Shown one piece after another: positions 1 through 64,000 of a DNA stretch of 64,000 bases. Source of the DNA: Desulfurococcaceae archaeon (GTDB lineage Archaea > Thermoproteota > Thermoprotei_A > Sulfolobales > Desulfurococcaceae); NCBI GenBank assembly GCA_038845865.1, contig JAWBQJ010000002.1, positions 124,001-188,000 on the forward strand, given 5' to 3'. Under the pieces are notes generated by a model. That model ran no database searches. It was given only the letters and a program-made list of their open reading frames with translations, and was not told the origin of the DNA. Position numbers and translations under genes: made by a program. How positions within the stretch are numbered: position 1 is the stretch's first letter; every line of letters starts with the position of its first letter.

Positions 1-1217
1 ATGCTCATTCTAAAAGGCCTGCCGTCTTTGAGTTCTCTACACCCATCTCCATCGCGATCAACATATCCAGCCTCGCTTAGAACCCGCTTCGCCTTTTCGG
101 GTTCATATTTGTAGCCGTATTGCTCAATGAGGTCCTTAGCCAGGAACTCTTCCCAAACTGGTAGCAGGCCTACAGGATTAGATTTTATTACGACACCTTC
201 AAACGCCGCACCTATTAGCTTGTCCACATTAATGGCAAAGTACATCGCTTTCCTGAACTCGGGGTCGTTGAATGGCTCTTTCTGGGTATTGACAAATAAG
301 TACGCAACGTTTGCAGATAGGTAAAACGGATAATCCTTGTAGAACGCTACTACGGTGCCCCTCTTTACCATGTCTGGACCTCCTGGGATGTAGAAGTTAC
401 TCCAATCTAATTCGCCGGCTCCTAGCATGTTCGCCGCTACCTGGTTGCTGTAAACCACTACACCTTTAATGTATTTAGGTGCCGGTAGACCGAATACCGC
501 CCTGCCCCACCAGTCATCTATGCGTTCCAATACGAAATGATCGTCTGCTAAGTAGTATATTCTGTACATACCGCTTCCAACGATTTTCTTCGGATCGTTG
601 TCCGGCGCTATAATAGGCCACTTAGACAGGTCCGTCAGCTCCTCACCGTATTGCTCCACGAACGGCTCGAAGAAGTGTTTAGGTAACACAGGTGCACTAT
701 AGAGCTGGAAAAGGAAGTCAGCGTAGTTGGCATTTTCTGACAGTATAAACCTAGCGGCTTTCTCATCTACTTTTTGTACTTCTACAATATAGTTTCTAAC
801 ACCAGCCCATGCTGCCGTGGTGACCTTGCGCGGTAGGGTATACCAAGTAAATATGATGTCATCCGCCGTTACGGGCTTTCCATCCCACCACCTAGCTTCA
901 TCCCTTAGCCTGATCACAACCCTCGTAGGGGATTCCCAGACCGGAAGATCCTTGGCAAGCCACGGCATGAACCTCTGATCGGCTGGCTTAATTGGCACCC
1001 AGATGTACAGGGGTTCATATACCAACCCGACAACGCCGGATGCCGATCCTGGGTAGTTTAAGGGATTCCATTTCTTAGGTGGTTCCCAGTACGCACCTCC
1101 AATAATGAGTGTTTCCGAGCGTGGAGGTGCCACCTGGGCGACAGTAGTAGGCGCTACGGGTAGAACTAGTAGTAGTAGAATGCTAGTTAGTAGGAGTTGA
1201 GCTTTTTTCCCGTACAC
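1..1217 (-). CDS. ABC transporter substrate-binding protein, C-terminus cut off by window edge
   Basis: Reading the reverse strand from a GTG at 1217 gives an open frame that runs off the left edge (about 405 codons seen). A signal sequence of Leu/Thr-rich residues comes first, then a family 5 (peptide/oligosaccharide) binding-protein core: WNPLNYPG near the start, a stretch containing WWDGKPVTADDIIFTW, and later FRKAMYFAINVDKL, all typical of the extracellular DppA/OppA/CbtA fold. An EF-hand-like DRDGDG lies near the truncation. A strong AAGGAGGTGG site at 1224-1233 supports the GTG. The gene faces the GH1 glycosidase across a 130 bp region, so an oligosaccharide substrate is a reasonable inference, but a peptide ligand cannot be excluded. 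Confidence 0.85.
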   Translation of the reverse strand, partial: MYGKKAQLLLTSILLLLVLPVAPTTVAQVAPPRSETLIIGGAYWEPPKKWNPLNYPGSASGVVGLVYEPLYIWVPIKPADQRFMPWLAKDLPVWESPTRVVIRLRDEARWWDGKPVTADDIIFTWYTLPRKVTTAAWAGVRNYIVEVQKVDEKAARFILSENANYADFLFQLYSAPVLPKHFFEPFVEQYGEELTDLSKWPIIAPDNDPKKIVGSGMYRIYYLADDHFVLERIDDWWGRAVFGLPAPKYIKGVVVYSNQVAANMLGAGELDWSNFYIPGGPDMVKRGTVVAFYKDYPFYLSANVAYLFVNTQKEPFNDPEFRKAMYFAINVDKLIGAAFEGVVIKSNPVGLLPVWEEFLAKDLIEQYGYKYEPEKAKRVLSEAGYVDRDGDGCRELKDGRPFRMS

Positions 1218-1254
1218 TTTAGACCCACCTCCTTACAATGTAAAAACATATAAG

Positions 1255-1310
1255 TTTATAAACTTTTCTTCTAAACATACACTGCGCGGATTTCCATTAA
1301 ATGTATATAA
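1255..1310. promoter_or_regulatory. Divergent promoter region between binding protein and glycosidase
   Basis: TTTATAAA at 1255-1262 suits a box A for the leftward binding-protein gene, and TATATAA at 1304-1310 suits one for the rightward glycosidase gene. The latter predicts a transcription start near 1332, just before the GGGGTG ribosome site at 1335-1340. The shared short region suggests joint control of uptake and hydrolysis of one sugar. Positions are read by eye only. Confidence 0.5.
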
Positions 1311-1347
1311 GCTTCACGATTCTATAAATTCAAAGGGGTGTTATACA

Positions 1348-2889
1348 GTGCACGAATTCCCACAGGACTTCAAATGGGGGGTTTCTCAATCAGGGTTTCA
1401 ATTCGAAATGGGAGACTCTTATCACAGGTTTATTGACCCCAATACTGATTGGTGGCACTGGGTAAGAGAACCCTTCAATATTTCAACAAAGCTTGTTAGC
1501 GGAGATCTACCTGAAGACGGAGTTAACTATTTGGAACTATATAGGGTAGATCATGAAAATGCCAGATGGCTTGGTATGAATGCTTATAGAATTGGCGTGG
1601 AGTGGAGTAGAGTATTCCTCTACCCCACAACGCACATAGAAGTAGACGTGGAGAGGGACGGTAATGGATTCGTAAAGGACGTAAAGATCACGGAGGAGAC
1701 CATTGCAGAGCTCGATGAAGTCGCCAACGAGGACGCCGTTTCAATATACAGGGACATAATACTAGACCTCCGTAAACGTGGTTTTAAAGTAATAGTAAAC
1801 CTATATCACTTTACATTACCATACTGGCTGCACAACCCAATAAAGTCAAGGTCCACGGACCTCAGAAAGGGTCCGCGAGGCATCCTCGAAGAGTATTTCC
1901 CGGTAGAGTTTGCTAAATTTGCAGCCTACGTAGCGTACAAACTCGGAGACCTCGTAGACATGTGGTCCACCATAACTGAGCCTATGGTACCAATAGAACT
2001 AGGTTACATGGCGCCTTACAGTGGGTTTCCTCCAGGCGTGAATAGGCCTGATGTCTTGCCTAAAGTATTTGTCAACATGGTAACAGCTCACGCACTCGCC
2101 TACAAGGCAATAAAGAGATTTGACAGGATCAAAGCCGATGCCGATTCCCAAGAGCCAGCCGAAGTGGGCATCATACACAACTTCATCCCCGCGTATGCGA
2201 TTTCGGAATCTCAGAGTGAGATAGCAGTACACTACAATCACTTCCACAACTACATGTTACTAGACGCCGTTGTTAAGGGAGTAGTTGATGTAGGCTTAGA
2301 CATGAAGACGTATGTTAAATCTACTGTACTAGGAGGCACTGTGGACTGGCTCGGCGTAAACTACTACACGAGGATAGTAGTCAGGAAAAAAGAAAATGCA
2401 CCTTACCCCCTACTAGACTTCGAGGCTGTGCCGGGCTATGGTTACGCGTGCGTGCCATACAGTACCTCCAAGATAGGCAGGTGGTGTGATGGCATGGGCT
2501 GGGAGATGTTTCCAGAGGGCTTTGTAGAGGCACTACACATGGCCTCAAAGTACTCTAATGCACTCTACGTCACGGAGAACGGAACATCCGATCCCCGAGA
2601 CCTTAACAGAGCATCATATATACTAAGCCATGCCTACGCGATGCTAAAGGCCATTGAGAGCGGCTTGACCCTCAGAGGCTACTTCCACTGGTCGATAAAC
2701 GATAACTACGAGTGGCCACAAGGCTTTAAGCAGAAATTCGGCTTATTCGAGGTGGACTTAATAACGAAGGAGAGGAAGCCGAGGCCATCTACGAAAGTCT
2801 TTAAGGAGATCACGTCTAGAAATGCTATTAACGGAGATTTACTAAAACTTGTAGTGTTCAGCGAGAAGCCTCCGGGTGAGCTTATATGA
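1348..2889 (+). CDS. Glycoside hydrolase family 1 beta-glycosidase
   Basis: This 513-residue cytosolic enzyme should hydrolyse beta-linked gluco- or galactosides by a double-displacement mechanism. The family core is visible: FPQDFKWGVSQSGFQFE at the N-terminus, TITEPM with the acid/base Glu211, and VTENGT with the nucleophile Glu410, followed by YFHWSINDNYEW near the C-terminus. The usual TxNEP motif reads TITEP here, so the Asn before the acid/base is replaced. Length matches archaeal LacS-like enzymes (about 480-510). The start is GTG at 1348 behind GGGGTG. The stop overlaps the start of the downstream antitoxin gene by 4 nt. Confidence 0.93.
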   Translation: MHEFPQDFKWGVSQSGFQFEMGDSYHRFIDPNTDWWHWVREPFNISTKLVSGDLPEDGVNYLELYRVDHENARWLGMNAYRIGVEWSRVFLYPTTHIEVDVERDGNGFVKDVKITEETIAELDEVANEDAVSIYRDIILDLRKRGFKVIVNLYHFTLPYWLHNPIKSRSTDLRKGPRGILEEYFPVEFAKFAAYVAYKLGDLVDMWSTITEPMVPIELGYMAPYSGFPPGVNRPDVLPKVFVNMVTAHALAYKAIKRFDRIKADADSQEPAEVGIIHNFIPAYAISESQSEIAVHYNHFHNYMLLDAVVKGVVDVGLDMKTYVKSTVLGGTVDWLGVNYYTRIVVRKKENAPYPLLDFEAVPGYGYACVPYSTSKIGRWCDGMGWEMFPEGFVEALHMASKYSNALYVTENGTSDPRDLNRASYILSHAYAMLKAIESGLTLRGYFHWSINDNYEWPQGFKQKFGLFEVDLITKERKPRPSTKVFKEITSRNAINGDLLKLVVFSEKPPGELI

Positions 2890-3110
2890 AGACCGTGGCG
2901 ATAAGCGAAGAAACCTGGAAAAAGCTCAAGGAATTGAAGGAGAAAATGGGCTTTCAATCCTACAATGAGCTTATTAACGCACTAATAGAGAAGTGGCACC
3001 TGGTATCACTAAAAGAGGAGCTCTCAAAGGTAAATGTGGATGTTTCGTACCCGGAGGCCCGTAGGTTCTTAGACACTATAAGGCAAGGCATTCGCTCTCA
3101 ACAACAATGA
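2886..3110 (+). CDS. VapB-like ribbon-helix-helix antitoxin
   Basis: A 74-residue protein whose first 38 residues (VAISEETWKKLKELKEKMG then SYNELINALIEKW) have the strand-helix-helix pattern of ribbon-helix-helix antitoxins. The rest would be the toxin-wrapping tail. The ATG overlaps the glycosidase stop in an ATGA arrangement, so translation is probably coupled. A PIN-domain gene follows 15 nt later, which is the usual antitoxin-toxin order. Expected role: repress its own operon and neutralise the PIN nuclease. Confidence 0.75.
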   Translation: MKTVAISEETWKKLKELKEKMGFQSYNELINALIEKWHLVSLKEELSKVNVDVSYPEARRFLDTIRQGIRSQQQ

Positions 3111-3125
3111 TGGTGTTAAGAATCC

Positions 3126-3614
3126 GTGTCTCAGAAAACAGTTTATGAAAATTACTTAGCGGACTCTTATGCCCTCGCATACATGCACTCAAGTGAAGTA
3201 GTCAACATGCTACCGCTCATTTTATCAAGGTTTAAAATACATGTTTCAGTTCTTTCCCTACACGAATTCTTGTCTTATACGTTCTATAAAACACGGGATC
3301 CCCGCGTTTTAACGCAACTTTGTAGCTTGATGTTTAAATTCTACGTCGTGGAGAATCTAAACGTAGAGGTATTAAAGCATTCAGCAATGCTTCTTGCAGA
3401 CCTATTAAAACATGGCATTACCGCCAACGCCATAGACGTGTTCAACGCCTCGATAGCCATGGTAAACAACTTAGTGGTATTAACCGACGACGTATCACGG
3501 TACAATATGTTCACCAAGTATGGCCTAATAGCCATGCCTATCAAGGAGTTTTTCGAAAAATTTAAGAACGAAGTACTCAGAGATAGGGATGCAGAGCGAG
3601 TAAACGCTATTTAG
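3126..3614 (+). CDS. PIN-domain ribonuclease, VapC-like toxin
   Basis: This 162-residue protein starts at GTG 3126. The acidic residues expected of a PIN active site are in order: Asp13 in LADSYAL, Glu47 in SLHEFLS, Asp104 in NAIDVFNASIA and Asp121/Asp122 in LTDDVSRY. PIN toxins bind Mg2+ or Mn2+ here and cut tRNA or rRNA. It is longer than a typical VapC (about 130 residues) because of a helical segment at 50-95 and a C-terminal extension. The neighbour is the RHH antitoxin. It could alternatively be a housekeeping PIN nuclease. Confidence 0.78.
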   Translation: MSQKTVYENYLADSYALAYMHSSEVVNMLPLILSRFKIHVSVLSLHEFLSYTFYKTRDPRVLTQLCSLMFKFYVVENLNVEVLKHSAMLLADLLKHGITANAIDVFNASIAMVNNLVVLTDDVSRYNMFTKYGLIAMPIKEFFEKFKNEVLRDRDAERVNAI

Positions 3615-3660
3615 CGCCCACTCCTGTACCCTAAACCTCGGAGCACTCGGCACTCGAACC

Positions 3661-4131
3661 GTGCACCACTTAAGAGTGGTTCTCATGGTTATCCTAGTGG
3701 GGAAAATCCGGAGAGGGTATGTTAGAGATAGCGAAGTGTATTTTGTAGGATTTTTGAATGCGAACATCATCACTTCCGACAATGTCGCCGTTCTGATCGG
3801 TAGCGGTAAAGTTGGATTACTAGTCTCGAATACCTGCATTCTAACCACTCTACGCAAACCGCTCGTGATAAATACCGCGTACTGTGGTTCAGCCCTACTA
3901 ATAGGCTCCAAAAGCCCGATCGCCGTGGGCTACGTAAAAGCCGGAAAAGTCTATGCTAGGAGAATATACGCGCAGAGGCTTGAAGCCCGGGAAGCCGTTC
4001 TCGGAGAGCTCTGTATAATAGATGAGGTCGACGTGACTGAGAGGACCACGTTCATTGATCCATACATGTACATCAAAAAAGCTGTTTCACTGGGCAGAGT
4101 TGACTATGCCTACAAGGTGCTTGAGTACTAA
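3661..4131 (+). CDS. Hypothetical protein
   Basis: I do not recognise this 156-residue protein (147 if it starts at ATG 3685). It is rich in short beta-strands with repeated GKVGLLVS and VGYVKAGKVYARR segments and has no membrane span or metal motif. It contains four scattered cysteines without spacing suggestive of a cluster. Its 3' end overlaps the convergent thi4 gene by 4 nt. Codon use resembles its neighbours, which supports it being real. Confidence 0.55.
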   Translation: MHHLRVVLMVILVGKIRRGYVRDSEVYFVGFLNANIITSDNVAVLIGSGKVGLLVSNTCILTTLRKPLVINTAYCGSALLIGSKSPIAVGYVKAGKVYARRIYAQRLEAREAVLGELCIIDEVDVTERTTFIDPYMYIKKAVSLGRVDYAYKVLEY

Positions 4132-4910
4132 GTACTTAGCTTGCCCCCCAGATCCCTTGAGATCAGCTCCGCGGCCTTCTTACCGCTTAGTAACATCCCT
4201 CCGAATATAGGCCCCATTCTTGGAAGCCCGTAAACACTTGCAACTGCCATACCTGTAACGTAGAGCCCAGGCACCACCCTTCCCGTGTACTCTACGACGA
4301 GTTTCTCTGCTAGATCGGCGTACGCGGCGCGCTCACCTTTCATCACCACGCCTAGTTCTGGTATTTTCCTGCACGCTATGGAAAGCACTTCGGCCTCGTG
4401 CCCTGTAGCATCCACAACTGCTCTTGCCTCCGTGAAGAGCGGGTCTACGTGATATCCCCCTTCATGTACTGGCGTCCAGACCCAGACAACGCCTGTAACT
4501 CTTAGCGGGCTTGTCCTATATATGAGGTCTTGTATGTGTGCTCCGAAGAGCACCCTTGCACCGGCGTCAAGAGCCTTGGTTGCGAGCTTTGCTACCACTT
4601 CGGCTGGGCTTGCAACGTAGAGTCCATGTTCGGCTTTGTCATATTTTACACCGAGTTCTTGGAGTATCGGTAACGCATCTTCCTGAAACACTATCCTAGG
4701 AAGTAAGTTACCGCCAGGGCCCGTACCCCCTCCAAAGCTGAATCTCCTCTCGAATACCAGCACCTTTAAGCCCTCCTTAGCGAGGTAGTACGCTGCCGTG
4801 AGGCCGGAGGGGCCTGCACCCACGATCGCTACGTCGGTTTCGCTGTATTCTTCTAGGTCTCTTAAAGCATATCTGACGATCGTTCTAGTTATGTCGGATT
4901 CCCTGATCAT
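4128..4910 (-). CDS. thi4: Thiazole synthase Thi4, probably sulfide-dependent
   Basis: This 260-residue enzyme makes the thiazole moiety of thiamine from NAD and glycine. The dinucleotide fold GAGPSG is at 31-36, followed by ERRFSFGGG and a second nucleotide segment ending in GMAVASVYGLPRMGPIFGGMLLSG. Yeast Thi4 donates sulfur from a cysteine in the CMDP motif; here the position is His154 (HVDP), as in methanogen enzymes that use free sulfide catalytically. A TTTAAA box near 4951 lies upstream. The ThiC gene at 33638 supplies the pyrimidine half. Confidence 0.9.
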   Translation of the reverse strand: MIRESDITRTIVRYALRDLEEYSETDVAIVGAGPSGLTAAYYLAKEGLKVLVFERRFSFGGGTGPGGNLLPRIVFQEDALPILQELGVKYDKAEHGLYVASPAEVVAKLATKALDAGARVLFGAHIQDLIYRTSPLRVTGVVWVWTPVHEGGYHVDPLFTEARAVVDATGHEAEVLSIACRKIPELGVVMKGERAAYADLAEKLVVEYTGRVVPGLYVTGMAVASVYGLPRMGPIFGGMLLSGKKAAELISRDLGGKLST

Positions 4911-4972
4911 GCTCTGACCCCGTGGTGTAGTTTAGAGATAACTGGGTTTAAAAGCTATAGATAAATTAGTTA

Positions 4973-5179
4973 TCAACTACCCTTCTCGCTCTCCTGTATA
5001 ATGATTAACCTTATTTCGAAGATCCTTTCCTTTAGTAGAACCAGTGACTCGTAAACCTGGTATACTATGCCAGCGGGCACCTCGTCGCCCGGTTTAAGCC
5101 TGCTAATAAACATCTCGATCTTGTCAATTAATGCTACTGCTTCATCAAGTTTACTTAACAGTTCTTCACTTTTCTGCAA
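4973..5179 (-). CDS. Small helical protein downstream of iorB
   Basis: A 68-residue, strongly helical protein with heptad-like Leu/Ile spacing (EELLSKLDEAVALIDKIE and YESLVLLKERIFEI), suggesting a short coiled coil or two-helix hairpin. It overlaps the 3' end of iorB by 14 nt on the same strand, so it is probably cotranscribed with and coupled to iorAB. No function can be assigned; an accessory role for the oxidoreductase is only suggested by position. Confidence 0.6.
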   Translation of the reverse strand: MQKSEELLSKLDEAVALIDKIEMFISRLKPGDEVPAGIVYQVYESLVLLKERIFEIRLIIIQESEKGS

Positions 5180-5765
5180 CTTTTAACCCCTCTTGAAATG
5201 CCGTTCTAAGTACTTGCTTATTGGCTTCAAGGGCCTTTCCCCTGAAGTGCTCGGAGAGTGCCTTCTCAACCACGTCTACGTCTATAATACTTCTGAGTGC
5301 CGGGTCTACTCCAAGGGCGAACCCTAGCATTGCTATGTTAGCCGATATCGGCGATCCGAGATATTTCATGCTTAGCTCGTTAGCATCTATGAGGTATAGC
5401 TTTAAGTTGTTTCCTCTAAGAGCGGTAATTATTTCTTCTCTACTCGGGTAGGTTGAAAGTGGTGGTGGCCAGGTGAAATTATTAATAGACACTACGGCGC
5501 CCTTCTTGGCATAGGCAGCGTACCGAGCTGCTTCGAGCAGTTCTAGAGCTATTACGTGATCGGCGCCACCGATGGGTATGATGGGGCTCGGCTCGCTACC
5601 TATCTTTACGTAAACTATTACACTACCACCCCGCTGGCTCATGCCGTGCACCTCTGCAATAGCCACATCGTATTTAGCTATGCTACAGGCTGTACCCAGC
5701 ACTGCTCCAAGCGTTAATAAGCCCTGTCCGCCCACGCCTACAACCGCTATGTTATACCTCTTCAA
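5166..5765 (-). CDS. iorB: Indolepyruvate:ferredoxin oxidoreductase subunit beta
   Basis: This 199-residue subunit pairs with IorA to oxidise aryl pyruvates, made by transamination of aromatic amino acids, to aryl-acetyl-CoA with reduction of ferredoxin. The diagnostic N-terminus is NIAVVGVGGQGLLTLG, followed by AEVHGMSQRGGSV. The open frame extends to 5855, but the family starts at this motif: a TTG at 5763-5765 overlaps the iorA stop (TTGA) and has GGTGGGAG just upstream. The first 30 residues of the longer frame overlap iorA and are not conserved-looking. Confidence 0.92.
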   Translation of the reverse strand: MKRYNIAVVGVGGQGLLTLGAVLGTACSIAKYDVAIAEVHGMSQRGGSVIVYVKIGSEPSPIIPIGGADHVIALELLEAARYAAYAKKGAVVSINNFTWPPPLSTYPSREEIITALRGNNLKLYLIDANELSMKYLGSPISANIAMLGFALGVDPALRSIIDVDVVEKALSEHFRGKALEANKQVLRTAFQEGLKVAEK

Positions 5766-7690
5766 GGCTCCCACCACAGCCTTTCCCAGTTCTCGCTCGG
5801 GGCATTCTTGATCACTATGGCCTTGAAGGGGCAGAGCGACGCGCAGAGACCACAACCAGTACAGAGCTCTCCGAGAATTCTCGGTTTTTTAGCGCCTGGC
5901 TCCACTATCAGCGCGGGGCACGCTGTCAGTTTAACGCACGCCATACACCCATTACACTTGTCTTCGAGAACGGCGTACACCGGTAAAACTACTCCGCTTC
6001 TCCTGGCTTTTCTCAGTACTTCAAGCGAACAAGCCATTCTCGACACCAAGGCTATTTTCACGCCTTGCTTATACCTCCAGAAGGCCTTGGTAACCGCGTC
6101 TATGGACTCCCTCACTTTCAGCGGATTTACAACGTAAACCTCGTAGCCCAGGGACTCGAGCACCTTTTCCGGCATGATTCTCACCGCGACTTTACCTGTA
6201 GCGGACTTCCCCGTACCCGGGTGTGGTTGATGCCCTGTCATGGCGGTGGTCATGTTATCTAGTACTAGTATGATGATGTTACTATCGTTGTAAACAGCGT
6301 TCAGTGCGGGTGGCATACCTGCGTGGAAAAACGTTGAGTCGCCTATTACGGCTATAATTGGGTTGTCGATGGTCTTCGCGAGTCCATGGGCTATTCCAAT
6401 GCTACCTCCCATTTCAAAGCATGTCGACTGCGTTTCGAAGGGCTTTTGATACCCCAGCGTGTAGCATCCTATATCACCGGTGTATACAATGTTTCTCAGG
6501 CCGGCTTTGTTCGCAGCCACCTTGATCACATAGTAAGTATTTCTATGCGGACAACCGGCACAGAGTATGGGGGGTCTCGGAGGTATTTGCAGCTCGATCT
6601 TAACGGTGCCTGCCGCATCCTCTATATTGCCGGCCTTTACTCCTAGAAATTCCGCTACAGGCTTGTAGATTCGCTCCAGTGACAGCTCATAGTTTTCCGG
6701 TATAGTCTCTTTACCACGTATTCGTATACTGGTACCGATTGAAAGGGCTATATCTTTGAACTGCATCTCTACGATGGGGTCTAACTCCTCTACTACGAGT
6801 ACTTCTTCCGCGTATTTCAAGACTTCCATGACGGGTTCACGTGGGAGAGGGACGGGCATATTTACCTTTAGCACCGTGACCTTGTCAAGCGCACCGAGTA
6901 GTTCAAGGACTTCCCTCACATATGAGTAGGCTAAACCGCTGGCTACTATGACTTTTTTCTGCCCCGGGTTAATGATCTTTATGAAGGGCTCCCTACCTTC
7001 GTTAGTTATGATCTTCCTCCAAGCGTCCATCAGCCTTACTTTGCACTTTCTCGCGTGACCTGGTACGAGAATCCATCTCTCCGGGTCTTGCTTGAAGACA
7101 CCTTTACACTTACGCTCGAAGAAGACATCACCTTCCAGCTCTACGGGCATTCTCGTGTGGCTTATCCTGGTGGTAGATCTCAATATGACGGGAACCTTGT
7201 ACCTGGTGCTGAGCTCGAACGCCTCTTTCACCAGCTTGTAGGCTTCACGCGCGTTGGAGGGCTCTATTACGGGCAGGTGCGCTATTAGCCCATACCACCT
7301 GTTATCTTGCTCGTTTTGACTACTATGCATGCTAGGGTCATCCGCTGAAACGACTACGAAGCCTTCCTCTACCCCCGAGTATGCGGAGCTCATTAGTATG
7401 TCCGACGCCACGTTTAACCCAACGTGCTTCATTGCAGTTAAGCTTCTAACCCCAGTAATGGCGGCCGCATACGCCGTTTCAAATGCTACTTTTTCGTTAA
7501 CACTCCACTCAACGTATATACCGCAGGAATCTGCAACCTCTGAAAGCACCTCGAGTATTTCGGTTGAAGGGGTACCGGGGTATGCGGCTGCTACGCATAT
7601 ACCGGCTTCTAGCGCGCCGCGCGCGATCGCCTCGTTGCCTAGTAAGAGCACTCTACTACCCTTGGGTTTCAGTAAAACATGCTCGGGCAA
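5762..7690 (-). CDS. iorA: Indolepyruvate:ferredoxin oxidoreductase subunit alpha
   Basis: This 642-residue thiamine-diphosphate enzyme subunit starts at TTG 7690. In order there is a pyruvate-ferredoxin-oxidoreductase-type N-terminal domain (GNEAIARGALEAG, AYPGTPSTEI), a central domain, the TPP-binding region (CAGCPHRNTYY, GDIGCYTLG, GDSTFFHAGMPPALNAVYN), and two C-terminal [4Fe-4S] motifs CNGCMACVKLTACPA and CTGCGLCASLCPF. Together with IorB it ferments Trp, Tyr and Phe carbon skeletons. The operon order iorA-iorB with overlapping stop/start is standard in archaea. Confidence 0.95.
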   Translation of the reverse strand: MPEHVLLKPKGSRVLLLGNEAIARGALEAGICVAAAYPGTPSTEILEVLSEVADSCGIYVEWSVNEKVAFETAYAAAITGVRSLTAMKHVGLNVASDILMSSAYSGVEEGFVVVSADDPSMHSSQNEQDNRWYGLIAHLPVIEPSNAREAYKLVKEAFELSTRYKVPVILRSTTRISHTRMPVELEGDVFFERKCKGVFKQDPERWILVPGHARKCKVRLMDAWRKIITNEGREPFIKIINPGQKKVIVASGLAYSYVREVLELLGALDKVTVLKVNMPVPLPREPVMEVLKYAEEVLVVEELDPIVEMQFKDIALSIGTSIRIRGKETIPENYELSLERIYKPVAEFLGVKAGNIEDAAGTVKIELQIPPRPPILCAGCPHRNTYYVIKVAANKAGLRNIVYTGDIGCYTLGYQKPFETQSTCFEMGGSIGIAHGLAKTIDNPIIAVIGDSTFFHAGMPPALNAVYNDSNIIILVLDNMTTAMTGHQPHPGTGKSATGKVAVRIMPEKVLESLGYEVYVVNPLKVRESIDAVTKAFWRYKQGVKIALVSRMACSLEVLRKARRSGVVLPVYAVLEDKCNGCMACVKLTACPALIVEPGAKKPRILGELCTGCGLCASLCPFKAIVIKNAPSENWERLWWEP

Positions 7691-7801
7691 TTAGACACCG
7701 TGTTTAAAAGTATTGGTTTGGCAAATTATAAACCGAGTGAAACTGTCTGTGTTCTTGTGATTTGTACACGAATATACATGGGTGGGACTGCATATTGAAA
7801 A

Positions 7802-7811
7802 AGTTTTTAAG
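7802..7811 (+). promoter_or_regulatory. Box A promoter of the winged-helix gene
   Basis: AGTTTTTAAG at 7802-7811 fits an archaeal box A that would place transcription start near 7833, followed at once by a GGAGGTG ribosome site at 7837-7843. This arrangement decides the start of the next gene at ATG 7850 rather than the longer frame from 7835. A TTATAAAT at 7825-7832 is an alternative but would begin transcription inside the gene. Confidence 0.45.
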
Positions 7812-7849
7812 TATCCCCTCCCACTTATAAATACTTGGAGGTGCTGATT

Positions 7850-8200
7850 ATGCCCGAGAAGAAGAAAGTAGTATACGAGGACAAGGACATTGTCGTGGAA
7901 GTTGCACCAAGAGACCCCGAGTTACCGGAATTAGTGTATAGCTTCGTCAGGAAGAAGGGTAAACCGGTATTCTTTCAAGAGCTCGTCAAAGAGTTTAGCG
8001 GAATAGTCGGAGAAGACAGGGTTAGAAGAGCTCTAAGCCACCTCTTAGCATTGAAGAAGATTATAGAGTTCCCAGATGGCAGTCTCGGAACGCCTGACAT
8101 GGAGTGGAAACCTACAGGTACTAGGAGAAGACGTAGAAGAAGGGTAGCGAGGCTAATGGACATAGAGCCTCAGAGCAGGGCACTATATACAGTAGCCTAG
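7850..8200 (+). CDS. Winged-helix protein with poly-arginine tail
   Basis: This 116-residue protein begins MPEKKKVVYED. Residues about 28-75 read as a winged helix: a helix ending FVRKKGKPVFFQELVKEFSG, a recognition helix VRRALSHLLALKKI and a wing FPDGSLG. Directly after comes a run of seven arginines and then a short hydrophilic tail. A basic tail next to a winged helix suggests DNA or RNA binding, and the strong promoter and ribosome site suggest high expression. I do not recognise a named family, so the function is unassigned. Confidence 0.65.
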   Translation: MPEKKKVVYEDKDIVVEVAPRDPELPELVYSFVRKKGKPVFFQELVKEFSGIVGEDRVRRALSHLLALKKIIEFPDGSLGTPDMEWKPTGTRRRRRRRVARLMDIEPQSRALYTVA

Positions 8201-8224
8201 TTTCAACACGTACCTTTCGCTTTT

Positions 8225-8869
8225 TTACCTCTGCCTCCTTCTAGTTTTTTCAACCCACGGTGAGGGCCTGTAATTAGAGCACTTGTCGGTGTCTATCAGT
8301 ATCCCGTATCTCTTTAACGCTTCGCACAGAAAGTCGTCTGGTACGATTGCCTTGGCCCCGCGTGCCGACACAATGATGAAGGCTTTGCCCACCCTACCCT
8401 TCACCTCGGCCTCTTCGGCAATGAAGTCTAAGTATATTGGTAACCGCGTCGTGTTCAAGAATGTGCGTTGCCACTTTAACCCCTTAGCCTCAAAAACATC
8501 ACTCAGCTTTCTTCCGTCAACGCAAAGCCCCTGCTTGTTGCACTCTATAATGGTGATCTCCTCTTTTCCAAAGGCCTCTTGCGCTATTTCAGCGAGCTTT
8601 TCGTCCCTAACGGGTTCGATCTCGGGTTTCACGTCCCCCTTAGTTGGGGCCTCTACGCGTTTCTCCTCTACGGCTTCCCTCGATTGAGCATTTCTCTGCT
8701 TTTGTATCAGTACTTCTAGCACCTCCTTAAGCACCATTTCGCCGTCTACAGCCTTCTCTGCCTCACCCCGACCCCCTTTAACCTCCTCTGAGGCCTCGCT
8801 TTTACTTCCAGGAGTTGTATAGCCGGTTTTCCGGGTGAAATCTGTGAGCTTTTTGTGCTTTTTCTGCAC
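8225..8869 (-). CDS. Hypothetical protein with charged N-terminal half
   Basis: A 214-residue protein from GTG 8869. The first ~95 residues are low-complexity, rich in Lys, Glu and Ser (probably disordered). The last ~115 residues look folded, with alternating strands and helices (EITIIECNKQGLCVDGRKLSDVF, IYLDFIAEEAEVKGR, KAFIIVSARGAKAIVPD) and a basic C-terminus. It is convergent with the winged-helix gene and divergent from the tRNA. I do not recognise the family. Confidence 0.6.
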   Translation of the reverse strand: MQKKHKKLTDFTRKTGYTTPGSKSEASEEVKGGRGEAEKAVDGEMVLKEVLEVLIQKQRNAQSREAVEEKRVEAPTKGDVKPEIEPVRDEKLAEIAQEAFGKEEITIIECNKQGLCVDGRKLSDVFEAKGLKWQRTFLNTTRLPIYLDFIAEEAEVKGRVGKAFIIVSARGAKAIVPDDFLCEALKRYGILIDTDKCSNYRPSPWVEKTRRRQR

Positions 8870-8926
8870 TTTTCAGACCCAAGTTCTATATACACTCAAG
8901 AGCTGGTTTAAAGCAGTAGACTAAGG

Positions 8927-8934
8927 TATAAAAG
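8927..8934 (+). promoter_or_regulatory. Box A promoter of tRNA-Lys
   Basis: TATAAAAG at 8927-8934 lies about 32 nt before the 5' end of the tRNA, a normal distance for an archaeal tRNA promoter with a very short leader. Confidence 0.65.
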
Positions 8935-8962
8935 CTACCCCAAAAGGTATTATGTGTAAGGT

Positions 8963-9036
8963 GGGCCCGTAGCTCAGCCTGGTAGAGCGGCGGGCTCTTA
9001 ACCCGTAGGTCCCGGGTTCAAATCCCGGCGGGCCCG
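8963..9036 (+). tRNA. tRNA-Lys (anticodon CTT)
   Basis: A complete cloverleaf can be drawn. The acceptor stem GGGCCCG (8963-8969) pairs with CGGGCCC (9029-9035), with discriminator G9036. The D stem is GCTC/GAGC, the anticodon stem GCGGG/CCCGT with loop CTCTTAA (anticodon CTT at 8997-8999), and the T stem CCGGG/CCCGG around TTCAAAT. There is no intron, and the 3' CCA is not fully encoded (only CA follows). It reads AAG lysine codons. The stems are very GC-rich, as in hyperthermophiles. Confidence 0.97.
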
Positions 9037-9044
9037 CACTCCTA

Positions 9045-9965
9045 GTGCATCATGAGGCTGTACCCTATATGCTGAGGCCGCTGGTACCAGGTACCGATAC
9101 CGGTATATACGTAGTTGCTGGAACGCCGTTCCTCTACCTCGAGGATTCATTTACGCTCGTAATGGCCGACTTGCACCTAGGATTCGAAGAGGCCGCTTCA
9201 AGGGGCTTAGTATACAGCTTGAGGAAAACGGGTGGTTACCCAGCTGTGTTCATTCCCCGAATCCAGCTAAGGAAGACTGTTAACATGCTGAAAGGGCCCT
9301 TAAACGCCTTGAAGGTTAAGAGAGTGATCATAAACGGCGACTTGAAACACGCGTTTGACAGGCTTCTCAGGCAGGAGCGAGAAGAGGTTACCGAGCTAGT
9401 CAAGTTTCTAAGGGAGAACAATGTCGAAGAAATAGTCGTTGTGCGCGGTAACCACGACAATTTCGTAAAACCCATTCTCCTAAAACTCGGCGTGGACTTC
9501 GTTAACGGGATATCAACAGTTACGCGGGGAAAGAGGGTTCTATTCGTACATGGACACGAAAACGTAGACCTATCGGAGCAGGAAATCGTCGTTATAGGTC
9601 ACGAGCACCCGAGTCTTAAGTGCTTTGACGTTTACAGGTTCCCCTGCTATATGAAAATCCCGCTCCCCGGTGGAAGGATGCTGGTCGTGATGCCTGCAAC
9701 GGGGCCATACCACCCTGGCGTGGTTGTGACGCTCACACCCTCGGAATACCTTTCACCACTAATTAGGAGACAGGGATCTTTGAAATCTATGATCATCACT
9801 ACTTGGATAGACCTTGGAGAGGTATCGCCTAGAAGCGTAGAGTATTTTGAAACACCCGAACTCGTGGAGTACATTAGAGTCGATAGGCTTACCGCTGGCA
9901 GCAGGGAATACGCTATAATAGAGTTCAGGAATTACGATGTAGCACAGCTACTTTGCCGACTTTAA
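9045..9965 (+). CDS. Metallophosphoesterase, archaeal SbcD-related family
   Basis: A 306-residue calcineurin-like phosphoesterase. The metal-binding signatures appear in order: ADLHLGFE, INGDLKH, VRGNHDNFV, FVHGHENV and IGHEHP, i.e. the five Asp/His/Asn blocks that hold two metal ions. Sequence layout matches the archaeal family once called SbcD-related (TIGR00024), whose physiological substrate is unclear. The start may be GTG 9045, 8 nt after the tRNA, or ATG 9069; the latter still keeps all motifs. Confidence 0.88.
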   Translation: MHHEAVPYMLRPLVPGTDTGIYVVAGTPFLYLEDSFTLVMADLHLGFEEAASRGLVYSLRKTGGYPAVFIPRIQLRKTVNMLKGPLNALKVKRVIINGDLKHAFDRLLRQEREEVTELVKFLRENNVEEIVVVRGNHDNFVKPILLKLGVDFVNGISTVTRGKRVLFVHGHENVDLSEQEIVVIGHEHPSLKCFDVYRFPCYMKIPLPGGRMLVVMPATGPYHPGVVVTLTPSEYLSPLIRRQGSLKSMIITTWIDLGEVSPRSVEYFETPELVEYIRVDRLTAGSREYAIIEFRNYDVAQLLCRL

Positions 9966-10133
9966 TCAGCTAATCGACCCCTCATCAGTATTCAGGCTAT
10001 GTCGGCTTCATCACCCATCATGTAAACTTAGAGCACGGATACCTATAACTCTTTAACTAGCTCTTGATTCGTGGCCGCGCTCCAAGCGACATCTACAGCC
10101 TGAACGACGAACACTCTCCTAAGGAGAATTACG

Positions 10134-10142
10134 CTTTAAAAG
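10134..10142 (+). promoter_or_regulatory. Box A promoter of Lon-like protease gene
   Basis: CTTTAAAAG around 10134-10142 predicts transcription start near 10166. The only suitable start after that is ATG 10178, preceded by GGTGAG at 10165-10170. This argues against the longer frame from 10064. Confidence 0.45.
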
Positions 10143-10177
10143 AGCCTGAACATACCCTTATCTCGGTGAGTACGATT

Positions 10178-12091
10178 ATGTTTGAGCGTGGAAAACCTAG
10201 GAGAGTGCTCGCAACCCTCATACTACTGGTGCTTACAGTGCCGTTAATCAGTGTTTACGCGCTATTCGAGTATAGCGAAGTCAAGAGCGCCACCATATAC
10301 GCTCCTGCCGTGTCAAGTAGCGGACAAGGTGTTTTGTCAAAAATAACGCTGGCAGTTGCGTATCCGGGTAGCGGTAGAGTGTTCTTCTCCGCGCTCCCCT
10401 ACACGGAGGTCGAAACGCAGGGTGCCGCGAGGCTTGCCGCGTACATAGCATCACTGGTAGCTAAGGTGGAGTTTTCAAAGTACGATTACTACGTACTTGT
10501 AGAGTCCACGGTACCGCTTATTGGTGGCCCTAGTGCAGGGGGTTTAATGACCGTAGGATTCACTGCGCTACTTCTAAACTTCACATTAAACGATGCCGTC
10601 ACCATGACGGGCATGATCAACCCGGATGGCACCATCGGGCCCGTGGGAGGCCTTAAGGAAAAGCTTGAAGCCGCCGCGAACAAGGGGATCAGGACCTTTC
10701 TCATCCCGGCGGGGCAGAGGGTGTACAGCTACCCAGTTTACGAGGAGTACAGGAGGGGCGTGTTCATCATTAGGAGAACGCGCTATGTGAGCGTAGACCT
10801 CGTGGAGTACGGTAAAGGCCTCGGCGTAGACGTCGTAGAGGTCTATAGCGTTGGTGAAGCGCTGTACTACTTCACAGGGTTAAACACCACAACGAGTATT
10901 GCAGTGCCTCAAAGCACGCTCGACGGCGTGCTCAGCACTGCAAGGGAATTCCATGCAGGCCTCTTAAACAAGATCACGTTACTTTCGGGAGAGGCTACTA
11001 GTCTGGCAGGGCGCCTGGGAGGCTACTACGGGTATTCCTACATGCAGGCTATTAGCAGGTTGAACCAGACCATCAGGGAACTCACAGGTGCGGTAGACAG
11101 GCACCCGGTTTACGTTACATACCAATTGCTAAGTGCCTACAGGAGCGCACTCGAATACTACTGGGCTTTACGACTACTAACCGGTGCTTCAACGGTAGAG
11201 AATATGCTCGACGAGGTGAACAACACTATTAATAAGGCGGTAGGTGAGTTCTACTCCGAGAACTACACGCTGGAAAGTAGCCTCGTCCAGGCGTACCTAC
11301 ACGCTGCATGGCTTTACTACTCGAACGCGATGAACACCACTGAGCTTTCAAGCCGGCTAGAGTACGTTAGCGAGGCATTAAAACTCGTAGAACTAGCAAG
11401 ACTGCACTACGAGCTCTCAACGTGGAATTGCACTCCACTGAGCTCTTCTTTAGACAAGCTCACGGAGGTATACTCACACACCCTCGGAGTATACACGTAC
11501 ACGTCCAGGTTGCTTAGAGAGCTGAACGCTGAAACGAGCGTTCTCGATCAAGCCGCTGGCTACGTGGAGGTGCTCAATTACGCGTACGAGTCCAAGAGCC
11601 CGCTCGTCTACGGTATGGGGTCGCTAGTACTGGGCTACTCATCTCTCGCAATTCACAGCGCACTCGGTACCGCTAGTATCGTGCCCGGTAAGTGGGCGGG
11701 TTTAGCAGGTTTATACGCGAGTAGGGAGGCTTCGCCCCTCGTTGTTTATTATCTACAACTTGTAGTCGAGGCGGTAACGCTGAGTGATAGTAACACAGGT
11801 ATCTTGGCGTTAACAACTGCAATAGCGTTAATTCAGGTACGTTCCACGGCCTCGACCACTACCTTATGCAAGTCACAGGAACACGAATACGGCTTCTCCA
11901 CGAACATAACTACCAGTACCGTTAAGGAGAGCGCTGGAGAGAGTACCAGGACCTCTACTGTGCAACAAGACAAAGGCGTTAAACTTGAAAATATAGAGCT
12001 AGCATTAGTATTGGCGCTAGCCGCGATCGGGGCTGTTACCCTCGCGCACGTACTAACACGTACTAAAACGACGCCGGTAACGAGCCGGTAA
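10178..12091 (+). CDS. Secreted/membrane Lon-like serine protease, COG1750 family
   Basis: A 637-residue protein with an N-terminal membrane or signal segment (VLATLILLVLTVPLISVYALF) and a C-terminal membrane segment before KTTPVTSR. The Lon-type catalytic region lies near the N-terminus: IGGPSAGG with Ser119 and GGLKEKLEAA with Lys162, a 43-residue spacing identical to the Ser-Lys dyad of bacterial Lon. A long helical, Asn/Thr-rich (glycosylatable) middle follows. There is no AAA+ ATPase domain. It is probably an extracytoplasmic ATP-independent protease. A paralogue is encoded at 26862-28613. Confidence 0.85.
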   Translation: MFERGKPRRVLATLILLVLTVPLISVYALFEYSEVKSATIYAPAVSSSGQGVLSKITLAVAYPGSGRVFFSALPYTEVETQGAARLAAYIASLVAKVEFSKYDYYVLVESTVPLIGGPSAGGLMTVGFTALLLNFTLNDAVTMTGMINPDGTIGPVGGLKEKLEAAANKGIRTFLIPAGQRVYSYPVYEEYRRGVFIIRRTRYVSVDLVEYGKGLGVDVVEVYSVGEALYYFTGLNTTTSIAVPQSTLDGVLSTAREFHAGLLNKITLLSGEATSLAGRLGGYYGYSYMQAISRLNQTIRELTGAVDRHPVYVTYQLLSAYRSALEYYWALRLLTGASTVENMLDEVNNTINKAVGEFYSENYTLESSLVQAYLHAAWLYYSNAMNTTELSSRLEYVSEALKLVELARLHYELSTWNCTPLSSSLDKLTEVYSHTLGVYTYTSRLLRELNAETSVLDQAAGYVEVLNYAYESKSPLVYGMGSLVLGYSSLAIHSALGTASIVPGKWAGLAGLYASREASPLVVYYLQLVVEAVTLSDSNTGILALTTAIALIQVRSTASTTTLCKSQEHEYGFSTNITTSTVKESAGESTRTSTVQQDKGVKLENIELALVLALAAIGAVTLAHVLTRTKTTPVTSR

Positions 12092-12160
12092 ACGTTTTGC
12101 TTAAAATACCCCGAGCTCATAATATAGAGCCGGGCATTAACGGGGGTGCCACCCAACGTG

Positions 12161-13297
12161 ATGCCGTTGCTTTACGACCCATTTACGCTATTAGCCTTAA
12201 TACTAGCCTACATAGTAGGTTTCACGGTACTCGCGTTAATGGCAGGCTACATTGCACCAAGAATCGCTAAAAGGTTTTCAGAGAAGCTCCCCCTATACGC
12301 ATCAATGACCATTGTCGGGCTACTAGTAGTGGTCTCGGGTTTCGCCGGGGTGGGCCTTACAGCGTACATGATCTCAGGGGTGATCGGCGTAGAAAGCACT
12401 ACGAGCATGATTATTGCCATTCTCGTAATCGTAGTAGTGTTAAATGCCATAACGTACATTAATTCGCCTTTAATAATAAACATAATGTACAATGCAAAGC
12501 CGAGCGCGCAATTACAAGAAGTAGTTAATAGAGTAGCTAAGAAGCTGGGCTTCGCCAAGCCCCCTAAAGCAGTCGTTGTTCGAGGACCCCCTAATGCCTT
12601 TGCTTATGGTAACTTCATATTTGGAAGGTATGTGGCCGTTTCAAGTAGCCTCGTTGAAATAACTACTCCCGAAGAGCTCGAAGCGATCATAGGGCATGAA
12701 CTAGGCCACCACAAGCACCGCGACAATGCTATAATGCTTTTCATGGGGTTAATACCGAGTCTACTATATTTCCTAGGCATAATGCTGATCAGGACAGGCA
12801 TATTAGTAGGCTACACGAGGTCGTACTCTTCCTCTAGGAGAAGGGAAGGGGGAGGAGGGCTATTGCTAGTTTTAACTGGTGTAGTTACAGTTGTAGTTAG
12901 TTTTATCGTCCAGGTACTAGTCCTCGCCTTTAGCAGGCTTAGAGAGTACTATGCTGACGCGACAGGAGCGTACGCTACTACTACGAAAGCCATGCAGAGA
13001 GCGCTTGCTAGAATACATGTATACTACACTCAAAGGCCAGCGGCGCTGGAGACCGTGTCTAACAGCAAGTTAAAGGCACTCTTCATATACGCCTTCATGG
13101 ACACATTCGCCAATCCATTCTACCGCCCTGCTCTACCAGCTAGAGACCCACGTAACGTTGATGTAGATCACGTGATAGAGCAGCTGAAAAAACAGAAAAC
13201 AGAAGACGTGTCAGAATTCTTCTCGACGCACCCACCAATACCGAAAAGAATTAGATTCCTAGATACCCTTGTATTCTACTACATGCAACCACCATAA
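12161..13297 (+). CDS. M48 family membrane metalloprotease, HtpX-like
   Basis: About 378 residues. Two N-terminal membrane spans and a third pair near residues 200-265 surround the zinc site IIGHELGHHKHRDN, with the third ligand region REYYADATGAYAT downstream. This is the HtpX/Ste24-like architecture for degradation of damaged membrane proteins. The start could be GTG 12146, GTG 12158 or ATG 12161; the GGGGGTG at 12142-12148 favours one of the latter two. It lies 69 nt downstream of the COG1750 protease gene, so two membrane proteases may be cotranscribed. Confidence 0.9.
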   Translation: MPLLYDPFTLLALILAYIVGFTVLALMAGYIAPRIAKRFSEKLPLYASMTIVGLLVVVSGFAGVGLTAYMISGVIGVESTTSMIIAILVIVVVLNAITYINSPLIINIMYNAKPSAQLQEVVNRVAKKLGFAKPPKAVVVRGPPNAFAYGNFIFGRYVAVSSSLVEITTPEELEAIIGHELGHHKHRDNAIMLFMGLIPSLLYFLGIMLIRTGILVGYTRSYSSSRRREGGGGLLLVLTGVVTVVVSFIVQVLVLAFSRLREYYADATGAYATTTKAMQRALARIHVYYTQRPAALETVSNSKLKALFIYAFMDTFANPFYRPALPARDPRNVDVDHVIEQLKKQKTEDVSEFFSTHPPIPKRIRFLDTLVFYYMQPP

Positions 13298-13352
13298 CTT
13301 AAGGCATCTTCCACCACGTAGTCACTACTAATTTAAGATATGTACAAAATTA

Positions 13353-13438
13353 CTAATATCATTAGATATCTGAACTCCATAAGGTAAAATCGTGGCAATC
13401 TATGGTTAGAAAAACTTAAATAAGGAACTTTATATATT
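13353..13438 (+). promoter_or_regulatory. Palindrome and box A upstream of winged-helix regulator
   Basis: CTAAT-ATC-ATTAG at 13353-13365 is a perfect inverted repeat. The box A TTTATATATT is at 13429-13438, and a start with AGGTG precedes TTG 13489. The 10-mer CTAATATCAT recurs exactly at 14534-14543 upstream of the first pilus-like subunit gene. It may be an operator of the adjacent winged-helix proteins; that is inference. Confidence 0.4.
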
Positions 13439-13488
13439 ACCTTAACGAGCACTATTTTTAGATTCCACGCGCACATCAGGTGTAATTT

Positions 13489-13746
13489 TTGAAGAAGAAG
13501 CGCGATCTGTTACAAGTGTACTCCGAGGTGCTGAAAGAGCTTTATAAGAATCCTATGAGGCTAACCCACATTATGAGGAAGTGCAACCTGGATACCAGAA
13601 TGGCTAAACAAGTTATTGGTGCACTAACGTCAAGAGGCCTCATAGCCCTCAAGAACGAGGGGAACTATAAGCTCTACTACATTACGGAGAAGGGGACTAA
13701 ATTCCTGGAGCTCTATGAAGGCCTGCAGGAACTTCTAAAGAAGTAA
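13489..13746 (+). CDS. Winged-helix transcriptional regulator, Sso10a/HTH_45-like
   Basis: An 85-residue single winged-helix domain: VYSEVLKELYKNPMRLTHIMRKCNL as helices 1-2, TRMAKQVIGALTSRGLI as the recognition helix, LKNEGNYKLYYITEKG as the wing, and a C-terminal dimerisation helix FLELYEGLQELLKK. This is the Sso10a/HTH_45 layout common in Crenarchaeota. The start is TTG 13489 with AGGTG 6 nt upstream. It is the first gene of the pilus-like locus and has a related two-domain protein directly downstream. Confidence 0.82.
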   Translation: MKKKRDLLQVYSEVLKELYKNPMRLTHIMRKCNLDTRMAKQVIGALTSRGLIALKNEGNYKLYYITEKGTKFLELYEGLQELLKK

Positions 13747-13781
13747 GTTGTAGAAGGTAACCATGTGCTTTTAAATCGCAA

Positions 13782-13793
13782 AGTATAAAAAAG
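13782..13793 (+). promoter_or_regulatory. Box A promoter of second winged-helix gene
   Basis: AGTATAAAAAAG at 13782-13793, some 30 nt before ATG 13824, would give a very short leader. This suggests the second regulator can be transcribed independently of the first. Confidence 0.4.
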
Positions 13794-13823
13794 TAATTTC
13801 TAACCCTACTCTTAGGGTTTATT

Positions 13824-14447
13824 ATGATCTTCTTAGCTAAAAGAAGGGATATTGTTGAGGTTATGAATGAGGTTCTAGAAGGCATTTCCAAGGGACTCCC
13901 CATTACGCGCATCATGATGTACTCTAGTGTAAACTATGCCTACATGAAGAAGGTCGTTCTACTTTTATCGGATAGGGGTTTAATTAAGGTGGAAAAGGAT
14001 CCCGAGGAAATGAGGTTCCATTACTACTTGACAACAAAGGGTATATATCTGCGAAATCTGCTGAACAGCCTTAACGGCCTTTTAGTATACAGTTATGGTA
14101 ATGCTAATGACGCTAGTTGGGACCCCGAATACGACGCAAAGTACATTGAAGAGAAGTCACGCATTGTAGTAAAAGAACTAAGTACTAAGAAGAAGAGAAG
14201 CCACATAGAGATATACTTTGCTATTCTCAGCTCCATTACGAATAAGCCGAGAACCATCTCGTCAATAGCTAACCACTGCTACATCAACTTAGAGCAAGCT
14301 ACCAAGTACCTAAAGGAGCTGTTAGAGTTAGACATGGTAGTAGAGGTTAGTGACCTGAATAAGAAGAAGTACCAGGTCACGGGTAAAGGTATGCGGTTTC
14401 TAGACACTTACTTGAGAATATACGAGCTTGTACGCGGTCTAGATTAA
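13824..14447 (+). CDS. Tandem winged-helix regulator
   Basis: A 207-residue protein with two winged-helix domains of the same type as its neighbour. The first covers residues ~5-75 (VMNEVLEGISKGLPITRIMMYSSV, then a FHYYLTTKG wing). The second covers ~120-205 (IYFAILSSITNKPRTISSIA, then KKYQVTGKG and a C-terminal helix). A single protein may thus mimic the dimer formed by single-domain paralogues and contact two half-sites. It is probably a regulator of the secreted-subunit genes that follow, to judge by position. Confidence 0.8.
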   Translation: MIFLAKRRDIVEVMNEVLEGISKGLPITRIMMYSSVNYAYMKKVVLLLSDRGLIKVEKDPEEMRFHYYLTTKGIYLRNLLNSLNGLLVYSYGNANDASWDPEYDAKYIEEKSRIVVKELSTKKKRSHIEIYFAILSSITNKPRTISSIANHCYINLEQATKYLKELLELDMVVEVSDLNKKKYQVTGKGMRFLDTYLRIYELVRGLD

Positions 14448-14502
14448 GGAACGCCATCTTCCCCCAGCTAACTATTTTACGCAGCTTTTCCTTCATATTT
14501 CA

Positions 14503-14570
14503 AGTTACATAAGATCAATACAGTTACATAGTTCTAATATCATGAAAAAGAATCTAGTGTATTTATAAGT
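14503..14570 (+). promoter_or_regulatory. Promoter with direct repeats upstream of pilus-like operon
   Basis: AGTTACATA occurs twice, at 14503-14511 and 14522-14530, 19 bp apart (about two helical turns). CTAATATCAT follows at 14534-14543, then box A TTTATAAGT at 14562-14570, then the first subunit ATG at 14601 after a TGGTG site. The repeats sit just upstream of the TATA/BRE, where activators bind in archaea. Confidence 0.5.
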
Positions 14571-14600
14571 AGTTTAAGCGGTAAAAAGCCTGGTGTAAAC

Positions 14601-15137
14601 ATGATAGCCTTAAAAGCAATAGCCATACCGATAGTGCTACTAGTGACGATAGGATTTGCACTAGCAATGTGGAGCGAAACGCTCCTCGTAAACGTGACGG
14701 TGGAAACGGGAGAAGTGGATGTAAAGTTCTCCGAGTGGTACTGCAGCGATACTGGCCCAGACCCGCAGGCAGAAGGATATCACAACGAGGAAGGAAAAGA
14801 CGTGGCTTCATGCAATATCGAAGTGGAGGAGTACGACGACGAGGGAGACCCGATCAAGCTCTTAGTCACGTTAAGTAACGCATACCCAGGCTACACCGTA
14901 GACGTGGGACTTATAATAGACAACATTGGCACGATACCAGTTAAGCTATACAATTGGGATATTGAGGTAGACGAGCCCATAGGTGCCAGCCTATTGATAC
15001 CCGAGGACACGCAGATCGATCCAGGAGGCTACGCGGAGTACATCTTACGGATAACAATACCGCAAGAAGCCGAGGAGAATGCGACTTACAGCTTAGAGTT
15101 AACGCTCGTATTTGCGCAGTGGAACGAAGTAGGTTAA
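14601..15137 (+). CDS. Secreted TasA/camelysin-like fibre subunit A
   Basis: A 178-residue secreted protein. The signal peptide covers residues 1-22, ending FALA before MWSETL. The mature chain begins with a strand MWSETLLVNVTVETGEV, followed by an acidic loop with two cysteines (YCSDTG and ASCNIE, possibly a disulfide), a core LSNAYPGYTVDVGLIIDNIGTIPVK and a closing segment LELTLVFAQWNE. This matches the SipW-dependent TasA/camelysin family, which includes archaeal bundling-pilus subunits (AbpA). It is the smallest of three related subunits here and probably the major fibre protein. Confidence 0.8.
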   Translation: MIALKAIAIPIVLLVTIGFALAMWSETLLVNVTVETGEVDVKFSEWYCSDTGPDPQAEGYHNEEGKDVASCNIEVEEYDDEGDPIKLLVTLSNAYPGYTVDVGLIIDNIGTIPVKLYNWDIEVDEPIGASLLIPEDTQIDPGGYAEYILRITIPQEAEENATYSLELTLVFAQWNEVG

Positions 15138-15161
15138 GCAAGCAATTAGAGGTGTGTATGA

Positions 15162-15836
15162 ATGCGGAAAGCAATAGTTTTTTCACTAATCCTTCTCATC
15201 TCGCTACTACCGATGCTAGCATTCGCGATGTGGAGTGAAACGCTAAGAGTAAACTCAGCTGTATCAACCGGCGAAGTAGACTGGAGAATAGTCCCTGGAA
15301 GCCTAATATACCTAGACGCCTGCGGACTACAACCAGGATATGGGTTCTTCGCCGGAAACGACTGGAACGCTACCTACTTACCTCAGCCGGGAGCTATACA
15401 GTTGGATAAGGATGTCGGTTGTACCAGTGTGGTGTTAATGGATGGCGATGGTGACGGCGACATGGACACCATGAACGTGACTCTACACAACACATATCCA
15501 TACTACTACACGCACATAGCGTTTAAAGTACACAATAGTGGAACAATCCCGGTAAAGATATGGAGAGTAATCATTAACGGGCAAGAATTCTACGAATTAA
15601 ACGAACAGGTGCTACAACAAGGTGTTGAACTAGACCTAACGGGCGATGGTAGGCCAGATGTGCTAATATGGTGGGGTAACAACTTTGGCATACAACTACA
15701 TCCGTGTCAGAGTGCCGACATAAGCTTCGACTTAACGCTACTACAAGACGCCCCCGAAGGCGCTACGTTAACGTTTATCGTAAGATTTGAAGCGGTCCAG
15801 TGGAACGAGTACTTCGTACCTACCCTAAGGGATTAG
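15162..15836 (+). CDS. Secreted TasA/camelysin-like fibre subunit B
   Basis: A 224-residue paralogue of subunit A. The signal peptide is residues 1-22 (ending AFA) with the mature start MWSETLRVN, then STGEVD, the core LHNTYPYYYTHIAFKVHNSGTIPVK and the closing AVQWNEYF. It carries extra Asp-rich loops: DGDGDGDMD at 94-102 and DLTGDGRPD at 158-166, which resemble calcium-binding loops. Two cysteines near 50 and 88 could form a disulfide. The start ATG follows GAGGTG, 24 nt after subunit A, so the two are cotranscribed. Confidence 0.78.
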   Translation: MRKAIVFSLILLISLLPMLAFAMWSETLRVNSAVSTGEVDWRIVPGSLIYLDACGLQPGYGFFAGNDWNATYLPQPGAIQLDKDVGCTSVVLMDGDGDGDMDTMNVTLHNTYPYYYTHIAFKVHNSGTIPVKIWRVIINGQEFYELNEQVLQQGVELDLTGDGRPDVLIWWGNNFGIQLHPCQSADISFDLTLLQDAPEGATLTFIVRFEAVQWNEYFVPTLRD

Positions 15837-15848
15837 CGTGTATGTGGG

Positions 15849-15872
15849 TATATATGGAAATCAACGTTTTTT
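15849..15872 (+). terminator. T-run terminator overlapping possible internal promoter
   Basis: TATATAT at 15849-15855 could act as box A for subunit C (start near 15877), and TTTTTT at 15867-15872 could end transcripts of subunits A and B. Archaeal RNA polymerase terminates at such T-runs. Together they could separate expression of A/B from C. Confidence 0.4.
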
Positions 15873-15917
15873 CCCGCACCATCATCTCCCCAAGCTTCCT
15901 AACTAGGAGTGATTACC

Positions 15918-17300
15918 GTGAATAGGGCAAATACTGATGTGCTGGTCTTACCTGTAGTGGCCTTGACGCTCGTCGCGATCGTAATGTTTGCCTCTGCAAT
16001 GTGGACTGGTATTTTGAGGCTAAACGCAGTAGTTGAAACCGGTGAAGTAAACATAGCTTACAGAAATGTCACGATCAGCGAGGCCAGTGAAGTAGGAGGT
16101 AAAGACGTAGGTAACTGCATCTATACGCTCGAGACAGGTGGCAGCGTTGATCGCCTTAAAATAAGCATATCAAACGGTTATCCAGGCTATAAGTGCATAG
16201 TAACCTTCAATGTAGTAAACACCGGTACAATACCGGTAATAGGGCCCTTCTTCAACGTAACTGAAATACCCCATGGAGTAAGGGTAGTGTTCAATCCACC
16301 CAGTGTTCAACAGCTACACCCAGGTGACCTGGCTCACTACGAGGTAGTGGTAGAAGTACTACAAGAGGCCAGTGAAAACTCCAATTACACAGTGGACATC
16401 GAGATAACCTACATTCAGTGGAACGAGGCATACTCCTCTATAAGCGGCTATGTCTGGAACGATGTAAATAGCGATGAGGCGTGGAATCCCGGCGAAGACC
16501 CCGTGGAGGACGTTAATGTACTGTTAAGACAAGACGGCGTTACCATAGGCTCCACGTACACGAGCATAAACGGATACTACTCCTTCATGGTGTACCCAGG
16601 CACGTATGTCATCGAGATAGTTGTACCACCAGGGTACACTAACACCACCACGTTAGCGATAACGAGGACCGTAAGCATTGGGGAATCAAGTACTAATAAT
16701 AACTTCGGAATAGTGCAACAACTAACACCGCCTCCTCCACAGGGGTTAAGTGTATGGGGGGAATTTAGAGAAACTGACGTTGACTTCAGGAAATGCCCGG
16801 CTAAGCTTGGAACGCCGTTAGATAGGGTAAATGCCACGGTATCTAAAACAGGAGAGGTTATAAGTGTCGCGCCGGGAGCGTTCTACTACGTGTTATGGGT
16901 TAATGGTACGGGGTTAACGAGCATCAACATTACCCTCGCGTATGACTACCAGTTCAACATAGAAGACGGGGCAGGCGGAAAGATACGTGTATACATGTTA
17001 AATACAACGACGATGTGCATTACTAAGGAACTGGATAACGGGGCGTACACGTACAGCGTGAATAACACGTTAAACAGGGCGATCGTGAACATAACGTTAT
17101 CCAATCCGCTACCACCAGATGCAGTTATACTGGTGTACACTAAGTTCAAGCCGACGCACTACGACCCCTGCAAGGAGCCGAATGGATTAATAGGTCACAG
17201 GTGGGATACCCTTGACAAGTCCTTTGAAGTAAACTATAACGCAGTGGCAAACGTTGGCTCGTTGAGCGGGGCCTCTACGATACAGATCGTTAAAAAGTAG
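15918..17300 (+). CDS. Modular TasA-like subunit C with SdrD-B-like domain
   Basis: About 460 residues from GTG 15918, placed after AGGAGTGAT (GTG 15909 is the alternative). The signal peptide ends FASA before MWTGILRLN. A TasA-like module follows (ETGEVNI, ISNGYPGYKCIVTFNVVNTG, ITYIQWNE). Residues ~175-255 form a Cna-B/SdrD-B-like domain: SGYVWNDVNSDEAWNPGED with a calcium-type Asp/Asn loop, then GYYSFMVYPGTY. Residues ~270-460 are a separate beta-rich domain of unknown type with many NxT/S sites. It is probably a tip, anchor or adhesin subunit. Confidence 0.75.
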   Translation: MNRANTDVLVLPVVALTLVAIVMFASAMWTGILRLNAVVETGEVNIAYRNVTISEASEVGGKDVGNCIYTLETGGSVDRLKISISNGYPGYKCIVTFNVVNTGTIPVIGPFFNVTEIPHGVRVVFNPPSVQQLHPGDLAHYEVVVEVLQEASENSNYTVDIEITYIQWNEAYSSISGYVWNDVNSDEAWNPGEDPVEDVNVLLRQDGVTIGSTYTSINGYYSFMVYPGTYVIEIVVPPGYTNTTTLAITRTVSIGESSTNNNFGIVQQLTPPPPQGLSVWGEFRETDVDFRKCPAKLGTPLDRVNATVSKTGEVISVAPGAFYYVLWVNGTGLTSINITLAYDYQFNIEDGAGGKIRVYMLNTTTMCITKELDNGAYTYSVNNTLNRAIVNITLSNPLPPDAVILVYTKFKPTHYDPCKEPNGLIGHRWDTLDKSFEVNYNAVANVGSLSGASTIQIVKK

Positions 17301-17315
17301 CTTTTCAACAACAGG

Positions 17316-17321
17316 TTTTTT
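17316..17321 (+). terminator. T-run terminator after subunit C
   Basis: TTTTTT at 17316-17321, followed by further pyrimidine-rich sequence and TTTTA at 17336-17340, fits an archaeal T-run terminator. It would lower expression of the signal peptidase relative to the subunits. Confidence 0.4.
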
Positions 17322-17369
17322 ACTTCCTTCCTGCGTTTTATCTACTCAACTGGTTGGAGGCTCGAATTT

Positions 17370-18557
17370 ATGGATTTGAAGGTTATACTTATATTACTCG
17401 TTCTCGCTTTAATGTACTTCTTGACGTACTTCTACAAGGCAACTTCAGGCTTACTATTTTACTACGTGCAGAGCACCACCTACATCGCAGTAGTCCTCTT
17501 AGCCTGGGACGAGGTTAGGGATTACCTTAAGTACGGTCGCTTCACTGTCATAATCTCGTTCTTCACGCTAGGTTACTTATCAGTTTACGTAATGCTAGGT
17601 TTCTGGAGTGGGTTCGGATTAACACCGTACTCGACAAGCCCCATGGGAATGGCTATAAACGTGATTCATGCCGCTTCGAGAATTTGCGCGCTGGAGTTTC
17701 TTAGAGCGTATGTCATTCACATGCTCAAATACAGATATAGGCGCCTAGCAGTACACGCGTCTACGCTAGTTGTGTGGTTCTTAACGTGGTTTCCATACCC
17801 GTTACTATCATTAACGCCATCGATGGACAGCTTAAAGCTAGCCTTTAGGAACCTCATTCCATCGTTTATAAGTAGTGCTTTTTCAACGTTCATCGTTTTA
17901 AACCACGGCATGGTATCCTCGATCGTTTACAACCTGGTGCCCCAGTTGTTCATCAAGGTAATGCCGTTCCTGCCGAGATTGGGGTGGTTTATTGAAGGAG
18001 CACTTAACACCATGACGCCTCTAGTAGGTTACTCCATCACACTACCATACAGTAGGGTCGCGGAAAGAAATGTTAGAAGAATGCGTAGCGAGGTTAAGCG
18101 CATTACTAGGTTAATCACGTACTTCGCGGCGGTAATGGCCTTGATCGTTGTTTTTCAAGGATACACCGGTTTTAGGTTTTACGTTATCTCCAGTAGAAGC
18201 ATGGAACCGGCGCTCAGCGTAGGAGATATAGTCGTCATTTGCAACCAATGCAAGGACATCAACGTGGGAGACGTAGTAGCTTACATTTCGAAATGGGGCG
18301 TGGTAATTCACAGGGTCGTGGAACTTCGCGAAGACCAGAAGTACGTGATCACCAAAGGTGACGCGAACAGGGACCCCGACCTCGAACCCGTGCCCTTTGA
18401 AAACATCATTGGAAAAGCAGTCCTGCGCGTACCCGTTCTCGGGTACGTTTCAATATTTCTACACGAGGTACCTGTAAGCAGCTTGCGGGCCTTGCTTCTA
18501 GCACCGTTACTTGCTTTACCAATAGCATTGTATGTATTTAAGAGGTTAAAGACTTAG
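17370..18557 (+). CDS. Signal peptidase I (SipW/ER type) with multi-TM N-terminus
   Basis: A 395-residue membrane enzyme. The first ~265 residues contain about six hydrophobic spans. The catalytic domain follows, with Ser277 in SSRSMEPALSVGDIV, His314 in GVVIHRVVEL and the Asp box KGDANRDPD, then a last membrane span. Ser-His rather than Ser-Lys is the ER/archaeal/SipW subtype (S26B). Ordinary archaeal signal peptidases have only one or two spans, so the large membrane part is unusual. Its position directly after the TasA-like genes points to their dedicated maturation. GGTTGGAGG precedes ATG 17370. Confidence 0.88.
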   Translation: MDLKVILILLVLALMYFLTYFYKATSGLLFYYVQSTTYIAVVLLAWDEVRDYLKYGRFTVIISFFTLGYLSVYVMLGFWSGFGLTPYSTSPMGMAINVIHAASRICALEFLRAYVIHMLKYRYRRLAVHASTLVVWFLTWFPYPLLSLTPSMDSLKLAFRNLIPSFISSAFSTFIVLNHGMVSSIVYNLVPQLFIKVMPFLPRLGWFIEGALNTMTPLVGYSITLPYSRVAERNVRRMRSEVKRITRLITYFAAVMALIVVFQGYTGFRFYVISSRSMEPALSVGDIVVICNQCKDINVGDVVAYISKWGVVIHRVVELREDQKYVITKGDANRDPDLEPVPFENIIGKAVLRVPVLGYVSIFLHEVPVSSLRALLLAPLLALPIALYVFKRLKT

Positions 18558-18582
18558 TAAATACAGTTAACTCGGTGTAATA

Positions 18583-19605
18583 GTGTTCAGGGGCATATTT
18601 TACAACAAAATATTGATAGGAGTAGTTTTATTCATATTGGTATCGTCGATATTCATGGTGGTGTATGCTTACCAGTTGCCACTAGAGAAAGTACATGAAA
18701 GTACGCTCTACGAGTATACCAGTAAGGGGGTGTTCGACTACATCGTTACGCTCTATCCAAGCATACTGTACGAGGACAGCACGCTGACGAACCCGGATAA
18801 GGTGTTCCTAAAACTCGTGGATAAGGTTGCTGTGAGTATAGCCTACGTGTTCGATTCCAAACCCCCGGCAACGGAAATCAGTAACACTTTGGACGTGGAA
18901 GTGCTACTGAGCCATCCGCAGGTGTGGAGTAGAAAGATGAGTTCCGCGACCATCGGGTCGCGGGAAAACGTAGTTAAGTACGTGGTGGAGCTAGACATAC
19001 CCCTAATACTGTCTCTTGCTAAAAATATTTCGCAAGCGGTGGACTTACCCAGCTCCAAGTACACTATCATTATAAACTGTGTCGCTAAGACTACCTTCAC
19101 CTTAGCCGGCGTAACTAGAACCACTAACTTTCCTTTCTCGCTTCAAATGAACTTAGACCTTGTAGGAAAAACCATTGAATTCTCCCAAAGAGAGTTTAGC
19201 AATACTAATGCCCAGAAAAGCACTGAAGCCCGTGAAACCGCAGTACACGTGGGCTTCATTAGCGTAAGTACCCGCCTCCTCAGGCAGGTATCTATAGTGT
19301 TCTTGGTTGCAACCTCCGCCTTTACAGCTACTTTAGCGGGGATAAGTGTTGCTCACTTGTACAAGGTTAGGAAAAGCAGCACTTTGAGGTCGGCTCGTAA
19401 GTATAAGTCGTTAATAGTTGAAACAAGCGAGATCTCCGGGGACGTATCCGGTAAAGTTGTAAAGGTTAAGAGCCTGGATGAGCTCGCGAAGATCTCCGAG
19501 AGCGTTGTTAAGCCTATTATGTACTTAAAGACGGACAATAAGCACTCGTTCTACGTGCTCGACGAAGATGTCATCTACATATATGAGCACGAAGAAAAAA
19601 GCTAG
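18583..19605 (+). CDS. DUF5305-like membrane protein of the pilus-like locus
   Basis: A 340-residue protein from GTG 18583, with an N-terminal membrane span (ILIGVVLFILVSSIFMVVYAY), an extracytoplasmic beta-rich domain of ~200 residues, a second span near 240-260 and a cytoplasmic tail of ~80 residues. The pattern EKVHESTLYEYTSKGVFDY near the N-terminus and a two-span outline match DUF5305, which is often found beside SipW-type peptidases in archaea. It may anchor or assemble the fibre. It lies 25 nt after the peptidase and is probably cotranscribed with it. Confidence 0.7.
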   Translation: MFRGIFYNKILIGVVLFILVSSIFMVVYAYQLPLEKVHESTLYEYTSKGVFDYIVTLYPSILYEDSTLTNPDKVFLKLVDKVAVSIAYVFDSKPPATEISNTLDVEVLLSHPQVWSRKMSSATIGSRENVVKYVVELDIPLILSLAKNISQAVDLPSSKYTIIINCVAKTTFTLAGVTRTTNFPFSLQMNLDLVGKTIEFSQREFSNTNAQKSTEARETAVHVGFISVSTRLLRQVSIVFLVATSAFTATLAGISVAHLYKVRKSSTLRSARKYKSLIVETSEISGDVSGKVVKVKSLDELAKISESVVKPIMYLKTDNKHSFYVLDEDVIYIYEHEEKS

Positions 19606-19943
19606 AAATTCAAATTGCCTCTCCTTTCCCTTAAGTGAGGAATTCTCCATTACAGCAACTCTCATTATTATAAAGGGCGATACCGACCTCCCGGCTGGTC
19701 ACAGGGGGGAAGCGTACTAGCGGGGCTTAAACCATGGTGTATGGCTAGTTTAAACTCCGTGAATTAATGGTAACTATTCCGGACTCGCTGATACGGGTAC
19801 ACGGTAACATAGATAGGTAGTTCGCCGAGAACGCCGTGTGAACAATATCCACGCTCTACGGGTCTTACTCCACTATTTGCTTAGGCTACCTAGAAGAAGA
19901 TATAAGGCGTCTACTAGAGTCATTCACACTAATGAGCATCTCC
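19606..19943. other. Intergenic region without a supported gene
   Basis: 338 bases between convergent genes. TTATAAAG at 19668-19675 could be a box A, and the following 100 bases contain TTAAAC/GTTTAA as a weak hairpin and CCGGACTCGCTGATA at 19779-19793. That motif recurs with one mismatch at 48096-48110. No tRNA, rRNA or convincing small-RNA fold is visible. The short frame at 19838-20035 is antisense to the phosphatase gene and lacks protein-like composition. Confidence 0.4.
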
Positions 19944-20840
19944 CTAGATGTAGTCCGAGTATATGCCCCAGCTCAGTACAGGCTTTACTCCGAGTAGCGC
20001 GGTTAATTTCGCCGAGTTGCCTTCTGCGACGTTAACGGTGTCCTCGCATGGTTCACTGCAGAGAAGTGTTATTTCGGGCTTGTCCAAGGTTCTTGTGTGC
20101 AGTACTACTACCTTTGAGTCCATTTTGTAGTCCAAGGAGTGCGAAAAGTCTACTAAACCTTCACTACTTTCCATTGCTAGCCCCGTTTTCTCTTTAAGGA
20201 GCTTTATTACGTTATCCCTATGAGCATGTAGCATTGATGCGTACAGCTCCCTCCTCACGTCTACGTTGTTCAGACCAAGTCCATTGTACAGCTCTATGGT
20301 GAACTGCAGTACTTTAGATAAATGCTTGTATGATACACCATCAGTTTCACTAAGCTCTTCTACAACCTCTACAAACCTACTTAGTAAAAGACGGTCAACG
20401 CTACTCGTCAACATATAGTAGTCTTCGAGTAATTGTAGTTGCCACTGGTTTTCTACAGAACCCGGAACCTTACTTCTTACGTGTAAAAGTGCCTCGTAAA
20501 CCCCGTAGCCTTTGTAAATGAGGTAACCCGCTGTTACCTGCCCGCTTCTCCCTATCCCTCCATAACAGTGTACTAGGACGGCCCCACCTCTACTTACGTG
20601 CTTCTCTATGAATAAGGATGCTCTTAGAACATCTAACAGCTCCACCGGGTAGTTGTCCGGTGTAGGTATATGTAGGACATCCAACCCGGCCTCCTTCAGG
20701 TGATCTATGTACAGCACCGGAAGCTCGCGCCATGTAGGGAGAACTATTATGCCTGTAAACGCCTCCATTAGCTGTTTAAACGTAGACCTACTTGGTAGGG
20801 GCGCCTGCGCGAGTTTTCCTTCGATGATCCACGTGTACAC
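19944..20840 (-). CDS. Dual-specificity/tyrosine protein phosphatase
   Basis: A 298-residue protein starting at GTG 20840. The phosphatase signature VHCYGGIGRSG (catalytic Cys and Arg of the P-loop) lies near residue 92 within a cysteine-dependent dual-specificity phosphatase fold of about 155 residues, with a general-acid Asp probably in the HIPTPDNYP region. The remaining ~140 residues are mainly helical and unfamiliar and may confer substrate choice. Crenarchaea have few such enzymes, acting on phospho-Tyr/Ser/Thr proteins. Confidence 0.85.
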   Translation of the reverse strand: MYTWIIEGKLAQAPLPSRSTFKQLMEAFTGIIVLPTWRELPVLYIDHLKEAGLDVLHIPTPDNYPVELLDVLRASLFIEKHVSRGGAVLVHCYGGIGRSGQVTAGYLIYKGYGVYEALLHVRSKVPGSVENQWQLQLLEDYYMLTSSVDRLLLSRFVEVVEELSETDGVSYKHLSKVLQFTIELYNGLGLNNVDVRRELYASMLHAHRDNVIKLLKEKTGLAMESSEGLVDFSHSLDYKMDSKVVVLHTRTLDKPEITLLCSEPCEDTVNVAEGNSAKLTALLGVKPVLSWGIYSDYI

Positions 20841-20868
20841 TAGATCACCACCACGCCACTAGCCATTC

Positions 20869-21372
20869 TCATGCTAGAACGAGTATTTTACTGCCACCTC
20901 TTCTCTTAAGACAGCGAAGTGCTTTCCAAGCACGTCTCCTCCCCGGCGTACCGTGATAAGCCTCTCTCCGGCTCCTCGCGGGCCTGCCAGGCACGTAATC
21001 CAGCAACACCACCGCTGAAAGAGTGACACCGTGTTCTTCTACCCTAGCTTTGATGCCTTCAAGGTCCTTTACAACGCTTTCCAACACCTCTAAGCTATAA
21101 GGTATCTCTATTAAGGCCTCTTCAGTACCCCTCTCGGGGCTTAAACCGAACACCACTACTCCGCGATGTTTCCAGGCGAATTCCTCGATCAGCCTCGTTA
21201 ACTCGCCGCTCACGACATTGGGTCTGTAGGGGTCCAGTCCCCTGGATTTAACGTATTCCCCGAACTCGTCCAAGTCGAGAGCAACTATGAGCCCGGGTAC
21301 CATTGGGGTCTCAGACTGAGCATAGAGTTCTTCATTCCACTTCATGGTCCTAGAGGCTGCCCGCCTCATCAC
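20869..21372 (-). CDS. Hypothetical protein, possibly a palm-like nucleotide-binding fold
   Basis: A 167-residue protein. After a short N-terminus comes LIVALDLDEFGEYVKSRGL, then a helix LTRLIEEFAWKHRG and strand VVVFGL. An Asp-x-Asp-x-Phe strand followed by an Asn-containing loop recalls the palm fold of GGDEF, cyclase or GTP cyclohydrolase III proteins, but the second catalytic loop is not clear. The C-terminus is strongly basic (PARSRREAYHGTPGRRRAW). The gene lies 28 nt upstream of the phosphatase gene on the same strand. Function unassigned. Confidence 0.55.
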   Translation of the reverse strand: MMRRAASRTMKWNEELYAQSETPMVPGLIVALDLDEFGEYVKSRGLDPYRPNVVSGELTRLIEEFAWKHRGVVVFGLSPERGTEEALIEIPYSLEVLESVVKDLEGIKARVEEHGVTLSAVVLLDYVPGRPARSRREAYHGTPGRRRAWKALRCLKRRGGSKILVLA

Positions 21373-21435
21373 TAATAAGGAAGAGGTAGTTATAGGGTAA
21401 TATATGTGTGCATTTAGGCTAGGGTTTGAAAAAGC

Positions 21436-22041
21436 TTATTCCACTTCCTCGACCTCTTCTTCGCGTGAACCGACAATGCACCCCGTTTCCCAGAGCTTCT
21501 CGGCTATTTGCCTAACCGCCTTTTCCACCTCGGATTCCTCCTTCGCACCTGTAATGACCATTTTACCACTACTGAAAATCAAGAGAACAACCCTCGGGTC
21601 CCTCATCCTGTGTATTAGGCCGGGAAACTGCTCCGGCTCATACATGCAGTCTTCGAGGTAATATGCGGCCTTTTCGAGGTTCACGTACGAGTGGAGGTCC
21701 CCTCCAGCCACTATGTTCTGAACCTGTACTCTGGGCTTTCCGTAGACACCGCTACTGTGCTTCTTTAGGATCTTGTCAATCGTTTTAATGATTCTTTTAA
21801 CGGCTTCGATTAGCTGCGCAATGCTCTTAGTCCCGGTTACAACCATCTTACCGGACCTGAACACCAGTGCAGTTGCCCTCGGTTTATCTAGCCTGAAAAT
21901 GACGCCGGGAAACTGCTCTGGTTTATAAACGTGGTTCGGTAACTCGGCCTCGAGGAGGTCTATGTCTATATCGTGCTCTAGTATCACGGTTGCAACAATA
22001 TTCTCTATTCTATAACTCCACTTTGGGGGTGAAATGCCCAA
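21436..22041 (-). CDS. tbp: TATA-box-binding protein TBP
   Basis: A 201-residue general transcription factor. Two direct repeats are visible: [22 protein letters not shown] ... [30 protein letters not shown] and [20 protein letters not shown] ... [30 protein letters not shown], i.e. the saddle that bends box A. The tail is acidic (EEEVEEVE), as usual in Crenarchaeota. The open frame reaches 22125, but the TTG at 22041 has AGGGGT just upstream and lies downstream of a TATA element at 22091-22102, so the shorter start is preferred. Confidence 0.96.
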
Positions 22042-22090
22042 AGAGTGACCCCTCTTAAAAACAAAAATCTCAATTGTAACTAGAGAATAG

Positions 22091-22102
22091 GGGTTTATAA
22101 GG
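22091..22102 (-). promoter_or_regulatory. Box A promoter of tbp
   Basis: On the minus strand, CCTTATAAACCC at 22102-22091 predicts transcription start near 22070, which leaves a ~30 nt leader before the TTG start at 22041. The element lies in the 5' flank overlapping the end of the DUF2070 gene. Confidence 0.55.
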
Positions 22103-22105
22103 AAT

Positions 22106-23797
22106 TTAAAGTAAGCGCAATACAAGCATTAAAACTACCGGGGTCAGAAACACGTAAGCGAGTAGCAGTATTGCTGCCTCTCTGACACTAATACCCAATC
22201 GCTTCTTGATCTCATGCACGCTTCTACCCATGAGCTTCAAGTTCAAGCGGCACGTATAGAGCCATGCCGATTTCCGGTAGGGGGCTTTCCTCAGCGCCTC
22301 AGACGCTCGTCTAACTGCCTCTACTAGTTCCGGGCTTTCGTGTACTGGGATGTAAGCTATGTAAGCACGCGTACCGGTCTCGCTGTGCTCGTCATTAGTT
22401 AATACCTCTATGAGCTCGGTTTCGAGGGCACTCGCTTCTCTCAGTAGGACGTCCCTGACGTTCGGTTTTACGTTATTACCCCTCAAGTAAATCAGGCACG
22501 CCTCTTCACGGTTTTCACCCGTAATGCACAGAATACATGCATCTCCGTTTACAACCCCTGGTGCAGGGGCCTCAAAGCACTTGTACTTGTAGTAAACCTC
22601 CACGGGCTTCTTTGACTTCAATCTCGCGATTTCTGCAAGGGACTTCTCGAGAACGATGTCGAGTTTCTCTAAGCTAGGTTCTTCTTGTAATTCCCAGTTA
22701 TGGGCATCTATTATGACCACATCCCCGAGCCCGACGCTCTTAGCCTTAATTTCGTAGTCCACTTGCACGGCGTAGGGTAAATCGTCTATGCCCTTATAAG
22801 GCCTTGAAACCACTAAAATGGAGAGTTTATCGAACACTATTCCCAGGACTAGCCACTCGTCATCTCGTATGCTGAATGCGCCGTGATATAGGAGCTGGGT
22901 CTTCTCGTCACCGAGGTACGTCTTAGTTAGGTATTCAATGTATTCACTAACTTGTTTCGAGGAAACGATATTCCTATCGTGCGATCCAAGCCCGTGAAGG
23001 GCTATAACGTCCCTAAATCCCAGCCTCTTGAAGGTCTTGGAAAGCAGTTCTGGTAGCCTACTACTACCTATGTTTGAAAATGGGCCGTAATGTACGTCTG
23101 TGTAAACTACCGCGAGGTCTCCGAACTCTATTATACGCGGGTTCACGTACTGGTACTCGCCCAGCTCTTCAAACGCCAGTTCTATCTCTGTTTTCTTGTC
23201 AAGCCAGTTTCTGAGGAACAGCATGCCGAGCTCTGAAAGTGCACAGCCATTTACTCTCCGCCTAGACATGAACATGTACATTGATAGGTTTATGAGTACC
23301 AATATGAGGGCTACAAGTAGCCCTGTTAAAATCTCGTTCCCACCGTAATAGCCCAAGAAGCGCATTGCCACCAGCGTTACCGTTTGCGGCGCTACGATAA
23401 GAGGGATCCTGGAGGCGCTTGTGCCGTCGAGCCCGAAGACGATCACCGCTACCACCGCGGTTGAGGATATAACCGATACCATGCTGTGCCTCGTAATAGC
23501 CGCAAAGACGGCGGAATATACTAGTACGGCTAGAGCAAGTCCAATGCGCCTTTTGACCTTGTAGAAGACAGTTCTCCTGCACAGCCTGGCATATACTTCT
23601 AGAATTGCGTAAGTCGCGAAAGAGCTTATTAAAAGCGGGTATGATCCCTCACGCATAGAGGCTACTAGCACGGCGCCTAAAGCTATGAACGTTGCTGCCA
23701 GGTACTGCCATCTAGGCAGGGTAAAGAGTATCGTGTAATACCTGCTAATAACTGTTTTTGGCTTGTAGATTTCATTGCTATTCCGCACTAACACCAC
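22106..23797 (-). CDS. DUF2070 family membrane protein
   Basis: A 563-residue protein with about six N-terminal membrane spans (residues ~35-190), a soluble ~330-residue domain and one final membrane span ([22 protein letters not shown]). The soluble part has conserved-looking [15 protein letters not shown] and [11 protein letters not shown] blocks rich in His/Asp/Asn, matching the archaeal DUF2070 family. Function is unknown; the motifs suggest a metal-dependent hydrolase. It lies upstream of tbp on the same strand. Confidence 0.82.
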
Positions 23798-23875
23798 GCT
23801 GTCGGGCAGTGTACTGCCGTGGATATTGCTACTAAATACCTAGCCTATAAATACGTATACGCTTTAAGCCATTAT

Positions 23876-24652
23876 TCACGTTAAATCACCACAGGCGCAA
23901 AAAGCTTCGTGTAAAAGAGCGTGAAGATGCTCCATTCCATCGACTTCCCTCGATGACACCAGTACGGCTCTTAGGGGGCCTCGGGTTTTAGTGGCTATCC
24001 CTATGAGGTCGGGGAGAATGTCAAGCGCGAATCCCTCGTCCTTGGCCTCGTGCACAAGCTTCGAGGGGTCTTCGACGAGAAGCCTAACCAGTTCTAAGTT
24101 TCTGGCTATGTCCTTCTTACTTATGACCGGTACAACTATGAGCCCGGTCTTCATCTGTACTAGCACATAGAGAAACCACAGGAAAACGGCATCGGTGACT
24201 TTCTCGATGGCAGACGCGTCGATTATGTATACTATAACCGTGTTGCCGAGGCTGCTTAGCTTTCTCAGAAAAATACTACTCGAAGGCCTAAATAGAAATG
24301 CCTCCATCTGGCCTGGTGTGTCAACTAGAACCATATCCCATTTCCAGGGCTCAGAGAATGGTGGTCTTGAAGCTATTTCATCTGCTCTTTCAGCAATGAG
24401 CTCCGACGCCTTTATAAACGCTCCGTTCGGTCCAAGCCCATACCTCTCCATGATGCTTCTTAGCGTGAACATACTCCGGACGTCGAACACGGGCTCGTAT
24501 CCGAGCTCCTCTGCGCCTGGATCGAGGTTTACGGGCGCAACGCGTAAAAGTAAGTTCTGCCTAGTCCACTCGGAGTAAGCCCTGACGAGGCTGGTTTTCC
24601 CGGATCCCGCGGGGCCGACGAAGACCACGTTCACCGCTGGCACGTAGTACAC
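23876..24652 (-). CDS. GPN-loop GTPase
   Basis: A 258-residue GTPase starting at GTG 24652. The P-loop is GPAGSGKTSL. The family-defining Gly-Pro-Asn insertion appears as LGPNGAFIKASE, the G3 motif as VDTPGQMEAF and G4 as ISKKD. GPN proteins form dimers in which the GPN loops complete each other's active site; the eukaryotic relatives help assemble RNA polymerase. It lies 33 nt downstream of the DNA ligase gene and may be cotranscribed with it. Confidence 0.93.
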   Translation of the reverse strand: MYYVPAVNVVFVGPAGSGKTSLVRAYSEWTRQNLLLRVAPVNLDPGAEELGYEPVFDVRSMFTLRSIMERYGLGPNGAFIKASELIAERADEIASRPPFSEPWKWDMVLVDTPGQMEAFLFRPSSSIFLRKLSSLGNTVIVYIIDASAIEKVTDAVFLWFLYVLVQMKTGLIVVPVISKKDIARNLELVRLLVEDPSKLVHEAKDEGFALDILPDLIGIATKTRGPLRAVLVSSREVDGMEHLHALLHEAFCACGDLT

Positions 24653-24685
24653 CTCTCGGTACAGGGCTGGCTGTAGTTTATGCGG

Positions 24686-26512
24686 TTAAACTTCACTCCC
24701 AGATTCAGGCGCCTCAACCGCGATCTTTCTCAACTGCCTCTTGTACATCTCTACGAGCTCTCGGCTTGTAGTGGCGTCTTCGGGTCTTTTATCGGGCCTC
24801 CACCTTATGAACCGTGGAAACCTTATCGATATACCGGCGTTAGACTCTATTACCCCTCTAGCGCACGTGTGTATGGGGGAGAGCGTTAGCTCGGCACCGA
24901 TGATCTCCGCTACCAGGACGGGTTCGACCCATACGTCGGGTTCCATCTCAGCGACAACCCTTGGGTGCTTTCTATCCCTCATATAGGGTTTGAGCAGTTC
25001 TGGCAATCTATCAAGGTCTTCGTCTTTAAAGCCTGATCCGACTTTGCAAACCGTCTCGAACACGTCTTTTTCGGGATCGTAAGCCGCCATTAATAGCGCA
25101 CCGAACTTTCCACCCCGCTTACCCTTGCCGTGAAATGCACCCACGACTACCAGGTCTACGGTATCGGCCATTTCGCTCTTATAGTCGCGCTTGTACTTTA
25201 TCCACAACCAGCCTCTTGCACCCGCCTGGTATATTGAGTCCTTGTGTATTGCCTTAACCATGACTCCTTCAGCTCCTTCGCTAATTGCTTGCAGGAAGAA
25301 CTTTTCGAGCTCTTCAGGGGAGTCCGTCTTGATGTACTTCGCCACGACAAAGTCCTCTGATTCCTCAATGATGCTTTCAAGGGCAATTCTTCTCTCAGGT
25401 AGGGGCTTAACGGTGTAATCTTTACCGTTAAGGTATAGCAAGTCGAAGAGGAAGACCTTAACGGGGTATTCCTTTACGGTTACGTGTATGTCGTGTTTTC
25501 TCTTTCTGTGCATTAATTCCTGGAAGGGTAGTAGCTCGCCTGTTTCGGGGTTGTATGCTACGATTTCCCCCTCCGCTATGACCTCTTCGGCTTTCACTCT
25601 TTCAATAACCCTCTGAACGACGTCGGGATACCGGTGAGTAATGTTTTCTAGTCTCCTGGAGTAGATCCAGACCCTATCACCTTTCTTGTGTATTTGTGCT
25701 CTCTCACCGTCGTACTTATATTCGACAAACGCACTACCGCCTGCATTTGACAGTATTTCATGCGGATCGCTCAGTCTCTCAGCGAGCATGGGTCTTATAG
25801 GCACTCCCACTTCTGGTTTAATATTTTTAAGCGCTTCGAGCCCCTGAGTAGCCAGTATTTTGGCCACTTCGCCGAGGTCCGCTCTTAGGTTGTAAGCCCG
25901 TTCAATAATAGGCCTTGCGTTTGCCCCCCCGCCATACGTAGACGCTAGTGCATCCATTATCGTCGCGTCTCCGACGCCTACCCTCAGCCGACCTTCAATA
26001 AACCTTACGAGGAACTTCGCTTCTTTAGGCGATGCGTCTTTCAATAAGCTTGCTGTAAGTCTTGTCTTCAAATCCTTACTACCCTCTCCTTGCACGGTAG
26101 CTATTTTTACAAGTGTATTGTAGGTCGTTAACACCGTTAGCTCGGTAGGTGCTTTCTGCGTGAACGCGAAGAGTGTTAACCCCGTCTGCCTTGACTGAGC
26201 TCTTTGTTTCAGGGCTTCAACAGCCTTGCCGAGGTCGCCGGTGCTTTTAACGAGCTGTTCCACCTCCTTCTCCGGGACGTTGCAGGCTAGTCCTATCGCT
26301 TTGATCAGCATCTTTTCCCCAACACCTAGTTCTGGCATGCCCTTCCAGTCAGGCCAGAGAACCCCTTGAACCAGGTAAACCACTGTGTTAATTATGTCGG
26401 GTGGAACGCTCTTAAAGAGGTTTACGAGTAATGCCACCATTTGAGTTCTCGCACTAACAAGCTCAAGCCTATCAATCGTTTCAGCGAGAGGTTTTAAGGG
26501 CATGTCAGACAT
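24686..26512 (-). CDS. lig: ATP-dependent DNA ligase
   Basis: A 608-residue replicative ligase. The N-terminal DNA-binding domain (residues ~1-240) is followed by the nucleotidyltransferase motif [11 protein letters not shown] with nucleophile Lys266, motif III-like [10 protein letters not shown], motif IV EGVMVK and motif [12 protein letters not shown], then the OB domain. This is the standard archaeal Lig layout. The frame extends to a GTG at 26530, but that codon is part of the GTGGAGGTT ribosome site for ATG 26512, so the shorter start is preferred (ATG 26503 also possible). Confidence 0.96.
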
Positions 26513-26861
26513 GAGTGTTCTAACCTCCACTACTCTATTTAAACAAGACGCCTATTAAGCGAAAGAACTGCCAGTATCACCTGGTGATAAGCGATGCTTT
26601 AATGCCCTCTAATTGTAGTTTCCTCGGGTTCCAGCGTTCTCGAGGTCATCGTATACACGCTTGCCGTGCACTTGCACAGCCTATTAAAGCTTATAAGCCT
26701 TCAAGTATACACTTTACCGGTGAACCCGGGCTCTTGGGGCTCGCGGCAGATCACGGGAAGGGGCCCGGAGATTGAAGAGAGCTGGGCGGAGAGTCGTTGA
26801 TACCCCTTTCCGCTAGTGGTGATGATAACCCGGCAGGAATGAGAGGTGATTTTTCAGAGTT
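26513..26861 (+). other. Intergenic region with candidate structured leader RNA
   Basis: 349 bases between divergent genes. TTATAA at 26691-26696 would start a rightward transcript near 26718. The next ~100 bases are clearly more GC-rich than the surroundings. CCGGGCTC (26726-26733) pairs fully with GGGCCCGG (26761-26768), allowing one G-U. A GAGGTGAT ribosome site precedes ATG 26862. The RNA could be a 5' leader of the protease gene or a separate small RNA. The 63-codon frame at 26584-26775 does not look like protein. Confidence 0.4.
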
Positions 26862-28613
26862 ATGCTGACGCGCTCTTCCCGGAAAACCGGGCCCATCATT
26901 CTACTAGTACTCGTACTGGCCGGGACATTTATCCAGGTACCCGTAAACTCGCAGACGGTTTACTCGTGTAGTTTAAGGCTACTAGCAGTTGATGAAAGCA
27001 AGAAGGGTATAGTAATAAAGTTCGAACTGAGAGTGGAAGAGCCCGGGTTCGGCGATATTCAGTATGATAAAGTTGAAGAAGACACTGCTACCTCGTTTAA
27101 ACTAGCCCTCATCTACGCTTCCATGATCACAGGAACTGATTACAAGTGTTGCAATTACAAACTGAGCGTGGAAACTAGCGTTAAGGGGCTTAGTGCAACA
27201 CTAGCTTTCTACATGTTTCTAGTGGACTTCTTCAGCCATAATGCGTGTCCGAGGGACTATACAGCTACCGGCATTATCGGCCCCGGGGGTATCGTGGGGG
27301 TTGTGAGCGGGTTCGAAGAAAAGCTACGGGCCGCCAGCGAGGAGGGGCTCAAGGTCTACGGGCAGGCGTTTCAAGTAAAAAATGCCAATGCCACTAACCT
27401 CTACGCGCCGGTCGTACCAGTATACACAGTATACGACGCGTACAGGGCTCTGGGCGGGCAACTAGGCGGAGATCTCCACGTGCTTGAAAAATACACGGAG
27501 GCATTTCAACAAGCATTCCTGGAGCCTTACAAATCACTACTAGAAACCACTGAAATGGTCCTTTCGAGAATTGAGAGTATTAACTGGAAAGACGGCTACT
27601 TCGAGAGGTCATTGCAGCTACTAAATCTCGCGAAGAACATGAGTAGCAAAAACAAGTACTACGCGGCATCTTCAATCGCGTTCCGTGCACTAGTGCAGGC
27701 GTATTCCTCCTGGATAAACCATACGCTATTCAGGGGTGAAGGTGCCGGAAACGAGGTCGAAGAGGCTGTTAAAAACGCCCTAGAAGAAGCTGATAGAGTA
27801 ATGCTCGAAGTGGAGAACGAGCTAAGTGCTCAGGTTAAACAGGGTTACGTCGACCTAGGGAAACTGGATGCGTTATCGGCAGCCTACATGAGGGCGTACG
27901 AAACGGCTATTCTACTCGAGAAGTGGGAGGGGGGAGAGATAGGTAAATGCGCTACAGCACTAGCAAGGTCCAATTCCGCAGTTGCGTGGCTTAATGTAAG
28001 TAAACTACTTAACATAACCAGTAAGCCCGTAGATGTGGGTATCCTCGAGGCGTCCCTTCCGTATATCAGGGATTACTGGAACACTCTCAGAGACTATTTA
28101 ACTTATATGGGCATGGGTACCCTGCTAGTAGACGGTATGACGATCTCCAGCAACTCTTCCACGGGAGAGTACTTGGCCATGTTAGTGCAACTGCACTGGT
28201 TATCCAGTACGCTCTACTCTTCGGAGATCGGGTTAACGGCGTTCGCACGTAACGCTACAATGGACGATGCTTCTGCGGTCCTGAATCTCGCTAAACTCGT
28301 CCTTGCCTGGACTTCCAGCTTAGCGGGGTTCACCCCCGTAGAGCCGTTACTAGTAATAGACCTTGCGCAAACATACCTAGAACTCGGTGAAGAGCCAAGT
28401 ACTATAATAGCGCTATTGTACGGTATGCTTTCCAAAGCAGCCATTTACGCGTTAACGGCTCGGGCTATCCAATGGGCTGCTTCCAAGCCATCGTCCACAC
28501 CGGTTACCTACATAGACAGGGAAGTTGCCCTGGCAATTGGGGTGGTTCTCATCGCTGGTGGGACCCTGCTAGTGGGCATCTCCGTTAAAAGAAGGTTTAC
28601 CGGTGGTGCATAA
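26862..28613 (+). CDS. Second Lon-like serine protease, COG1750 family, divergent
   Basis: A 583-residue paralogue of the protease at 10178. It has a signal or membrane segment (IILLVLVLAGTFIQV), a Lon-like region, a long helical part and a C-terminal span (VALAIGVVLIAGGTLLVGISV). The GPSAGG motif has decayed to GLSATLA and GGLKEK to SGFEEK, yet Ser111 and Lys154 remain with the same 43-residue spacing as the canonical dyad. A CC pair (KCCNYK) is unusual. It may be an active protease with altered specificity or a regulatory paralogue. Confidence 0.78.
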   Translation: MLTRSSRKTGPIILLVLVLAGTFIQVPVNSQTVYSCSLRLLAVDESKKGIVIKFELRVEEPGFGDIQYDKVEEDTATSFKLALIYASMITGTDYKCCNYKLSVETSVKGLSATLAFYMFLVDFFSHNACPRDYTATGIIGPGGIVGVVSGFEEKLRAASEEGLKVYGQAFQVKNANATNLYAPVVPVYTVYDAYRALGGQLGGDLHVLEKYTEAFQQAFLEPYKSLLETTEMVLSRIESINWKDGYFERSLQLLNLAKNMSSKNKYYAASSIAFRALVQAYSSWINHTLFRGEGAGNEVEEAVKNALEEADRVMLEVENELSAQVKQGYVDLGKLDALSAAYMRAYETAILLEKWEGGEIGKCATALARSNSAVAWLNVSKLLNITSKPVDVGILEASLPYIRDYWNTLRDYLTYMGMGTLLVDGMTISSNSSTGEYLAMLVQLHWLSSTLYSSEIGLTAFARNATMDDASAVLNLAKLVLAWTSSLAGFTPVEPLLVIDLAQTYLELGEEPSTIIALLYGMLSKAAIYALTARAIQWAASKPSSTPVTYIDREVALAIGVVLIAGGTLLVGISVKRRFTGGA

Positions 28614-29262
28614 AGTCGAATAGCGTCTTGTAATGCCTCTTCGGGGATAGGCTTAAGGCTTCTTCTATTGCAGGCTTAATGGATTTCTTAAAGTCTTCTT
28701 CAAGTGTCTTCTTCAACGAGGGGTTATATAGTGCAGAGGCTGGATGGTACGTCGGGACTACCTTTACACTCAGGCCAGCTATTTTACCGTGGAACACGTG
28801 TCCGTGGCTGGCGGTTATACTAGTCCACTTCAGCCCGGTTAGCCTAAACAACGTTCTCCCTGCATGTCTTCCAAGGGCTACTATAAGCTTGGGCTTAATT
28901 AACTGTAGTTGCCTAATCAAGTACGGTAAGCACGCCTCGATCTCGTCGTCTTGAGGCTCCCTATTACCGGGAGGCCTACACTTGATTACGTTAGTGATGT
29001 AAAAGTCTTCGCGCTTAAACCCGATCAACTCAATGAGCTCTGTAAGCAACTTGCCTGCCGGGCCTACGAATGGCCTTCCAGCCTCGTCTTCCTTTTCACC
29101 CGGGGCCTCACCGATGAACACCACTTGTGAAGACACATTACCTTCGCCCGGTACAGCTTTGCGCCTAGAAGTGTGTAATCTGCATCTAGTGCAATTCAAG
29201 ATTTCACTTTCAAGCCTGGCCCACTCACTTCGAGCTTCCAACGGCCCCGCCTTGCACTCCAC
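28597..29262 (-). CDS. Uracil-DNA glycosylase, family 4 (Fe-S)
   Basis: A 221-residue base-excision repair enzyme that removes uracil formed by cytosine deamination. Cys24 and Cys27 (NCTRCRLH), plus the pair in VIKCRPPGNREP...EACLPYL, hold a [4Fe-4S] cluster. The active-site region is FIGEAPGEKEDEAGRPFVGPAG, and the late HPS motif appears as TYHPASALYNPS. The N-terminus is ~14 residues longer than usual, so a downstream start is possible. It overlaps the convergent protease gene by 17 nt. Confidence 0.95.
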   Translation of the reverse strand: MECKAGPLEARSEWARLESEILNCTRCRLHTSRRKAVPGEGNVSSQVVFIGEAPGEKEDEAGRPFVGPAGKLLTELIELIGFKREDFYITNVIKCRPPGNREPQDDEIEACLPYLIRQLQLIKPKLIVALGRHAGRTLFRLTGLKWTSITASHGHVFHGKIAGLSVKVVPTYHPASALYNPSLKKTLEEDFKKSIKPAIEEALSLSPKRHYKTLFDFMHHR

Positions 29263-29266
29263 GTTT

Positions 29267-29944
29267 CTATAGTATTGTCCAGTACCCCCTAAATAGAGTG
29301 AGTACTAGCACAGATGTTAGTGCTATCAGCACGTTGTCGTCAAGAAATGGCGGGATCTCGAAGTGCTCTACTACTGTTGAAGCAGCTGCCGCTACTATAC
29401 CAGGTATACCGGCGTAGTGTAGTCCTATGGGGACGGTAACGGCGAGCATGCCGAGGTTTCCAAGCCAGGACTTCGTTCTCCTACCGTACACGCTGTTCCT
29501 AATGATACCTGTTACAGCGTCACCTATAGACATGAAGAGAGGCGGTATGATTGCGTAGCGGGGATTACCAGTAATTAACCATAGTGCTAATAGTGAAAGG
29601 CCCCATGCAACGCAGAAATTCACTTCGTACGCGTTATCCGATACCTGAAACCACTCCATTACGTTCTTCCTCCTGTGAGGAACGTACAGTATTGCAGCTA
29701 TAGTTAAGGCGAACACCGTTGGTATTAGTGGAGAGGTGAAAACGTAAGGCACTAAGAAGGCTGTGACGCCGCCGGCTAACACATGTATGAGCTTTCTGTT
29801 GTAGTATATTGCTACGTTGACCTTAAGATTCCTCTTCACCATGTATTTGTAAAGAACCTTGGTGAACATCAATACGAGCATTATGCAAGTGAATAGTACG
29901 AAGGCCCACAAGGTTTCTTTGAGCAGGTCGTCTGGAAGTAGCAA
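29267..29944 (-). CDS. Dolichol kinase / phosphatidate cytidylyltransferase-like membrane enzyme
   Basis: A 225-residue integral membrane protein with six or seven hydrophobic segments. Motifs are NRKLIHVLAGG early, SIGDAVTGIIRNSVYGRRTKSWLGNLGM (the CTP-dependent kinase signature with Asp and Gly-Arg) and VEHFEIPPFLDDNVLI near the end. The family phosphorylates or cytidylylates polyprenols and lipids; archaeal members probably act on dolichol or geranylgeraniol in glycolipid carrier recycling. It lies directly upstream of the UDG gene on the same strand. Confidence 0.82.
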   Translation of the reverse strand: MLLPDDLLKETLWAFVLFTCIMLVLMFTKVLYKYMVKRNLKVNVAIYYNRKLIHVLAGGVTAFLVPYVFTSPLIPTVFALTIAAILYVPHRRKNVMEWFQVSDNAYEVNFCVAWGLSLLALWLITGNPRYAIIPPLFMSIGDAVTGIIRNSVYGRRTKSWLGNLGMLAVTVPIGLHYAGIPGIVAAAASTVVEHFEIPPFLDDNVLIALTSVLVLTLFRGYWTIL

Positions 29945-30082
29945 TGTATGGCACCATAATGTCGACAGTAACTAAGGAACATCAAAGTTAAAAACCTTTA
30001 TTGTCTGAACGGCAAAATGCTACTTAAACCCGTCAAAGAGATGAATTCAGCCGCGAGCATCATAAACAAGATGATGTTAAGC

Positions 30083-30175
30083 ATTATAGTATTCTTTCGT
30101 AGACGTCGCTGAAGTAGTAGCCAAGGGCATCGGGCCAGCCTACCCGTTGCACTGGCGTCGGCCCTTGTAAGCGAC
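30083..30175 (+). ncRNA. Candidate structured small RNA
   Basis: ATTATAGT at 30083-30090 is a possible box A. From about 30105 three nested helices can be drawn: GTCGCT (30105-30110) with AGCGAC (30170-30175), CAAGGGC (30122-30128) with GCCCTTG (30161-30167), and GCCAG (30134-30138) with CTGGC (30152-30156), all perfectly paired. The region is GC-rich inside an otherwise AT-rich intergenic stretch. The next gene has its own TATA element at 30180-30187, so a separate RNA is plausible. The class is unknown; it does not fit tRNA and lacks clear H/ACA or C/D boxes. Confidence 0.4.
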
Positions 30176-30225
30176 TAGGTATTATAGAGCCCGGTGGGAA
30201 AACTATATGGAGGTGCTGAGCTAGC

Positions 30226-30978
30226 GTGGTTTACTTGAGTGGCATGGTTTGTAGGGATCTCGGAGATTCATTGAGGCTTTGTGCACCAGAGCCGTGGTTT
30301 ACACTACTCCGAGATAAGCTCTCGGCAAAGGACTTGAAAAAACCCACCCTTATAACCACCAGAATCCGGTGGTTCAATAAGCTCGTCTTGAAGGTGCTTG
30401 GTATACGTGTATTGGGCTATAGAAATAACCTAGCAGTGTTAGGTTGTGTAGGAGGGGGTGACGTGGATAACGTTACCATGGTGAAGCTGAGTAACGAGGA
30501 CTGGTACAGGGTTTACTCCTATAAGTTGCCCAGGTCTCTAGCTCTGCCCCTCTCGGAGCCTTACCGCGTGGCGATATACGTACTCATAGGTATGTCAGGT
30601 ATACCCGTGAACCTCGCAACGGCTACCCTAGCGCATTCCGCGTTGATTGGGCTTTTAGGCTATACCGCTAACCCAGTAGCGTCTACTGCGGGATTTGAAG
30701 CGAGTGTTTTATCGAATTTTACACTTCATGAGCTCTTAACGTTCAGAGGTACAGGGCTTGAGAGGGCTTTCCGTAAAGTGTTGGAAAGGCTCGTTAAATA
30801 CCACGTTGCGAGCGCTACTAGCTGGCTTTCACAGGTACTGATGGCCACGGCCCTTCCAGCGGTGCTTAAAATGCCGTTTTGGCTTGCTCAGCTAGTAGGC
30901 ATCATTGTAGGCTTCATTATAAACTTTATATTGGGCTACTTGTATACGTGGAGCAGGCATAGGCTTGAAGCCCGCTGA
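30226..30978 (+). CDS. GtrA-like membrane protein with extra N-terminal domain
   Basis: A 250-residue protein from GTG 30226, with GGAGGTG at 30209-30215. Residues 1-105 are soluble and unfamiliar. Residues ~112-245 form four membrane spans with SNFTLHELLTFRG between spans 2 and 3, the hallmark of GtrA-like proteins, which are linked to export of polyprenyl-linked sugars. Fusion to a ~105-residue N-terminal domain is not typical. A role in glycan or glycolipid assembly is inferred from the family. Confidence 0.75.
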   Translation: MVYLSGMVCRDLGDSLRLCAPEPWFTLLRDKLSAKDLKKPTLITTRIRWFNKLVLKVLGIRVLGYRNNLAVLGCVGGGDVDNVTMVKLSNEDWYRVYSYKLPRSLALPLSEPYRVAIYVLIGMSGIPVNLATATLAHSALIGLLGYTANPVASTAGFEASVLSNFTLHELLTFRGTGLERAFRKVLERLVKYHVASATSWLSQVLMATALPAVLKMPFWLAQLVGIIVGFIINFILGYLYTWSRHRLEAR

Positions 30979-30990
30979 AAGGTGTCATAT

Positions 30991-31221
30991 ATGGGCTTAA
31001 AGCACAAGAAGTACATATACGTTAAAAGAAGTGATGGGTGGTACGTGAAAGTACGTGTACTGAACATAAGGTTCGGTTCTAAAATAGAACAAGCCGACGT
31101 AGGAGACCCCTCGAGGTACGTCGTTATAGGCTTAAAGACCCGGAACCCACCTCAAAAAGCCATTATAGTCGGCGAAGAAGCCCTGCCAGAAGAGCTGAGA
31201 AACCAGCTATACACCATTTAG
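30991..31221 (+). CDS. Small hypothetical protein
   Basis: A 76-residue basic protein starting at ATG 30991 (AGGTG at 30980-30984). It begins MGLKHKKYIYVKRSDGWYVKV, then has strand-rich sequence YVVIGLKTRNPPQKAIIVGEE. The composition suggests a small beta fold, possibly binding RNA. It lies 12 nt after the GtrA-like gene and its stop overlaps the next frame, so the three genes form an operon. I do not recognise the family. Confidence 0.6.
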   Translation: MGLKHKKYIYVKRSDGWYVKVRVLNIRFGSKIEQADVGDPSRYVVIGLKTRNPPQKAIIVGEEALPEELRNQLYTI

Positions 31222-31229
31222 TGGCGATT

Positions 31230-31547
31230 ATGTTGGTTGAGGAGTTTACTCGTGTACTAAGCGAAAAAGCTAGAAGGGTTATTCGTGAGCGAGAAGGCGG
31301 TTACATTCTCCTAGTCGCGGAAATACTTGGTAAACGCTTACTCTTCTGCCTCAAAGAAAGCCATGCTGAGTACTACTACGTAAAGATAATTCCCGAAGAC
31401 GACCTTTCCTCGCTTAGCTGCAAAGAAGCAGAGTACTCCCCCCTTGGACTATACGCTTTCTCAAAGAGCCCTGTTGAGCTCGCCAAGAAGTCTTATGAAA
31501 AAGCCATAGCGCTTGTTACAAGGTCTGAGCGCACTATTGTTTACTAG
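31230..31547 (+). CDS. Small hypothetical protein
   Basis: About 105 residues, from ATG 31230 (GTG 31221 overlapping the preceding TAG is an alternative). An N-terminal helix LVEEFTRVLSEKARRVIRERE is followed by strands GYILLVAEILGKRLLFCLKE and a helical C-terminus. No motif is recognised. It is the third gene of the GtrA-like operon and overlaps the convergent KaiC-like gene by 14 nt. Confidence 0.6.
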   Translation: MLVEEFTRVLSEKARRVIREREGGYILLVAEILGKRLLFCLKESHAEYYYVKIIPEDDLSSLSCKEAEYSPLGLYAFSKSPVELAKKSYEKAIALVTRSERTIVY

Positions 31548-32331
31548 GACCAGTGATTCTGAGCATTACCGGCTTTAAGCCCTCGTGATCTATTCCGTAA
31601 AGTATCCAGCCTGGCTTACTATCTACTCCTTTCATCTTCTTAACGGATATCTGCCTCACAAATATAGGTAGTTGCTGAGCCAGCTCGCCTGGTATGCTCC
31701 CTGTTTCTAGAACCCCATCAACTAGGTGCTCTACCGTTAGCAGGTATTCCTTAAAGCTCTCCGTAGACGTGTGCAATGTCACGATTGTTAGTATGCTACG
31801 CGATTTCGAGAAACTAGCTCTTATTGCCTTAACGAACTTCACGAACCGAGTCGGGTCTAAGATGACGATGATCTCGTTGAGCGAGTCTATGATTACGAGG
31901 CCCTTATCTGCTATGTTATATTTCTCAACGACCCTGCTGACGGCGGAAACTATGGTATCCGGGTTTTCGGGGGTTACCTCCTCTTCGACGCAGAATTGCT
32001 GCCGTCTCAGCTTAGCAAGGTAGCTGAAGCCGTCAATGATTACTAATTGTTTCTTCTCGCAAAAAGCACGTGCATCGATGCCGAAGGACAGCAACTGGCT
32101 TAGCACTGTCTGGGGATCGTCGTCTAGCGCTACGTAGATCACTGGTTCACCGGCAAGCAGGAAGTCCTTTACGAGGTGTACGAGTATGACGGACTTACCC
32201 GAGCCCCCTTCACCAGCCATAACAACGAGTGAGTTTCTGGGTATGCCGTGGGGTAGCAGGTACTTAAACAAATCCTGCGTAAATCTGAACACGGATTGTA
32301 CAGTAAGGGGTTGAGAACCCGCTTCCAGCAA
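31534..32331 (-). CDS. KaiC-like RecA-superfamily ATPase
   Basis: A 265-residue single-domain ATPase. Walker A is GEGGSGKSVILVHL at about residue 40 and Walker B is GLVIIDSLNEIIV. Between them lies an Asp-rich loop ALDDDPQTVLSQL. The C-terminus has the strand pattern VRQISVKKMKG typical of KaiC/RadA-like proteins. Archaeal members are linked to signalling, motility and gas-vesicle control, but this one has no such neighbours. It is followed by the Lrp-type regulator gene on the same strand, 49 nt upstream. Confidence 0.85.
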   Translation of the reverse strand: MLEAGSQPLTVQSVFRFTQDLFKYLLPHGIPRNSLVVMAGEGGSGKSVILVHLVKDFLLAGEPVIYVALDDDPQTVLSQLLSFGIDARAFCEKKQLVIIDGFSYLAKLRRQQFCVEEEVTPENPDTIVSAVSRVVEKYNIADKGLVIIDSLNEIIVILDPTRFVKFVKAIRASFSKSRSILTIVTLHTSTESFKEYLLTVEHLVDGVLETGSIPGELAQQLPIFVRQISVKKMKGVDSKPGWILYGIDHEGLKPVMLRITGPSKQ

Positions 32332-32380
32332 CGGCGCGCCACCGGGCTTAACTTAATGCGCTCACCGGTATTTTAACCTA

Positions 32381-32830
32381 CTAGGTGTACATTTCATCCT
32401 TGATTACTTCCGAGACGATCATCGGGTAGACGGACACCACTCCCTCAAAATTACGTATTTCATCGTGTATCTTCTCTAAGTCTTCAGCGGAGCGTGCCCA
32501 TATAGTAACCATTATGTCGTGGTCCCCAGTAGTTAGCGCAAGGTACTTGACGTAGTCTTTTTCTTTGAGGTATTTAACGACGTCGAACAGTCTTTCGGGC
32601 TTCACGTTTATCCCCGTGAAGCTTACCTTGGTGAAACCCAGTGCCAGCGGGTTAACTATTGTAGTGTATTTCCTAATTACACTGTTCTTTTCAAGCTTCT
32701 TAACCCTCTTGATTACTGCTACGTCAGTTAGATTGACTGATTTTGCGAGCTCACGGTAAGTTATCCTAGCGTTTTTTACGAGCTCCTTTATAATAGTCTT
32801 GTCGATCTCATCTAGCACTAAGCCAGACAT
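32381..32830 (-). CDS. Lrp/AsnC family transcriptional regulator
   Basis: A 149-residue protein with an N-terminal winged helix (DEIDKTIIKELVKNARITYRELAKSVNLTDVAVIKRVKKLE) and a C-terminal RAM effector domain (VSFTGINVKPERLFDVVKYLKE ... DHDIMVTIWARSAEDLEKI). Family members form octamers and respond to amino acids. The ATG at 32830 follows GGTGGTTTAGGAA. It is probably autoregulated; a perfect hairpin lies ~95 bp upstream. Confidence 0.93.
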   Translation of the reverse strand: MSGLVLDEIDKTIIKELVKNARITYRELAKSVNLTDVAVIKRVKKLEKNSVIRKYTTIVNPLALGFTKVSFTGINVKPERLFDVVKYLKEKDYVKYLALTTGDHDIMVTIWARSAEDLEKIHDEIRNFEGVVSVYPMIVSEVIKDEMYT

Positions 32831-32923
32831 TTCCTAAACCACCTAATTCAGTAATAGCTATTTAGAGAACAGTTTATTAAACCTTACGTTCTTGAAATAC
32901 TAACCCGAAGTTCGCCACCCTGT

Positions 32924-32939
32924 AGGCGCTACTGCGCCT
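32924..32939. repeat. Perfect 6-bp inverted repeat
   Basis: AGGCGC-TACT-GCGCCT is a GC-rich hairpin in the divergent region between the Lrp-type regulator and the thioredoxin-like gene. It could be an operator or an RNA hairpin; nothing else in the region discriminates. Confidence 0.35.
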
Positions 32940-33027
32940 CGTTTATCTGTGCACTACACTGGGTACAGGTACGTTTTAAATATCTTTATTTCTAAAGCAT
33001 TTGTCTAGTAATAGGTTGGTGTTGTAA

Positions 33028-33537
33028 GTGGAGAAGGATGTGCTTGAACTGTTAAAGAAGATGCTTACAAGTGATATGAGTAAGAAGAAGGGCAAAGAAG
33101 GCTTAGAGCTCGATAAGGTGGAACCGGATTCCCCGCACGGCATATATATCTACGACTTTAAAAAAGAGAAGTGGGTCTTAAGGCAGGTTACAGGCGATTC
33201 GAGCATTCCCTGGGGCGATGGCTACTACATGGTGTACTTCGACAATGCAAGGTGCCCCGCCTGCCGGTCGTACGATAACTTCTGGTTTCCTTTCGTCAAG
33301 ATTTTCGGTAAGATGTTCTCGGAAGTGAACTATATAATTGTACTTTGTGACTGGTTTGCGAGAGAATGCGCTTCAGAAGCGGCGAGCGAGACGTTTAAAA
33401 AGTTCGATGTACATGCTTCACCTACAACGATACTTTTACGAGTAGTTAACAACGAAATCAAGAAGAAAGAAGAGTATAGTGGAGTGAAGAAGCTCGATGA
33501 ACTGCTCAGAATACTAACGGAGTTTACGAAGCAGTGA
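33028..33537 (+). CDS. Thioredoxin-like protein
   Basis: A 169-residue protein starting at GTG 33028. A charged N-terminal helix of ~30 residues precedes a thioredoxin fold with the redox motif CPACRSYD preceded by MVYFDNARC. The cis-proline region is VHASPTTILLRV. CPAC differs from the classic CGPC. It probably acts in cytosolic thiol-disulfide exchange. Its closest same-strand neighbour is thiC, 100 nt downstream. Confidence 0.82.
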   Translation: MEKDVLELLKKMLTSDMSKKKGKEGLELDKVEPDSPHGIYIYDFKKEKWVLRQVTGDSSIPWGDGYYMVYFDNARCPACRSYDNFWFPFVKIFGKMFSEVNYIIVLCDWFARECASEAASETFKKFDVHASPTTILLRVVNNEIKKKEEYSGVKKLDELLRILTEFTKQ

Positions 33538-33637
33538 AGTAAAGGCCGGAAGCGACGCGGTCTCTTCAATTTTATTGATAACTGCGTTATCTAGTGTTTA
33601 AAACCTGTTTTTCAATCGATGTAATTGGTGTACGGTT

Positions 33638-34984
33638 TTGGGCCTCATAGTGGACGCCCGCTCGTCTTCACAAGTGGACATCTTACTTGAAGTCGCTAAA
33701 GCAGAGGATGTAGAATATGAAGTTTTGAGAAGGCGCGTTGCTTCTGGTAGAGTAATTATACCTAGAAATAGCACTAAGAAAAAGGCTAAAGTAGTCGCCA
33801 TAGGCGAAGGGCTCTCCACAAAGGTCAACGTCAATGTCGGTACTAGTGGCGTCTACGTAGATCCCAGTTTAGAGCTCGCAAAAGTCAAAGTTGCAATTGA
33901 GTACGGAGCGGATACTCTAATGGACCTAAGTACTGGTGGAGACCTCGATGAAATCAGAAGAAGGCTCATAAAGGCTTCCGGAGGCCTGCCCTTCGGAACA
34001 GTACCGGTGTACCAAGCTTGGATTTACGGTGTAAAGAAGTATGGTAACGTAGCGAGTATACCTGAAGACTGGTTTCTCGAAATAGTAGAGCGCCACCTGC
34101 GTGATGGAGTAGACTTCATGACAATACATGCTGCTATAACGCGAGACCTCGCGGTAAAGGCTTTGAAGGGCAACAGGCTAATGCCCGTTGTTAGCCGCGG
34201 AGGGTCGATGATCGCGGCGTGGATCATGGAGACCGGAAAAGAGAACCCCTATTACTCTCAGTGGGATCGCGTCTTGGAGCTGTTTAGGGATTATGATGCT
34301 ACGATAAGTCTCGGCGACGCTTTAAGACCAGGTTGTACAGCCGACGCACACGACGAATTGCAAATATCAGAGCTTGTAATGAACTCGAAGCTGGCACGAA
34401 GCGCCGTGGAAAGCGGTGTCCAAGTAATGATTGAGGGTCCCGGCCACATGACCATGGATAAAATTACAGCAGATATTAGGCTCATGAAAAGCCTGTCCGG
34501 TGGTTTACCGTACTACGTTTTAGGACCACTAGTAACGGACGTAGCAACTGGTTATGACCACGTAGCCGCGGCCATAGGCGCCGCAATAGCGGCTGCCGTG
34601 GGAGCGGACCTGATATGCTACCTTACACCTACAGAGCATCTTGGCTTACCGAGCGTTGAAGAGGTTAAGGAAGGACTAATAGCGTCAAAAATAGCCGCTC
34701 ATGCAGGCGACTTAGTAAAGCTCGGCAGAAAGGCCGCTATGAAGGACGTCGAAGTCAGTATTGCAAGGGCGAGATTAGACTGGGAGAAGCAATTAAAGTA
34801 CTCTTTAGACCCTGCGAAAGCCGTGAAAATCAGAGACCAGTTTGGCGGGGCAACGTTGAAGTCGTGTACTATGTGCGGTCAATACTGCGTATTCTTGATA
34901 CTAGATAAATACACGAAGGACAGGAGGGGGCCAGGTTTGAACGAGTTACTAGATAGGTATCAAGGTGGTCTCTTTGAGCTGTAA
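33638..34984 (+). CDS. thiC: Phosphomethylpyrimidine synthase ThiC
   Basis: A 448-residue radical-SAM enzyme that rearranges aminoimidazole ribotide into the thiamine pyrimidine. Family blocks include [45 protein letters not shown] and [11 protein letters not shown]. The C-terminal cluster motif is CTMCGQYC, the atypical CxxCxxxC-type [4Fe-4S] ligand set. The start is TTG 33638. The next gene overlaps its 3' end by 20 nt, so it is probably coupled. Confidence 0.96.
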
Positions 34985-35471
34985 TCAGCATGGCGAGTCT
35001 TGGCTTTGGAGTACCTGGGTTAAAACACCTCTGCTAAAGGATGCGGAGATTCTCGTAGTTTCTGCGTGTCTGCCCGTGGTTAACCCAGAGCTGTATAGAA
35101 AGCTGTCAGAAGGTAAGGTAGTCTTATTTGCCTGTCCCGAGAGAGAAAACGCCACTCACTACGGCAAGCTTGCAAGCATGATCAGGTCTATGAAGCCGAA
35201 AAAACTCACGGTAGTCACTATTGATGGCAGTCCCCATTGTTTCGCGTTACAAGCATCTGTAAACGAAGCCGAGTACATTTTGGGCGAGAAGGTTGAAAGG
35301 GAGCACTACGTGGTCTTAAACGGAAAGGAGCTTAAACAAATATCTCCTGACGCCGTGAGGGTAGCGAGGTATCTTAGCGTGGTAAACGCTGTCGTGGAAA
35401 GGCATCCCGAAGTGCTAGACGAGCTGGGTAGGTACAGCAAGGAGTACAGTTTATCGAGGAAACTGGGGTAG
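34965..35471 (+). CDS. Hypothetical protein coupled to thiC
   Basis: A 168-residue protein whose GTG start lies 20 nt inside thiC. Four cysteines are found in [25 protein letters not shown] and SPHCFALQ, which could bind a metal or Fe-S cluster. Strands VVLFACPE and [12 protein letters not shown] suggest an alpha/beta fold with a small-molecule or metal site. I do not recognise a named family. Coupling to thiC suggests a role in cofactor or redox metabolism, but this is weak evidence. Confidence 0.6.
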
Positions 35472-35500
35472 CCATATTCGCGTCTTGCCTAGCTTCAATC

Positions 35501-37084
35501 CTACCTCAAGAACGTAGCCCACGCACAGGCGGCGAGTAGCTGTAGTATTGTCGGTATAAAGGCTACTCTGAACCAGCTACTCCACGTAACTCTTACCTTG
35601 GCCTTTTCGCAAAGACCTATAGCCACGATGTTCGCTGTAGACCCTATTGGCGTGAAGTTTCCGCCGAGCGTACCACCATATAGCAACACCCAGTATACCG
35701 ACCTCGAGATTCCCATGGCTACCAGGCCGTCTGCTACGGGCGTAAACGCTACTATGACAGATAAGTTATCTAGAAACGCGCTAGTTGAAGCCGTTGTAAC
35801 TAGGAGTATTTCACTCATGGCGAGCCCTCCTAGATGCGATGATAATATGCTAATCAAGTATGCTATTTTCATGGCCACCCCGGTCCAGAGTAGTGAGTGT
35901 CCGAGCATGAAGAGTGCTATGAAGAAGAACAGGGACGGCCACTCAACACCCTTTAATAGGGCTACTTCGAGCTTCTCGGGTTCGTATACCCATAGTGAGA
36001 GGAATATAAATACGTATGGTATAAACGAGAGAAACGCGTGAGGCTCTATTAAGTGCCCATAAATGCTTGAGAGGCCGCTCGCTAAAACGCTACTAAAGGA
36101 TACCGTTAATAGGAACATTACAAGTAATGCTAGCCCATAGAATATGTGCACCCTGCCGCGTCTATCCACCCTTGTGTAGAACTCCGTGAAAACCACTTCT
36201 ACTTTCTCGGGCTTAATGGACTCGATCAATTCCCTGATGCGCTGGCCTAGCAGCAGTCTGCTAACCACTACTAGTAGTAGGAGGGTTACTAGTGAAAGTG
36301 GTAACGCTACCCTGGCGAAATCCTCTGCGTGCAATCCAGCGGTAAAGGCTAAATATATGCCTATGGGGTTTCCAATGGGCATGGCCATGCTACCAGTGTT
36401 GGTTGCCAGCACAGCCAGTACAATAAATGGCGTAATATCCCTGCCTGTAAGCTTCTTGAAATCTAGAAGTAGCGCTATGACGTATATTATACTTGTAGCC
36501 TCGTCAACCGCAAGTGCTAGAAACCACGATATTGTCAAGAGCATTGTCAGGAAGATCGTCGGTGATCCTCTACTTGTACGCATTATCGTGAGCGCAATTA
36601 ACCTGAACACCCCTAAAGACCTCAGTACGTAAGCGAAGATCATGCTGCCGATCAAGAAGAGTATTAACTTCCACTCTACGCCGGCAATTAGTTCTTGTGG
36701 TGGTACGACCCCTAAGAATACCAGTGCAAATACTGCAATGGTTGCAGCGAAGTACCTTAGTTTCATGGATATGGCCGTTAAGGCTATCACCGTTATGAAT
36801 AACGAGAACGAGAGCGCTTGTTCTAGAGTGGTATGTTGTGAGTAAAACAATTGCAGACAGCCATCTTTGTGCGCTTCTCGCAACTGACACCAATAGGATA
36901 TGAGCCTCTGCCCGACGCCGCTAGGCTCTATACTGATAGCCTTTAAAATAGTCAACGATGCTGCGAACGCGATTAAGAGCAGGGCCAGCGCATCTAATAT
37001 ACGGTCTTCACGGAGCCTAGACCACAAGACCTTAATTAAGTCTCCGACGAGCGTGTTGTTAAAGACGCGAAATAGGCGCCTCAT
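35501..37084 (-). CDS. ArsB/NhaD-type anion or Na+ transporter (IT superfamily)
   Basis: About 527 residues with 11-13 membrane spans. The two repeated halves typical of the ion-transporter superfamily are visible, with TNTGSMAMPIGNPIGIY and GGTLGGNFTPIGSTANIVA re-entrant motifs, each rich in Asn, Thr and Gly-Asn-Pro. Family members move arsenite, citrate/dicarboxylate or Na+/H+; the substrate cannot be read here. The frame opens at TTG 37144, but TTTTTAAAC at 37149-37157 would begin transcripts near 37128, so ATG 37084 is preferred. Confidence 0.85.
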   Translation of the reverse strand: MRRLFRVFNNTLVGDLIKVLWSRLREDRILDALALLLIAFAASLTILKAISIEPSGVGQRLISYWCQLREAHKDGCLQLFYSQHTTLEQALSFSLFITVIALTAISMKLRYFAATIAVFALVFLGVVPPQELIAGVEWKLILFLIGSMIFAYVLRSLGVFRLIALTIMRTSRGSPTIFLTMLLTISWFLALAVDEATSIIYVIALLLDFKKLTGRDITPFIVLAVLATNTGSMAMPIGNPIGIYLAFTAGLHAEDFARVALPLSLVTLLLLVVVSRLLLGQRIRELIESIKPEKVEVVFTEFYTRVDRRGRVHIFYGLALLVMFLLTVSFSSVLASGLSSIYGHLIEPHAFLSFIPYVFIFLSLWVYEPEKLEVALLKGVEWPSLFFFIALFMLGHSLLWTGVAMKIAYLISILSSHLGGLAMSEILLVTTASTSAFLDNLSVIVAFTPVADGLVAMGISRSVYWVLLYGGTLGGNFTPIGSTANIVAIGLCEKAKVRVTWSSWFRVAFIPTILQLLAACAWATFLR

Positions 37085-37422
37085 CTTAATCACTTTAACA
37101 ATCACGTAACCATTACTGGTTACCAGTTGTGTCTCTATCGGCAAGAGGTGTTTAAAAATAACAAGGTTTGGTTTTTGAGAGCACGGTCTTCCGGTGATTA
37201 AGTAAGGCGGTAACCCACACCCAGTCTACGAAGTAGAAGATCTAGCTCTCTAATGAAGAATACTATACTACTTTACGTAGACGCCGAAGTCCACGTGAGT
37301 GGGGTGGAAGTCCCTGAACCTGAACATGAAAGGGCATTTAAGAGAACATAAACGTACGTCCAGGGGCAAATGACGTAGGAGTCTACTACGAGGTACTATC
37401 TACTAAAACAGCGGAAGGAGGG

Positions 37423-38562
37423 CTAGCCTATTACAGCCAGTTCTTTTACTAGTCTACCAGTCTTGAACCTTTCCAACGTCAGGTTATTCGCTATTTCAAT
37501 GCTTGGTTTTCCGCTGAGAATCCAATCTGCTATTAGTTTCCCGGTCACAGGCCCCATCATCATTCCATGACCGCTGAAACCGGCAGCTATGTACAAGTTT
37601 ATGTACGGCTCAACAGGGCCGTATATCGGGTGGTGATCTGGAGTCATATCGTAGTAGCCCATCCAGTACCTCAAGACGTAGATGTGTTCGAGGAACGGTA
37701 GGAGCTCTCTCAAGGGTTTAATAGTTTTAGAGAATATGTCCACTCTCGTCGAATATATAGAAGCTCCCGGCACGTCTGTTATATCTCTCGCGAGATAGAA
37801 GGTCCCATGACTTGTCTGCGTTATGTACGGTGCCCCAGGCGTGTCCCAGTCAACTATTAATGCCGGTTTAAGAATGTTAACGTAAGGCTCCGTGACGATC
37901 GGGTGTCTAGGTATAGGCTCTATTGGCACATCCACGCCGACGGTCCTTAGAATTTCCTTACTACACTCAGCGGCCGCGATCACGAATACGTTGGCTTCCA
38001 GCGTCCCCCTCGTAGACTTAGCCGCCCTTATTTCGCCGTTCCCGGCTACGAGTTCTAAGACCTTGGTGTAGGGTATAACCTTCACGCCCATGCTCTTCAC
38101 TTTCAAATAGAGCTTGGTAAAGTTCTCCAGCACACTCATTTTACCAGCTGTAGGGTCGAACATCGCGCCGGTAATGATCTTGGTGTTTAAGTGCGGTTCC
38201 AGCTCCTTAACGTCCTCTACGTTAAGTACCTTAGTGGGTATACCGAACTTGTGGTGAAAGTCTATGAGTTTCTTAAACGTATCTAGCGTCTCCTCCTTCC
38301 TTGCAACCCACAAATACCCCTTTTGCCACAGTTCAAACCCCAGCTCATCTCTAAGCTCAAGCCATCTCTTAATGCTCTCCTTCATCAGAACTACGTGTTC
38401 TGGCGATGTAAACGAGGACCTGAAACACGCCGCGTTCCTTAAAGTCGCACCACTACCTGGATAGCTCGCTTCTACGATAGTTACGTCTTCGACGCCGCGG
38501 TTCGCGAGCTCGTATGCGATGAATAAGCCACTTATACCGGCACCAATGATTAAGACCTTCAT
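37423..38562 (-). CDS. FAD-dependent amino-acid dehydrogenase, proline dehydrogenase beta-type
   Basis: A 379-residue DAO-family flavoprotein. The FAD motif GAGISGLFIAYELANRG is at the N-terminus and AAGFSGHGMMMGP at the C-terminus. It is the last gene of a four-gene operon laid out exactly like the PDH1-type dye-linked L-proline dehydrogenase of Thermococcales (alpha, ferredoxin, BFD-like, beta), so it is probably the substrate-oxidising subunit. The same architecture serves HCN synthase (glycine), sarcosine and octopine oxidation, so the substrate is uncertain. It overlaps the previous gene by 4 nt. Confidence 0.88.
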   Translation of the reverse strand: MKVLIIGAGISGLFIAYELANRGVEDVTIVEASYPGSGATLRNAACFRSSFTSPEHVVLMKESIKRWLELRDELGFELWQKGYLWVARKEETLDTFKKLIDFHHKFGIPTKVLNVEDVKELEPHLNTKIITGAMFDPTAGKMSVLENFTKLYLKVKSMGVKVIPYTKVLELVAGNGEIRAAKSTRGTLEANVFVIAAAECSKEILRTVGVDVPIEPIPRHPIVTEPYVNILKPALIVDWDTPGAPYITQTSHGTFYLARDITDVPGASIYSTRVDIFSKTIKPLRELLPFLEHIYVLRYWMGYYDMTPDHHPIYGPVEPYINLYIAAGFSGHGMMMGPVTGKLIADWILSGKPSIEIANNLTLERFKTGRLVKELAVIG

Positions 38563-38843
38563 TCCTCTTCACCGGTTATGAGGTTTCTCAGCGGTACTGG
38601 GAATAGAGGAGGTCTAATGCGGAAATCCGCGATGACCTCGCTGAGGCTTTTACCCGTAACCCTCGCAAACAGCCTCGCGGCTATCATAATGCAACTTCTA
38701 CCCTGGCATGGGCCGAATCCCAGCTTCAAGTACCTTCTTAAGAGCTCGAAGTTATCTATACCTTGCTCAATCGCTTTTTTAACTTCCTCCAATGTTACAT
38801 CATTGCACCTACAGACTACGACTACTGTTTCTTCTCCACCCAT
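38559..38843 (-). CDS. BFD-like [2Fe-2S] protein, PdhX-type
   Basis: A 94-residue protein with the bacterioferritin-associated-ferredoxin-type ligand set: VCRCNDVTLEEVKKAIEQG and FGPCQGRSCIMIAARLF, i.e. CxC and CxxxxC. In hyperthermophile proline-dehydrogenase operons this small protein (PdhX) links the flavin subunits electronically. It overlaps the preceding ferredoxin gene by 22 nt and the following flavoprotein gene by 4 nt. Confidence 0.88.
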   Translation of the reverse strand: MGGEETVVVVCRCNDVTLEEVKKAIEQGIDNFELLRRYLKLGFGPCQGRSCIMIAARLFARVTGKSLSEVIADFRIRPPLFPVPLRNLITGEEE

Positions 38844-39319
38844 ATAGCCCTCACCTCCATCCCTAGCCCCTTAGGTACGCGGACCGTGACCGCGTAAGTC
38901 CTATTTCTTTCCCATACACGGATGACTGTACCCTTGCCGACGCGTTCACCTTTCTTGTTTAGGAGTACAACTTCGTCTCCTCGTTTCGGCACTGGAAGGA
39001 ATTCGTGTGGTACTGTTACGTAGTCAGCATCCTCTTTGGATAAATCAACTACAAATGCCGCTAAGCCAGGACATACGACCACGCAAATTCCGCAACCAGT
39101 ACACTTATTCCAGTCTACTACGGGAAGGTCTATTATACTCTTCATCTCTATGGCCTTCGTTGGGCAGTAAGGTACGCAGATGTTGCAGGGTATTTTCTCG
39201 GGACATTCTAATAGTGCTACAGGGCCTCTCTTCAGCCTCTCCTGAGGCGGCAGTAATCCCAGTTTCTCAAGCTCGTCTAGCTCGATCACGCCCGTTTCCC
39301 GGAAACGGTACCCGCTCAT
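38822..39319 (-). CDS. Ferredoxin-type protein with two [4Fe-4S] motifs, PdhF-type
   Basis: A 165-residue protein. CEKIPCNICVPYCPTKAIEM and WNKCTGCGICVVVCPGLAAFV form a 2[4Fe-4S] ferredoxin domain at residues ~38-112. The remaining ~50 residues (FLPVPKRGDEVVLLNKKGERVG...) form a small beta domain often attached in this operon type. The first cluster has CxxCxxxxCxxxC-like spacing (CNICVPYCP), close to but not identical with the canonical motif. It overlaps the alpha-subunit gene by 4 nt (ATGA). Confidence 0.88.
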   Translation of the reverse strand: MSGYRFRETGVIELDELEKLGLLPPQERLKRGPVALLECPEKIPCNICVPYCPTKAIEMKSIIDLPVVDWNKCTGCGICVVVCPGLAAFVVDLSKEDADYVTVPHEFLPVPKRGDEVVLLNKKGERVGKGTVIRVWERNRTYAVTVRVPKGLGMEVRAIWVEKKQ

Positions 39320-40836
39320 ACAGAATCACCAAAGGAAATTGGCGGGGGATACGTCTTTCTCAGCTCACGTAGTTCTTCGCGACTTACTGTAGCGGTTTCT
39401 TTGCCTTTGCGAGCCCTCGCCAGTAACGGCGAAGCTCTGTATTCCTCCCACAGGAATTTCAAGATCCCTTCCATCTCGTCTAGGGCTTTGGAGGCCTTTG
39501 AGGTATCGCAGGACTTTGATGCTACAGAGAGAGCCGCGATCCTGCCCTCTAATATAGCTGTTGTAGCCTCCTCAATACCGGATGAATCGCCTGCCACGTA
39601 CATGTTGACGACAGTTGTTTCTAAATCGCGCGTTCTGACAGGCACTATCCCCCCAAGTTCAGGTACGTATTTCATTACGGCACCGGCCTGCGCGTGAAGC
39701 CTTGTATCCGGTTCAAGTCCTATAGCGAGGAGTACTAGGTCGGCATCAAACTCTTTCTCGGTACCGGGCACGTAGTTGAACTTCTCGTCCACGGCAGCGA
39801 CCACTGCTTTTCTAACCCTCATATCCCCTTCCACGTATCTCAATGTGTGTCTCGTGAGTATTGGTATACCGTACCTACGGATCTTAGCTGCGTGGACAAA
39901 CCAGCCACCGATCTCCGGTAGTATTTCTACAACGGCCTTCACTTCGACGCCGGCTTGCAGTAATTGGTATGAGACTATGAGGCCGACGTTACCAGAACCC
40001 ACCACTAGCGCCTTTTCTCCCGGTTTTACTCCAAACTCGTTCATTATCGTTTGCACGCCACCGGCCCCGATGACTCCGGGTAAGTCGTTATTGGGAAACT
40101 CTAGGAACCTCTCCTGCGCGCCAGTAGCAGCTATGAGAAACCTCGGTTTAATCACGTAGTGCTTATTTTCGCTTACAGCCCCTACCACGCCACCTCTAAA
40201 AACGCCATAAACTGCCGTCTCTGTTAATATCCTTATGCCAGGTGCATTGCGCAGCTTTTTGAGGTAGTTCTCTGCGATCTGAAAGCCCCTCATACCGCCA
40301 AAAAGCTCTACATTACCGAAGAACTTGTGCGTCTGCTTGAGTAGCTGTCCACCGAGCTTGAAGTGCTCGTCAACCACAACAACGTTTAGTCCGTAACTAG
40401 TAGCCGTTAATGCTGCTTCGAGCCCAGCCGGCCCGCCCCCTACTACCAGGACATCTGTTTCTATTTCCTCCTTTTCGACGTACTTTTCCTCGCTCGATAT
40501 AGTTTTCACCTCACCCCAACCTTTCTGCCTCACCACTTTCAAGCCCTCCTTTACGGGAAGTTTACAGGTCTTAGTGTTTGAAACACCGTTTACTACCATG
40601 AAGCAACTGCTACACTTACCAATCATGCAGAAGGGTCCACGGGGCCTTGCCAGCTTACTACTCCAGGAGTAGACGTCTATTCCAATGGCATAAAGGGCTA
40701 CAGCGACGCTCTCCCCTTCGTACGCGTCAACGGGGGTATCTTCGAAGTAGAATACTACTTTTTTACCTCTATGAAACGTTAAAATGGGGTGCTCGTATAT
40801 CCTCCTATCTACCGGCGATTCGAACCACCTCTGGAA
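39316..40836 (-). CDS. Proline dehydrogenase/HCN synthase-type alpha subunit with fused 2Fe-2S domain, no canonical start
   Basis: The first in-frame ATG is at 40626, but an open frame continues to 40836 and encodes an obvious HcnA-type [2Fe-2S] domain: RRIYEHPILTFHRGKKV, YEGESVAVALYAIGIDV and RPRGPFCMIGKCSSCFMVV. The FAD/NAD oxidoreductase follows (VVGGGPAGLEAALTA, VVGSGNVGLIVSYQL, GDSSGIEEATTAILEGRIA). Between the stop at 40837-40839 and the RRIYEH segment there is no ATG, GTG or TTG, so translation must use an unusual start, or a frameshift is present. Coordinates mark the open frame, not a proven start. Confidence 0.82.
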   Translation of the reverse strand, partial: FQRWFESPVDRRIYEHPILTFHRGKKVVFYFEDTPVDAYEGESVAVALYAIGIDVYSWSSKLARPRGPFCMIGKCSSCFMVVNGVSNTKTCKLPVKEGLKVVRQKGWGEVKTISSEEKYVEKEEIETDVLVVGGGPAGLEAALTATSYGLNVVVVDEHFKLGGQLLKQTHKFFGNVELFGGMRGFQIAENYLKKLRNAPGIRILTETAVYGVFRGGVVGAVSENKHYVIKPRFLIAATGAQERFLEFPNNDLPGVIGAGGVQTIMNEFGVKPGEKALVVGSGNVGLIVSYQLLQAGVEVKAVVEILPEIGGWFVHAAKIRRYGIPILTRHTLRYVEGDMRVRKAVVAAVDEKFNYVPGTEKEFDADLVLLAIGLEPDTRLHAQAGAVMKYVPELGGIVPVRTRDLETTVVNMYVAGDSSGIEEATTAILEGRIAALSVASKSCDTSKASKALDEMEGILKFLWEEYRASPLLARARKGKETATVSREELRELRKTYPPPISFGDSV

Positions 40837-40839
40837 TTA

Positions 40840-41169
40840 TAGCTCCACCTATTTTTACCAAGGTGGGAATTTTTAAGCTTCCTACTAGTGGTAGAGGCTG
40901 GGTCACGGCATTCAATCGTTAAGATCCTCCATGTGCTTCTCAGCATTTAGGTCGCGCAACTGTAGGAAGGTGATCAGTGATCGAGGGCATCTTCACCGGT
41001 CAGGCAAACCCTGCCCACATCATTAGCAAAACCATCCAGCAAGATAACCATAGTTATTATTTTTCAGTAAACCTTAAAAGCATGGTTAAGGGCGCGCCCC
41101 TCAACCTGTAAGATATAATTACATGCTAAGGCACTGTATTACTAAGAGTCGGCTTCGGGGGTTTATTTA
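40840..41169. other. Intergenic region between divergent genes
   Basis: 330 bases. On the minus strand, GCTTAAAAATT near 40870-40880 is a likely box A for the proline-dehydrogenase-type operon. A TTATTTATT just before 41170 may serve the rightward gene. Weak repeats (GTGATCAGTGATC near 40973-40985) are present. No RNA gene or protein frame is supported. Confidence 0.4.
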
Positions 41170-42492
41170 TTGCCTGGAGATCATGTTTTAAGTGCCCTTA
41201 AACGGTGCTCAGATCTGCTGGTTGAGGTTAGGAAGTGCGTTAAGGTGTTACCGGGAGCAAGGCTATCCTTTAGGGACGCTACATGTGAGGAGGAACTTGA
41301 CGGTTTCCGTGAATGTGCAGTATTGTCATTTATAACGGTAGAAGCTATTGAAAGAGCCAAATTCGCCGTAAAAGAGCTCTCCAATCTACTAGGTGAAGTA
41401 ATACCAGGCATCGGAGGTCGCGGTTGGCTCTTACCGCGCGAAACTGGTGATTTTTCAAAGGATCCCTTAGAGCATTTGAAGAAGAAAATACTGCTATACA
41501 CGTACGACCTGTTGCGTAGGAAGCTTAGTTTAGAGGATTACGCGTCGAAGGTCCGTTCTGCCGTTAATTCGAGTATGAGGTCTAATATGAGGACGGTGTA
41601 CGAGGTATGGGTTTTAGCATCTATTTTAAAGCACTTCATCAAGTACTCTGCAAGGATAGTATACCCTGAACACGGCTTCGTGCACTTCGATAGACACGGT
41701 AAGCAAAAAACCGGCATCATGCCGCCAAACCTGGTGGTAGAAGTACCTGGTAAAGGAATGCTTAGTTTTTACCTAGAGGCGCCACGCCCGCTTGGCTGGA
41801 GGGATTTCAAGGACTTAAAGCAGGTTTGGAAGTTCTATACCAGCTTAAGGCCCGACATTATGATCTATTCGGGGCTGGTACTCGACATTGTTGACACCTC
41901 CTCGAGCGACATACCTGTACTCAGGCCGGAAGTCATCGTTGAATGTAAAGAGTTAGAAGACTGGTTCATCAGAACACGGGAACTCAAAGGCCCCGTAAAC
42001 CCTACGCTTACATTCGATGAGTGGTTTAAGCGTTGGCTTTCCGGGCTGTGGACGGGTCTCGCAGACGTTCTTGGCGTGGACTCGAGCGTGGTAAAAGAAA
42101 TCGTTGAGGGTAGGAGAAGGGGGGTAAGGGTTGCCGAAACCCAGTTAGTAAAGTTCTATAAGTCTATTTACAAGCCAAAGCACTTCTACCTCGTATCCTC
42201 GCCGAGGCTACCGGAGTACATTAAAAGCGAGCTGGAAATGGATGGTGTGACGGTATTTGATAACGCAAGAATAGGGTGCGTAGATTGCCTCGGAGACCTA
42301 GCCGAGGAGGTCTTAAAGCACACTAGACCAGTTAATACGAGCAATGTTATAACGGAACTAAGTGAACTTAAACGTGCACTTATGCAGAAAGGCCTATTTG
42401 TAGACGATACGAGCCTGACACGTTTAGTATTTAAATTTGCGTTAAAGAGAGCAGAGGAATTTATAAACTTCGTTAAGGTAGCCGAAACTTAG
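41170..42492 (+). CDS. PD-(D/E)XK nuclease-like protein, stand-alone
   Basis: A 440-residue protein. Residues 1-150 are helical. In the centre RPDIMIYSGL has Asp229, and after 28 residues VIVECKELEDWF has Glu258 and Lys260, giving D-x28-E-x-K, the core of PD-(D/E)XK nucleases. The C-terminal part contains FYLVSSPRLPEYIKSEL and a helical end. No methylase, helicase or mobile-element gene is adjacent, so a restriction role is not indicated. It may be a repair or defence nuclease; the family is not recognised. Confidence 0.62.
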   Translation: MPGDHVLSALKRCSDLLVEVRKCVKVLPGARLSFRDATCEEELDGFRECAVLSFITVEAIERAKFAVKELSNLLGEVIPGIGGRGWLLPRETGDFSKDPLEHLKKKILLYTYDLLRRKLSLEDYASKVRSAVNSSMRSNMRTVYEVWVLASILKHFIKYSARIVYPEHGFVHFDRHGKQKTGIMPPNLVVEVPGKGMLSFYLEAPRPLGWRDFKDLKQVWKFYTSLRPDIMIYSGLVLDIVDTSSSDIPVLRPEVIVECKELEDWFIRTRELKGPVNPTLTFDEWFKRWLSGLWTGLADVLGVDSSVVKEIVEGRRRGVRVAETQLVKFYKSIYKPKHFYLVSSPRLPEYIKSELEMDGVTVFDNARIGCVDCLGDLAEEVLKHTRPVNTSNVITELSELKRALMQKGLFVDDTSLTRLVFKFALKRAEEFINFVKVAET

Positions 42493-42505
42493 CGGGAATA
42501 CCCAC

Positions 42506-43471
42506 CTACTTAAAGTACAGCCAGCACTTAACAAACCGAGAACCCTCTACTTCAACTAATGGCGGCTCTTCTTTGGAGCATTTCTCAAGCATAAACGGAC
42601 ACCGCGGGTGTAAGCGGCAACCTCTAGGCGGGTTAGCGGGATCTCCTATTTCCCCCCTAAGGTACACCTTCTCCAGCCCCATTTCTTCGCTAACGAGCGG
42701 TATTGCGCTCAATAGCGCTTTCGTATAGGGATGTAGGGGGTCCTTCACAATGCTCTCTACGTGCCCTTCTTCGATTAGCTGAGCTAAGTACATTACGCCT
42801 ATCCTGTTGGCCACAAGGCTCAGCAATACGATGTCGTGCGTTATGAATAAGATAGCCTGGTTGTGCTTTCTCTTGAACTCCAGTAGTAGTTGTATTATAG
42901 ATGTTCTTATCGAGGCATCTAAGTTACTAGTTGGCTCATCTGCGACCACGTACTTCGGCCTCAGAATCATCGTACGCGCTATTACCGCTCTTTGCAATTG
43001 TCCTCCACTCAGTTCGCGAGGCCTCCTCTTGACGAAGTCCTCTACAGGTATTAAGCCGACTTCCTCTAGTGACTTGTAGACGCGTTCCATGGCCTCGCTC
43101 TTATCGATTCTGTAGTGCGTTATTAAAGGCTCTGCAACGGCCTCGCCAATCGTCTGTACGGGGTTAATGGCACCGTAAGGATCCTGTGGTATTAGTTGCA
43201 TTTCACTTCTCAGGGGTCTTAAGGTCCTCTCGGGCATTTTAGTGATGTCGTTGCCTTTATATATTACCTTTCCTTTCACCGGCTTGTACAGTCTCAACGA
43301 GACCTTGCCGAGCGTAGATTTTCCACTACCGCTCTCTCCAACTAGCCCGTAGATTTCGCCCTCTAAGATTTTCAGGGAGACATGGTCAACCGCTCTTACT
43401 CTCTTTTTCCTTCCAAACACGCCGATCTCGAAATCCATAACCACGCTATTCAGTTCTAAGATCGTACTCAT
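42506..43471 (-). CDS. Oligopeptide ABC transporter ATP-binding protein (OppF-like)
   Basis: A 321-residue ATPase with Walker A GESGSGKSTLGK, Q-loop LIPQDPYG, signature LSGGQLQRAVIARTM, Walker B YVVADEPTSNLD and the H-loop LFITHD. The C-terminal oligopeptide-family extension has CRLHPRCPFMLEKCSKEEPP, a cysteine cluster typical of OppD/OppF. Last gene of the oppBCDF-type operon, overlapping oppD by 4 nt. It energises uptake of peptides or oligosaccharides with its OppD-like partner. Confidence 0.94.
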   Translation of the reverse strand: MSTILELNSVVMDFEIGVFGRKKRVRAVDHVSLKILEGEIYGLVGESGSGKSTLGKVSLRLYKPVKGKVIYKGNDITKMPERTLRPLRSEMQLIPQDPYGAINPVQTIGEAVAEPLITHYRIDKSEAMERVYKSLEEVGLIPVEDFVKRRPRELSGGQLQRAVIARTMILRPKYVVADEPTSNLDASIRTSIIQLLLEFKRKHNQAILFITHDIVLLSLVANRIGVMYLAQLIEEGHVESIVKDPLHPYTKALLSAIPLVSEEMGLEKVYLRGEIGDPANPPRGCRLHPRCPFMLEKCSKEEPPLVEVEGSRFVKCWLYFK

Positions 43472-44427
43472 TGCTCACCACCAGCGAGGTGGCACGCTAC
43501 GAAATGGTTACGCGCGATTTCGTTTAGGACCGGTGCAACTGATCTGCACTTCTCCTGTGCAAATGCACACCTCGGGTGAAAAATACACCCGGACGGCGGA
43601 TTCCGCAGATCCGGTGGATATCCGGGAAGGAATTTAGGCATTCTCTTCTGGGACATTCTCGGTAACGACTCAAAGAGCGCTTTTGTGTAAGGGTGTATCA
43701 TGTTAGCCAGTAATCTCTTTTTATCGGCGCGCTCCATTACGTAGCCACCATACATCACCATTATCGTGTCTGCCCTTTCCAGCGCTAGAGCCAAGTCATG
43801 CGTTATAAGGACCACTGAGGTGCCTACGCGCTTCCTGATGTCGTCGATCAGGTCCATTATCTGCCTTTGAACGATGACATCCAGCGCAGTTGTCGGTTCA
43901 TCCGCGACCATCACAACGGGGTTTAGTGCTACTGCCATCGCTATCGAGACCCTCTGTTTTTGCCCTCCACTAAGTTGGTGGGGGTAAGAGTGCATGGCTC
44001 TTTCCGGCAAGCCCACAGCCACCAAGAATTCTTTGACCATGGCCCTTGCTTTGGCTCGCTCAACACCGTGTTCTATGAGGAATTCCTCGAACTGAGTGCC
44101 TAGTTTCCTTAACGGGTCTAGTGTTGTGAACGGGTCCTGGAAGATCATTGACACCTTGCTACCTCTGATCCTCCTAAGCTCCTCCGGGCCCAGCTTCAAT
44201 ATGTCTACTCCGTCTAGTAATACTTGCCCCCGTACAATTTTACCGGGTTTTGGAACCATGTTTAGCAAAGCATATCCCAATGTAGACTTTCCACTACCGC
44301 TCTCTCCAACCACGGCGACCATTTCACCTTTACCAAGTTGGAAGCTCGCACCTGAAACGGCGTGCACTACCCCGCTCAACGTGTAGTATTTGATCCAGAG
44401 GTCGCTTACTTCTAGAACCTCCTTCAA
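43468..44427 (-). CDS. Oligopeptide ABC transporter ATP-binding protein (OppD-like)
   Basis: A 319-residue ATPase: Walker A GESGSGKSTLGY, Q-loop MIFQDPFTTLDPL, signature LSGGQKQRVSIAMAVA, Walker B VVMVADEPTTALD and H-loop LITHDLALA. The C-terminal cysteine motif reads CIFHPRCAFAQEKCRSVAP. It pairs with the OppF-like protein as a heterodimer on the two permease subunits. It lies 4 nt after the permease gene. Confidence 0.94.
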   Translation of the reverse strand: MKEVLEVSDLWIKYYTLSGVVHAVSGASFQLGKGEMVAVVGESGSGKSTLGYALLNMVPKPGKIVRGQVLLDGVDILKLGPEELRRIRGSKVSMIFQDPFTTLDPLRKLGTQFEEFLIEHGVERAKARAMVKEFLVAVGLPERAMHSYPHQLSGGQKQRVSIAMAVALNPVVMVADEPTTALDVIVQRQIMDLIDDIRKRVGTSVVLITHDLALALERADTIMVMYGGYVMERADKKRLLANMIHPYTKALFESLPRMSQKRMPKFLPGYPPDLRNPPSGCIFHPRCAFAQEKCRSVAPVLNEIARNHFVACHLAGGEQ

Positions 44428-44431
44428 TGTT

Positions 44432-45244
44432 CTACCCCCTTGACGCCGATTTCGAGACGCCCTCGCTTATAAGCGCAAAACCCAGTGCGAGCAGTGTGAT
44501 CATGATGCCGGGAAAGACGAGCATCCACCATGCCCCAGCTAGTATAAACCCCCTGCCCTTGTAAAGATCAAATCCCCAGTCGGGCGTGGGCGGCTGGACG
44601 GTAAGGCCCATAAAGCTCAACGCGGCCTCCGTGAGAATGGCGTCTGCGCTGTTCATGCTGAAAACAACCATTAAAGTCTGTGTTAGGTGTGGAAGGATGT
44701 GCCTTAAGACTATTCTCGTTGATGGTATTCCAAGGGCCCGGGCCATTTCAATGAAGAGCTCGTTTTTAATGCTTAGAACCTGCCCTCTAACCATGCGAAA
44801 ATACGTGGGTATGTAAACGACCGCTATCGCTATAGCGGCATTTAGCGGGCTGGGACCCAGCGCGACTGACAATGCTATTGCTAGTATTAAAGGTGGAAAT
44901 GCGTAGATAGAGTCCATTACAAATGACAGTATGCGGTCTAGAACTCCGCCAACATACCCGCTTATAAGCCCTATAATTGTTCCTACCATCCCGCTTAAAC
45001 ACACTGCAATCATCACGATGGTGAGCATTATCCGTGAACCGTGAATTATCCTAGACAGCATATCTCGTCCGAGATTATCTGTTCCCACCAAGTACCGCGG
45101 AGAAGGTGGCTGTAGGGGTGGCCCCACACCTTCTACCGGTGAGTACGGAGAGATCACATCAGCTAGGAGGGCCATTAGTATGAAGATAGATATTATTGTT
45201 AGCCCTGCTAGGAAGTACGGGCTCTTGACGATCTCCAGCTTCAT
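44432..45244 (-). CDS. ABC transporter permease (OppC/DppC-like)
   Basis: About 270 residues, six membrane spans. The family start YLVGTDNLGRDMLSRIIHGSR is present, and the EAA loop reads EMARALGIPSTRIVLRHILPHL. The frame opens at ATG 45265, one base into the preceding stop, but AAGGGAGTG lies just upstream of ATG 45244, which is preferred. It forms the channel together with the OppB-like permease. Confidence 0.93.
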   Translation of the reverse strand: MKLEIVKSPYFLAGLTIISIFILMALLADVISPYSPVEGVGPPLQPPSPRYLVGTDNLGRDMLSRIIHGSRIMLTIVMIAVCLSGMVGTIIGLISGYVGGVLDRILSFVMDSIYAFPPLILAIALSVALGPSPLNAAIAIAVVYIPTYFRMVRGQVLSIKNELFIEMARALGIPSTRIVLRHILPHLTQTLMVVFSMNSADAILTEAALSFMGLTVQPPTPDWGFDLYKGRGFILAGAWWMLVFPGIMITLLALGFALISEGVSKSASRG

Positions 45245-45264
45245 CAGCACTCCCTTATGTTGCA

Positions 45265-46275
45265 CTAGTACCTCACCCTGGGATCTACTAAAGCGTAGAT
45301 TAGATCGACAATTAAGCTGGTTAACCCAACTATGATCGCGAATACTATGATGACGGCTTGAATGGCCGTGTAATCGCGATACATAACCTTGTCTACCAGG
45401 TATGTTCCTATTCCAGGCCAGCTGAACGTTGTCTCGGTTAATACGGCTCCTCCCATTAAGAGCGCGAATTGAAGCCCGGTGTAGGTTACTATGGGTATTA
45501 GAACATGCCTAAATGCATGACGCTGGATGCGCTCCTCTCTTATCCCCCTAGACCTGTAGGCTACTATGATCTTAGACTCCATTACCTGCTCCATGTTGTT
45601 CAAAGTTAACCTCATGTATGGGCCTGAAATAACCAATCCTAAGGTGAAAGCTGGCAGTATTATATGCGCTACGGCATCGACGAACTCCATTACATTTAGT
45701 TGAAGGAGAGTATCGATCGTGTAAAGCCCCGTTATCGGCTTAACGAAAACTTCAGCGGAAAGCCTACCGCCAGTTGGTAGTAGATTAAGCCACTTAGAAA
45801 ATACAAGCTGTAATGTGAGCCCGAGTGCGGGTATGAATAGCACGAAGACTGTGGATCCAAGTAGCCTAGTAAACGCTTTGAGGAACTCGTTTCCACTGCG
45901 AGCACTAAGGTAACCGATACCCACGCCTATTGCAATACTGAAAATTATTGCCCAGATTGAGAGCTCCAGCGTTGCCGGCAGTCTATCCAGTATGTCGCTG
46001 GCGATAGGTCTCCCACGTATAACCATCGACTTACCCATGTCCCCTTTAGCGAAGTTTAGTAGGTATTCAAAGTACTGCACGTAGAGCGGTTTATCTAAGC
46101 CGAGTTCTTTCATAATAGCCTGTAACTGCTCTTCGGGAATGTTCTTTGTACCCAGTGCAGCTAGTACCGGGTTTCCCGGAAGCACTCTTAAAACCACGAA
46201 TACCAGAGTGTAGAGAATGAGTATTGTTGGAATTATCAGTAGTCCTCTAATTAAGATGTAACGCGCTAACCCCAT
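45265..46275 (-). CDS. ABC transporter permease (OppB/DppB-like)
   Basis: A 336-residue permease with six membrane spans. It begins YILIRGLLIIPTILILYTLVFV, then LPGNPVLAALG, typical of DppB/OppB. The EAA loop is YRSRGIREERIQRHAFRHVLIPI. The ATG at 46275 follows GGAGGTCGCAGGA. First gene of the leftward transporter operon, facing the binding-protein gene across 92 nt. Confidence 0.94.
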   Translation of the reverse strand: MGLARYILIRGLLIIPTILILYTLVFVVLRVLPGNPVLAALGTKNIPEEQLQAIMKELGLDKPLYVQYFEYLLNFAKGDMGKSMVIRGRPIASDILDRLPATLELSIWAIIFSIAIGVGIGYLSARSGNEFLKAFTRLLGSTVFVLFIPALGLTLQLVFSKWLNLLPTGGRLSAEVFVKPITGLYTIDTLLQLNVMEFVDAVAHIILPAFTLGLVISGPYMRLTLNNMEQVMESKIIVAYRSRGIREERIQRHAFRHVLIPIVTYTGLQFALLMGGAVLTETTFSWPGIGTYLVDKVMYRDYTAIQAVIIVFAIIVGLTSLIVDLIYALVDPRVRY

Positions 46276-46324
46276 TCCTGCGACCTCCAGCTCCGTGCTC
46301 CCTATGAGTTTACTGCATAAAGCT

Positions 46325-46348
46325 ATTTAAGTTATATATATAAATATA
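46325..46348. promoter_or_regulatory. AT-rich divergent promoter of the Opp-type transporter
   Basis: The 46321-46350 stretch is almost pure A/T (ATTTAAG at 46325-46331, TATATATAAATATA at 46335-46348). It can provide box A elements for both the leftward permease operon and the rightward binding-protein gene, so both would respond to the same regulator. Confidence 0.5.
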
Positions 46349-46367
46349 TTACACGAAGGTGGGGGCA

Positions 46368-47954
46368 TTGGCTAGGAGGCCTCTCATAGCTGTGACAATA
46401 GTAGTTATAGCGATCATCGTGATCGCGGCTGTGCTCCTGCTTTATCCAGGAGCCCCTCCAGCACCCGCCCCAACAGCACCCGCTTACGCGGAAACAGTTG
46501 TCATGGGTGTAACGGACAAGGTAACCGACCTAGATCCCTCAAATGCGTATGATTTCTTCACCTGGGAAGTCCTCTCTAACATCATGGAGGGTTTGATTAA
46601 GTACAAGCCGGGAACAGATGAGCTTGTCCCAGGCATAGCTGAAAGGTGGGAAGTCCTCGATAATGGTGCCACTTGGTTATTTTACTTGAAGAAGAATGTT
46701 ACCCTGTGCGATGGGAAGCCGGTTAAAGCACAAGACGTCGTAAGGAGTATTAAGCGGGTAATGACCATTCAAGGAGACCCTTCATGGCTTGTTACGGAGT
46801 TCGTTGAAGACGTGATTGCCATTGACGATTACACCGTTAAATTCGTTCTCAAAACCCCGGCAAGCTATTTCTTAGCAGTTGCTGCAACCCCTCCTTACTT
46901 TACAGTGCACCCAAGCTACCCTGACAGTGAAATAGTGAGCGATGCGATGTGGGGTGGTGCAGGACCGTACTGCATAAAGGAGTTTAAGAGAGATGAGTAT
47001 ATAGTACTCGAGGAGAACCCCCACTATCACGGTGAACGGCCTAAGACCAAGAGATTTATTATAAAGTTCTACAGAGATGCAACAGCGCTTAGACTGGCAC
47101 TTGAAAACGGCGAGATCGATATCGCGTGGAGGACTCTGAGACCTCAGGATTACGTAGATCTTTCAAAGAACCCCAATTTCGTCGTTGAATCTATACCTGG
47201 AACCTTCATAAGGTACATCATTATAAACGTAAAAATGGACCCTGTAAGTAACGTGCTCGTTAGAAGGGCTATAGCAGCCGCAATAAATAGAACGGAGATC
47301 GCCGAAAAGGTGTTCTTTAACACCATGTCACCACTTTATAGTCTTATCCCGGCAGGTATGTGGGGTCACATTGACGCCTTCAAAGATAAGTATGGGCCTG
47401 GACCCGATATCACGCTATCGAGAGAATTGCTAAGACAGGCAGGGTACAGTGAAGAAAACAAGCTGATAATAGAGCTATGGTATACTCCAACACACTACGG
47501 TGACACCGAAGCCGATGTCGCCGCACTGATTAAGAGGCAGCTAGAAGCCACAGGCATTATTAAAGTGGAGATCAAGAGTGCCGAATGGGCAACTTACGTG
47601 GATTACGCTAGAAATGCCAGAATGATGCTGAGCCTCTTCGGCTGGTATCCAGACTACATAGACCCTGACAACTTCTTAACGCCATTCCTAATGAGCACGG
47701 CCAACAAATGGACGGGGTCGCAATACGCGAACCCAACCGTCGATGATCTACTAAGAAATGCCATGATCAAGGTGGATAAAGGCGAGAGAGCAACCATATA
47801 CGAGCAGGTTCAAAGAACTCTAGCGGATGACGTCCCATTCATACCGCTACTCCAGGGCAATTTGATGATCGTGCATGCTAAGAACGTGCATGGTGTGATT
47901 GTAGGTCCACCAATGCTATTACCATACTATACGATCTATAAGCCGGCGGGTTAG
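46368..47954 (+). CDS. ABC transporter substrate-binding protein (peptide/dipeptide type)
   Basis: About 528 residues from TTG 46368 (GTG 46359 overlaps the GAAGGTGGGG ribosome site). A membrane anchor (LIAVTIVVIAIIVIAAVLLLY) is followed by a Pro/Ala-rich linker, then the family 5 domain: DLDPSNAYDFFTWEVLSNIMEGL, LCDGKPVKAQDVVRSIKRV, LVRRAIAAAINRTEIA and LTPFLMSTANKWTGSQYANPTVDDLL. It sits outside the membrane, presenting the ligand to the permease encoded divergently. Confidence 0.93.
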   Translation: MARRPLIAVTIVVIAIIVIAAVLLLYPGAPPAPAPTAPAYAETVVMGVTDKVTDLDPSNAYDFFTWEVLSNIMEGLIKYKPGTDELVPGIAERWEVLDNGATWLFYLKKNVTLCDGKPVKAQDVVRSIKRVMTIQGDPSWLVTEFVEDVIAIDDYTVKFVLKTPASYFLAVAATPPYFTVHPSYPDSEIVSDAMWGGAGPYCIKEFKRDEYIVLEENPHYHGERPKTKRFIIKFYRDATALRLALENGEIDIAWRTLRPQDYVDLSKNPNFVVESIPGTFIRYIIINVKMDPVSNVLVRRAIAAAINRTEIAEKVFFNTMSPLYSLIPAGMWGHIDAFKDKYGPGPDITLSRELLRQAGYSEENKLIIELWYTPTHYGDTEADVAALIKRQLEATGIIKVEIKSAEWATYVDYARNARMMLSLFGWYPDYIDPDNFLTPFLMSTANKWTGSQYANPTVDDLLRNAMIKVDKGERATIYEQVQRTLADDVPFIPLLQGNLMIVHAKNVHGVIVGPPMLLPYYTIYKPAG

Positions 47955-48254
47955 CCGCCAGCCTCACATCGACATTTTTAAACTTTAAACAAAGTAGTTT
48001 TTAGTTTAGTTGGACGTTTCCTGCCCCAGTTGTTGGGGATGGCTTTACACTATTCTCTAGTCCCTCCCCATGTACCCCAATGAAGTCTCAGCAACCCGGA
48101 GTCGCTGATAAGTACATATAGGGCAAAGAGCTCTACAAGCCCTCTTAGAAAACGCATCAAAAAGCTGGGAAAGGTCGAGCACCTTTCGAAGCGTAGATCA
48201 TTTAAATAACGTTAAAACCTCCGAGACGTGAACGTATTACGGTGACACCCACTT
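47955..48254 (+). other. Intergenic region with T-run terminators
   Basis: About 300 bases between two rightward genes. ATTTTTAAAC and GTTTTTAG around 47974-48004 suit termination of the binding-protein transcript. GCCCC-AGTTGTT-GGGG near 48023-48040 is a short hairpin. CCGGAGTCGCTGATA at 48096-48110 resembles a motif at 19779-19793. CATTTAAATA at 48199-48208 is a likely box A for the next gene. No gene is supported. Confidence 0.4.
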
Positions 48255-49577
48255 ATGGTCAATAGGGTTTTCTTAGTGGAGGAGTTTGTGTACCGCGTCG
48301 AGCGGGAGGGTTACCAGCCCCGCGAAGAGGAGGTCAGGCGCGTGGGCGAGCTTCTTGGCCAACCAACGAGGAAGCTTGAGGTGGTGCTCAATAGGTATTG
48401 GCAGGTCTTTACTAAATATGTTGACAAGAAGTGCAGCAGTGCCGGTTCTCAGTCCATTTGTATATACTCTTGGAAGGTAAACACGCCCTTCCGTGTATTT
48501 CCCTTAGCGCTACACGCCTTCGGCACAGTAATACAGTTTGATGGTGATAGACCGGCAAGGGTACTAGCTTACCCGTTTAACAAACCGCTAAGCTACGCTA
48601 AGTCACCTGGTATTTCCGAAGAGAAGTGCGGTGACCTGGTTCCACGAGAAGTCTCTATGAGGATTGACGGATGGCACCTAACAGCGTATTACAATCCACT
48701 ACTTAGTAGGTGGATTTTTGCAACGAGATACGCGTTGCACAACATGTACTATAGAAAAGGCAAACTAGTGGAAGAGCCGTTGAACACTATTGCAAATCCC
48801 TACGTTATAGTAGCCGACGCTATAGCTGAACGCGATGGCCTTTACAAAGCGCTAGATAATTACCGTGGGTGGACATTTACATTTGTCTTGGAAGGAGCCG
48901 AGCCTGCCGTTACGAAGCCACCTTATCCGATTGGCGTGGAGACGGAGAAATACAAGTTATACCTGCTCATGGCGAGAGACCCCGAAGGAAGACTATATAG
49001 CTGGAGTGAGACTTACAAGCTAGTTAACTACCGGGCACCGGAATTAGTAAAGCCGAGGATGATAAAGGAACTATACGCGGAGGTTAAGCGGAGACTCGAC
49101 ACGAGGTCTTACATCGCGTACGTGGATGTGGGTGATCCTGAAAACCCGCTTCTAGTAGAACTCGAGTCAGACTACTACTCGGACGCCATGAGTGTTAAGT
49201 ACCTTTATGATGCTAAATCGGTAGCCATCCTCGTCTCGGAAGGGGTTGCCAGCGATCTGGCGAAACTAGTGGACGTTAATGTAGCTAAACGGGTATTAGA
49301 GGTCGAACGTGCGTATAGGAGCCTCGAAGAATTGCTACTTAACGCTGTCAGTAAGAACATGGTTAAAGAGGCCTCCGAGAAACTCGTTAACGCTGTCAAG
49401 GAAATGGGCATCACTACTTTACACGTAAACGAGGTTTTAAAAAACCTCGGTGAGGGTAATGTAAAGCGCGTCCTAAAGAAGGTACTCTCACTAGTGTTCG
49501 AAGGAAGGTCACTTTTATCAGGGGACTTACTAGAGTACATTGAAAGACTCGTTGAGGCGCTACGGGAATCGAAGTGA
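48255..49577 (+). CDS. Rnl1-like RNA ligase homologue with substituted catalytic lysine
   Basis: A 440-residue protein. An upstream block ARVLAYPFNKPLSY resembles the region before motif I of T4 RnlA-type ligases. The motif I position reads VSMRIDGWHLTAYY, where Arg136 replaces the nucleophilic Lys of KxDG. A motif III-like GWTFTFVLEGAEP...Y with Glu213, then YKLYLLMARDPEG, strongly recalls Rnl1. Motif V is unclear (SVKYLYDAKSV). The last ~110 residues are helical. It may be a catalytically changed ligase or an RNA-binding derivative. Database confirmation is needed. Confidence 0.55.
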   Translation: MVNRVFLVEEFVYRVEREGYQPREEEVRRVGELLGQPTRKLEVVLNRYWQVFTKYVDKKCSSAGSQSICIYSWKVNTPFRVFPLALHAFGTVIQFDGDRPARVLAYPFNKPLSYAKSPGISEEKCGDLVPREVSMRIDGWHLTAYYNPLLSRWIFATRYALHNMYYRKGKLVEEPLNTIANPYVIVADAIAERDGLYKALDNYRGWTFTFVLEGAEPAVTKPPYPIGVETEKYKLYLLMARDPEGRLYSWSETYKLVNYRAPELVKPRMIKELYAEVKRRLDTRSYIAYVDVGDPENPLLVELESDYYSDAMSVKYLYDAKSVAILVSEGVASDLAKLVDVNVAKRVLEVERAYRSLEELLLNAVSKNMVKEASEKLVNAVKEMGITTLHVNEVLKNLGEGNVKRVLKKVLSLVFEGRSLLSGDLLEYIERLVEALRESK

Positions 49578-49721
49578 TCTTCTAGTCCATACAACTGCCC
49601 CTTCGAATGAGCCACCATTTGCAGTTCAGCAATTCTACCACCATCCCTACCATGTGAAAGGAAACAGTTGATGCTTAGAGATACCCTACGAGTAAGTAGC
49701 CAGTACCATGGAGGGGTGATC

Positions 49722-49823
49722 GTGGCGCTACGTGAACGGTTTAATCAACGTCGTGGTTCCCGCTTAAGATTCATGAATTTTAGCTCGGAAGCGATGAAAC
49801 TAGATTTCGGTGATGAGCACTGA
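49722..49823 (+). CDS. Candidate 33-codon small ORF upstream of ridA
   Basis: A GTG at 49722 preceded by GGAGGGGTGAT opens a 33-residue frame (basic N-terminus MALRERFNQRRGSRL, acidic end DFGDEH). Its TGA at 49821-49823 overlaps the CTG start of ridA (CTGA). The excellent ribosome site and overlap suggest translational coupling or a leader peptide, but the peptide itself has no recognisable family and could be chance. Confidence 0.35.
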   Translation: MALRERFNQRRGSRLRFMNFSSEAMKLDFGDEH

Positions 49824-50209
49824 AGGTCGCTGTATATACGGAAAAAGCCCCTAAACCCGTTGGTCCTTACAGCCAGGCAATCTGCACCAATGGCTGGCTC
49901 TTTTTATCTGGGCAAATTCCAGTGGACCCCATTACCGGTAGCCCCATCGAAGGAGACTTCAAGGTAAAGGTAAGGCGTGTATTAGAAAGCATTAAGGCGA
50001 TTGTAGAGGCCACGGGAGGCACATTACGAGACATAGTCAAGGTAACCGTATTCCTGAGGAATATTTCAAGGTTCCAGGAGTTCAATGAAGTTTACAAGGA
50101 GTACTTCTCCGAGGAGCCTCCGGCTAGGAGCGTGGTCGAAGTAAGCGGTTTACCCCGGGATTCCGACCTAGAGGTCGACGCGGTAGCTTATGTTGGTAAG
50201 TGCAGGTAG
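49820..50209 (+). CDS. ridA: RidA/YjgF reactive-intermediate deaminase, CTG start
   Basis: A 129-residue protein when read from CTG 49820. The family N-terminus is present: KVAVYTEKAPKPVGPYSQAI, then LFLSGQIPVDPITG, followed by DIVKVTVFLRNI and the C-terminal PPARSVVEVSGLPRD with the conserved Arg of the active site. RidA hydrolyses enamine/imine intermediates from PLP enzymes. A TGA lies two codons before the CTG, and no ATG, GTG or TTG occurs until GTG 49922, which would delete a quarter of the fold. GGTGATGAG at 49809-49817 fits CTG as the start. Confidence 0.88.
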   Translation: MKVAVYTEKAPKPVGPYSQAICTNGWLFLSGQIPVDPITGSPIEGDFKVKVRRVLESIKAIVEATGGTLRDIVKVTVFLRNISRFQEFNEVYKEYFSEEPPARSVVEVSGLPRDSDLEVDAVAYVGKCR

Positions 50210-50251
50210 AGCTAGGTCCAATGATCAAGATTACTCTTTTTTAACGTAAGG

Positions 50252-50259
50252 TTTATAAG
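50252..50259 (+). promoter_or_regulatory. Box A promoter of the TFB-like gene
   Basis: TTTATAAG at 50252-50259 predicts a start near 50280, so the transcript begins too late to encode a missing zinc-ribbon domain upstream. Confidence 0.5.
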
Positions 50260-50338
50260 TTACACGATACCATATATTCTTAGGCTCAACCGCCAGCTTA
50301 GTAACGAGGGATCTCTTATCGCATTTTTTCAGAAGAAA

Positions 50339-50890
50339 GTGGTAAGCCTTATCGATGATTATGCCAGTAGACTGAACCTGCCAGTACAGGTCATTATCGA
50401 GGCCAAGTTAATCGCGGAGAGGTCCATTGTAAAAGACATAGCACTAGGCTATAGACCTGAAGAAGTTGCGGCTGTTAGCATATACGTCGCGTGTAGAAGA
50501 AATAAAGTACCACTCTCATTTAGAGAAGTAGTAAAAACAACCCGGGTGAGTAGAGTTAAACTGGGAAACCTGTACAAGAGGATTCTAATACACCTCGACG
50601 TTAAGATGCCTTTATCGAGCCCCGAAGACTACCTGTATAAGAGGCTAGTACCATTGCTCGAAGTAAAAAACGAAGTCGTCTCCCGTGCAAAGGACATAAT
50701 AGAAAAGCTCAGAAACAGGGGGCTTGCTGGTGGCAAAAACCCCGGCGCAGTGGCAGCTGCAGCACTTTACATAGCATCACTTTCCCTTAAACAGCCCGTG
50801 AGAATTAGTAGGCTTGCAAAGGCCGCTGGGGTGACCACGGTTACTATTAAAAACGTTACGAAAAGCCTTACGCGAGCCCTAAACTTATAG
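50339..50890 (+). CDS. TFB-like protein consisting only of cyclin repeats
   Basis: A 183-residue protein from GTG 50339. Two cyclin-fold repeats are visible: LNLPVQVIIEAKLIAERSI ... RPEEVAAVSIYVACRRNKVPLSFREV and VKNEVVSRAKDIIEKLRNRGL ... NPGAVAAAALYIASLSLKQPVRISRLAKAAGVTTVTIKN, with the TFB recognition-helix region. A normal TFB (~300 residues) also has an N-terminal zinc ribbon and B-reader; none is encoded here. It should bind TBP and BRE but not recruit polymerase in the usual way. The start codon and ribosome site are not well defined. Confidence 0.82.
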   Translation: MVSLIDDYASRLNLPVQVIIEAKLIAERSIVKDIALGYRPEEVAAVSIYVACRRNKVPLSFREVVKTTRVSRVKLGNLYKRILIHLDVKMPLSSPEDYLYKRLVPLLEVKNEVVSRAKDIIEKLRNRGLAGGKNPGAVAAAALYIASLSLKQPVRISRLAKAAGVTTVTIKNVTKSLTRALNL

Positions 50891-50948
50891 TTCTAGCTGG
50901 AGCGCCGTTATTTACCTCGTACTGTATAACTCTCTGACTGGGGTGCGC

Positions 50949-51197
50949 TTGGCTGGCGAGAAGAAGTTCGACTATTATGATGTGGCTGAGGCAGTTAAGA
51001 AGTGCTTAGAGCAGGTGAACGCTAGTTACATAGAAATACTCATCACGCCTCTAAGGAGTGGTTACAGAGTGGAGATTTATCCCCAGCAAACCCGCCAGCT
51101 CCTAGAAATGCTTGCTCGCTGTGTGTCGAGGCTCCTTGAAGCCGGTACCGAAATGAAGGAATGCCCTTACGGCGTAACACTAGTAGTAAAGAGATAA
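50949..51197 (+). CDS. Small hypothetical protein
   Basis: About 82 residues from TTG 50949, preceded by GGGGTG (GTG 50943 is the alternative). N-terminal helix YYDVAEAVKKCLEQVNASYIEILITPL, then GYRVEIYPQQTRQLLEMLARCVSRLLEA and a final strand. It has a ferredoxin-like alpha/beta alternation. No family recognised. It lies between the TFB-like and CBS genes on the same strand. Confidence 0.55.
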   Translation: MAGEKKFDYYDVAEAVKKCLEQVNASYIEILITPLRSGYRVEIYPQQTRQLLEMLARCVSRLLEAGTEMKECPYGVTLVVKR

Positions 51198-51227
51198 ATT
51201 ACATTGCTTACCTAATAATATACAAGG

Positions 51228-52178
51228 TTGGTGTATGCATTGAAGTTTAGACCTAAGATCCGTCCTTTTAGGCAGGAACATTATAGGTGGATGAGAGAGG
51301 GCGTTCCGAACTTCGATGATCGAATATTCCAGCACATCAAGGAACTGGAGGTTATAGCGAAGAAGGACGTGAAGCGGGTTTCACCGATCACTCCCATAAT
51401 GAGAGCGCTCGAGGAGATGGCACGCTCGTACAGAAGCCTCGTGGTAACCTCCACCGACCTCTTCGCGGGGCTAGTTACAGTTATGAAGGTCGTGAATTAC
51501 CTCGGTGGAGGGGATTTATTTCAGTTAGTTGAAAGAAAACACAAATACAACATATACTCGGCCCTAAACAGGGAAACGGTAGAAAGTATTACCGAGAAAA
51601 ACCCCGTTGTCGTGTACGTGGATGAAAGTATACGAGAGGCACTAATGAGAATGATCGTGTACGGAGCTGGCATCTTACCGGTCTTAAAGCGAAGTGGTGA
51701 AGTTTACGGTATCGTAACGGAGCACGACTTCGTTAAGTACCTTGCTGGGACGGTATCGATAGGCCTAAGGGCGAGGGACTGCATGTCGAGCCCTGTGATC
51801 ACCGTGAACGAAGGTACTAATTTAAAAAAAGCCTTAGAAACCATGGTGCATTACGGCTTTAGGAGGCTCCCGGTGGTAAACGATGAGGGTGTTGTAAGTG
51901 GAATAATTACGGCCGTGGACATTGTGAAGGGGTTTGGAACACACGATCTCATAGAGCGCTCTCAGAGCGGCGATATACGTGAAGTATTAGCACTCCCCAT
52001 CACGAATATAATGGTGAGGGACGTTGCAATCGCCCATCTAGAAGACGACTTAGCGCACGTGGTGAGCACGATGCTTAGTAGAAATGTGAGCTCCGTCCTG
52101 GTTATCGATGAAGAGGGGGTTCTCAAGGGCATTGTAACCGAGCGCGATGTTCTTTATGCAATTTTAGCTCCGAAATAG
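51228..52178 (+). CDS. Protein with four CBS domains
   Basis: A 316-residue protein whose start may be GTG 51228 or TTG 51240. After ~55 residues come four CBS repeats in two Bateman pairs: VSPITPIMRALEEMARSYRSLVV, NPVVVYVDESIREALMRMIVYGAGILPVL, CMSSPVITVNEGTNLKKALETMVHYGFRRLPVV and MVRDVAIAHLEDDLAHVVSTMLSRNVSSVLVI. CBS pairs sense adenosyl ligands (AMP, ATP, SAM). No fused catalytic domain is present, so it probably acts as an energy sensor with unknown partners. Confidence 0.9.
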   Translation: MVYALKFRPKIRPFRQEHYRWMREGVPNFDDRIFQHIKELEVIAKKDVKRVSPITPIMRALEEMARSYRSLVVTSTDLFAGLVTVMKVVNYLGGGDLFQLVERKHKYNIYSALNRETVESITEKNPVVVYVDESIREALMRMIVYGAGILPVLKRSGEVYGIVTEHDFVKYLAGTVSIGLRARDCMSSPVITVNEGTNLKKALETMVHYGFRRLPVVNDEGVVSGIITAVDIVKGFGTHDLIERSQSGDIREVLALPITNIMVRDVAIAHLEDDLAHVVSTMLSRNVSSVLVIDEEGVLKGIVTERDVLYAILAPK

Positions 52179-52255
52179 TTCACTAAGCTCCGTCCGCACG
52201 TTTAGGCTCATTTTTATTTAAAGACCTTTACGGAGTTAATTTTACGGTCTTGTAT

Positions 52256-52762
52256 ATGAGTGACGAGCCGAGATTTATAGTAGATAACATGTTGGGGACA
52301 GTTGCACGATGGTTGAGGATACTGGGTTACGATACCGTGTACGATAAAAAGGCTGAAGACTGGCAAGTGCTGAGGAGGGCTGAGCTCGAGAAGAGAGTTA
52401 TCGTGACACGAGATAGGGCATTACACAATAAGGCAATCAAGCTCGGTTTGAAGAGCATACTGCTCTGGGAAGACGGCATGGCTGATAGGCTTGCGCACGT
52501 AGCAGTAGTCACTGGTATAAGGCTCAGCGTAGACTTTCAAAGAACCCGTTGCCCCGAAGACAATACGCCATTGGTAAAGGTAGATAAGGAAAAGGTGAAG
52601 GAAAAAGTTCCACTTAATGTTTATAAGCTACATGGTGATTTCTGGGAATGCCCTAGGTGTGGTAAAGTTTACTGGATCGGCAGTCACTGGAGAATGATAG
52701 AAAGGATCCTCAGTGATGCCAGGGAAAAACTGGAAGCTTTAAAGGATAAAGTGGCTATTTAG
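52256..52762 (+). CDS. Mut7-C (DUF82) RNase-like protein with zinc ribbon
   Basis: About 168 residues from ATG 52256 (TTG 52250 possible). The Mut7-C domain reads RFIVDNMLGTVARWLRILGYDTVYD, then RVIVTRDRALHNKA, with Asp residues expected of a PIN-like active site. A zinc ribbon follows: RCPEDNTPL and FWECPRCGKVYW. Relatives are predicted ribonucleases. An AT-rich box (TTTATTTAAAG near 52213) lies upstream. Confidence 0.88.
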   Translation: MSDEPRFIVDNMLGTVARWLRILGYDTVYDKKAEDWQVLRRAELEKRVIVTRDRALHNKAIKLGLKSILLWEDGMADRLAHVAVVTGIRLSVDFQRTRCPEDNTPLVKVDKEKVKEKVPLNVYKLHGDFWECPRCGKVYWIGSHWRMIERILSDAREKLEALKDKVAI

Positions 52763-52807
52763 TTAGCGTGTTTGATACGTAGTGTATTGAAAGCCTAGGT
52801 GAGCCAA

Positions 52808-53479
52808 GTGAAACCTATTCACCCCTCCGAGCTAACGTACGAAGAAGGCGTGTACCTTGTAAAGCTCGCAAGAAAAGCCATTGAAGAGTATCTCAGAACT
52901 AATGAACGCTTCAAGCCCACAGACATTCCCGGCGAAAAACTACTGAGACCTGGCATGACCTTCACGACGTTGGAAACGCTGAACACAGCTACTGGTAGGA
53001 CCAGCCTAAGAGGCTGTATAGGCTTCTTGGCTCCAATTCACAGCTTAGTGGAGTCAGTTGTAGAATCGGCCATTGAAGCCGCCACCGGTGACCCCAGATT
53101 CCCGCCAGTAGAGCTTTGGGAAATGGACCAAATCGTGGTAGAGGTTACAGTGCTCTCTGAACCCGCTAAACTAGATGCGACTGATAGGCTTGAACTAGTA
53201 AAACGCGTAGTAATAGGTAAACACGGCTTAGTGGTGGAGAAGGGGTGGTTTAAGGGAACATTGCTACCCGTAGTCCCCGTAGAGTACTGCTGGGATGAGG
53301 AGACGTTTCTAGCTGAGACCTGCCTAAAGGCCGGCTTGAAACCGGACTGCTGGCTGGACCCCGCTACTAGAGTGTACTACTACGAGGGGAGGGTGTTCAG
53401 GGAAAAGACTCCGCGCGGAGAAGTATACGAAAGGGATATGAACAAGGAGTACAAGGAAGTTTGCCGGCTTACCGGGTAG
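52808..53479 (+). CDS. AMMECR1 domain protein
   Basis: About 223 residues. The family signature LRGCIGFL appears as [13 protein letters not shown], preceded by [12 protein letters not shown] and followed by [23 protein letters not shown] and [32 protein letters not shown]1 proteins are conserved in archaea and eukaryotes and of uncertain function; some evidence links the fold to radical-SAM-associated chemistry. The frame begins at GTG 52799, but TAGGTGAG overlapping it favours GTG 52808. Confidence 0.92.
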
Positions 53480-53566
53480 GAGGGTTCAAGGACCCCGACA
53501 CCCTCAACTACATGTCTAGCTGGTACCTTGCAATGTGGTAGTAGCAAAGGACTTGGGGAATCACCC

Positions 53567-54346
53567 ATGGAAGTCTGGTTGTTTTGGGTCATGGGCTTAA
53601 CGCTATCGACCTGTACGGGGGCCTTTCTGGTAAGGAGATTCAGGGACTCCTACGGTTACCCTGTACTGGTATCGCTGTACGTTGCGTTTATACTAGTATC
53701 GAACATCCTAGCGAGCAGGCTCGTAGTGTACAATCTCTTCGGAGTCGTGGCGGTAACTGCCGGTGCAACCCTGATCTTCCCCTTCGTGGCCCAGATAGTA
53801 GACATGGTGAACGAGGTTTACGGTAGAAAGGCGTCTTACATGGCGGTACTAATAACCCTCATGGTAAACATCATCGCAAGTACTTTAATATGGCATGTAG
53901 CTTGCGAAGAACCCGCACTAGAGGAAATGGGCTTATCGAGGGATCTAGCAGTAGTCTACGATGAGGCGTGGAGGTTTTACATGTTACAAACGCCGAGAAT
54001 AGTAGTGGCCTCTTACACGGCGTTCTGGGTAGCAAATATTCTCGATGCGAAGATCTTCGCTGATCTGAAAAGGCACTTCTACGTCAAGTATAAAGAGGCT
54101 TATAAAGACGTGAAGATAGTAACAACGTTCGTGCTCGTTAGGAGCATTATAAGCGACTTGGTAAACATGGTTGTCGATAGCCTCGTATTCTTCCCACTAG
54201 CGTACGCTTTGACAGTGCCCTGGGAGGTTTTACCGGAAGTAATACTCGGCGGTACGTACGTCAAGGTAGTAATAATCTTGCTAACACAGCCGTTCCTGAT
54301 AGCTTATAGGTTGCTGATTAGGGACGTTCCGAGGGTTATAGATTAG
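53567..54346 (+). CDS. VUT/YhhQ family transporter (queuosine/archaeosine precursor type)
   Basis: About 259 residues, six or seven membrane spans. Hallmarks: YVAFILVSNILASRLVVYNLFGVVAV, FPFVAQIVDMVNEVYGRKAS and a late ARG/ASN-rich pair of helices around LVRSIISDLVNMVVDSLVFF. YhhQ imports 7-deazaguanine precursors for queuosine in bacteria; archaeal members may move archaeosine precursors, an inference from the family. The frame opens at 53528, but ATG 53567 matches the first hydrophobic segment. Confidence 0.86.
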   Translation: MEVWLFWVMGLTLSTCTGAFLVRRFRDSYGYPVLVSLYVAFILVSNILASRLVVYNLFGVVAVTAGATLIFPFVAQIVDMVNEVYGRKASYMAVLITLMVNIIASTLIWHVACEEPALEEMGLSRDLAVVYDEAWRFYMLQTPRIVVASYTAFWVANILDAKIFADLKRHFYVKYKEAYKDVKIVTTFVLVRSIISDLVNMVVDSLVFFPLAYALTVPWEVLPEVILGGTYVKVVIILLTQPFLIAYRLLIRDVPRVID

Positions 54347-54367
54347 GCCCTTACATGATTATACTAC

Positions 54368-55228
54368 ATGATAATAGACTGGCTAGGCTGGGTGAAATGG
54401 TTGAAGCTCACAACTAAAGATGTTATTAACATACCTTACACCACTGTGTTGGACTCGCTTGTGCGTTTTGTAAGAGAGTACTTCAAGGATAGTGGGGCTA
54501 TTAGGGTCGTCATGGGGTTAAGTGGAGGTCTGGATTCCTCCGTACTCTTAGCACTATTAGTCAAGGCCCTTTCACCCAGTAGAGTTACAGCTCTAATACT
54601 GCCTGATAGTAACGTAACGCCTGAAGAAGACACGAAAGACGCTGTCGAGCTGGCGAGGTCCATGGGCGTGGAACACCACGTCGTATACATCGATCAAATA
54701 GTTGAGGCGTATAGGGTTGCACCCTTCGTACAAATAGCCGAGGACATCCCTACGGGTAATCTGAGAGCTCGCATTAGAATGAACGTCCTCTACTACTACG
54801 CGAACAAGTACAACGCCGTGGTGGCCGGGTCTAGTGATAGGAGTGAACTACTAATAGGCTATTACACTAAGTATGGTGACGGCGCTGCCGACTTCCTTCC
54901 ACTCGGGTGCCTGTACAAGACCCAGATCAGAGAGCTCGGAAGGCATCTTGGATTGCCTAGCCAAGTAGTCTACAAGCCTAGTGCACCGAGGCTTTGGAAG
55001 GGGCACACGGCACTGGGCGAACTTGGTTATAGCTATGATGAAATAGACTTGGCATTATACGCCCTCTTCGACTTAAGGATGGGTATAGATGATGCAGTTC
55101 AAGCAACAGGCCTACCTGTAGAGCTCTTCGAGAAGGTGCTATTAATGCATAGAAAAAGCCGGCACAAAAGAGTTGCTCTACCTATACCTAGTTTGCCGTG
55201 GCTTTCCGCTCCAATACGGGAGATCTAA
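54368..55228 (+). CDS. nadE: NH3-dependent NAD+ synthetase
   Basis: A 286-residue enzyme that amidates nicotinic-acid adenine dinucleotide with ATP. The P-loop is MGLSGGLDSSVLLALL, with later NLRARIRMNVLYYYAN, GSSDRSELLIGYYTKYGDGAADFLPLG and a C-terminal RKSRHKR segment. It lacks a glutaminase domain, as archaeal enzymes do. Its 3' end overlaps the convergent hypothetical gene by 41 nt. Confidence 0.95.
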   Translation: MIIDWLGWVKWLKLTTKDVINIPYTTVLDSLVRFVREYFKDSGAIRVVMGLSGGLDSSVLLALLVKALSPSRVTALILPDSNVTPEEDTKDAVELARSMGVEHHVVYIDQIVEAYRVAPFVQIAEDIPTGNLRARIRMNVLYYYANKYNAVVAGSSDRSELLIGYYTKYGDGAADFLPLGCLYKTQIRELGRHLGLPSQVVYKPSAPRLWKGHTALGELGYSYDEIDLALYALFDLRMGIDDAVQATGLPVELFEKVLLMHRKSRHKRVALPIPSLPWLSAPIREI

Positions 55229-55646
55229 TGTAAATACTCACCAGGAACGGCCTTTCCTCGAGTCTAATAGCACCCGGCTCGTAGTGTAGAACAATTCTCT
55301 TGGGCGCGAACACGATGGAGAGGGCTAACCGGGCGCTTTCAGCCTTTACTACTAACTCGTAAACATCACGTACAGTATTATCAGTTCTCACGATCAAGCC
55401 TTTTCTGTACTCATGTACCTCTAGCCTACCCGGAGGAAGGGCTCCAGGCGTTCCTTCAACTACTAGTACTCCTGGGAGTTCCATGGAGACGTTTGCCTTC
55501 CCGCTGAGGAGCACCTCACCACTTATACCGCTACTTTTGCTGACCCTGATCTCGCCAGCCACCTCCCCGTGTATAAAGACCTCTGTAGCCGAGTATGGTT
55601 TACCGCCAACCTCCACGAGGCTATTCCGTATTTTCACAATAGGCAT
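55188..55646 (-). CDS. Hypothetical beta-rich protein
   Basis: A 152-residue protein made almost entirely of predicted strands (EVFIHGEVAGEIRVSKSSGISGEVLLSG, NVSMELPGVLVVEGTPG, RLALSIVFAPKRIVLHYEP). No signal peptide, cysteines or catalytic motif. It overlaps nadE by 41 nt tail-to-tail, a large overlap, but its codon pattern across the non-overlapping part looks protein-like. I do not recognise the family. Confidence 0.6.
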   Translation of the reverse strand: MPIVKIRNSLVEVGGKPYSATEVFIHGEVAGEIRVSKSSGISGEVLLSGKANVSMELPGVLVVEGTPGALPPGRLEVHEYRKGLIVRTDNTVRDVYELVVKAESARLALSIVFAPKRIVLHYEPGAIRLEERPFLVSIYIRSPVLERKATAN

Positions 55647-55762
55647 TAAGAAGACCCCCTATCAATACTCTAATAGGAGATGGTGGAATAAAAGCAATAG
55701 CTTGTTACGTTCACAGACCGCTCAACGCCACTGTTCTGGCAGAAACAGCGTCGTCGGCTGGG

Positions 55763-56809
55763 CTAGTACGGTATTACTGGTACTTTACCAAACCTCTTCA
55801 AGTCTACAATATCTCCTGGGTTGCCTGTCACGGGAATTGCTCTAAGCGCTAAGGGTCGGGACTTAACGTACGCTACCGCCATAGTGCTAGCTACGAGTTG
55901 AGTAAACATCTCTCTATTTTCCGGTACCACGACCATGTCCAATCCTGCAACGCATGTAGCAGCGTACGCCAAGAAGTCCCTGGCCCTGATCAGCCCGCTG
56001 GCTCCGTACTCTACGAGTGTGAGGTCCTCCGCATACGGTAGCATTACCTCGTTAAAGCCCGTCCTTAGGCGCTGATCCGAGCACTTCTGTATGTACCTGT
56101 TCATCAACCACGTACAATACTGCGCACCCGGTTCTAAGAGCGGGCACTCGATTACACTATATAGCTCCGCTACGCTGTTATCCATCCACGGAGATAAGCT
56201 GTAGTCCACGACTACTGGCAACTGCGAGATACTCTTGACAATACTCGCTACTTTTTCAACCTCACTGAAAACGCGCTCGAATGACTTGCCGAGGCTTAAC
56301 CCGCTCCTTACCAATTTAACCAAATACCTCGGGTACAGAAGCGCTAATCCAATCGCTCTGAGTCCTTTACTTGACGAGTCCGGGAAGTACGGTGTTTGGA
56401 AGTCTTCGTCGTGAAAGCCTATCGCTATTCTAGTAGCAAATACGGGGTCTTTTAATGAAGCATCGTGAAATATTTGCGAATACGTCTTCGCGTCGTCAAC
56501 ATTGGGCTCCTTTGCATGGAGCAACGGTACATATAGTCCACTCGTAGCGAGATTAACGACATCCGTGGGTTTTAACGCCTTGGAGTAGCCTATGCTGACC
56601 AGCACGTCTTTACTCACACGATCTACCAGCCTATAGGCGAGCTCTCTTGATCCTCCAGGCAGGGAAATTCTTTTTGTGAACACTCCATACCCGTACTCTT
56701 TAAGCGCCTTCTCAACCCGGGTGAGAACGTCTTCAGCTATCTTAAGTTCGTTTTCAGCATCCTGGAGCGTTTCAATTCTACCCGTAAAGAAAGTTATAGC
56801 TCTAATCAT
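55763..56809 (-). CDS. DUF711 (UPF0210) family protein
   Basis: A 348-residue protein. The N-terminus IRAITFFTGRIETLQDAE and segments KTYSQIFHDASLKDPVFATRIAIGFHDEDFQTPYFPDS, VVVDYSLSPWMDNSVAELYS and ARDFLAYAATCVAGLDMVVVPEN match DUF711, a family of unknown function structurally akin to glycyl-radical or formate-lyase folds. The frame reaches ATG 56890, but GCTTATAACT at 56866-56857 (minus) starts transcripts near 56835, so ATG 56809 is preferred. Confidence 0.88.
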   Translation of the reverse strand: MIRAITFFTGRIETLQDAENELKIAEDVLTRVEKALKEYGYGVFTKRISLPGGSRELAYRLVDRVSKDVLVSIGYSKALKPTDVVNLATSGLYVPLLHAKEPNVDDAKTYSQIFHDASLKDPVFATRIAIGFHDEDFQTPYFPDSSSKGLRAIGLALLYPRYLVKLVRSGLSLGKSFERVFSEVEKVASIVKSISQLPVVVDYSLSPWMDNSVAELYSVIECPLLEPGAQYCTWLMNRYIQKCSDQRLRTGFNEVMLPYAEDLTLVEYGASGLIRARDFLAYAATCVAGLDMVVVPENREMFTQLVASTMAVAYVKSRPLALRAIPVTGNPGDIVDLKRFGKVPVIPY

Positions 56810-56856
56810 GATGTCCGCGCCCAAAGAGGTCACCACGAGTTCATAAGAAGGGTCAC

Positions 56857-56866
56857 AGTTATAAGC
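56857..56866 (-). promoter_or_regulatory. Box A promoter of DUF711 gene
   Basis: GCTTATAACT read on the minus strand gives a start near 56835 and a leader of about 25 nt to ATG 56809. It decides the start because it lies inside the longer open frame. Confidence 0.5.
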
Positions 56867-56955
56867 TAAAGTTCTACGGGACGATTTCATTCACGCGCAT
56901 GGTGCGGGATTAGCACTACTGCATGCTAGGCTTATAAACTACACTAATAATATAG

Positions 56956-58323
<1,368 letters not shown>

Positions 58324-58330
58324 CCATTTA

Positions 58331-58828
58331 TTACATAAAAGTCATTAATACTATGATAGCGAGTGCCACGATTAACAGAATGACTCCAGTGGCCATGAGC
58401 ATTTTAATTAATAAAGTTCTACGGGTACTCCGAACCACTGCTTTCTCCTCTTTGCGCGTTTCAGCCTCCTCCACCCTAAATGTCGCCTCGCGGCTAATGC
58501 TTAGTCGCTTTTCTTCCCTACATGGGATCTCTGAGAGGATTCGAGCCAGAATATCCGCGTATTCTCTAAGCTTTTTAATCCTAGGATCCCGTTGAATGCT
58601 GGCCTCGACTACGTCCCTGTAGCAGGATAAGGCCTTGAGCTCGTTAGCTATTAATGGGTGTTTTAGGGTCTTTTCAAAAAGCTCTCTCGCCCTTTCCACG
58701 TTGCCGTAACAATAGTCTTCTAAGTCGTATACTAGAGAGGATAGCTTAACTAAATATCCATCGATGCTTTTGGAATGCCTCAGCTCCTCCGCTAATACTT
58801 GTATCTTTTCCTGGAACCACAAGTCCAT
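58331..58828 (-). CDS. Tail-anchored membrane protein
   Basis: A 165-residue protein: ~130 residues of helical, charged cytoplasmic sequence (coiled-coil-like, YGNVERARELFEKTLKHP) and one C-terminal membrane span (LMATGVILLIVALAIIVLMTF) reaching the end. It begins 4 nt after the trkH-type gene on the same strand, so it is probably cotranscribed and may regulate K+ uptake; this is a positional inference. No family recognised. Confidence 0.7.
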   Translation of the reverse strand: MDLWFQEKIQVLAEELRHSKSIDGYLVKLSSLVYDLEDYCYGNVERARELFEKTLKHPLIANELKALSCYRDVVEASIQRDPRIKKLREYADILARILSEIPCREEKRLSISREATFRVEEAETRKEEKAVVRSTRRTLLIKMLMATGVILLIVALAIIVLMTFM

Positions 58829-58832
58829 GCTT

Positions 58833-60290
58833 TCACCTAGTAATGAATACTCGGTACTTCCTATACAATAATAGGCCTGTAAAGGCTATTAGAGGTAGGT
58901 ACTCGAGTCTACCGAAGTACATAAGCGCCATTAATACGATCTTTACGCCGAGAGGCGCGTGTGCTGAGATCACGCCGACTGATAGGCCAACGTTACTTGC
59001 AGCTGAAGTGGTTTCAAATACTGCGTCAACCATGTCTACGCCCGGTACAATAGCCTTCACCAGGCTAGCCCCTACGAGAAGGGCCGATAAATGCAGTATT
59101 ATGTAGATCAGCGCGTTAGCAACTTCTCTTTCATCTAATACGTCTCCTCCAAGTCTAATGTCCGGGGAAACGGTGCCCCCAGTTAAGAAAGACACGATGT
59201 ACGATTTTAGCTTCTTACAGAGAATAACCAATCTCACGACTTTTATGCCGCCTCCAGTTGAGAAGCTCATACAGCCTATGAACATCGCCAGCGTGAGAAG
59301 TAGTTTCACGTGATCGCTCATAGAACCCAGCCGACCTATGCTAAAGCCCGTTGTTGTCAGCGCAGATAATGCGTTAAAAACCCCGTAGAGCAGGGAGTTT
59401 TCTAAAGACCAGTTAACAGTTGGAAGGACTGTTAGCATTGAGATACCCATAAATGTGATGTTGAGGTATATGAATGCCTTAAACTCCTCGCTCTCCCACG
59501 CGCGCTTAAACTCGCCACCTAGTATGCGGCTAAGCGTTACGAAATTAAAGCCCCCAATGATCATGAGTATCGTTATAGGGTATATGCTTAGTGGAGCGTA
59601 TTGGAATACCTTCTCGTAGTTTGCATCATAATTGCTCATTCCACCAGTAGCTATCGCCGTCATCACATGTACCGCCGCGTCTAGGGGCTCTACGCCGAGG
59701 TAAACGCACGTAACTATACCGAGTACTGTCACTAGCGAGTAGATATAGAAGATCTTCATCGCCGTTTCCCTCAACGACGCGGAGATCCTTGTGGGCCTTT
59801 CCAGGCTATAAAGTATGACCCCAAATCTCCAGAAGAACGGTAGGAATACCGCTGTAAATACCACTACACCGAGCTCGCCTGTCCACTGCATGAGGCCCCT
59901 CCAGTAGAGTATGCTACGCTTAGTCGAATCCAGGCCCATCATTACCGTGAGGCCTGTTCCCGTAAACCCGGATATACACTCGAAAAGAGCATCTTCGTAG
60001 GGTATCGAAGACTCCAATGAAAGCGCTACTGCTGATATTGCCGGTAGCAGTAGCCACGCAAGCGAGTACGTTATCATGGATTCGAGAAGACTCATTTCAA
60101 CCACCTTGCCTACATGTTCTACTAACTTGTACAGCACATACCCGGTCACAGTACAAGCCAAACCCACAGTGAGGAACCACAGACTAACCGGTTCCCTGTA
60201 AATGGCATCTATTAAGGGCACGGTAAGCATGAGCAATCCAAGCAGCATGGTTACAGATAAAAAACCCTCTACTATTGCTAGTAGCCTCAA
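58833..60290 (-). CDS. trkH: Trk/Ktr-type K+ transporter membrane subunit
   Basis: A 485-residue channel-like transporter with about ten spans in four M1-P-M2 repeats. Selectivity-filter-like loops are FECISGFTGTGLTVM, AVHVMTAIATGGMSN, FNALSALTTTGFSIG and FETTSAASNVGLSVG, each with the single conserved Gly. No NAD-binding TrkA subunit is adjacent. The downstream tail-anchored protein is the only likely partner in the operon. Confidence 0.92.
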   Translation of the reverse strand: MRLLAIVEGFLSVTMLLGLLMLTVPLIDAIYREPVSLWFLTVGLACTVTGYVLYKLVEHVGKVVEMSLLESMITYSLAWLLLPAISAVALSLESSIPYEDALFECISGFTGTGLTVMMGLDSTKRSILYWRGLMQWTGELGVVVFTAVFLPFFWRFGVILYSLERPTRISASLRETAMKIFYIYSLVTVLGIVTCVYLGVEPLDAAVHVMTAIATGGMSNYDANYEKVFQYAPLSIYPITILMIIGGFNFVTLSRILGGEFKRAWESEEFKAFIYLNITFMGISMLTVLPTVNWSLENSLLYGVFNALSALTTTGFSIGRLGSMSDHVKLLLTLAMFIGCMSFSTGGGIKVVRLVILCKKLKSYIVSFLTGGTVSPDIRLGGDVLDEREVANALIYIILHLSALLVGASLVKAIVPGVDMVDAVFETTSAASNVGLSVGVISAHAPLGVKIVLMALMYFGRLEYLPLIAFTGLLLYRKYRVFITR

Positions 60291-60475
60291 AATGCGAACA
60301 CCCTATGGGCAGGCATCTACGCTAGTACTTCCTGTGTACACATCAGCAGTAGGAACATATATAGCTTGTCGGCTAAAAACACAAAACCAGCTATCAGGTA
60401 CACCGTATGAACTAGGCTAGTGCATTAAGTTGCTTTTCAGCGAAGTCTTTATTTATAAGGTCTTACAATTATATA

Positions 60476-60796
60476 GTGAAGGTGCAAGAGAAAATTACCG
60501 AGGCTGGTTTTTTGAGCCGTGTACCGAGAAATATGAAACCACCAAGCCCATTAAAACTACTGAAAAGCGCGGAAGGTAGCATAGTGCTGGTAAAGACTAA
60601 AGGAGGGTACGAGTACATAGGTGTGCTCGAATTAGCTGATGGAGTAATGAACGTCGTTTTATCAAACTGTATAGAATACAACGATGAGAAGCCGACATTA
60701 AGACTCGGCAAAGTAATAATTAGAGGCAGTAACATAGAGTTCGTGAGCATAGATTATGGCAAGGTTGCCCCGGAAAACGTTCAAGTCAAACTCTAA
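60476..60796 (+). CDS. Archaeal LSm (Sm-like) RNA-binding protein
   Basis: A 106-residue protein from GTG 60476 (GTG 60482 is possible; ATTTATAAGG at 60449-60458 would start transcripts close to these codons, so the mRNA may be nearly leaderless). Sm1 is PLKLLKSAEGSIVLVKTKGGYEYIGVLELADGVMNVVLSN and Sm2 is LGKVIIRGSNIEFVSI. It should form a ring that binds U-rich RNA. The first ~35 residues before Sm1 are an extension. Confidence 0.9.
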   Translation: MKVQEKITEAGFLSRVPRNMKPPSPLKLLKSAEGSIVLVKTKGGYEYIGVLELADGVMNVVLSNCIEYNDEKPTLRLGKVIIRGSNIEFVSIDYGKVAPENVQVKL

Positions 60797-61214
60797 ACAC
60801 GTGTTAGCAGAGCTAACCAGTTAGTAGAACAAACTCGACAGGCCGCTCACCGGTAAATTGGCAAGTTAGTAGAGTAAACGATTGGATTTGAAAAACAAAT
60901 CACAAATTGTACAAGTTATAGGTTAGCATTAGATGCACGTAACTGTTCTTACGATCATCACACCCATATCCGCGTTCACGCTTAACTTAAACTCCAGGAG
61001 CGCTGATTAGCGTAAACGTGCCGTTCTGTTCTCACTATTCTCAGCGAATATCCAATGTGCCTTACGAGTTGCCGTGAAAGAGCTGGTGATGATTACTTCA
61101 ACCATCACCGGTAAACTCGCAAAAATATCACAATCCCCGTAGACAAGGTAGAGCTTCTCGAGCGCGAAAACCGAGGACGAATGGTTTGACGTAACACATT
61201 AATTTACCATCTAC
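60797..61214. other. Intergenic region, 418 bases, with inverted repeat
   Basis: Between convergent genes. GGTGATG (61085-61091) and CATCACC (61103-61109) form a perfect 7-bp stem with an 11-nt loop. Two copies of AGTTAGTAGA lie about 45 bp apart near 60820 and 60865. CGCT-GATT-AGCG near 60993-61004 is a small hairpin. No tRNA or protein frame is supported, and no clear small-RNA boxes are seen. Confidence 0.4.
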
Positions 61215-61715
61215 CTACCTGGTAGCCATGTAGAAGTCATCAATACATTGACCCACATAAAAGAAACTCTCATCCACATCACGGGGTTTTACATGGTAGG
61301 TCTTTGGATGACCGGTAACAACAATTACGCCTCCCATTCTCAGGGCACTCTTCAGGTCTTTCAACATGCTAGGTGTTCTCGATAGAACACCCCATGTGGA
61401 GATCGAGACTATGAGGTCGAAGGCATCGTTACGGAAGGGCAGCTCTTCGGCGTAACCTTCAATGAGGATAATTAATGGTGACCTTACTTTAGCACCCGCT
61501 ATCTTCAACATCTCTGGGTCCGGATCTAGGCATACGTATTTTGCACCGGTTTCACCGCGGTTTGATTCAACGTACTCGTATAGTAATGCCGTTCCACACC
61601 CCGCGTCTAGTATCGTTCCTTTGAATTCTACTCCCAGTTCAAATAGACACTCGTATTTTGTAAACTGCTCGTCTCTGTATAGGGAATCATATATTTCCGG
61701 CTTGATGAGACCCAT
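61215..61715 (-). CDS. SAM-dependent methyltransferase (class I, short)
   Basis: A 166-residue protein. Motif I is TILDAGCGTALLYEYVES, the acidic ribose-binding residue is in YVCLDPDPEMLKIA, motif II region ELPFRNDAFDLIVSIS and post-motif LKSALRMGGVIVVTGHP. The domain ends soon after the final strands, so it is shorter than most class I enzymes. The substrate is unknown. Its start overlaps the nucS gene end by 29 nt on the same strand. Confidence 0.82.
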   Translation of the reverse strand: MGLIKPEIYDSLYRDEQFTKYECLFELGVEFKGTILDAGCGTALLYEYVESNRGETGAKYVCLDPDPEMLKIAGAKVRSPLIILIEGYAEELPFRNDAFDLIVSISTWGVLSRTPSMLKDLKSALRMGGVIVVTGHPKTYHVKPRDVDESFFYVGQCIDDFYMATR

Positions 61716-62502
61716 TGCTCGGCGGCCTCCCCTGGAAGTCTGTTAAAGCCGCTTTCCTCCTTTGACCTTTTTTGAGTAATTCCCACAACTTCTTCGGATC
61801 GACGTGTTTACACTCTAGTCCGAGCTTTAAAGCTGTTTCAAGCGCTGTGGGAGAAAACGCGGGTGCCATGAGTATACCGCGTGGCACAACGCCGTACTCT
61901 ATTCTATAAGACTCTACATACTTGTAAAGCTGCAGGACAGCTTCTCTAGTTGCCGTTACTCGTTTCAATTCTATGAGAACATGCCTACCCACCCCGTCAA
62001 CGGCATATATGTCTACGTAACCGCCTCCCACCATCTTCTCTACCGCGAGAACCCTCAAACCTTCCTCTATTAGCGACGGGTTCTTGGCTAGCACGTCTCT
62101 CATTTCCTTCTCATCAATGTACATTGTAAACTCTCCTACATCTCTGAGTCGACTCACCACCAGGAGCAGAATCTTTGTGAATACAACTGTCAAGTACTCT
62201 CTAGGTCTATCCCTGAGGGTATGAAGTATTAAACCTATACCAGGCTTGTACACCACTTCTATGGTAGGTGAAGGAGGTTGCCAGTTGACGGGCGAGTAGC
62301 CCGTGGGTCTGTGAACTAGTATAGCTCCATCTTGCTTAATAATAACTAATCTCTCACCAGGTTCCAGTCTCGAGGCTGCACGACCTTCATAGTCCACTCT
62401 GCACTCGCCTAAAACAACTATCAATTGCTTACTCATAATAGCTTTTTTAAGAGCCGATGCAACGACTTCTAGGTCAGGGTTTTCTAGTACTTTTAATTCC
62501 AT
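61687..62502 (-). CDS. nucS: Endonuclease NucS/EndoMS
   Basis: A 271-residue nuclease that cuts DNA near mismatches or at branched structures in partnership with PCNA. The N-terminal half is the beta-sandwich dimerisation domain (VVLGECRVDYEGRAASRLEPGERLVIIKQDG). The C-terminal RecB-like nuclease domain contains VDIYAVDGVGRHVLIELKRVTAT, with Asp and Glu-x-Lys of PD-(D/E)XK, and VLQLYKYVESYR. The last residues overlap the methyltransferase gene. Confidence 0.93.
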   Translation of the reverse strand: MELKVLENPDLEVVASALKKAIMSKQLIVVLGECRVDYEGRAASRLEPGERLVIIKQDGAILVHRPTGYSPVNWQPPSPTIEVVYKPGIGLILHTLRDRPREYLTVVFTKILLLVVSRLRDVGEFTMYIDEKEMRDVLAKNPSLIEEGLRVLAVEKMVGGGYVDIYAVDGVGRHVLIELKRVTATREAVLQLYKYVESYRIEYGVVPRGILMAPAFSPTALETALKLGLECKHVDPKKLWELLKKGQRRKAALTDFQGRPPSNGSHQAGNI

Positions 62503-62568
62503 GATTCCCTATCCACTATTAATAGCAGGGTTAGGGGAGCTTTAAGCACATCATGGAGGGGTCTGTCA

Positions 62569-63435
62569 ATGAAGGTTAAGTTCATATCGTTTGATAGCAT
62601 GGGAGTTAGGAGCATGGCTACGCTTGTTGAGACAACCGGTGGCACCTTTTTCATAGATCCTGGTGCGGCGCTCGCACCCCGCAGATACGGCCTTCCCCCG
62701 CACGAAGAGGAGCTTGAAGCGCTTGAACGCTTTCTCGGCGAAATACGCGAACGGACTCGCGAGGTAGATTACTTAGTCATAACACACTACCATAGAGATC
62801 ATTACCTTTACAGGAATGGGGAAGAGGAGTACTATAGGGGTAAGCTGATATACGCTAAAAACCCTTATGCGCAGATAAATCCAAGCCAGAGGGTTAGGGC
62901 TTACACTCTTTTCAAGAAGATGGGAGTTAGCTTCTTAGCTAAACGTGTCCTGTACGCTGATGGTAGCACATTCACCGTAGATGGTGTAAGAGTGGAATTC
63001 TCTCCACCACTGCCGCACGGCGAATGCGGAACAAAGCTCGGTTGGGTTATAGCAGTGACGATGATGGAGGATGACTATGTATTTACGCATGCAAGTGATA
63101 CGCAGGGCTGTATGTGTTCAGAGTCACTCAACTATCTCGGGAGGAGAATGGCTGATCTGCTGGTAATAAGCGGCCCGCCGACATATTTCAGCCCGCGCTA
63201 TGAAGTACCGGAGAACACCATTAAGCTGGTGAAGAGCCTCAAAGAGGGCTCGACGATCGTAATAGATCACCACTTCCTCAGGGATCGCAACTACATAAAG
63301 CACATGGAGCGTTTAAAAAACCTGAGAAAGGACGTGAAGGTATTGACGGCCGCCGAGTACATGGGGTTCGAGGTCAGGCAACTAGAAGCTTACAGGGATG
63401 CTTTATGGGGTGCCAGAAAACACGAAAAAAGGTGA
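62569..63435 (+). CDS. UPF0282 metallo-beta-lactamase-fold protein
   Basis: A 288-residue protein with metal site THYHRDHYLY (HxHxDH variant HYHRDH), FFIDPGAALAPRRYGLPPHEEE at the start, and HASDTQGC and IDHHFLRD later. This is the UPF0282/COG2248 archaeal family, a predicted metal-dependent hydrolase, function unknown. ATG 62569 follows GGAGGGG about 17 nt upstream. The gene is divergent from nucS. Confidence 0.9.
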   Translation: MKVKFISFDSMGVRSMATLVETTGGTFFIDPGAALAPRRYGLPPHEEELEALERFLGEIRERTREVDYLVITHYHRDHYLYRNGEEEYYRGKLIYAKNPYAQINPSQRVRAYTLFKKMGVSFLAKRVLYADGSTFTVDGVRVEFSPPLPHGECGTKLGWVIAVTMMEDDYVFTHASDTQGCMCSESLNYLGRRMADLLVISGPPTYFSPRYEVPENTIKLVKSLKEGSTIVIDHHFLRDRNYIKHMERLKNLRKDVKVLTAAEYMGFEVRQLEAYRDALWGARKHEKR

Positions 63436-63552
63436 ACTTCAGCTCGAAAGCTACTAGGCCATCACTAACCAGTACCAGAAACCCATAGTTTTCTAGCAGT
63501 AAGCCTCTCGCACAGTCTGCCGATAAGGCGGTATTCGCCATTAAGTATAACG

Positions 63553-63560
63553 CTTAAAAG
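63553..63560 (+). promoter_or_regulatory. Box A promoter of CDF transporter gene
   Basis: CTTAAAAG at 63553-63560 predicts a start near 63582, just before the GGTGA sites and the TTG start at 63604. Confidence 0.4.
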
Positions 63561-63603
63561 GTGTTCTTGGGAGATTATATAACTAGCTGGTGAATGGTGA
63601 GAA

Positions 63604-64000
63604 TTGCATCCGGTAGCCCTGCTCTTCATAATTAACTTGACGTCTGCCATCTTAAAGATCATCAGCGTAACGGGGACTACCGCTACCAGCGTATTTGTAG
63701 ACATGTTAAATGATGTTGGCGACGCCGTTGGATTGGGATTACTACTTCTCGGCCTCAGCTACGAGAGAAGAAAAAGTGACATTGTATATCCATATGGCAC
63801 GCGGCGGGCACTTTACGTTCTCTCTTTAATAACAATATCGATCATTAGCGGTTCAATATTTACGATAGCCTTATTCAAGGTAGTTAACGTACTAAGAGCA
63901 CATGAAGGCATGGTGGTCTCATTGCAGTCCATTTACGCATTTATGCCTGCATTCCTACTGAACGTGGGGGGCTTATTAGTGGTATATCTAAGCATGAGAA
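63604..64000 (+). CDS. Cation diffusion facilitator transporter, cut by right window edge
   Basis: An open frame from TTG 63604 runs off the window end (132 codons seen). It follows an in-frame TGA two codons earlier, so the start cannot lie further upstream. The first two membrane spans carry the CDF pattern: VFVDMLNDVGDAVGLGLLLLGL (Asp residues of the transport site) and DIVYPYGTRRALYVLS (the hPYG motif), followed by a third and fourth span. CDF proteins export Zn2+, Fe2+ or Mn2+ in exchange for protons. Confidence 0.82.
   Translation, partial: MHPVALLFIINLTSAILKIISVTGTTATSVFVDMLNDVGDAVGLGLLLLGLSYERRKSDIVYPYGTRRALYVLSLITISIISGSIFTIALFKVVNVLRAHEGMVVSLQSIYAFMPAFLLNVGGLLVVYLSMR

Follow-up and report, generated by a model that had tools for sequence, protein, structure and literature searches.

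The seven genes at positions 13489-19605 (forward strand) of the window, by which we mean the whole 64,000-nucleotide stretch of DNA that was analyzed, probably encode a donor-strand-exchange surface fiber of the archaeal bundling-pilus kind (AbpX/AbpA/TasA), a reading to which we assign a probability of about 0.8. The locus comes from a heat-loving archaeon and belongs to the newly described archaeal bundling-pilus/TasA group; it is real and widespread, not unique. An ORF check of the window returned all seven same-strand ORFs in place, together with their domain matches. Two of the genes encode winged-helix proteins and three encode secreted paralogues; the remaining two specify an S26B signal peptidase embedded in the membrane and a DUF5305 protein with two spans. 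This is the set that the initial annotation had described. Since this gene order is kept in dozens of genomes, chance is excluded as the origin of the locus. The initial annotation had also proposed a TasA/bundling-pilus fiber, citing AbpA of Pyrobaculum as a member of this fold. The donor-strand type with a dedicated SipW-type peptidase is supported. The nearest solved relative is AbpX, which that annotation did not mention, and not AbpA.

The three paralogues are sub1 (178 aa, 14601..15137, +), sub2 (224 aa, 15162..15836, +) and sub3 (463 aa, 15909..17300, +). Each carries one N-terminal hydrophobic segment by hydropathy, sub2 and sub3 are both 36% identical to sub1, and 38 columns are invariant across the common domain. 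In PDB searches, sub1 matched AbpX (9sj2) with E=4.9e-8 as a single sequence and 4.2e-13 as a profile, and sub3 did so with E=2.6e-6. The match of sub2 was weak on its own (0.0041) and reached E=1.7e-8 as a group profile. The mature N-termini, MWSETL/MWTGIL...TGEV, align with QWSETL...STG of AbpX directly after the signal peptide. More specifically, the deposited AbpX fiber chain 9sj2 begins with QWSETL, and the end of the AbpX construct 9rhp, GGGGQWSETLSLSATISTG, is a self-complementing copy of the shared N-terminal strand placed after GGGG. Because the deposited AbpX sequences show it in this role, the shared N-terminal WSETL...TG segment is identified as the donor strand. The predicted strand comprises residues 23-40 of sub1, starting at its mature N-terminus (MWSETLLVNVTVETGEVD, 14667..14720, +), residues 23-40 of sub2 by alignment to sub1 and AbpX (15228..15281, +), and residues 31-48 of sub3, also by alignment (15999..16052, +). 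TasA, ABP and ABPx are all described in the literature as donor-strand-exchanged fibers, and the source of ABPx is Pyrodictium abyssi (PMC11952670).

The AbpX locus of P. abyssi (PDB 9sj2, 9rhp) resembles the one studied here in its homologous subunit, in the N-terminal WSETL...TG strand and in the adjacent long SipW-type peptidase. In the genome that encodes AbpX at 100% identity, a 380-aa long SipW lies directly downstream of the AbpX gene. In contrast to the window, with its three subunits (one bearing an SdrD_B stalk), DUF5305 and two winged-helix genes, the AbpX locus has a single subunit gene, and neither DUF5305 nor a winged-helix gene was found adjoining it. DUF5305 is therefore not obligatory.

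The peptidase of the window (395 aa, 17370..18557, +) is a long SipW-type S26B enzyme with its catalytic part at about residues 250-371. It matches the archaeal signal peptidase I family TIGR02228 at 92.6 bits (cut-off 51.85), and the Bacillus SipW equivalog NF046067 at 55.6 bits over residues 256-379, which is under the cut-off of 190. The 18 relatives compared all retain Ser277, His314, Asp331 and Asp337. About six extra membrane spans had been annotated for this protein, and this is roughly right, as a simple hydropathy scan gives 5 hydrophobic segments here and 6-10 in relatives. The view that a multi-span peptidase of 395 residues is unusual does not survive comparison, since such subunits are accompanied throughout the phylum, and at the AbpX locus too, by peptidases of 376-453 aa. 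The genome encodes, in addition, a separate signal peptidase of 156 aa (G000:C1:544063), so the long enzyme can be dedicated to the locus.

Downstream lies the DUF5305 gene (18583..19605, +), which encodes 340 aa with spans at about residues 10-28 and 236-254 and a predicted exported domain between them. The protein matches PF17231 at 55.8 bits (cut-off 29), in line with the proposed profile check. DUF5305 is the nearest neighbor of the peptidase, mostly overlapping it or tens of bases away, and it almost always adjoins the peptidase in close relatives. Identities to the window copy range over 15-23% for DUF5305 and 19-27% for the peptidase, a similar rate of divergence. A single-sequence model of DUF5305 was unusable (pLDDT 40), and no paper on DUF5305 was found in the literature searched.

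The subunits themselves fall into two kinds. In a tree, sub1 and sub2 fall into distinct orthologue groups (core groups 1 and 2), each of which is order-wide. Furthermore, the alignment shows the donor strand, the groove motifs and the C-terminal QWNE intact in both, which makes each of them a possible shaft subunit. sub2 additionally has Asp-rich (FG-GAP/Ca-like) loops, with a weak FG-GAP_3 match in 11 of 16 members of its group, and a Cys pair that is all-or-none in 16/16 members; Cys54 and Cys87 of sub2 probably form a disulfide. sub3 is a sporadic, adhesin-like accessory, in which the fiber domain is followed by an SdrD_B stalk (residues 177-249, 16437..16655, +; PF17210, 47.7 bits, E=2e-12) and a beta-rich C-terminal domain (16674..17297, +). 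By phmmer, the latter is common to the C-termini of accessory subunits at four other loci (L156, L031, L159 and L025; E 1e-42 to 7e-23).

Two winged-helix genes precede the subunits. wHTH1 (13489..13746, +) encodes an 85-aa single winged helix of the HTH_45, Sso10a-like type (PF14947, 53.6 bits, cut-off 25.5) and is a probable regulator, and wHTH2 (13824..14447, +) encodes a 207-aa double winged-helix protein that matches PF14947 at 85.4 bits in two stretches. In the neighborhood comparison, a homologous wHTH gene occurs no more than 4 kb from the peptidase in 38/50 loci. A TATA-like box, TATTTATAAG (14555..14570, +), read in the 153-bp gap between wHTH2 and sub1, suggests a separate promoter for sub1. 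No Rfam match falls within the cassette.

To assess co-occurrence, loci were fetched with one cassette gene at a time, and the resulting counts are conditional on the fetching gene, which is an ascertainment bias. Under this condition, an adjoining long SipW (mostly ~400 aa) was found in 19 of 20 loci fetched on DUF5305 alone, at least two subunits were present in 17 of these 20, and a long SipW was present in 18 of 20 loci fetched via the sub1 profile. Two to four subunits per locus are common, and the presence of three, once thought unusual, is thus ordinary. The cassette is patchily distributed across Thermoproteota (30 of 300 sampled genomes). Searches for relatives elsewhere returned nothing useful from PHROGs and none among viral contigs; a search of wider genome contigs gave a single match, a remote bacterial signal peptidase.

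Comparison with congeners revealed that the block at 13298..19943 is an inserted island, missing between the same two flanking genes (the HtpX-phosphatase junction), which adjoin in the congeners at a distance of ~75 bp. This empty site agrees with the earlier description of the locus as self-contained. The congeners carry a cassette of a different lineage elsewhere, and AU tests rejected a common clade (p<=4e-4). All genes of the cassette are gained or lost together, and here it looks like an island acquired as a unit; its island nature is new here. No flanking repeats marking an integration mechanism were evident and no tRNA lies at the island boundary, the only tRNA in the window being a tRNA-Lys at 8963. 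The GC content of the cassette is slightly reduced, 0.41-0.47 against about 0.49, a difference too weak to serve as an argument alone.

For the fold comparison, sub1 was modeled from an alignment of the three window paralogues alone. The model obtained in this manner is a beta-sandwich with a pLDDT of 73 (80-89 in the core), in which the predicted donor strand of the monomer is disordered (pLDDT <50 at residues 24-35). A Foldseek search with this three-sequence model gave nothing at E<=0.001, its top matches were generic Ig-like adaptin-ear domains, and TasA, AbpA and AbpX were not among the best. This fold check, which had been suggested beforehand, was only moderately informative. Among profile searches, the AbpA chain was missed both by the subunit profile of family f20 and by the 27-member family profile. 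The next fold-relevant PDB match of the family profile was TasA, colinear with it, a C-terminal QWN motif included, at a sub-threshold E=0.24. Peptidase_M73, the other half of the proposed profile check, gave no match over its curated cut-off in the genome or in any window subunit, and was sub-threshold in 8 of 27 homologues (best 0.0013). Similarly, the SipW-cognate signal peptide model TIGR04088 matched no window subunit over threshold; its sole match in the genome lies elsewhere (E=0.45), and the best value in the homologue set was 0.0023.

Among known systems, AbpA of Pyrobaculum calidifontis is likewise reported to be a TasA-related donor-strand fiber of a hyperthermophilic crenarchaeon (PMC9674648, PMC11952670), but it was unmatched in our sequence and structure searches. 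In TasA/TapA/SipW of Bacillus subtilis and in the CalY1/CalY2/SipW system of B. cereus, as in our locus, a single operon combines secreted fiber subunits with a dedicated SipW-type peptidase and encodes at least two TasA-like proteins (PMC10151520, PMC9674648). In contrast to these, similarity of the window subunits is sub-threshold, the peptidase has extra membrane segments, TapA is missing, and DUF5305 and winged-helix genes are present. Two other filament types were considered and rejected. The archaeal thread (Saci_0406), a donor-strand-complemented filament released by signal peptidase I, has been described as a class of its own, marked by a YYY motif and an isopeptide link (PMC9715654); the window subunits had no PDB match to Saci_0406, and their mature N-terminus is MWSETL, not the YYY motif. 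A type IV pilus or archaellum disagrees with mature proteins that start with a beta-strand aligned to AbpX, and neither a pilin ATPase nor a platform gene occurs in the cassette.

In the proposed mechanism, sub1 and sub2 would be exported by Sec-type signal peptides and stay membrane-held until processing. The dedicated long SipW-type peptidase would cut after the Ala preceding Met-Trp, and the freed strand MWSETL...TGEV would fill the groove of a neighboring subunit, so that neither ATP nor an usher would be needed for fiber growth. sub1 and sub2 would act as shaft subunits, in one mixed fiber or in two fibers, with sub3 as a minor, outward-pointing or terminal adhesin, and DUF5305 would most likely be a membrane-fixed base, initiator or processing partner. 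The fiber would probably serve, within a biofilm, to attach cells to one another or to a surface.

It is very unlikely that the three proteins fail to polymerize by strand exchange and are instead beta-sandwich proteins of the cell surface, either secreted or membrane-associated (matrix, sheath or S-layer-associated). The data establish the gene content, the AbpX homology, the conserved cassette and the island; the generic beta-sandwich found by Foldseek and the weak matches of some homologues to CARDB or other Ig-like families would fit non-polymerizing proteins. However, the significant homology to AbpX includes the exact donor-strand segment, and the pairing with a SipW-type peptidase is conserved as in TasA/camelysin operons, with the AbpX gene having the same neighbor.

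Within the strand-exchange fiber, the division of labor may differ from that outlined above. Only one of sub1 and sub2 might build the fiber, while the other, as a TapA-like initiator or chaperone, would provide the first strand and sub3 would be a tip adhesin, which is possible but somewhat doubtful. TapA supplies the first strand of TasA, and a similar role has been proposed for one of the two camelysins encoded by sipW-calY1-bc_1280-calY2, an operon of B. cereus (PMC10151520, PMC9674648). Such a split would suit the separate orthologue groups of sub1 and sub2 and the T-tract that lies 3' of sub2, but both proteins retain the complete set of strand, groove and C-terminal motifs. DUF5305 could similarly be a peptidase cofactor in processing or quality control instead of the fiber base. 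Its proximity to the peptidase and the similar divergence of the two lend this some weight, short of even odds, while the large inter-span domain, predicted to lie outside, is what would be expected of an anchor. A bolder and rather unlikely proposal is that of a horizontally exchanged modular cassette in which sub1 and sub2 co-polymerize, the optional stalked subunit (SdrD_B and C-terminal domain) makes adhesion specific to the strain, and DUF5305 serves as a new starter of donor-strand exchange, anchored in the membrane and equivalent in archaea to TapA or an usher.

As a whole, these findings place the solved but little-studied AbpX fiber in a gene cassette of patchy occurrence among Thermoproteota, and they single out candidates for the dedicated peptidase and for the base protein (DUF5305). 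How archaeal donor-strand fibers start without an usher or chaperone becomes a question that can be tested gene by gene. If the fiber type is swapped by transfer, this would help to explain differences in aggregation and attachment among close relatives.

The three secreted, paralogous predicted fibre subunits of the seven-gene cassette (sub1, sub2 and sub3) were each searched singly against all PDB sequences. Both sub1 (E=4.9e-8) and sub3 (E=2.6e-6) retrieved AbpX ('archaeal bundling protein X'), which is reported to form a bundling, donor-strand-exchanged fibre in Pyrodictium abyssi (PMC11952670), and sub2 matched it weakly as a single sequence (0.0041). Order-wide group profiles reached AbpX at 4.2e-13 (sub1 group) and 1.7e-8 (sub2 group). 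TasA (5of1, 8aur) was matched below threshold by the 27-member family profile (E=0.24-0.3), in an alignment colinear with that profile, with a shared QWN motif at its end. Peptidase_M73 was touched by 8 of the 27 homologues, also below threshold (best 0.0013). The initial annotation had proposed a TasA- or bundling-pilus-like locus; AbpX homology and conserved partners bear out its outline, and the direct tie to AbpX, as judged from these searches, is an addition to it. The locus belongs to an already known kind of fibre system, and parts of its neighbourhood may already be described in the AbpA and AbpX papers.

The deposited AbpX sequences reveal the donor-strand mechanism, in which an N-terminal strand fills the groove of a neighbouring subunit. 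More specifically, chain 9sj2 starts at QWSETLSLSATISTG, and construct 9rhp, which we read as a self-complemented monomer, is missing this start but ends in GGGG and a copy of the strand. Directly after the hydrophobic signal sequence, the alignment shows MW-x-x-x-L-x-x-N-x-x-V-x-TGEV in each of the window's three subunits. AlphaFold models this segment of sub1 as disordered, as would be expected for a free donor strand, with a beta-sandwich core at pLDDT 80-89; Foldseek returned no significant match for this model, only generic Ig-like domains. Two Asp-rich loops of sub2, DGDGDGDMD (15441-15467) and DLTGDGRPD (15633-15659), together with weak FG-GAP_3 matches in 11 of 16 sub2 homologues, suggest calcium binding and calcium-stabilised fibres. 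Cys54 and Cys87 of sub2 are both present or both missing in 16/16 homologues, as are Cys48 and Cys71 of sub1 in 16/18, so that both pairs probably form disulfides.

The seven ORFs lie where they had been placed (13489-19605). By profile annotation, both small winged-helix genes are HTH_45, the 395-aa protein is a signal peptidase I (TIGR02228, 92.6 bits), the last gene is DUF5305 (55.8 bits), and an SdrD_B domain lies within sub3; sub1 and sub2 had no significant Pfam match. As read from the sequence, a TATA-like box lies about 35-40 bases 5' of sub1, so transcription of the subunits probably starts from a promoter separate from that of the regulators, and T-tracts follow sub2 and sub3.

Twenty loci were taken solely for a DUF5305 match, and most show the order wHTH - sub1 - sub2 - (sub3) - peptidase - DUF5305. 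Three subunits and a 395-residue multi-span peptidase had been called unusual, but both features are typical: at least two subunits occur in 17 of these loci and the long peptidase adjoins DUF5305 in 19. The sub1 profile matches 30 of 300 genomes in a phylum-wide sample, and among 20 loci taken through it from across the phylum, 18 hold the long peptidase (376-453 aa). AbpX itself is encoded at 100% identity in one genome, G266. Directly 3' of its gene comes a long SipW-type peptidase of 380 aa (both in locus L129, 9065-11091) and next an unrelated opposite-strand gene; no DUF5305 lies beside this pair. In locus L130 a very divergent DUF5305 protein occupies the expected place (6152-7132; E=0.0015, below cut-off), so that failure of the profile to find DUF5305 is in part a matter of sensitivity. 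Across both locus sets and G266, the constant partner is the peptidase; DUF5305 is frequent and sub3 optional.

Across families, sub1 and sub2 mostly share 46-72% identity with the window copy, a far stronger conservation than that of the peptidase (19-27%) or DUF5305 (15-23%). In a tree of 109 subunits, the window's sub1 and sub2 fall into two separate order-wide clades, and sub3 groups with the third subunit of G018; the sub3 C-terminal domain recurs in four other loci, in one case fused to sub2. New relative to the initial annotation are the conserved two-subunit core with an optional stalked subunit, the partnership with DUF5305 and the evidence that the cassette is exchanged as a block.

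This evidence comes from same-genus genomes. The entire cassette lies between an HtpX-like M48 protease gene (12146-13297) and an opposite-strand, dual-specificity-phosphatase-like gene (19944-20840; the name rests on an HCYGGIGRSG motif rather than a profile match), filling 13298-19943. The two flanking genes are direct neighbours in G007 and G002, with 73-75 bases between them, and HtpX adjoins the following gene in G003 and G001; with this empty site in four congener loci (L176, L177, L180 and L181), the cassette is an island in the window. Beside HtpX, a membrane or exported protein has a Lon-type (S16) protease domain (10064-12091), a pair kept in congeners, and a possible C/D-box small RNA (RF00095, 9963-10017, minus strand, 34.2 bits against a cut-off of 45) sits just before its gene.

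The island is most simply read as gained by transfer, with repeated loss a possible alternative. At other sites, G002, G004 and G005 carry an other-lineage cassette that lacks sub3 and has a very divergent additional subunit of about 190 aa 5' of the regulator (L149, 11375-11947; L150, 11551-12123; L151, 11475-12047); this subunit forms its own clade in the subunit tree. Trees joining the window copy with these cassettes were rejected for the peptidase (p=1e-4), DUF5305 (p=7e-10) and sub1 (p=4e-4), strong but model-dependent evidence, given long branches, for a separate lineage. G007 keeps a decayed remnant at a different site (L034, 7576-8601), a broken wHTH1 (70-76% identity) beside a truncated DUF5305 (51%), with the fibre genes and peptidase gone from between them.

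In the working that we propose for this fibre, the subunits would be exported and then cut after Ala by the long peptidase, freeing the N-terminal strand; this strand would enter the groove of a neighbouring subunit, and the fibre would grow. Sub3 may serve as a tip or side adhesin, and DUF5305 as the base, starter or peptidase partner.
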